A stretch of 24,060 nt of DNA, from IMG/VR virus record IMGVR_UViG_3300043403_000041, positions 1 to 24,060 of that record. The stretch is one strand, 5' to 3'. The notes under the pieces were generated by a model. It was not told where the DNA came from, did no database searches, and saw only the letters and a list, made by a program, of their open reading frames with translations. This document shows, piece after piece, positions 1 through 24,060 of the stretch. Both the position numbers and the translations under genes were made by a program. Origin of the DNA: a virus. Each line of letters starts with the position of its first letter. The stretch's first letter is position 1.

Positions 1-190
1 TGACGCCTCGACCTGCGTCGCCCAAGTGTGGCAGCTTGCGGTTGACGCCTCGACCTGCGTCGCCCAAGTGTGGCAGCTTGCGGTTGACGCCTCGACCTGC
101 GTCGCCCAAGTGTGGCAGCTTGCGGTTGACGCCTCGACCTGCGTCGCCCAAGTGTGGCAGCTTGCGGTTGACGCCTAGACCTGCGTCGCC
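1..190. repeat. 42-bp direct tandem repeat inside the methylase gene
   Basis: Four identical 42-bp units occupy 1-42, 43-84, 85-126 and 127-168. A partial fifth unit of 22 bases (169-190) has one mismatch at 177. The unit on the plus strand begins tgacgcctcgacctgcgtcg. Because 42 is a multiple of three, the array stays in frame in the methylase and encodes four copies of a 14-residue unit. The window edge cuts the array, so the copy number is a minimum. There are no spacers, so it is not a CRISPR array. Confidence 0.97.
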
Positions 191-604
191 GTCGCGGAAC
201 TTCTTCTCGCTACACCAGCCCGAGCCAATCCACGCGCACAGACCCCACACCCACCAGCCTGCGATCTTCACATCGTAGAAGTCGGGTTCGGTCTTCATTC
301 GCTCGCGGAATCCAGCCTGGTCGACGAGCCACTGGTGACGCGCGGACAGGTCCGCCTCGTTGACCGGCCAGTCACACGCAGCCGCGACGCCTTCGGGGTC
401 GTGCGCCAACGCCCGCCAGAAGTTCGCGAGGTAGCAATCCAGGTCGTTGACCGTCTCGACCTTGGCAGGCCCACCGGGCCGCGCGAGCAGCACGGCGAGC
501 GAGCCAGCGAACGGCTCGACGTAGTTGGGGACGTCGCCGAACGCGCGCCACACGACATCAGCGACGCGCGACTTGCCGCCGAACCATGGAAACGGTGCCT
601 TCAA
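1..604 (-). CDS. DNA adenine methylase, D12 class (partial, runs off left edge)
   Basis: This is the N-terminal 201 residues of a probable N6-adenine DNA methyltransferase of the MethyltransfD12 (Dam-like) family; the 3' end lies outside the window. The start MKAPFPWFGGK carries the PWFGGK motif (residues 6-11). The SAM-binding motif I follows as YVEPFAGS (28-35), then NDLD (53-56), which matches the acidic loop after strand 2. The catalytic DPPY motif would lie beyond the edge and is not seen. The likely start is TTG at 604, eight bases after a GGAGG Shine-Dalgarno that lies in the end of the preceding gene. From about residue 146 the protein becomes a perfect 14-residue tandem repeat (RKLPHLGDAGRGVN type). 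Phage methylases of this class usually protect phage DNA from host restriction. The family call is strong; sequence specificity is unknown. Confidence 0.85.
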   Translation of the reverse strand, partial: MKAPFPWFGGKSRVADVVWRAFGDVPNYVEPFAGSLAVLLARPGGPAKVETVNDLDCYLANFWRALAHDPEGVAAACDWPVNEADLSARHQWLVDQAGFRERMKTEPDFYDVKIAGWWVWGLCAWIGSGWCSEKKFRDGDAGLGVNRKLPHLGDAGRGVNRKLPHLGDAGRGVNRKLPHLGDAGRGVNRKLPHLGDAGRGV

Positions 605-608
605 CAAG

Positions 609-1133
609 TCATCCTCCGAACAACGAAACAATCATCTTGAATGCCGCGCGCCACTCCAGCGCGAGCGCAGTGCCAGCCGCGACGCCAACGGCGAAGACGC
701 CTTTGCGCACGACGGCGAGCGCCTTCGTCTTGGCGATCTCAGCATCTTGCCGCTCGCCCTCCGCGATGCTGTCGAGCGCCTGCCTGCCGACCTGCGCACC
801 GAGCGCGGCGACATCCGCCTTCGCTGCCAATCGCTCCACGTGGCGGCCCATCGCGGACAGTTCGGCGGCGACCGCAAGCGTTGCGTCGGCTTGGGTCTGC
901 ACGGCTTTCAGCACGGCGTCGTTGCGTCGGATCGACGCCTTCTCGTGCTCGCCTCCGCGGTCGTGCAGCGCCTGCAAGCGCTCGCCGATCACGAGGTACT
1001 GATCGCGGGTGTCCGAGGCCAGCGCGCCGACGGCCGCGGCGACGTCGTCGATCGTGGTGAGGAGCGGCGGCGATGGCATGTCGCGGTCGTCGTGGTGCAA
1101 TCCGCCGTTCGCGCTCGCGTGTCCGTCCGTCAT
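609..1133 (-). CDS. Coiled-coil protein with C-terminal membrane segment
   Basis: This is a 174-residue protein of unknown function. The start MTDGHASANG at 1133 is chosen because its ATG overlaps the stop of the upstream gene as ATGA; the longer reading frame upstream is the antisense of that gene. Residues about 45-135 are Ala, Glu, Gln and Arg rich and look like a long helix or coiled coil. Residues about 140-160 (VVRKGVFAVGVAAGTALALEW) form one plausible membrane helix, followed by a short tail. One membrane helix after the tail genes could fit a holin, a lysis accessory protein or an exclusion protein, but no specific motif supports any of these. The end of this gene carries the GGAGG Shine-Dalgarno used by the methylase. 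Confidence 0.75.
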   Translation of the reverse strand: MTDGHASANGGLHHDDRDMPSPPLLTTIDDVAAAVGALASDTRDQYLVIGERLQALHDRGGEHEKASIRRNDAVLKAVQTQADATLAVAAELSAMGRHVERLAAKADVAALGAQVGRQALDSIAEGERQDAEIAKTKALAVVRKGVFAVGVAAGTALALEWRAAFKMIVSLFGG

Positions 1134-1378
1134 CGTCCAGCCTCCAAGCGCCAGCCGGCGCCGTTGATCAGCAACTCCGACCCCCAACGCTCACACCGCG
1201 CCGGCCCGCCGCAGATGCGAACGCCGTCGTCGTGGAGCTCGTAGTGGGCCTCGCGCTTCGGCGTCGCGACGGTGGCGATGCCCGCGAGCGCGTAGGTCGC
1301 GACGTCGCGCTTGACCGCGGCGCTGAGCGAGAGCCCGCGGGCGACCAGCTTGCCGTCGGCGAAGATCTGCCACGTCAT
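1130..1378 (-). CDS. Small conserved-looking phage protein, unknown function
   Basis: This is an 82-residue protein starting MTWQIFADGK. Its ATG at 1378 overlaps the stop of the LamG-type gene upstream (ATGA), and its own stop overlaps the next start in the same way, so it is translationally coupled on both sides. It has an alternating beta-like N-terminus, the segment ATPKREAHYELHDDGVRICG, and a basic end. No signal peptide or membrane helix is seen. I do not recognise a family. Its place between the receptor-binding gene and the membrane protein suggests a late accessory role, which is only inference. Confidence 0.7.
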   Translation of the reverse strand: MTWQIFADGKLVARGLSLSAAVKRDVATYALAGIATVATPKREAHYELHDDGVRICGGPARCERWGSELLINGAGWRLEAGR

Positions 1379-2502
1379 CGACCGAAGGCTCCCATCGTGT
1401 AGTCGGCCTTGATTTGCGCGAGCGTCAAAGTCGCGTTGTCGAGTCGGCAGTCGCTCAGCACGTACGTGTCCGCCGTGCCGAGACAGCCAACCGTGAAGCT
1501 CTTGGCGTTGTCCCACGACATCGCACCGACGGCCGCCTTCGACCCGGCCAAGATGCCGTTGATGTACGTCTTCATGTTCGCGCCATCGAAGGTCGCGACG
1601 AGGTAGTAGCGGCGCCCTGGTGTGGCGTACCCAAACGGGTCGCTGGTCACAACGCCTGTCGTCGCGACCTTGCACTTGACCAGGAACACGCGGCTCGCGC
1701 CGCTGGTATCGACGAGGATCGCAAACGTTGCGTCACTCGCGCCGTTGGGCTTCGACCACAGCGTCGACGACGTCGCCACCGAGTTTGGGTTCGGAAACTC
1801 GACCCAACACGACACCGTCATCGCCGTCGTCGCAGGCTGGTACGTCAGCGCCGAACCGCTGCTGTTGTCGAAGTACGACGCGCCGACGACGAGCAAACCG
1901 TCGCCCGTCGGCGTGGGCACGCCGAACGTTGCGGTGCCGGTCTTGTCGAGCGTGAAGGCTGAGCCCGTGCCAGCGTTGGCGATCGACGTGGTGCCAGCTG
2001 CGTCGGTCAGCGGGAAGTGGATCAGCGTGTTGGCGTCGGTGGCAGGCTGTCGAGCGCCGCCCGCTGATACCGCGCGCGCGAGGTCGTTGAAGCATCGAAT
2101 CCATCCTGCCGAGCCCGTCTCTGTGCCTTCGCCCGCCGCGATCAGTTCGTTGTTCGTGATTGGCGCGACCTTGACCGCTAGCGTGTTCGTTCGAATGGTC
2201 CCGCTGCCGTCCGTGACGGTGGCTTTCAGGATCCACGCGCCACCGGTCTTCGGTGCCAAGAAGTCGCACGTCTTGTCGGCGTTCGACGTGACCGCAGGCA
2301 ACGACGCGAGGTGCTCATCGTCGGCGGTCGTGATCGACCATCCGACAGCGACCACGTCAGCCGTCGACGTCAGCCGAGCCTTGATCGAGTAGTTGCCCGT
2401 GGAGGCGTACGCGAGCAAGAGCGAGTCGGCGAGCGATGCGTTGCTCGCCTGGTAGTTGCTGCCGCCATCACTGGACAGCTGGAAATCTGCTGAAGCGCTC
2501 AT
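1375..2502 (-). CDS. LamG/concanavalin A-like tail adhesin
   Basis: This 375-residue protein is probably a receptor-binding or tail-fibre tip protein. Residues about 1-115 look like Ig-like beta domains (FQLSSDGGSNYQ, then a stretch ending TNTLAVKVAP). Residues about 160-370 have the pattern of a LamG/concanavalin A-like jelly roll: an opening HFPLTDAAGTTSIANAGTGS, a central TVSCWVEFPNPNS strand, and the hallmark YYLVATFDGANMKTYINGIL. Such domains bind glycans. The fold call rests on pattern recognition only. It lies downstream of the baseplate genes, where Mu-like phages carry host-range genes. The ATG at 2502 follows the inserted plus-strand lipoprotein gene, so it may depend on readthrough from genes further upstream. 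Confidence 0.8.
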   Translation of the reverse strand: MSASADFQLSSDGGSNYQASNASLADSLLLAYASTGNYSIKARLTSTADVVAVGWSITTADDEHLASLPAVTSNADKTCDFLAPKTGGAWILKATVTDGSGTIRTNTLAVKVAPITNNELIAAGEGTETGSAGWIRCFNDLARAVSAGGARQPATDANTLIHFPLTDAAGTTSIANAGTGSAFTLDKTGTATFGVPTPTGDGLLVVGASYFDNSSGSALTYQPATTAMTVSCWVEFPNPNSVATSSTLWSKPNGASDATFAILVDTSGASRVFLVKCKVATTGVVTSDPFGYATPGRRYYLVATFDGANMKTYINGILAGSKAAVGAMSWDNAKSFTVGCLGTADTYVLSDCRLDNATLTLAQIKADYTMGAFGR

Positions 2503-2553
2503 GTTTTCGGGCTCGGTCTTGCGGAATCGCGGAATCGTTGCGACGCTTGGCGA

Positions 2554-3201
2554 ATGCGCCTTCTCTTCGCCGCCTTGTTTGCCGTTGCCTGCTCGTCACC
2601 CGAGACACCGGAACGGGCCGACGTCGGCGCCACGGCGGGCGCTGCGGGCGCTGCGGGCTCGGCAGGGGCGTCGACCGCGGGACAAGGCGGTAAGGCCGCT
2701 GCCGGGTCGCCTGCGGTGGCTGGCGCATCGGGCGCGTCAGGCGCGGGTCAATCCGCCGCGGGCATGGCCGGTGCGGCGGGGTCGGTCGGTGGCGCGGGAA
2801 GCGCGGGCGTTGCTGGCTCGCCAGCGGGCCAAGGCGGGGCCGGTAGCGCCGGGGCTAGCGGTGGCCCGTCCGGCGCGTCAGGGGCCGGTCAGGCGGGCGC
2901 GGGGCAAGGTGGCGCGGGGTCGGCTGGGATGCCGAGCGCCGGGGCTGCGGGAGCGGGCCAGGGTGGCGCCGTTCCGTGCGTCCACGGGGTCAACTGCGGT
3001 GGGTGGCATCAGTGGGGGAACTGGGCGCCTTACCGTGACGCCAACATCAGCGGCAGCGGGTGCAAGCTGAACCCGTGCGGCGATCCGTTCTTCGTCTGCA
3101 TCTACATCGCTGGCGAAACGGCGGTGCTGTCTCACGCCGACGACGGCGGCGCGTGCCGCAAGCCGTTCAACAGCGACGGCACCGCGTGCTGCAAGCCGTA
3201 A
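2554..3201 (+). CDS. Putative lipoprotein with Gly/Ala linker and Cys-rich domain (moron)
   Basis: This 215-residue protein is the only plus-strand gene in the window. It starts MRLLFAALFAVACSS, a short hydrophobic signal with a lipobox-like AVAC, so Cys13 may be the lipidated residue; the -3 position is Ala rather than the usual Leu. Residues about 25-140 are a low-complexity Gly/Ala/Ser/Gln linker. Residues about 141-215 form a compact Cys-rich domain (PCVHGVNCGGWHQWGNW, then several more Cys up to the end TACCKP), probably disulphide bonded outside the cytoplasm. The architecture is common in Myxococcota secreted lipoproteins. Its reverse orientation inside the late operon marks it as a moron, possibly changing the lysogen's cell surface. 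No convincing Shine-Dalgarno or promoter is visible upstream. Function is unknown. Confidence 0.75.
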   Translation: MRLLFAALFAVACSSPETPERADVGATAGAAGAAGSAGASTAGQGGKAAAGSPAVAGASGASGAGQSAAGMAGAAGSVGGAGSAGVAGSPAGQGGAGSAGASGGPSGASGAGQAGAGQGGAGSAGMPSAGAAGAGQGGAVPCVHGVNCGGWHQWGNWAPYRDANISGSGCKLNPCGDPFFVCIYIAGETAVLSHADDGGACRKPFNSDGTACCKP

Positions 3202-4845
3202 CGTCCAGCCGTAGCCGCCGAGGTACGTCGCGTCTGAGTTGACGTTCGCGGGCACGAGCGGCGCCGCAGCCGCGGTCGCGTAGTACCAGGCCCGCGAGAG
3301 GCGCGGAGCCAGCGAGAGGGCGATCCCGTTGGTGGTTCGCATCGGAGAGTAAAGGCCGAACGTCTTTGCGCCGTGCGCGGTCGTGCTCGCGAAGTGGCGT
3401 TCCATCTGCACGATCAGAAGCTCCAGCGTGTTAGCCGCCGAGGCGTCGTCGCTTGCTCGCGTCGCGACCTTGACGCTCTTGTCGGGGGTCGTGTGGTAGA
3501 CGGTCGTGGCGACGCTGTTCACGTCGAGGTTCTTCGAGTGACGTTCGAGCGCGTCGGCGATCTGGTTGATGATCGCATACGCCGCTTCCTTGCTGATGTT
3601 CGTCCAGTCGATGCCGGAAGAAACCACATCGTTGCTCGCATCGGCCGCGGCGTGCGGTGCGGCGAATGCCGTCTTGATTCGGTGAGTGTTGTAGAGCGTT
3701 ACGAGATCTTCCGTCTGCGTCAGCAGCTCGGCAAGATTCTGCGGCGGCTCGGTCCACGGCATCAGGTCGCCATCGATCGCGGCAACGCCGATGCCGGGAA
3801 CGTGCGCCGTAGGGTTGTCTCCGTGCCCGCTGAGAGCGAGCCGGATGTCGCGCCACAGGTCGAGCGCCGTCTGAAGCGTCGAGCAAGCGGCGGTCGCGAC
3901 CACGGAACCTCCATCGGCCGCGCCGTGAACGGCGCCAGCGGTCAAGATGACATGGGCGTTGAATGCAGTGCGAAGGTTGTTCAGTCGGATGATCGCAGAT
4001 GCAAGATCAACGGCTGAGCCAGCAACGGTGTTGACACCATCGGCGGCGCCGTGGAGGGCGTAGCCTGCCGACGTCTGGACGTGGTTGTGCCAAGCGGCCG
4101 AGACGATCGAAAGGGCGTTGCCGTCCGCGTAGGTAGTCGTGGCGTCAAGCCTTGCGACCGTCGCCTCGTACAGATTCGCCGACGTCTTCTTCCAGTCCGC
4201 CAACACCCGCGCCACATCGCGACTCGACGCGGCCATCTTGGCCAGCGGCGTGCCCGCCGGAACCAGCTTGATGCGCTCGGGGTCGAGCAGGTGCATCGTG
4301 TCGCCGTACGTGCGGATCGTGAGCGTCGCTGTGTGCGGCGCGACGCCAAACACGCGCGACTTCTCTTCGTAGACGTAGAACGTCGCGGTGTCGGTCGGCG
4401 CTTGGCCGATGCCGCCAGCGTAGGCAGGCAGGGCCGCTTCTTCGTTGTCGGTCTCGGCGAGCTCGCCCGCCGCGGGGATGTTGCCACCGAAGCGCGGGAG
4501 GAACTTGTAGTCGCTGACGTCGTAGACCTCGAGCGTGTATAGACCGGGAACGTCAGGCTCGAACGATGCCCCGCGCGCCGTCGCGTCGAGTCGCAGGCTC
4601 TCGCGGGTCGTGTTGGTGTCGAGCGTGCCGCCGTAGGCCGACAGCGTGCCAGCACGGTACTGTTGCAGCTCGTCATACTGGTCGAGCGTGGGCAGCTTGG
4701 ACGTTGCGGGCCCGGTGCGGATGTAGAACCGCAACGCAGGCGTGATGGTCGCGGTCTGCACCGCTGTCGGCGTGCCGGTGATCGTGATCTCGACCTTCGT
4801 GGCGACGGCGCCGACGTTGGGCGAGGTGTTGATCGTGAGAGCCAT
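2878..4845 (-). CDS. Tail-fibre-like protein with His-rich repeat modules; 3' end antisense to lipoprotein
   Basis: The frame encodes 655 residues and starts right after the previous stop (TAAATG). Residues 1-200 look like beta-sandwich domains. Residues about 250-500 contain recurring helical modules with a His-(G/A)-A-A-D pattern: HGAADGVNTV at 265, HGAADGGSVV at 307, HAAADASNDV at 398 and the weaker HTTPDKSVKV at 451, with further paired His residues between them (296-298, 341, 348, 388, 436, 484). It is probably a tail fibre or baseplate appendage. From residue about 550 (below 3201) the frame runs antisense through the plus-strand lipoprotein gene. The residues become Arg/Ala-rich and look non-native, so the genuine conserved part is about 3202-4845. 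Confidence 0.7.
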   Translation of the reverse strand: MALTINTSPNVGAVATKVEITITGTPTAVQTATITPALRFYIRTGPATSKLPTLDQYDELQQYRAGTLSAYGGTLDTNTTRESLRLDATARGASFEPDVPGLYTLEVYDVSDYKFLPRFGGNIPAAGELAETDNEEAALPAYAGGIGQAPTDTATFYVYEEKSRVFGVAPHTATLTIRTYGDTMHLLDPERIKLVPAGTPLAKMAASSRDVARVLADWKKTSANLYEATVARLDATTTYADGNALSIVSAAWHNHVQTSAGYALHGAADGVNTVAGSAVDLASAIIRLNNLRTAFNAHVILTAGAVHGAADGGSVVATAACSTLQTALDLWRDIRLALSGHGDNPTAHVPGIGVAAIDGDLMPWTEPPQNLAELLTQTEDLVTLYNTHRIKTAFAAPHAAADASNDVVSSGIDWTNISKEAAYAIINQIADALERHSKNLDVNSVATTVYHTTPDKSVKVATRASDDASAANTLELLIVQMERHFASTTAHGAKTFGLYSPMRTTNGIALSLAPRLSRAWYYATAAAAPLVPANVNSDATYLGGYGWTLRLAARGAVAVERLAARAAVVGVRQHRRFASDVDADEERIAARVQLAPAAADVGVTVRRPVPPLMPPTAVDPVDARNGATLARSRSPGARHPSRPRATLPRARLTGP

Positions 4846-5520
4846 TTAGGGTTTCACGGTCTGCGCGTCGAACGTGCAGTAAACAGACAGCACGCCGAGC
4901 CCGTTGACGTAGTTCGCGCCGCCAGCGCCTGCGATGTCGACGTTGTATGAGTGATAGGCGCCGTGGTTGATCGCCTCGGCCAAGCCCGACTTGGTCACGG
5001 TGTGCGCCGCGTTGAACGTGGCGAGCACAGCCGTTGCGTCGGTCGTGTTTCCGAGGCTCGTGATCGTGCCAGCGGTCGCACTCGTCTTGTAGACGTAGAA
5101 TCCCGGCATTGTGCCAGGCAAGCCAGCGAAACCAGGCCCGATCGCGGGCACGTTGCCCATGAAGATCACGGACACGGCAGTCAGGATCGCGCCGTCTGGC
5201 AAGTTATCGAGCGGGATGCACAGCGCGCCGCCAGTGACGGTCTGCCCGTACATGTTCGCGCCGCCATTCCAGGCGAACCCGGTGAGCGACTTGCACGTGC
5301 AGTTCTGCACGCGCTTGAACGACTGCGTTGTACTGTACCCAAACGACCCTGTATCATCGAGCAACAGCCGGTAACCGGTAAGAGTGACGTCACTCGTCAG
5401 AGACGTTGTGCCGCCGCGCGTGATCGCGGCAACCTGCCCGTCGTTTAGGGCGTTGAACTCGGCCGCGGTGACGCGCTCGCCCGTGTTCTTGTCGGGTGTC
5501 CAAGCGGATGAATTTGCCAT
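4846..5520 (-). CDS. Probable tail appendage protein, unknown function
   Basis: This is a 224-residue protein starting MANSSAWTPDKNTGERVTAA. The N-terminal pattern (GERVTAAEFNALNDGQVAAI) resembles the attachment ends of many phage fibre or baseplate proteins and also resembles the N-terminus of the 163-residue protein at 6313-6804. The rest is rich in Gly, Thr and beta-branched residues, with two Cys close together (NCTCK) near residue 75. It sits just after the gp48-like gene, one base after that stop, where tail fibres lie in Mu-like phages. A fibre or fibre-adaptor role is inferred from position and composition; no family was recognised. Confidence 0.7.
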   Translation of the reverse strand: MANSSAWTPDKNTGERVTAAEFNALNDGQVAAITRGGTTSLTSDVTLTGYRLLLDDTGSFGYSTTQSFKRVQNCTCKSLTGFAWNGGANMYGQTVTGGALCIPLDNLPDGAILTAVSVIFMGNVPAIGPGFAGLPGTMPGFYVYKTSATAGTITSLGNTTDATAVLATFNAAHTVTKSGLAEAINHGAYHSYNVDIAGAGGANYVNGLGVLSVYCTFDAQTVKP

Positions 5521-5521
5521 G

Positions 5522-6316
5522 TCAGATCGCGGTCAGGCCGATGAGGGAAATGTCAGCGAGGAAACCGCCCGTTGTCTGGTCGGTTGCCCACTGTGAGGTG
5601 GTCGCCGACATCCAAGCCGGGAGGATTGCGTCGAGCGTTTCGAGCGCCTTCGATGCCTTCGCGTCTACGTCGCTTTGGTCGGTGTTCTGCGGCGGGACGA
5701 AGTTGACAGTGATGCGCGCGAGACCCGACGAGAAGGGGTAGGTCGCGTTGTACGTGCCGGGGTAGTCGGCCGTGAACGTGTAGGCGCCGGTGGCCCATGA
5801 CGCCAGCACCGAACCAGGCGGAGCTTTGCCGGGGTAGTCGACCTCGGAGATATCGCGTTCTTCGACCGACAGGAACCACGGCCCGAAGACGGCGCCCATC
5901 GCACCGTTGATCGTTGCGACGGTGTTACTAGTGTACCCTCGAAGTCGAGCGGCTACGGCGCGCCTACGATCTACCAAAGCATCGCGATCCCAGGCGCGAA
6001 GCCCTAGTATTTTCTCCCACCGTTCGAGCATCGAAAGCGCGACCACCTCGCCCGTTTCAGGGTCCTTGACCGGGCGCACCTCAGCCGAGATCTTCATCGG
6101 GTCGCCTTGCAGTCGTCGCCGCTCGGAGTCGCGCCAGCCGACCGCGAGCATTCGCGCGATCGTCCGGTTCTCGGCTTGGACCTCGGTGCCGTCGCCGCCG
6201 TCTTGGAGCACGAGCGGGCGTCCGTTGGTAACGACATCGCTCATCGCGCGGACAGTCTCGGAGCGACCGCCGCCGAGCTTGAACGGCATCGGCGCGCGCC
6301 AGCCGAAACTGCTCAC
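5522..6316 (-). CDS. Baseplate protein, Mu gp48/YmfQ-like (DUF2313)
   Basis: This 264-residue protein probably joins the baseplate wedge to fibres. The diagnostic region is about residues 95-140: LERWEKILGLRAWDRDALVDRR followed by AVAARLRGYTSNTVATINGAMG, which follows the Mu gp48/YmfQ pattern of a WE..LGL segment and an Arg-rich helix. A beta-rich C-terminal half follows (TGAYTFTADYPGTYNATYPF). The start is taken as GTG at 6316, overlapping the previous stop as GTGA with a GGTGAG-like ribosome site upstream; ATG at 6289 is the alternative. Longer upstream readings are antisense shadows. In Mu this gene directly follows gp47; here one extra gene lies between. Confidence 0.75.
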   Translation of the reverse strand: MSSFGWRAPMPFKLGGGRSETVRAMSDVVTNGRPLVLQDGGDGTEVQAENRTIARMLAVGWRDSERRRLQGDPMKISAEVRPVKDPETGEVVALSMLERWEKILGLRAWDRDALVDRRRAVAARLRGYTSNTVATINGAMGAVFGPWFLSVEERDISEVDYPGKAPPGSVLASWATGAYTFTADYPGTYNATYPFSSGLARITVNFVPPQNTDQSDVDAKASKALETLDAILPAWMSATTSQWATDQTTGGFLADISLIGLTAI

Positions 6317-6804
6317 GCCCAGCTCACCGAGAAGTCGGTCGGGTCCGTCGCGGCGCCTGCGTTGTTGTGGAACGTTGCGGTCAACACGTTGGCACTCGTG
6401 TACGCCCAACGCACATCAGACGCCGCAGCGGCGTTGACGCTGTAGCCCAGAACGCATCGGATGTTCGTCGAGTGCGACTCGGCGACCGCTTGCAGGTCGT
6501 CGACCGCCGTGGGCCACGTGAGCGTGTAGACGCCAGCGCCCGTGCGAGCCGCCACGGGCTCGACCGCAGGCGCGTCGCCCCAAACCGCGCCATGCGCCGC
6601 TACCGTTGGCGTTGTGCCCGAGACGGTGACACGACACCACGCGCGGATAGCGGTGTACGACATCGCCGCGATCTGCGACGTCATGCGGTTGAAGTACGTC
6701 GCCGAGACCTCGGTCTCCGCGTCAACAACCGCGTCTTCGTCGACGAACTCGTTGCCGCCGAAGGTGGAAGCGCCTGCGGTGTCAGGTAGAAGCGGTGTGG
6801 TCAT
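6313..6804 (-). CDS. Extra baseplate-region protein, unknown function
   Basis: This is a 163-residue protein starting MTTPLLPDTAGASTFGGNEF. Its start overlaps the gpJ-like stop as ATGA and its stop overlaps the gp48-like GTG. The N-terminal part (AETEVSATYFNRMTSQIAAM) resembles the start of the 224-residue protein at 4846-5520. The remainder is beta-rich (ARTGAGVYTLTWPTAVDD and LTATFHNNAGAATD) and could form one small sandwich domain. It lies between the gp47-like and gp48-like genes, which are adjacent in Mu. It is probably a virion component, perhaps a fibre or baseplate decoration; no family was recognised. Confidence 0.7.
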   Translation of the reverse strand: MTTPLLPDTAGASTFGGNEFVDEDAVVDAETEVSATYFNRMTSQIAAMSYTAIRAWCRVTVSGTTPTVAAHGAVWGDAPAVEPVAARTGAGVYTLTWPTAVDDLQAVAESHSTNIRCVLGYSVNAAAASDVRWAYTSANVLTATFHNNAGAATDPTDFSVSWA

Positions 6805-8321
6805 GCGGGATAGATCGCGAAGCGCAAGACGCGCCAGATGTTGGGGGGCGAGGTGACAGCCGCGGGGACGGTCGGTTCAAGAGGCAACGTGTAGGCAGTC
6901 GACCCGTTCAGGGCGAAGAAGCTCGGAGATACAATCTCGCTGTGCGCGTCGTGCATCGCCGAGACTAGGTCGATCGTGATGCCGCTGGGGTAGCCGTCGA
7001 TCGTGCGCGGGTGACGGTACGCTCGAGGCAGCACAACCGCGTCCGAGGTCTTCTCGCCCGGGGCAAGCCTCGCGATCAGGGATTGGAAAGTGTCGCTGTA
7101 ACTGTCGCCGCGCTCGAGACCAGGGCTGACGTAGTCGCCCGCGATGATGCCGTCGAAGGCCGCGTCGAGCTTCACCGTCACGTTGTAGGGTCCGCCGCCT
7201 GTCGAGGTGTAGGACACGACGCGAGCCGTTCGCACCTTGCGGGCATCGCTGTCGAAGATGTGAATGATGGTCTTGCCAGCGGTCGGCAGCGTCGTCGTGC
7301 TGTTGATCGTGAAGGTCGACGCGTTGACCACCGTGGTCACGACGGTCGCGCCGCCAGCGAGGCACAGCGGCCAGCGGTCTGCCGAGTCATTGATCCACCC
7401 GCCACCCTGCCCACCGCTCGACAGCGGGAGCGGGAGCGTTGCCTTGATCGACACGCTGAGATCTTCCTCGGCCGCGACGGTCACAACCGCATCCGAGAAC
7501 TCGGGCGCCTCAAGCAAAAGCTTGGTGACCACCACGGTCGTCAGCGCCGTGGAACCCTCGCGCGCGTAGTCGTTGGCTCGGTTGCCCTCGACCGTGTAGG
7601 CCGCGTGCATCGTGGCCGGTCCTTGCGCGCAGGGGTAGACGTACGCCGCCTGAACTGAGCGCGTAGAGTCCTCGACCCACCGCTTGACATGCGCCCAGCT
7701 TCCGCCGTTCTGCGGGTTGCGCAGTCGGTCGAGCAGCTTCCGGCGAAGGCTCGAGTCGGTGTCGGCGTTCTTGCCAAACTGAAGCCCGCCCGCTCCGACA
7801 ACGCACGTCGCAGCGCTGCCCGAAGGCGGCGACGTCCAAGACATGATCTCGCCCGCGTCGAGGTTCGTGCTCTCGCCGAGGTCGACGCCGATCACGACGA
7901 TGTTCTGGCCGTTGCTCGCCACGGTCGCAGACACGACGCGGTAGCGCTTGCCGGTCTTGTCGCTCGTCAGTTCCTGGCCCGTCGCGTAGGTGACGGTGCC
8001 GGTGCAAGACACGACGATGTTGCCCGTAGCGCCCGCGCCGCTGGACTTCTCAACGCCAAACGTCGCGCACAGCCGAGCGAGGTCGTCGCCCGTCGCGGTG
8101 TCCGGCATCGTGGCGTCTTCGCCCGCGCGGTTGTTGGCGAACAAGATGCCCATGGCACCGGCAACCATGTTGCACGTTGCCCAGCGGTTCGAGCCCTTCG
8201 AGGTTGCGGCGATGGCATCCGAGGCGGGGTAGCCGTTGGCGACGAGGTGACGCCTGTGGAACCTCAGCCCGTCTTCAGCGACGCTTGCGATCGTCGGATA
8301 TTCGCTCGTGGTGATCGTCAT
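6801..8321 (-). CDS. Baseplate assembly protein J (Mu gp47-like)
   Basis: This 506-residue protein probably forms the baseplate wedge. The N-terminal half carries features usual for the baseplate J family: an Ala-rich helix, then ATMPDTATGDDLARLCATFGV, then a beta section with TYATGQELTSDKTGKRYRVV. The middle FGKNADTDSSLRRKLLDRLR matches the family's conserved D....R..ll.r region, followed by GSWAHVKRWVEDSTRSVQAA. The start at 8321 (MTITTSEYP) is chosen because ATG overlaps the gpW stop as ATGA and follows a GAAGG ribosome site. A much longer upstream reading is an antisense shadow. An extra beta insertion near residues 330-410 may explain the large size. Confidence 0.87.
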   Translation of the reverse strand: MTITTSEYPTIASVAEDGLRFHRRHLVANGYPASDAIAATSKGSNRWATCNMVAGAMGILFANNRAGEDATMPDTATGDDLARLCATFGVEKSSGAGATGNIVVSCTGTVTYATGQELTSDKTGKRYRVVSATVASNGQNIVVIGVDLGESTNLDAGEIMSWTSPPSGSAATCVVGAGGLQFGKNADTDSSLRRKLLDRLRNPQNGGSWAHVKRWVEDSTRSVQAAYVYPCAQGPATMHAAYTVEGNRANDYAREGSTALTTVVVTKLLLEAPEFSDAVVTVAAEEDLSVSIKATLPLPLSSGGQGGGWINDSADRWPLCLAGGATVVTTVVNASTFTINSTTTLPTAGKTIIHIFDSDARKVRTARVVSYTSTGGGPYNVTVKLDAAFDGIIAGDYVSPGLERGDSYSDTFQSLIARLAPGEKTSDAVVLPRAYRHPRTIDGYPSGITIDLVSAMHDAHSEIVSPSFFALNGSTAYTLPLEPTVPAAVTSPPNIWRVLRFAIYPA

Positions 8322-8797
8322 TGTAGGGGCGCCTTCGTGTTGCGTGTGACGCGCGAGCTGACGTCGACCCAATCGACCGCACGGAGCAGCGTGCCGCGCG
8401 GGTCGGTCTCGATGACGACGCCCAGGAGCTCGATTGCGCCCGTGCTCGTCAGGTGCGCGAGCGCGTTCTCTGTGTGGCGTCGCACGGTGTCGATCGCGTT
8501 GGCCGGGAGTTTGGTCAGGTTGAGTGTACGGTCGCCGAACGTCGCATCCCAAGGGAGCGACCCGAACGGCTGCGACAGAGCCAACAGCACGCGTTGCTCG
8601 GTCGCTGTGATCGCGTAGTGTTTGCCCTCGTCGTCGAGTGCGTAGTCGCGCGTCACCGGGTCAATCGACTCGGCGGCGACAACGTCAACGCTCTGCTGAT
8701 ACCCTGCGCCACCGGGCACAGGGAGGCCGACAGGCGTGCCGAGGCCAGCCGAGCCAAGGCCCGCGGGCATGTTTCCAGCACCTTGCGTGTAGGGCAT
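8318..8797 (-). CDS. Baseplate protein W (gp25/Mu gp46-like)
   Basis: This 159-residue protein is a wedge component of the GPW/gp25 family. After a Gly/Pro-rich N-terminus (MPYTQGAGNMPAGLGSAGLG) comes the typical core: ATEQRVLLALSQPFGSLPWD, followed by FGDRTLNLTKLPANAIDTVR, a helix (HTENALAHL), then ELLGVVIETDPRGTLLRAVD. The family normally has an initial D..G.. strand, a helix with conserved Arg/Leu, a short FGS(x)L turn, and C-terminal strands; all are in order here. The neighbours, a spike upstream and gpJ downstream, fit. The 45-residue N-terminal extension is longer than usual. Confidence 0.87.
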   Translation of the reverse strand: MPYTQGAGNMPAGLGSAGLGTPVGLPVPGGAGYQQSVDVVAAESIDPVTRDYALDDEGKHYAITATEQRVLLALSQPFGSLPWDATFGDRTLNLTKLPANAIDTVRRHTENALAHLTSTGAIELLGVVIETDPRGTLLRAVDWVDVSSRVTRNTKAPLQ

Positions 8798-9112
8798 TCA
8801 GATCAGGTCGAGAGGGCAGGCGGGCAACGACGGAAGTTTGAAACCGGGAAGCTTGGGCGGAAGGCTGATGCTCGGGAGCGAGGGCAGGCCGACGCCGGGG
8901 ATGCGCAGGCTGAAGCTCGGCAACGACGGCAGCTTGAAGCCCGGAAGCTTCGGAGGGAGCGAGATCGAAGGCAGGCTCGGCAGGGCGATGCCAGGCAGTC
9001 GCAACGAGAACGACGGCAGCAACGGAAGCTTGAAACCGGGCAGCTTCGGGGGCAGCGCAATCGATGGCAACGAGGGCAGGCCAATGCCTGGGATGCGGCA
9101 GCGCGTCGCCAT
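8798..9112 (-). CDS. Leu/Pro repeat protein of the spike region
   Basis: This 104-residue protein is almost entirely three tandem 32-residue repeats at residues 6-37, 38-69 and 70-97 (the last shortened). Each contains RIPGIGLPSLPSI, then LPPKLPGFKLP, then LPSFSL. Nearly every second or third residue is Pro and the spacing (LPxLP, LPPKLP) suggests an extended rod or polyproline-type fold, not a globular enzyme. Its ATG overlaps the spike stop (TGATG) and it ends one base before the gpW start. A role as spike-tip, needle or hub-binding rod is inferred from position. No known domain was recognised. The alternate frames also stay open through the repeat, but only this frame has the coupled start. 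Confidence 0.75.
   Translation of the reverse strand: MATRCRIPGIGLPSLPSIALPPKLPGFKLPLLPSFSLRLPGIALPSLPSISLPPKLPGFKLPSLPSFSLRIPGVGLPSLPSISLPPKLPGFKLPSLPACPLDLI
8812..9097. repeat. Three tandem 96-bp repeats encoding Leu/Pro modules
   Basis: The DNA behind residues 6-101 of the Leu/Pro protein consists of three approximate 96-bp direct repeats. The third is shortened and diverges at the end. The copies differ at several positions, many of them synonymous or conservative (IPGIG, LPGIA, IPGVG), so the array is older than the perfect 42-bp array at the left edge. Confidence 0.85.
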
Positions 9113-9768
9113 CAGACGAGGATATTCGGGGCGGGTTTCACGACGCCAGATGCCGGGGCAAACGTCAGCGGGACCGCAGCGGTTGTGCCAAGGCCAACGA
9201 CGCCACAGCGCACGAAGCCCTGTTGCGCCACGACCTGAAACACCTTCTCACCAAGGACCATCTGCTCGCCGCCCTTGGTCGTGAACGTCAGGCCATCGGG
9301 CCCGAGCGTCAGGATACAGTCAGGGGTGAAGAGGGAGATCGTGCCGTCCTTGTTGATCCCGATGCCGCTGTCGGCGCTCGCGCCCTGGTGAAGCATCGCG
9401 ATCGATCCGTCAGCATTGGCCCGAAGCGCGGCGTTTCCGGTCGGGGCAGCGAAGGCCGCATCGCCCTCGTTCAGCGCGCCGATCGCCTTGTTGATTCGCG
9501 GGTCTTGCGTCGCGATGACGTGGGCCTGTCCGCCGATGTCGATTGTGAGCGCCTGACACTTGCCAGCGGCGCTCGGAGGCGCGGGACGATAGGCAACGCA
9601 GCCCATGCCCCAAACGGGCGCCTTGGTGGCGTCTGCGCCGTCAGGCTCGCCGACCTCGCGAAGCGACACGGTGACCGTCTCGGTCTTGCCGCCGGTGTCA
9701 GCGTCGCCCCAAACGGAGGCGAACACGTCGGAGAAATCGAACACGCTGCCGATGTTGCGCGCGCCCAT
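9112..9768 (-). CDS. Baseplate spike/puncturing protein (Mu gp45-like)
   Basis: This 218-residue protein is placed as the central spike under the tail tube. It starts MGARNIGSVFDFSDVF at 9768, where ATG overlaps the previous stop (TGATG); longer readings upstream are shadows. Residues about 75-218 contain repeated short beta strands separated by Gly and Asp turns: ALRANADGSIAMLHQGASAD, GIGINKDGTISLFTPDCILT and LGPDGLTFTTKGGEQMVLGE. These are typical of the triple-stranded beta-helix of phage spikes. An HxH iron site of the Mu spike tip is not evident. Identification rests on composition and position between gpP-like and gpW-like genes. Confidence 0.7.
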   Translation of the reverse strand: MGARNIGSVFDFSDVFASVWGDADTGGKTETVTVSLREVGEPDGADATKAPVWGMGCVAYRPAPPSAAGKCQALTIDIGGQAHVIATQDPRINKAIGALNEGDAAFAAPTGNAALRANADGSIAMLHQGASADSGIGINKDGTISLFTPDCILTLGPDGLTFTTKGGEQMVLGEKVFQVVAQQGFVRCGVVGLGTTAAVPLTFAPASGVVKPAPNILV

Positions 9769-11039
9769 CAGTTGCCCTTCGCGCTCTCGGGGTTGATCCA
9801 GTTGGAGATGTACGCGGCCTCGCTTGGTGCGGGTTGGCCGTCGTACTTCTGCACAGACTGAAGCGCTTTCTTGTAGTCTTCGATCGGAGTGGGTGGCGAC
9901 TCGGTCAATAGGTACTCGAGAATCAGCGCGTTGGCCGGGAGAAGCTTCAGATCGGTTGTTGTGCCGCTGCCCCGGTCTTTGCGGAGCGTGCGCGACTCGA
10001 CCCACATCGGGCCACCGACGCCCGCGCGCTCGTCGTCAAGCTTGACCACGGTGTCGACGTTGTAGATCGCACCCGTCGACGCGTTGGAAAAGCCGCGCGT
10101 TTTGCACGAGTAGGTCAGGAAGTCTTTCATCGCCTTGCCGACGATGTACGCCGCCACGCTGTCGCAGTGCTCTTTGCTGCTCGACTCGTCGTCTTTCGCG
10201 TAGAACGGCACGAAGTTTCCCGAAGTGTTGGGGCTGTTGTCGTAGAAGCCGATCATCTTGGACTTCGGACCAGGCTTGCCGTCCTTGCCGCGAACCCAAA
10301 CGTGAGACGGCACGCCGGTCACGTCGACCGTGCTTTCGGCGCTCAGGATGTTGTTTGCCGAGCGGTCACCCGTGATGCGGTTCACCAAGTCGTAACTCGG
10401 CGACTGCTCATACTCGGGGCCGCTCAACACAACGCCTTTGCCGTCAGGCTGAAACCACATGTGAAGCCCGACACGGTGAAGGATGCGCATCAGGTACCCA
10501 AACGCGCCCTCGTTGTCGTGGGGTCGGATGTTCTCGAGCTTGTCTGTCAGCTTCTTGCGGCGCTTCGTGGTCTTGGTCTTGATCGCCTTGCCGACGCACA
10601 ACTCGCGCCCAGCGTTGAAGCTGTCGAAGATGGCGTAGTCGTAGCCGAACTGCTCTTTGCAAACCTTCTCGACCAACTGCTCGACCGTCATCTTGTCGCC
10701 GACTTGCATCCGCGGATCCACGTTGCCGCGGACCATGCGCGAGAGGCCATCGGAACCGGCGACGCTGATCTTGGTGCCGCTGTGCCCGTCGTAGGAAACC
10801 GACACGCGGTCGATGAAGCCCGAGCACTGCGGTTGGTCGTTCACGTACACGACGAAGCCATCACCGTGCCGCAGTTCGCGAACGAGGTCGAAGCGCGTTT
10901 CATCCGCGCCGACGTCGAGCTTGACCGTCTGACACGGCGTCAGGAAGTCGTCGCTCAGTTCCATCGACGTCCACGCCGAAAACTCTCGACCGGCGAGCGC
11001 GGTGACCAATGTCACCTTGTCGAGCTCGGGAGCGGTCAC
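9768..11039 (-). CDS. Baseplate hub protein, late control D / Mu gpP-like
   Basis: This 423-residue protein is the probable hub linking tail tube and spike. The N-terminal part has the DDFLTPCQTVKLDVG and GDGFVVYVNDQPQCSGFIDR strands seen in gpD/gpP hub proteins, then YDGHSGTKISVAGSDGLSRM and a helical VEQLVEKVCKEQFGYD. A Lys-rich loop (KTKTTKRRKK) precedes YLMRILHRVGLHMWFQPDGK, a hallmark of the second hub domain. The start is set at GTG 11039, which overlaps the gpN stop as GTGA; the frame extends further upstream with an ATG, but that part is antisense-like and overlaps gpN. No strong Shine-Dalgarno is present, so coupling is likely. Confidence 0.85.
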   Translation of the reverse strand: MTAPELDKVTLVTALAGREFSAWTSMELSDDFLTPCQTVKLDVGADETRFDLVRELRHGDGFVVYVNDQPQCSGFIDRVSVSYDGHSGTKISVAGSDGLSRMVRGNVDPRMQVGDKMTVEQLVEKVCKEQFGYDYAIFDSFNAGRELCVGKAIKTKTTKRRKKLTDKLENIRPHDNEGAFGYLMRILHRVGLHMWFQPDGKGVVLSGPEYEQSPSYDLVNRITGDRSANNILSAESTVDVTGVPSHVWVRGKDGKPGPKSKMIGFYDNSPNTSGNFVPFYAKDDESSSKEHCDSVAAYIVGKAMKDFLTYSCKTRGFSNASTGAIYNVDTVVKLDDERAGVGGPMWVESRTLRKDRGSGTTTDLKLLPANALILEYLLTESPPTPIEDYKKALQSVQKYDGQPAPSEAAYISNWINPESAKGN

Positions 11040-11950
11040 GCGAAGATAAAAACGGTCGTGTTGCGGGCGATGCGCGGCTTGCTGGCGGCGCGCGGGTTCA
11101 GGCGAAGGAAGTCGTCGAGGCCCATCCCGAAGAAGCTGGCGACGGTGTCTGCCGCCGCGTCGTTCTGCGTGACGGCTTGGGTGATCGGCTTGCCCTTGCT
11201 CGTGACCGTCAGCGACAGGTTCAGGAGCGCATCGGAGCACCGCGAGAGCGAGCGAAGCGCCTTCGCCACGTTCGGATCTGAGCCAAGCTCGCCAACGCTG
11301 GTGAGCGTGTCGGCGAACTGCTCGAAGCCACCGATGGCGGTATCGATTGCTGCGCCCACGTTGCCTATCCCGCGCTTGAACTGGTCGACGCTGCCCGAGA
11401 GGGCCTTCATCGATTCAAGGGCCGAAGGGCTGAGGCTCTCGGGGTACGTCGGCACGGGTGAGACGTCGGCGCACGCGGCGTCGAGGTCGGCAGCGCCAGC
11501 CAATGCCGCAGCCATCGGCGAAGCCTTGTTGAAGATCTCGTTCGACTCTTCTTCGTCGCTGGTCTCCACGAACGAGACCTCGACGTCGACGCCGTCGCGC
11601 CTGTTGGGGTCCCACTTGGTCGAGCACGAGACACACTTGACCTTGAGGTTCCCCAGCGTGGGGTGATTGAGAACGCCCGTTGTGCGGTCGGCACACGCGG
11701 CGATGAACTTCTGCCAGCGGGTCGGGAAGAGAACGTCTTTCTCGCCCGCGATGCCGTTGCGGAAGAGCGCCGTGAACTGGTGCTTGGAAGGGTTGCGCCC
11801 GGTACCCTCGATGAAGCCCGCGTCACGATCGGGGTACAGGTGCGCCGCGTGGCCTTGGTCAAACGAGAAGTCCCAATTGGTCGGGACGAACTCGATTCCG
11901 CGAAACGCTGGGATGAGCAGGTTCCGCGCGACGTTGATCTTGGATGCCAT
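11036..11950 (-). CDS. Tail/baseplate protein of DNA-circularization family (Mu gpN-like) with LysM-like end
   Basis: This 304-residue protein belongs by pattern to the DNA_circ_N family, a tail-hub protein despite the name. Residues about 8-60 (NLLIPAFRGIEFVPTNWDFS, then HLYPDRDAGFIEGTGRNPSK) match the family opening FRGV.F......GRR...HEYP.RD..Y.EDLGR. The middle contains WDPNRRDGVDVEVSFVE. A helical segment follows, and the end (residues about 262-304) looks like a degenerate LysM motif: DTVASFFGMGLDDFLRLNPR then RNTTVFIF. LysM-like ends are common on tail hub proteins. It follows the tape measure by one base. Confidence 0.85.
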   Translation of the reverse strand: MASKINVARNLLIPAFRGIEFVPTNWDFSFDQGHAAHLYPDRDAGFIEGTGRNPSKHQFTALFRNGIAGEKDVLFPTRWQKFIAACADRTTGVLNHPTLGNLKVKCVSCSTKWDPNRRDGVDVEVSFVETSDEEESNEIFNKASPMAAALAGAADLDAACADVSPVPTYPESLSPSALESMKALSGSVDQFKRGIGNVGAAIDTAIGGFEQFADTLTSVGELGSDPNVAKALRSLSRCSDALLNLSLTVTSKGKPITQAVTQNDAAADTVASFFGMGLDDFLRLNPRAASKPRIARNTTVFIFA

Positions 11951-11951
11951 G

Positions 11952-14228
11952 TCAGCCGCCCGGAGGAAGTTGCGCCGCTGGGCCTTGACCCGGTGCGCCG
12001 CGGATGTCGGCCGCGTTGGTGACGATGACGTTCATCACTTGGCCCGCCATGTCCATCTTGGTCGGCTTGGCCATCGCAGCGTCGAGTCTGCCGAGAGCGT
12101 CCAGCAACGCGGGGTTGTCTTGCGATGCCTCTTGGGCACCGTTGACGCCCTGGAAGATTCCGCGGGCCATCGCGACCGGTGGAAGCATGGACAGCGCGTC
12201 ACCAGCCGAAGGAAGCTGGCCCTTTGAAAGCGAGTTGTACGTGCCGCGAAAGCCAGCCGTGAGTCCGTCGAGTGCCGGGTCTGCGCCGGTGCTTTCCATC
12301 ATCTGCACCTTGAGAGCGTCGGCCCGCTTGCGGTCTTCGGCTGTTGCGGTGCCGTTGCCGAACTTCTGTGAAAGGTTGATCGCCTCGGATGCCATCGCGG
12401 TTTTACCGTCGCGCAGTCCGTCAAGTTCTTTCTCGTACTGTCCAGCGGCGACAGCCCCAGCGGCGACACCGGCCACCGCGGCGAGTGCGACGCCGCCAAT
12501 CATGCCAGCCTTGCCGCCCGCCCCACCAACACCGCCCGGTGCGCCGCCATTCACATTGACGACGCCAGCGTTGACCGTGGCGGTCGCGGTTTTGAAGATG
12601 CTGTCGAGCAACCCCGAGCCGAGCCGACCGATGAGCGCTTGCGCGCCACCAGCCGCCGCGCCGAGCGCAAGGATTGAAGCCGCCGCGGTCTTGGGTGACT
12701 CGGTCGCGAACTTCGTCACGCTGATGATGGCTTCCGACAGCTTCGCAAACTCTGGGATGGCCTTCGCCAACACAGGCATCAGCTCGTCGCTCATCTTGGC
12801 GCTGAACTGTTCCATTGAAACCGCGATCTTTTTCGACGCGGTGTCCATGATGGTGGCGGCTTCTTGCTGGACCTCGGCCTGCGTCATCGACGTTTCCTCG
12901 AAGCCCGAAACCATCTTCTTCATGGCCTCGGCGCCGCCCTTCTTGCCGCCGCCCGACTTCCACTCGTTCAGCATCTTGCCAAACAGTGCTTGCGATTGCA
13001 TGCCGAAGGCCGGATCGATCTTGGTGACGTCTCCGTTGGTCTTGTTGAAGATGTCCGCCATCTGCTCGGTCGCGTCGATGCGCTCGACCTCGCCCTTGGC
13101 GTTCTTGCGGGTGGTCTTCACACCCATCTTCTTGATCACTGCCTCGTGAGAGCCGAGGTCGTTGTAGAGGTTGCGCGCCGCCGTGACTGCGTCGTCTGCG
13201 TTCTTTGCGCCGCCCGCTCTCGCAAGCTGGATGTACGCCGACGCTTGGCGCGCCCGGTGCTCGCCACTGCCCTCGAAACTCCCGGCCTGGTTCGCGCCCA
13301 TGACGGCACCAACACCAGCGGCCATGTCGCGGCTATTGATGTTGCCCTTTTTGCCAGCAGCGGCGATCGACCGCATGATCTCCATTTGCTTCTTGGAGTC
13401 GGTGATCCCGTTGTTCGTCATCTCCGCAGAGATGAGCGCCCAATCTTCCATCTTTGCGCCGGTCGCGACGCTGAGCTGAGACACTTCCTCAAGGCTCCCG
13501 AGGAACGCATCAAGGCCCGCTTTGCCGCCGCCAGAACCGGCCGCGACGCCCATCGCGTCGATGACACTCCCGGCGCTGATGCCAGTCTTTCCGGCGACGC
13601 CCTGCGCCTGCTTGACGATCGCGCCGGTGTCCATGAAGGCCGCGCCCTTCTCGTGCACGTCGGCCGCGAGGGTCGCCGCCTTCGAGTCGAGGTCAATGCG
13701 ACCCTTCACGGCCTCGATGATTCCAGCCGTGCCCACTGCGCCGCCCACAATGCCCCCGACAACCGCCCCGGCACCAAGAACGCGACGGACACCGCTACCG
13801 GCGCCCTCGACTCCAGCACGGCCCATCGCCGCGCCACCGTGCGCGCGGTCGATCTTGGACGCCTCGGAAGCCGCGCGCCGCTGTGCGCTGGCCCTCTCTC
13901 GGCCCTCTTTGGCAATGAGCGCCGACCGCTCGCGCGACGCCGCCTTTTCGATTGCGACCTGTGCCTTCGCCTCGGCAGCTGTCGCCGCCGTCGCTTGCTT
14001 CGCCGCATCCTTCACAGCGCCCGCAGCCGCCTTCGCCGCCGCAATCTTCGCCGCGGTCGCTTGCTTGGCCAACGCCATGCTCGCCTGTGCCGCCCTGCGC
14101 TCTTCCGCAAGGCCAGCCGCTGCGCCTTCCTTCGCGGCCTTCTTGGCCTCGGCGACGATGCCACGGAGCGACCGAGCGACCGCGGACGGATCACCGATCC
14201 GAAAGTCGATCTTGACGGTTGCGGCCAT
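11952..14228 (-). CDS. Tail tape measure protein
   Basis: This 758-residue protein sets tail length by spanning the tail lumen. Residues about 15-140 are Ala, Lys and Glu-rich coiled coil. A Gly-rich hydrophobic region (AGAVVGGIVGGAVGTAGIIE) lies at about 152-171. The central section (AGSVIDAMGVAAGSGGGKAG, LISAEMTNNGITDSKK, RDMAAGVGAVMGANQAGSFE) resembles the TP901-type tape measure core. The C-terminal third again has hydrophobic and helical stretches (GGVALAAVAGVAAGAVAAGQ). By the usual rule of about 0.15 nm per residue, the tail would be near 110 nm. The ATG at 14228 has no clear ribosome site and follows the end of the predicted frameshift frame by eight bases. Confidence 0.9.
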   Translation of the reverse strand: MAATVKIDFRIGDPSAVARSLRGIVAEAKKAAKEGAAAGLAEERRAAQASMALAKQATAAKIAAAKAAAGAVKDAAKQATAATAAEAKAQVAIEKAASRERSALIAKEGRERASAQRRAASEASKIDRAHGGAAMGRAGVEGAGSGVRRVLGAGAVVGGIVGGAVGTAGIIEAVKGRIDLDSKAATLAADVHEKGAAFMDTGAIVKQAQGVAGKTGISAGSVIDAMGVAAGSGGGKAGLDAFLGSLEEVSQLSVATGAKMEDWALISAEMTNNGITDSKKQMEIMRSIAAAGKKGNINSRDMAAGVGAVMGANQAGSFEGSGEHRARQASAYIQLARAGGAKNADDAVTAARNLYNDLGSHEAVIKKMGVKTTRKNAKGEVERIDATEQMADIFNKTNGDVTKIDPAFGMQSQALFGKMLNEWKSGGGKKGGAEAMKKMVSGFEETSMTQAEVQQEAATIMDTASKKIAVSMEQFSAKMSDELMPVLAKAIPEFAKLSEAIISVTKFATESPKTAAASILALGAAAGGAQALIGRLGSGLLDSIFKTATATVNAGVVNVNGGAPGGVGGAGGKAGMIGGVALAAVAGVAAGAVAAGQYEKELDGLRDGKTAMASEAINLSQKFGNGTATAEDRKRADALKVQMMESTGADPALDGLTAGFRGTYNSLSKGQLPSAGDALSMLPPVAMARGIFQGVNGAQEASQDNPALLDALGRLDAAMAKPTKMDMAGQVMNVIVTNAADIRGAPGQGPAAQLPPGG

Positions 14229-14236
14229 GGTCTAGG

Positions 14237-14928
14237 TCAGTCGTTTGGAAACATCTTGCGCACGGCCTTCATGGTCCCGAGCACAAGGATAAAGTCGGTG
14301 CTTGGCCAGTCGTAAGCCGGGCCTGTTCGGCCATAGACTTCGCGCAGAACTCGCACAGGGTCTCCAGCTGCCCGCGCGAGAAGTACGCGAAAGGGAACTC
14401 GCCGACCCCCGACGCGATCACATCAACCCACGCGCGCAACTCAGACTCTGAGAGGTCCGAAAGATTCGGATGAGTGCGGTCCACCATCGACGCGTAAGCG
14501 TTCAACAGCACACCCAACTCCTGCGGTGTGCAGTACTGCCGCACCTCAAGGATCCCGTGCTCGAAGAACGGGCGGTCTTGGCCGTTCTCTCCCGGTTCAG
14601 GATGGCGACAAGCAACCGCCAAGATCTCAGCACAGCGCGTGTTGTGCTCGAGCTCCTCGGGACGCCAAGGCAAAGCCTCGTCACCTATGGACGCCAAAAG
14701 GCGGGCTGTCTCACGTCTCGCGTTTGCGAGAGCGCTTTCAAGCTCGCCTTCTGTCAGCGCCCGCAGGCGCACTTGACACACAACTTTCCCCGCCTCGTCG
14801 AAGCGCGGGTAGTCGACCAGGGCGCTTTGGGGGCGCCCTCGGTCTATGAGTCTCCGAACCAGCTCGGAGGGTGGAACGTCGCGCGGTGGGGCGTTTCCTC
14901 CCCCCTGCCTCGCGAGCGGGTTTGTCAC
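14237..14928 (-). CDS. Predicted -1 frameshift product of the tail assembly chaperone
   Basis: A -1 slip at the heptamer CCCTTTC (14395 to 14389) would join the first 180 residues of the chaperone to about 50 residues in the -1 frame, giving about 230 residues and ending at TGA 14239-14237, just before the tape measure ATG. The extension ends with convincing protein-like sequence: YGRTGPAYDWPSTDFILVLG and then TMKAVRKMFPND. By hand count, 24 of its last 33 codons end in G or C, against 13 of 23 for the competing zero frame. Lambda G/GT and P2 E/E' use the same plan. The exact slip point is inferred. Confidence 0.6.
14269..14928 (-). CDS. Tail assembly chaperone (short, zero-frame product)
   Basis: This 219-residue protein lies between the tube and the tape measure genes, the invariable place of the tail assembly chaperone (lambda G, Mu gp41, P2 E). 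The N-terminal half has CQVRLRALTEGELESALANA, the usual VR.Lt..El..A pattern for this class. The start overlaps the tube stop as ATGA. After residue 180 a canonical slippery heptamer occurs in the right phase, and the -1 frame stays open past the zero-frame stop. The zero-frame C-terminus (ending PTLSLCSGP) has weaker codon bias in its last 23 codons. It probably works with a longer frameshift product to load the tape measure. Confidence 0.82.
   Translation of the reverse strand: MTNPLARQGGGNAPPRDVPPSELVRRLIDRGRPQSALVDYPRFDEAGKVVCQVRLRALTEGELESALANARRETARLLASIGDEALPWRPEELEHNTRCAEILAVACRHPEPGENGQDRPFFEHGILEVRQYCTPQELGVLLNAYASMVDRTHPNLSDLSESELRAWVDVIASGVGEFPFAYFSRGQLETLCEFCAKSMAEQARLTTGQAPTLSLCSGP
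14389..14395 (-). promoter_or_regulatory. Candidate -1 ribosomal slippery heptamer
   Basis: On the minus strand this reads C CCT TTC in the chaperone frame, an X XXY YYZ heptamer. It is the only such heptamer I find in the zero-frame codons from here to the zero-frame stop. The -1 frame has no stop between here and 14239. I see no strong downstream stem by eye. Confidence 0.55.
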
Positions 14929-15302
14929 AACGTCGACTCGGTGACTGGCACACCGACGAAGGTGGCCTCGAAGCTTGCCGGGTTGGCCATCGACAACGAC
15001 TCTTTGGCGGTCATCAGGTAGCCCTTGCAGGTCACCTTTTTGCCGCCGCGGAAGTACACGACCTCGACCTCTTCGTTGTCGAGCAGCTTGTCGATGTACG
15101 CGAACTCGATACCGCTTCGGGGGATTGCAGACTTGATGGTCATCTTGGTCATGGCCGCGCCAGGCGAGATGCCCGCGAAGCCTTTGGCCGTGATGATCTC
15201 GCTGTTCTTCGCGTCGTGGTCGACGTCGAACGATTCGATCTCTGCCAGCGCGTTCTTGTTCAGAAACAGAGCGCCAGCGTTCTCGTAAAGTTGGTTTGCC
15301 AT
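14925..15302 (-). CDS. Tail tube protein (Mu gpM-like)
   Basis: This 125-residue protein forms the inner tail tube. It starts MANQLYENAGALFLNKNALA, then EIESFDVDHDAKNSEIITAK, the usual opening of Mu-type tube proteins in which a short strand is followed by a G..S.GA segment (FAGISPGAAM). The C-terminal strands (EEVEVVYFRGGKKVTCKGYL) end at VPVTESTL. It sits directly after the sheath, as in Mu L-M. A GAAGGGA ribosome site six bases before ATG 15302 suggests high expression, as a tube protein requires. Confidence 0.87.
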   Translation of the reverse strand: MANQLYENAGALFLNKNALAEIESFDVDHDAKNSEIITAKGFAGISPGAAMTKMTIKSAIPRSGIEFAYIDKLLDNEEVEVVYFRGGKKVTCKGYLMTAKESLSMANPASFEATFVGVPVTESTL

Positions 15303-15312
15303 GGTGTTCCCT

Positions 15313-16845
15313 TCACGCCGAAGCGCTGGACTCCTTCACAAGCAGTGCGTGCTGGTGAAGCATCACGGCCGAGTAGATCGGGTTGGAGATGTTCATCCGG
15401 CTGGTGACAGTCGGGTCCGCGCCGCACTGGATGGCGGCGATCATCGTGTCGAGCTTGCCGGGGTCGAGCCAGCCGCGATCGACGCTCGAGTTGACCTCGG
15501 ACTCGACCGCGGCCTTGACGCGGTTGGGCGTCGCGAACTCAGCGCGCGGTTGCTTGCTGGGGTTCGCCGGGTCGGTCGTGATCTTAGTCCAAGGCGACGA
15601 CGCCAGCGACGCGACGAGGTTGTCCGTGTGCGCGTCGGCGACGGTCACCACAGACGAATCGCGCACGCGGTAGTCGAAGTTCGCGCCGTTCTTGTGGTAG
15701 CTCGTGACAGACCGCACGATGTACGGCTGACCACCCTGACTCACGCCGATGGCCGTGATGCCGTTGTTGAGCATCGACTTAATCTCAGTCGTGGTCGGGA
15801 TCGCCGAGTCGTTGTAGGGCCGCTGAAGCGGGAACGCCTGGCCGGTCTTCGTGCCGAAGCTGTCGAAGTTGAAGGCCGGGTCTGAGACTTCGTTCTTGCT
15901 CATCACAGCGGCGCACGTCGCGCCAACGAGCCAGCACGGCTCGGGGTTCTCTTCGCTGTTGCAGATGCGCTCGCGAGCCTGGTTCTGGCTGAGGGCCAGC
16001 GTGGTCGCGGCCGATGGCGTGAGACACGTTCCCACAACCACCTTCTGACGGAAGCCCGTCGACGGCTCGGCGAGCGTGTTGACCTGCGCCATCAGCGCGT
16101 CGAGCGGCGCGTCGAGTTGAACGCACGGGACAATGTAGTCGTAATCGGTGCCCGCGATGGTCGCGAGAGCAGCGGTGTAGGAGATGGCACCAGCGCCGAC
16201 GACAGCGGCACCAACACCGGACGATCCGAACTGGATGTCTGACGTAGGGGAAACTGTCGTGGTGATGCCGGTTCCGATCATCTGCGCGCGAATGCGGAGG
16301 CTCAGGAACTCGGAACCCATGACGCGAGCGGTACACGTCACAACGCCGAGCGCCGACGTGGCCGTGACGGGCAGATCTGTTTGGTTGTTGATTGCCGCCG
16401 CGACAGCCGCCGCGATGACCGTTACGCTGTCACCAGACGCGACAGACGCCTCGATGGTGCGGCCTGCCAGCACGACGCGAGCAACTCCCGCTGCTGCCGC
16501 GCTGGTCACATAGGTGATGACCTCGACCGCAGCCGTACCCGTCGCCGCCGTGGGGCAGATGACGTACACCTGTGCGCTCTTGTTGAGCGACATGAAGCGC
16601 GCCGCTGCCTGGTGGGCAACCGAACCCGTGCCGCAGTAGGTGATCGCGTCGGCTTCGTCGTTCAGAGGGCCGACAACCTGCGTGTCGACAGTGATCGAAC
16701 CGGCCGAGGTCTTCGGCCCCATGATCAGGACCTTCTTCGCGGAGAAGTCGCCGCTCGATTGCCCTTGGGCGAAGCGGACCTCAGCGTAGACACCGGGGAT
16801 GGGATTGGAGGCGTCGAGCCCCGTGAGGGATAGTGCGAGAGTCAT
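15313..16845 (-). CDS. Tail sheath protein (Mu gpL-like)
   Basis: This 510-residue contractile sheath protein identifies the phage as a myovirus type. The N-terminal IPGVYAEVRFAQGQSS and KKVLIMGPKTSAGSITVDTQ are typical of Mu-like sheaths. The variable middle domain (about residues 110-200) is Ala- and Thr-rich. The C-terminal half has YDYIVPCVQLDAPLDALMAQ, then LKNGANFDYRVRDSSVV-like strands and a long helix before the end (NRVKAAVESEVNSSVDRGWL). A strong GGAGG ribosome site lies within the end of the DUF2635 gene, about nine bases before ATG 16845. The product is needed in large amounts. Confidence 0.92.
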   Translation of the reverse strand: MTLALSLTGLDASNPIPGVYAEVRFAQGQSSGDFSAKKVLIMGPKTSAGSITVDTQVVGPLNDEADAITYCGTGSVAHQAAARFMSLNKSAQVYVICPTAATGTAAVEVITYVTSAAAAGVARVVLAGRTIEASVASGDSVTVIAAAVAAAINNQTDLPVTATSALGVVTCTARVMGSEFLSLRIRAQMIGTGITTTVSPTSDIQFGSSGVGAAVVGAGAISYTAALATIAGTDYDYIVPCVQLDAPLDALMAQVNTLAEPSTGFRQKVVVGTCLTPSAATTLALSQNQARERICNSEENPEPCWLVGATCAAVMSKNEVSDPAFNFDSFGTKTGQAFPLQRPYNDSAIPTTTEIKSMLNNGITAIGVSQGGQPYIVRSVTSYHKNGANFDYRVRDSSVVTVADAHTDNLVASLASSPWTKITTDPANPSKQPRAEFATPNRVKAAVESEVNSSVDRGWLDPGKLDTMIAAIQCGADPTVTSRMNISNPIYSAVMLHQHALLVKESSASA

Positions 16846-16848
16846 CTA

Positions 16849-17103
16849 TCAGCCCTCCTTGGGCTTGGACGTTTTGGGGGCGTCGAAGGGCACGCCGAGA
16901 AGCTCCGCGGTGGCCGCGTCTGCACAGGCGAGCTCGCCCTTCTGGACACACTTGCGGTAGTGCGAGAGGGAGAGCGACGAGAGCGCTTGCACCTCGATTC
17001 CGGGCTTGCCGACGTAGCGGGAGATGCCAGCGTCGAGCGCGGCGAGATCGGGCACGTTGACGCCTTCGCAGCCGCGCAAGCGGAGCGTTTGGGGAAACTT
17101 CAT
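16849..17103 (-). CDS. DUF2635 family protein (Mu gp38-like)
   Basis: This is an 84-residue protein directly upstream of the sheath, the place of Mu gp38. The core VNVPDLAALDAGISRYVGKP followed by SLSHYRKCVQKGEL matches the DUF2635 layout of a VP/VRDP segment, a central Gly turn and a YYRR...G.L helix. A Lys/Pro-rich tail (APKTSKPKEG) follows. The start at 17103 follows a GAGGA site about ten bases away. The function of this family is not established; a link to sheath or tail terminator assembly is inferred from synteny. Confidence 0.72.
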   Translation of the reverse strand: MKFPQTLRLRGCEGVNVPDLAALDAGISRYVGKPGIEVQALSSLSLSHYRKCVQKGELACADAATAELLGVPFDAPKTSKPKEG

Positions 17104-17115
17104 TTGTGTTTTTCC

Positions 17116-17871
17116 TCAGCCCACGTCGCTGCGGGCGGTAACTGTGAAAGCTGCTGTGTCGACGCCAATGACGTCTGCGCCGTCGAGCGAATCGATGGCG
17201 GCTTGCATGTATGCGGAGGCGACGCCTTGCTCATCGTCGGCCTCTTCGCGGTACTGAACCACGACATCAGCGACGAGAGACGGGTAAGACGCAGCGCCTT
17301 CACCAGACTGGAGCACGCCGTACTCTGCGCGGTTGAACTCCACAGTGTTGACGCCCGCGTCTTCAAGCGGGTTGCCGCCGCTGTCGATTGTGGAAGCGCC
17401 GAAGTGCTCAGTTGCCAACACCAACAAGCGACGCGCCGCGGTGAGCAGGGCGAAGCCGTGCTCTGCCTGGTCCGTCGTCATCGGCGGCAGGATGTACGCG
17501 AGCTTGTAGGCTGTGGTCGTTTGCGACCATGTGCCGGTGCGGTCGCGTGCTGGCTCTTCCGTGACCGGGTAGAGCGCCAACAGAGGGAAGCGCCACGTGT
17601 GGGCCTTGAGCCACACCATCGGGTCAACGGTGGTCGTTGCCTGGACGGCGAGGCCTTGCGCTGGCCCGCCCGCTCCCATCGCCGGGAGCACAGCGGACAC
17701 GCCGTCTGCAATGCCCCAGTTCAGGACTCGCTCGAAGAACCGAAGCAGGTAGTAACAGCCGGGGTCGACGTCGCGAACGACGCTGACGCCCGTGGTCGTT
17801 TGGTCGTTGCCGGTGCCCCTGAGAGGGAACCAGACGCCGCCAATCTTGAATCTTGCGGGAGGTGCGGTCAT
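17116..17871 (-). CDS. Probable tail terminator / head-tail connector protein (Mu gp37 position)
   Basis: This 251-residue protein occupies the slot of Mu gp37, between the gp10-like protein and the DUF2635 protein. Features include FKIGGVWFPLRGTGNDQTTT, a motif WLKAHTWRFPLLALYPVTEE, then YILPPMTTDQAEHGFALLTA and an Ala-rich helix. Near the end is SYPSLVADVVVQYREEADDE. The mix of strands around a helical centre fits a tail terminator or neck protein, but no signature was recognised, so the role is from position. The start overlaps the previous stop as ATGA; the ribosome site is weak, so coupling is likely. Confidence 0.65.
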   Translation of the reverse strand: MTAPPARFKIGGVWFPLRGTGNDQTTTGVSVVRDVDPGCYYLLRFFERVLNWGIADGVSAVLPAMGAGGPAQGLAVQATTTVDPMVWLKAHTWRFPLLALYPVTEEPARDRTGTWSQTTTAYKLAYILPPMTTDQAEHGFALLTAARRLLVLATEHFGASTIDSGGNPLEDAGVNTVEFNRAEYGVLQSGEGAASYPSLVADVVVQYREEADDEQGVASAYMQAAIDSLDGADVIGVDTAAFTVTARSDVG

Positions 17872-18323
17872 CCGAGGCCAGACCGTTCAACGGCGCGACG
17901 AAGAGCGGCGTCACCGTGGTCCGCGAGGTCTTTTTGGCCCTCGCGCTGTTCGGTCGCTTCGTAGTTGAGCGCCTTCGTTCCGGGATGCCGGACACGACGC
18001 GCAAAGCGCACCGAACCGTTCTGCACGAACCGAAGGAAGCCCGACCCTTTGGCCGCGATGATGTGCGCCCGTGTGCCGTCGTTCAGGAACGCAGCAACTG
18101 GTGAGCCGCTCGTGACCGTCGACGCGTAGTCGCTGGTGACGCGCGCCGAGAAAGACTTCGCGGTCTTGCCGGTGCGGCCTTGCCAGTATGACGGCTTGGT
18201 GATGCGCGCCAACGACTCTTGAGCGGTCGCAAGCACGGCTTCGCGAGAGGCGGCAGGGATCTCCGCCTTGAGCCTGTCCACGGCCGCGGCAAGCGCGTCT
18301 GTGTTGAGATCGAAAGCGAACAT
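17868..18323 (-). CDS. HK97 gp10-like tail completion / joining protein
   Basis: This 151-residue protein is probably involved in joining tail to head. The core SGSPVAAFLNDGTRAHIIAA followed by FLRFVQNGSVRFARRVRHPG carries the typical HK97 gp10 pattern: a Y/F..y.n.GT..H.I.ak segment, then L.F...G...f...v.HPGtka. The N-terminal helix (AAAVDRLKAEIPAASREAVL) also fits. It starts at ATG 18323 with a TGATG overlap to the gp36-like gene. It ends with the ATGA overlap to the gp37-position gene, so the three form a tight translational unit. Confidence 0.8.
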   Translation of the reverse strand: MFAFDLNTDALAAAVDRLKAEIPAASREAVLATAQESLARITKPSYWQGRTGKTAKSFSARVTSDYASTVTSGSPVAAFLNDGTRAHIIAAKGSGFLRFVQNGSVRFARRVRHPGTKALNYEATEQREGQKDLADHGDAALRRAVERSGLG

Positions 18324-18781
18324 CAGAAGTCGCCCGCGTCGTCCGCGATGAACCGCGGTCGCGTGGTCACGCTGTCGTTGTCGACGGTGCCAGTTCGGAA
18401 GGCCGCGGTCACGTTGGTAGGCACAGCCGATCCATCATCAGCGCGCGCCTTCGCCTTGCCGATATCGTCGATCAGTTTCTTGGCCTCTTCGTAGCCTGCC
18501 GACGCTGGCGTCTTGCCTTCCTGAACGAACTCAGGGCGGCGACGGTACGCCATGTCTGCGCCCACTTGCACGCTCAGCACGTAGGCAAGCTCGGGCGCAT
18601 CGGCCTCGAGTGTCCAGCTGTAATACTTCCGCAGGTACGCGTTGGCGATCATGTCGCTGCGCACCTGCAAGTCGGCGACAACAGCGGCATCGGCCGTGCC
18701 GTCTCCGTCGTCGTCGCAACACTGGACGTAGGCGCGGGGGCTCATGACGAGCGAGAGTTGCGCCGGTGTCCAGTGTGCCAT
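18323..18781 (-). CDS. Head completion protein, DUF1320 (Mu gp36-like)
   Basis: This 152-residue protein matches the Mu gp36 / DUF1320 family. The start MAHWTPAQLSLVMSPRAYVQ and the phrase AVVADLQVRSDMIANAYLRK correspond to the family opening with a conserved helix after D..v..Ai..A...id.yl. The middle DAPELAYVLSVQVGADMAYR follows, then a short loop. The family is thought to be a head-tail adaptor. The Asp-rich segment CDDDGDGTAD near residue 22 could bind a metal ion but this is only by eye. It follows the 60-residue gene by three bases. Confidence 0.82.
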   Translation of the reverse strand: MAHWTPAQLSLVMSPRAYVQCCDDDGDGTADAAVVADLQVRSDMIANAYLRKYYSWTLEADAPELAYVLSVQVGADMAYRRRPEFVQEGKTPASAGYEEAKKLIDDIGKAKARADDGSAVPTNVTAAFRTGTVDNDSVTTRPRFIADDAGDF

Positions 18782-18784
18782 TTT

Positions 18785-18967
18785 TCAGAGTTCCTTGACC
18801 GCGCCAGCCGCAATCAGCTGCGCAAGCGCCACTCCACCAACATCGACACAATCGCCCGGCGCGAACACCCGGCCATCTGCGTGAATGTTGGTGAGCGCCT
18901 CGAAGACGGCCTTGGCCGCGGGCGCCTCGGAGGGCGCCTCGGCCTTGTCAGCCTTCGCCGATGCCAT
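18785..18967 (-). CDS. Small head-region protein, unknown function
   Basis: This is a 60-residue protein starting MASAKADKAEAPSEAPAAKA, a charged Ala-rich N-terminus, with a compact C-terminal domain (GRVFAPGDCVDVGGVALAQL, then IAAGAVKEL). Its ATG overlaps the major capsid stop (TGATG). The placement immediately after the capsid gene and before the gp36-like gene recalls the small Mu gene 35. Small proteins of this place and shape are common among Mu-like phages. No function is assigned. Confidence 0.65.
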   Translation of the reverse strand: MASAKADKAEAPSEAPAAKAVFEALTNIHADGRVFAPGDCVDVGGVALAQLIAAGAVKEL

Positions 18968-19923
18968 CAGCTCACCGGGGTGGTGATGAGCATACCCGCA
19001 TCAGACGCGACGGCTTTCTCGTCGATGCTGTGCGCGCACTTGAACCAGTTCGCGCCACGCGTGCCGGGTGCCATGTCGAACCAAGACGAAACTTCCATCG
19101 GCAGGAACGAGAAGCTCGAACCGAAGTGCAGGCTTCGCGGAGAGGGCGAAGACGCAACGGCAACGATCCCGAACGCCTTGGGCCACACGCGCGTCGCCGC
19201 GACAGTGGCGCCGGGGTTGGTCGAAACCTTCCACGCCTCGCCGACGACGAACTCGTCGACTTCGAGGTAGTTCGCGAAGGCCGAACGCGCCACGAACGCG
19301 CCGTTCATCGCGGTCGCGCCGCCCTTGATGCGCTCGAGCACCTCGGGGTTCTTGCGGAGTGCGATCCACGTGTCGATGTCGCAGAACGCGACGAGTTTGG
19401 TGTTCGGCGCGCGCCAGATCTGAGCCTTGTATTGGTCGATCACCGAGAGCGGCGTACCGGTCGAGGTGTCCCATCGGTCAGTGCCAGTCAGCGTGACCTT
19501 GTTGGCAGTCGCGTAGGAGCCAGCCGCCGCGACGATCGCCGCGATGCGAACTTCCTGCTCAAGCCGGAGGTTGGACACGAGGTCCATCACGACCTCTTGC
19601 TTGGCGTTGAGAGGCGCGTCAGTGGACATCTCATCGCGAACGGCGACGCTGCCCATTTGGCCGTAGTCTTCGCAGGCGAACGTCGACGTGGTCGCGTTGA
19701 CTTCGAGCTGGGCAACCGCGCCCATCGAACCGGAGATCTTCAGACCACCGGAACCGACCTGCATGCCGTTCTCACGGTTGCGGATGAAGTACTTGTCGCT
19801 CGGCTTGTCGACCGGGATCTCGGGCATCAGCTTGAGGCCGATGAGCGCGTTGTTCTCGTACGCGAGAGCGAAGTTCGAAAGCGGCCGGTCTGTGTGCAGA
19901 ACCGTATCGTTGAAGCTGGGCAT
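18967..19923 (-). CDS. Major capsid protein
   Basis: This 318-residue protein is the probable major head protein. It starts MPSFNDTVLHTDRPLSNFAL, then NALIGLKLMPEIPVDKPSDK, a common opening in HK97-fold capsid proteins of Mu-like and related phages. The middle DEMSTDAPLNAKQEVVMDLV is the probable spine-helix region. Later come TWIALRKNPEVLERIKGG and FLPMEVSSWFDMAPGTRGAN. The HK97 fold is inferred from position after protease/scaffold and decoration genes, not from a fold search. A strong AAGGGA ribosome site about nine bases before ATG 19923 is consistent with high expression. A cross-linking Lys pair cannot be judged. Confidence 0.87.
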   Translation of the reverse strand: MPSFNDTVLHTDRPLSNFALAYENNALIGLKLMPEIPVDKPSDKYFIRNRENGMQVGSGGLKISGSMGAVAQLEVNATTSTFACEDYGQMGSVAVRDEMSTDAPLNAKQEVVMDLVSNLRLEQEVRIAAIVAAAGSYATANKVTLTGTDRWDTSTGTPLSVIDQYKAQIWRAPNTKLVAFCDIDTWIALRKNPEVLERIKGGATAMNGAFVARSAFANYLEVDEFVVGEAWKVSTNPGATVAATRVWPKAFGIVAVASSPSPRSLHFGSSFSFLPMEVSSWFDMAPGTRGANWFKCAHSIDEKAVASDAGMLITTPVS

Positions 19924-19961
19924 TGCTGTTTTCCCTTTTCAGTAGTTCGGGTTGGCCCAGC

Positions 19962-20363
19962 TCAGACGACGAGCACAGGGACGTGGTTGCCGTCGACGGC
20001 GTTGCTCACGAGGAAGCGCCCAACGACGGTGCGGAAGTCAGGCGTCGCGCCAGTGTCGGTGACCTTGCCAGCGGTGCCGGTCGTCACAGCGACCTTGCCG
20101 CGCGTGACAGTGCCGTTGCCGATCATCGGGACGATCTTGGAGCCGAGCAGACGGACCTTGATCCGCTTGGTCGCGCCAGCATCAGCCGAGGCAACGGTCT
20201 CCATTGCGATGCCGATACAAAGGTTGGTGTCGCTGGTGCCGGTGACAGTGTCATCGTCGGCGCCAAAGGCGACCATTGCGTATTTGACGATTGCAACGGC
20301 AGACGTGGTTGCAAAGTTCATCTCCAGCTCTTCGCTGGTGTAAAAACGGGGTTCGACGCTCAT
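19962..20363 (-). CDS. Capsid decoration protein (DUF2190-like)
   Basis: This 133-residue protein is beta-rich and sits directly before the major capsid gene, the usual place of a decoration protein. It starts MSVEPRFYTSEELEMNFATT. The core has IGIAMETVASADAGATKRIK, then IGNGTVTRGKVAVTTGTAGK. This pattern of G.a..ta.ag.... followed by g.a.....v..G..v is typical of DUF2190-type capsid stabilising proteins. Its ATG 20363 follows an AAAGG site with about nine bases spacing and lies 12 bases after the protease stop. Absence of Cys other than one in NLCIG argues against disulphide use. Confidence 0.72.
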   Translation of the reverse strand: MSVEPRFYTSEELEMNFATTSAVAIVKYAMVAFGADDDTVTGTSDTNLCIGIAMETVASADAGATKRIKVRLLGSKIVPMIGNGTVTRGKVAVTTGTAGKVTDTGATPDFRTVVGRFLVSNAVDGNHVPVLVV

Positions 20364-20375
20364 GGTGTGAGCCTT

Positions 20376-20906
20376 TCAGGAACGAGCACAAAGCTCGGGG
20401 TTGGCAGACATCACGACGCGCATCGCGACGTGCCGGGGCTCACCCGGATTTTTCGATTGGCGCTCGTCCGTCAGCCGGTTGATCCGGTCGACGTTGGCGT
20501 CTTCGCTGGCCGACACGCGGGGCGCGTCGACAGCGGGCACAACTTGCGCGCCGATGACACCAGCGGGCATCTCAGCGACGATTGCGTCGAAGCTCTCTTC
20601 GTTGGCCGAAGCCAGCGCGAGCCACTTGTCACGCGAAGCAGGCGTAATGCCCGCCTTGTGCCCGACCAACGCGTCAACCTTCGAGGCGATGCGTGCGGCG
20701 TCGAGCGAGGCGAGCTTCGCCTTCGCTGCGTCGAGATCGACACGCGACGCGGCGAGGTCTGCGGACAGGCCAACGCTCGCGCTCTGAAGCGCTGAGATGG
20801 CCGCGGCGTGCTCGGTTGCGGCCTTGGCCAGCGCACCAGCAACGGCCGCTTCTACAGCCGCCGTGTGGTCGCCGACCGAGATGAGAACCTCGGGGGATTC
20901 ATTCAT
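20376..20906 (-). CDS. Nested in-frame scaffold protein (Mu Z / lambda Nu3 type)
   Basis: An in-frame ATG at 20906 (MNESPEVLISVGDH) would give a 176-residue protein equal to the C-terminal part of the protease. It has a strong AAGGA ribosome site about nine bases upstream, better than most starts in this window. The product is Ala-rich and helical (AAVAGALAKAATEHAAAISA, VDLDAAKAKLASLDAARIAS), as expected for scaffold. Mu genes I and Z and lambda C and Nu3 use the same nested arrangement. Its expression is inferred from the start signal and the parallel. Confidence 0.7.
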   Translation of the reverse strand: MNESPEVLISVGDHTAAVEAAVAGALAKAATEHAAAISALQSASVGLSADLAASRVDLDAAKAKLASLDAARIASKVDALVGHKAGITPASRDKWLALASANEESFDAIVAEMPAGVIGAQVVPAVDAPRVSASEDANVDRINRLTDERQSKNPGEPRHVAMRVVMSANPELCARS

Positions 20907-21716
20907 GATCTTGTTTCCTTTGGGCCGCACAGCGGCAAACGTCTGAGAACCCTTGCGGGCCTTGGAATCGAGAAGGGCCATCGCGTCGCTCATGCCGCCA
21001 ACAGCGTCGGCAAGGCGCGAGGCAACGCCCGCTTGGCCGAGGAAAACCCCGGCTTCGAGTTTGGACACGGCGTCCACCGTCAGGCCGCGAGATGCGGCGA
21101 CGAGGTCGAAGAACTGCGAGGCGAGCTCGTCGACGTCGGATTGCAACCGAGCGATTTGCTCGGCGCTCATCGGCACCGCTGGGTGGCCGTCCGCCTTGCG
21201 CGCGCCGCTCGTCACAACCGCGACGCGAACGCCTGCTTGGTCGAGCATCTTCGAGACGTCTGAGACGGTCGCGATGACGCCGACCGACCCAATCGCGCCG
21301 CTCGGAGGCAGCACAATCGCGTCTGCGACCGTCGCGAGAGCGTAGGCCGCTGAGCAGCATTGCTCATCGACGTAGGCAACGACGGGCTTACCCGCCGCGG
21401 CCTTGGCTGCGACCATCGCCTTCACGGCCTCGAAGCAACCAGCGACCATGCCGCCCGGTGAATCGATGCGAAGCAGGACGCCGTCGCTGTTGGCGAGCGC
21501 CTCACAGAAGCGCTCACAAATGGCGTCGTAGCCGTCCCACCATGTGGCCCGCTGCATGAGCGGACCAGAGATGCAAACGACGGCATAGCGGCCCTGAAGG
21601 GCGTTCCCGGTGCCATCGTTCGAAACGACGAACGCGCGGTTGATTGCGTCTGCGTCGATCGCCATGAAGCGATCGCACGTCGGCGTTTCAATCCGCTGAG
21701 TCTGTGTTGGTTGCAT
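20376..21716 (-). CDS. S49 (SppA-like) prohead protease with C-terminal scaffold domain
   Basis: This 446-residue protein is a head maturation protease fused to a scaffold. From ATG 21716 the motifs are ISGPLMQRA (about 49-57), LLRIDSPGGM (81-90) and EQCCSAAYALAT (118-129). The probable nucleophile is Ser122. The catalytic Lys is probably Lys174 in SGARKADG. The S49 family uses a Ser-Lys dyad, and the spacing of 52 residues fits. From about residue 270 the protein becomes Ala-rich helical, fitting a scaffold. The frame extends upstream with an ATG at 21785, but that part overlaps the portal by 98 bases; ATG 21716 has a GAGG site nine bases upstream and overlaps the portal end by only 29 bases. 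Confidence 0.85.
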   Translation of the reverse strand: MQPTQTQRIETPTCDRFMAIDADAINRAFVVSNDGTGNALQGRYAVVCISGPLMQRATWWDGYDAICERFCEALANSDGVLLRIDSPGGMVAGCFEAVKAMVAAKAAAGKPVVAYVDEQCCSAAYALATVADAIVLPPSGAIGSVGVIATVSDVSKMLDQAGVRVAVVTSGARKADGHPAVPMSAEQIARLQSDVDELASQFFDLVAASRGLTVDAVSKLEAGVFLGQAGVASRLADAVGGMSDAMALLDSKARKGSQTFAAVRPKGNKIMNESPEVLISVGDHTAAVEAAVAGALAKAATEHAAAISALQSASVGLSADLAASRVDLDAAKAKLASLDAARIASKVDALVGHKAGITPASRDKWLALASANEESFDAIVAEMPAGVIGAQVVPAVDAPRVSASEDANVDRINRLTDERQSKNPGEPRHVAMRVVMSANPELCARS

Positions 21717-23076
21717 CGGTCTGTACCTCGGCGGCTTCGTCGGCGGCTTCGGCGGGCGCTTCGACAGCGCCTTCGGCGGTGCCAACGGCTGCGCCTTCGG
21801 CCTCGCCCGAGGCTTGCGCCTCTGCGGCGTCTTCGATGGCGTCTGAGCCCAACGTGGGCTCGTCGCCGATGGGCTTTGGAATGCCCGTCGTCTCGTAGAC
21901 GTAGGCGGTCGGAATCTTGAGGTCGGCCAGCTTCAGCTTCCCGATTGCATCGGCGAAGGAGTTGAGGTCGCTCGGGTCTTCAACGTCGAAGCCGAAGAAC
22001 GACGCGGCCGCTTTGGGCCCGAAGTTCATTGCGACCAGCGGCACGAAGAGTTGCTCGCGGATGGTCTCGCCAAGCGCTTCGTCGTCGGCCTTGAGAATGT
22101 CTTTTCGGACAAGGTCGCGAACGTCTCCGTTGCCACCCAACCCGCCCGACACCTTGCTGATGGTCTGGCGCTGCCCGATGACCGCAAGGGCCATCCACTC
22201 GGCGGCTTTCTCGATGATGGTGTCGGCTGGCGATGCGCCACCCTTGCCACCAGCGGGCCACTCGGTCTTGAGCTGTGCGCCTTTGGGGAAGATGGCGTAG
22301 CCGCTCGACGACATCGCATCGAGCGCGGCCTTGACCTGCTCGTCGGTGTCGCTCTGGTACGTCTCAGGGTCGTACTCAACGTGTCGGTTGGGCTTGCCGA
22401 ACAGCTCGGCAAACATCATCCAGTCACGCCAGGCCCAAGTCCCGAAGGCGCTGTACCAAATCAGACAGCGGCCAAGACCTTCGCGGGCGAGCTGGTCACC
22501 GTTGACGCGCGGCTTGTGGCAGAGAAACCGGCCAGGGTATTGCCGGATGACATCGGCGCGCGGGATGCGCACGCCGTCGTCGTAAAGTGTGAGGTCTTGC
22601 GTCTCTTCGACGAACCACCGGCGACCTTGAATCGCGGTGAACTCGACGGGGACGACCTTGCCATCCGAGCGCTTCTTCCACGTCGTTTCCACGACGGAGA
22701 AGCCCTTGTAGTTTGCGTCGAGTAGATGGCTCAGCGCGCGGTTGAAACCGCAGGCACCGGCCAGCGCGTCTTTGCAGAAGGCAGCGATCTTCTCGTCGCG
22801 CTTCTTGGACTCTTTGAGCCCCGCAGCGACGAAGGGTGCCACGTCCCAACCTCGAGACAGAAGGGCCGTCTCGCGTGTCTGTAGCAGGCTGTGGAGCGCC
22901 GCATCCTTCTGGCGTACCTCGTTGAGCAGATCGTGCCATTGGGCGACGTAGCCGGTGTCAGCCATCGACATGATCGATGCGATGCGGCGCGGCGTGAGAG
23001 CCGAGCCAACACGCGCAACGTACATGTCGCGCGCGGGACTCGGCCCTGCCGGTGAGGGGCCAGAGAGGCGCGGCAT
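21688..23076 (-). CDS. Portal protein, DUF935 (Mu gp29-like)
   Basis: This 462-residue protein is the probable portal through which DNA enters the head. The opening of the DUF935 domain is clear at residues 27-78: ALTPRRIASIMSMADTGYVA, then QKDAALHSLLQTRETALLSR and GWDVAPF. The middle has DWMMFAELFGKPNRHVEYDP, a Mu gp29 hallmark, and DDEALGETIREQLFVPLVAM. The last 50 residues are acidic Ala/Glu low-complexity (EAQASGEAEGAAVGTAEGAV). The start at 23076 (MPRLSG) lies eight bases after an in-frame TAG; ATG 23025 (MYVARVG) is possible. It overlaps the end of the upstream gene by 119 bases, discussed there. No gpF-like (Mu gp30) gene lies between this gene and the protease. Confidence 0.9.
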   Translation of the reverse strand: MPRLSGPSPAGPSPARDMYVARVGSALTPRRIASIMSMADTGYVAQWHDLLNEVRQKDAALHSLLQTRETALLSRGWDVAPFVAAGLKESKKRDEKIAAFCKDALAGACGFNRALSHLLDANYKGFSVVETTWKKRSDGKVVPVEFTAIQGRRWFVEETQDLTLYDDGVRIPRADVIRQYPGRFLCHKPRVNGDQLAREGLGRCLIWYSAFGTWAWRDWMMFAELFGKPNRHVEYDPETYQSDTDEQVKAALDAMSSSGYAIFPKGAQLKTEWPAGGKGGASPADTIIEKAAEWMALAVIGQRQTISKVSGGLGGNGDVRDLVRKDILKADDEALGETIREQLFVPLVAMNFGPKAAASFFGFDVEDPSDLNSFADAIGKLKLADLKIPTAYVYETTGIPKPIGDEPTLGSDAIEDAAEAQASGEAEGAAVGTAEGAVEAPAEAADEAAEVQTDATNTDSAD

Positions 23077-23527
23077 GGGGGTCTAAAAGAACTGCGTTCG
23101 GCGTCTTGATGGCGGCGCGCTTGCCGGGCCTGACAATGATCTTGCTCGACGTCGTGCTCGCGCTGTTGGTCACAGCGGTGACGCGGAAGAAGACGCTCGC
23201 CCAACCGTCGACAGTGAGCTCGCACTCACTGTTCGCGGGTAGAGCGCCGGTCGTGAAGGCCGTGCCAGCGCTGTTGACCCGACGAGTCCAGCGGAGGCCG
23301 TCGGCCGCGTCGGCGTCGCGGAAAAGCGCCTCAATGGTCATCGTCGGGGCAGTGCCCGCGGCGACCTCGACCTTGACGATCACGGTCTCAAAGCCGGTGC
23401 AATCCATCGCGGTCGCGGTGGGGATGTTGGCATCCGTGAGCGTCGTGTTGTCCGCCGCGATGGCGCCAGCGATGCTACGCACCTCGGTCCATTGGCGGAC
23501 CCCGAGCGCGCTCGTGAGACGAGCCAC
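22958..23527 (-). CDS. Beta-rich virion protein ahead of portal; last 35 residues probably out of frame
   Basis: The frame gives 189 residues from a GTG at 23527, four bases after the previous stop. Residues 1-145 are convincing: FETVIVKVEVAAGTAPTMTI, ALFRDADAADGLRWTRRVNS and WASVFFRVTAVTNSASTTSS form a beta sandwich like many capsid or tail decoration proteins. From about residue 149 it becomes Arg, His and Cys-rich and overlaps the portal gene by 119 bases. If one T were removed from the TTTT run at 23088-23085, the protein would stop at TAG (NAVL then stop), eight bases before the portal ATG. Either a natural indel, a sequencing error, or a real overlap explains this. Function unknown. Confidence 0.65.
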   Translation of the reverse strand: MARLTSALGVRQWTEVRSIAGAIAADNTTLTDANIPTATAMDCTGFETVIVKVEVAAGTAPTMTIEALFRDADAADGLRWTRRVNSAGTAFTTGALPANSECELTVDGWASVFFRVTAVTNSASTTSSKIIVRPGKRAAIKTPNAVLLDPHAAPLWPLTGRAESRARHVRCACWLGSHAAPHRIDHVDG

Positions 23528-23530
23528 GGG

Positions 23531-23956
23531 TTACTGCGTCCCGATCTGACGAAGTGCCCAGTTGGTGCCGTCAAACTGACACACCACGTAGTTCACCTTG
23601 GACACCGGAAGCGTCGCCAGCGTGCCAGCACCCGCGCCGCCGTTGACCACCGTCATGGTGAACGCGCCGAGATCCAACCTCGTGATCGTGATCTGGTCAC
23701 CAGCCACAGCGCCGGTCGTCGACAGTGTGAACGCTCGCGTTACGCTGAGCGTCGCGGCAGGCATCACGCGCCACTTGCCCTGAGCAACCGTGATGGTCGC
23801 AGGCGCGTCGGTGAGGTCTGCGCCCTTGACCGCGCGGCTGTTGTCCTCAAGCAGAACGATGTCCGCCTTTGCCGCGGTGAGCGCGGTCAAGACGAGGTCG
23901 CCCAGCGCCTTCATGGTGCGGTCGTTGTACGGTGCTGTCAGGCTGATTGTGCTCAT
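23531..23956 (-). CDS. Small beta-rich virion protein, unknown function
   Basis: This is a 141-residue protein starting MSTISLTAPYNDRTMKALGD. A short helix (LGDLVLTALTAAKADIVLLE) is followed by strands (ATITVAQGKWRVMPAATLSV) and by LGAFTMTVVNGGAGAGTLAT, then YVVCQFDGTNWALRQIGTQ. The ending is the usual style of phage fibre or decoration proteins, with a cq.DG..W.L strand. It has a good AAGGAG ribosome site about ten bases before the ATG. It lies between the possible terminase and the portal, a place where Mu has none, so it may be a head-fibre or virion decoration acquired later. No family was recognised. Confidence 0.7.
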   Translation of the reverse strand: MSTISLTAPYNDRTMKALGDLVLTALTAAKADIVLLEDNSRAVKGADLTDAPATITVAQGKWRVMPAATLSVTRAFTLSTTGAVAGDQITITRLDLGAFTMTVVNGGAGAGTLATLPVSKVNYVVCQFDGTNWALRQIGTQ

Positions 23957-23971
23957 GGTCTTTTGTCTCCT

Positions 23972-24060
23972 TCACCAGCCATCCATTGACCGGCGGGCCG
24001 CGCCCGAAGGCGTGGTTGTGATTTTCTTGCGGGACACCGCGAGCCAGTTGAAGGCGTCCG
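23972..24060 (-). CDS. C-terminal 28 residues of upstream gene (possibly terminase large subunit)
   Basis: The minus-strand frame from 24058 encodes DAFNWLAVSRKKITTTPSGA and then ARRSMDGW before TGA at 23974-23972. The 5' part lies outside the window. In Mu-like order the terminase large subunit (gp28) precedes the portal, so this could be its end, but 28 residues carry no diagnostic motif. It ends 15 bases before the next ATG. Confidence 0.45.
   Translation of the reverse strand, partial: DAFNWLAVSRKKITTTPSGAARRSMDGW

Follow-up and report, generated by a model that had tools for sequence, protein, structure and literature searches.

In phage lambda, the gpG/gpGT chaperone gene lies between the major tail and tape measure genes, and translation shifts by -1 at an X XXY YYZ heptamer, G GGA AAG, located towards the gene's 3' end. 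The gpE/E' pair of P2, a phage with a contractile tail, also depends on a -1 shift in the chaperone gene, at T TTT TTG. Frameshifting in the tail chaperone gene has long been known and is widely conserved in tailed phages, and the tail assembly frameshift of Mu has been reported as -2 (Xu et al. 2004, as cited in PMC5009743 and PMC2628397). According to a review, certain tailed phages seem to manage without stimulators (PMC5009743). Outside phage tail genes, E. coli dnaX and IS911 have both a heptamer and an upstream Shine-Dalgarno-like element (dnaX: PMC3711429; spacing range: PMC4066793), together with 3' stem structures. In E. coli, UUN codons and heptamers in which X and Z are both pyrimidines are relatively shift-prone (PMC4066793). 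Sites of the C CCU UUN type are already known elsewhere: the slip site of West Nile virus, a eukaryotic RNA virus, is C CCU UUU, with an RNA structure further downstream (PMC11507841), and is of the same heptamer type as the site in the phage locus described below.

This locus lies in a 24,060-nt stretch of viral DNA, here called the window (IMG/VR record IMGVR_UViG_3300043403_000041, positions 1 to 24,060), which is a fragment of a Mu-like contractile phage (Portal_Mu, E 4e-68). Sequence comparison indicates that its tail assembly chaperone gene very probably contains a programmed -1 ribosomal frameshift. The features concerned, in the direction of transcription, are the following.

15313 to 16845, minus strand: tail sheath protein (PHROG 165, E 2.4e-56).
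14925 to 15302, minus strand: putative tail tube protein, from its position after the sheath gene; a conserved family.
14269 to 14928, minus strand: tail assembly chaperone, zero frame, GTG start, 219 amino acids; flanked by the tail tube and tape measure genes and conserved in a 16-sequence alignment.
14404 to 14411, minus strand: G-rich stretch CGGGGGTC resembling a Shine-Dalgarno sequence, 8 nt upstream of the heptamer; may act as a stimulator, from predicted anti-Shine-Dalgarno pairing.
14389 to 14395, minus strand: slippery heptamer C CCT TTC, in phase; CCCTTTC, CCCTTTT or CCCTTTA in 15 loci, T TTT TTA in one low-GC relative.
14269 to 14388, minus strand: overlap open and, by substitution phases, constrained in both frames.
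14237 to 14389, minus strand: -1-frame extension of 50 residues, coding 14389-14240, stop TGA 14239-14237; from a 14-sequence alignment, substitution phase and predicted structure (pLDDT 93.5).
11952 to 14228, minus strand: tape measure protein (PHROG 28, tail length tape measure, E 2.8e-10).

The chaperone gene thus sits, as in lambda, between a tail tube gene (identified by position and conservation) and a tape measure gene (identified by PHROG). The putative tail tube protein has no match in Pfam or PHROGs, and the chaperone has no relevant family match in Pfam, PHROGs or NCBIfam. Searching INPHARED with the chaperone gave no match, and scanning genome collections with chaperone and sheath alignments found no relatives. 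The top fold match of the chaperone is a Gordonia phage protein annotated as a tail assembly chaperone, a weak match (E 0.014), and a fold search against the PDB returned nothing significant; the zero-frame protein is predicted to be mostly helical (AlphaFold pLDDT 69.8). The window shares with Mu its portal, its gene order and the location of the frameshift, but the frame is -1 rather than -2 and the chaperone matches no Mu chaperone family model. The conserved extension lies in the -1 frame and does not fit a Mu-type -2 shift. There is likewise no detectable sequence relation to lambda gpG/gpGT or homology to P2 gpE/E', and the window site, C CCU UUC, differs from the slip sites of both, whereas one relative of the window uses T TTT TTA. 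A literature search for CCCTTTC with phage frameshifting found nothing relevant.

The heptamer lies inside the overlap of the zero-frame and -1 ORFs. The original prediction had placed it, correctly, at 14395-14389 in the zero-frame phase of ORF 14928-14269, where it is the sole in-phase X XXY YYZ between 14395 and the zero-frame stop at 14271-14269; two more are found at the 5' end of the gene (14923 AAACCCG and 14905 GGGGGGA). Such in-phase heptamers occur at 7 of 6760 codons (0.1%) in the window's structural genes, or 0.06 expected per 60 codons, and the only in-phase CCCTTT in these genes is the one at the chaperone site. The -1 frame has no stop codon between 14424 and the TGA at 14239-14237, which ends it shortly ahead of the tape measure ATG (14228); the original prediction had likewise described it as open to 14237. 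Openness of the -1 frame was rejected as evidence for a frameshift, since a -1 frame is open for 50 codons at 47% of positions in the structural genes and by itself says nothing. The case from the window sequence alone is suggestive; its significance comes from the relatives.

Relatives were found by scanning viral contigs, using the chaperone, sheath and tail tube as queries, and 15 loci, window included, were analysed in detail. These represent about 13 distinct viruses on independent metagenome contigs, with chaperones from 79% to about 21% identical to that of the window. The comparison with homologues called for in the original prediction bore it out: C CCT TT followed by C, T or A stands at the same codons in 15/15 main-set loci, and a -1 extension of recognisable pattern (14-sequence alignment) is kept in every one. 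A continuous single frame across the site, named beforehand as the contrary observation, is seen in no relative. The -1 extension usually ends close to or at the tape measure start, and in two loci (L052 and L036) the zero frame continues past the -1 stop. The truncated locus L054 has CCCTTTA, and L057 has CCCTTTC in the second of two tandem chaperone copies. In the low-GC relative L077 the corresponding site reads T TTT TTA and the -1 extension matches, and the distant relative L056 has only T CCT TTT, which is not a full heptamer. Both L056 (3421-4621) and L057 (3427-4642) have a tandem pair of chaperone-like genes after the tail tube gene, and the slip-site region and -1 extension are present in the second gene only.

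Codon usage at the slip site, together with the T TTT TTA of L077, indicates that the heptamer is conserved more strictly than the protein sequence demands. Of the proline codons in the loci, 8-29% are CCT (counted in mechanically chosen ORFs), yet every locus has CCT at the slip site; the product of these fractions over 13 viruses is 1.7e-11, a figure that overstates their independence. At most other invariant prolines of the alignment, the codon varies or is CCG. Two loci (L051 and L036) have leucine in place of phenylalanine at the slip site, and the codon chosen is TTA, which accounts for at most 2.2% of leucine codons; the heptamer is thereby preserved. The residue preceding the slip site may be F, N, H, S, D or Y, but its codon always ends in C.

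The position of the frame change can be read from the phase of substitutions, counted in five independent pairs by zero-frame codon positions 1/2/3. Upstream of the heptamer the differences number 218/168/347; in the first 48 nt after it they number 10/26/24 (p 0.0012), and in the remainder of the overlap 20/43/22 (p 1.5e-7). Because zero-frame position 2 is position 3 of the -1 frame, -1-frame constraint starts at the heptamer. The total substitution rate is lower directly after the heptamer than upstream, as expected where both frames are in use. Stops narrow the slip site further. In L002 and L051 the -1 frame is closed by a stop 6 nt upstream of the heptamer, and in L003, L009 and L010 a stop ends the zero frame 103 nt downstream of it. 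Sequence comparison shows both the slip site and that the -1 frame is used for coding.

Past the heptamer, the window's codon bias points to the zero frame for about 16 codons, and on this basis the original prediction had allowed that the frame might change about 48 nt downstream, or that a base might be missing near 14340. Such a loss could come from sequencing or assembly error or from mutation, the true gene then being one continuous frame. Neither caveat holds up among the relatives. The -1-frame substitution pattern begins directly after the heptamer rather than at 14340, and dual coding explains the G/C-ending zero-frame codons over these 48 nt with no base missing; moreover, the same two-frame layout recurs in the independent contigs of about 13 distinct viruses, with a continuous frame in none, which makes a missing base exceedingly improbable. 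The stops alone confine the shift only to about 100 nt, which would leave room for a frame change at some other point after the heptamer and before the zero-frame stop; the conservation of the heptamer would then have a different cause. This is very unlikely, however, given that the interval in the window contains no further X XXY YYZ in phase and none is common to the relatives, that -1-frame constraint is already present in the first 48 nt, that the heptamer is constant though the residues encoded at it and ahead of it change, and that L077 carries a different heptamer at the same place.

The -1 ORF might also be a separate small gene that overlaps the chaperone gene and has its own start codon, and the window's -1 frame does contain GTG and ATG after the heptamer. 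Against a separate gene, however, the relatives share no start codon in the -1 frame: L036 has no ATG, GTG, TTG or CTG after the heptamer, L053 has only CTG at +117, and L051 has only TTG at +144 and +195. The -1 coding signal starts at the heptamer, and a separate gene would leave the rare codons kept there unexplained; we regard it as highly improbable. Heptamer, extension and substitution phase agree among the relatives on the programmed -1 frameshift originally proposed.

Programmed -1 frameshifting at this site would yield two products with 180 residues in common, followed by 39 residues in the zero frame (219 total) or 50 in the -1 frame (230 total), with base 14389 read twice in the shifted frame. 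Most ribosomes presumably stay in the zero frame and make the 219-residue protein. On a fraction of ribosomes, tRNA-Pro and tRNA-Phe on C CCU UUC would slip back one base and re-pair with CCC UUU, giving the 230-residue protein, in which a 50-residue helical domain would follow the common part. This -1 tail is predicted as three helices forming a compact domain (AlphaFold pLDDT 93.5, from the 14-sequence alignment), the first helix beginning at the second residue after the slip; a fold search of the domain against viral models found nothing significant. By analogy with lambda gpG/gpGT, the shared 180-residue part may serve to bind the tape measure protein, and tail tube subunits may be recruited by the -1 tail, which would be the rarer form. 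The efficiency of the shift, the tRNA steps, these binding roles and any help from the upstream Shine-Dalgarno-like stretch are inferred. In contrast to lambda, the window products differ mainly in C-termini of similar length (39 vs 50), about 120 nt are open in both frames, and a Shine-Dalgarno-like stretch lies upstream of the heptamer. In one virus represented by five contigs (L004-L008), there is no zero-frame stop for 699 nt after the heptamer (e.g., L006:4480-5179), as the three sufficiently long contigs show; the zero frame would there enter the tape measure gene for about 530 nt in another frame, and the unshifted product would be the longer.

The G-rich stretch of the window has a predicted anti-Shine-Dalgarno pairing energy of -9.8 kcal/mol (p 0.03 against other ORF positions), which is not significant against synonymous resampling (p 0.06). 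It fits the 6-17 nt spacing range searched for known bacterial stimulators (PMC4066793). Most relatives have a Shine-Dalgarno-like stretch, with predicted pairing that peaks sharply 8-13 nt upstream of the heptamer; at spacing 10 the mean is -8.4 kcal/mol, compared with about -1 to -2 at neighbouring positions (combined p 4e-12 relative to other positions). Synonymous-codon resampling across the relatives did not show Shine-Dalgarno selection beyond amino-acid need (combined p 0.23), and because significance is lost in this way, the stretch may be a by-product of Glu, Lys and Gly residues. It is a possible stimulator, inseparable from amino-acid constraint. Downstream of the heptamer, modelling limited to structures free of pseudoknots found no conserved RNA structure (folding z-scores -2.1 to +1.1), and the relatives' consensus, modelled with the same limit, has only a 5-bp stem with no covariation. 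In dnaX and IS911 a 3' stem accompanies the upstream element, whereas stimulation in the window is putative.

Tentatively, and with our judgment leaning somewhat to the other side, the family may use a dnaX-like -1 shift, stimulated by an internal Shine-Dalgarno-like element, that toggles between C-termini of similar length, with about 100 nt dual-coded and no long domain added (in L004-L008, the unshifted product would even be the longer). New here are the chaperone family, which is missing from Pfam, PHROGs and NCBIfam, the C CCU UUN site conserved in it, and the alternative-tail layout. The conserved tail frameshift is thereby extended to an unrecognised chaperone family of Mu-like phages that current protein-family libraries miss. 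A rule for gene callers is suggested, namely CCCTTTN ahead of a tape measure gene, and the relatives offer a natural series of varied slip sequences and Shine-Dalgarno-like elements useful for testing the control of product ratio.

Other regions of the window contain repeats. At its edge (1-190), which is also the contig edge, a 42-bp tandem repeat in 4.5 near-perfect copies lies inside a DNA methyltransferase-like ORF. A lipoprotein-like ORF rich in Ala/Gly/Ser repeats (2554-3201, plus strand) runs on the strand opposite to the structural genes and overlaps the 3' end of ORF 2878-4845. In the baseplate region, a small protein (8798-9112, minus strand) is built of repeated LPSLPSISLPPKLPGFKLP-like units.
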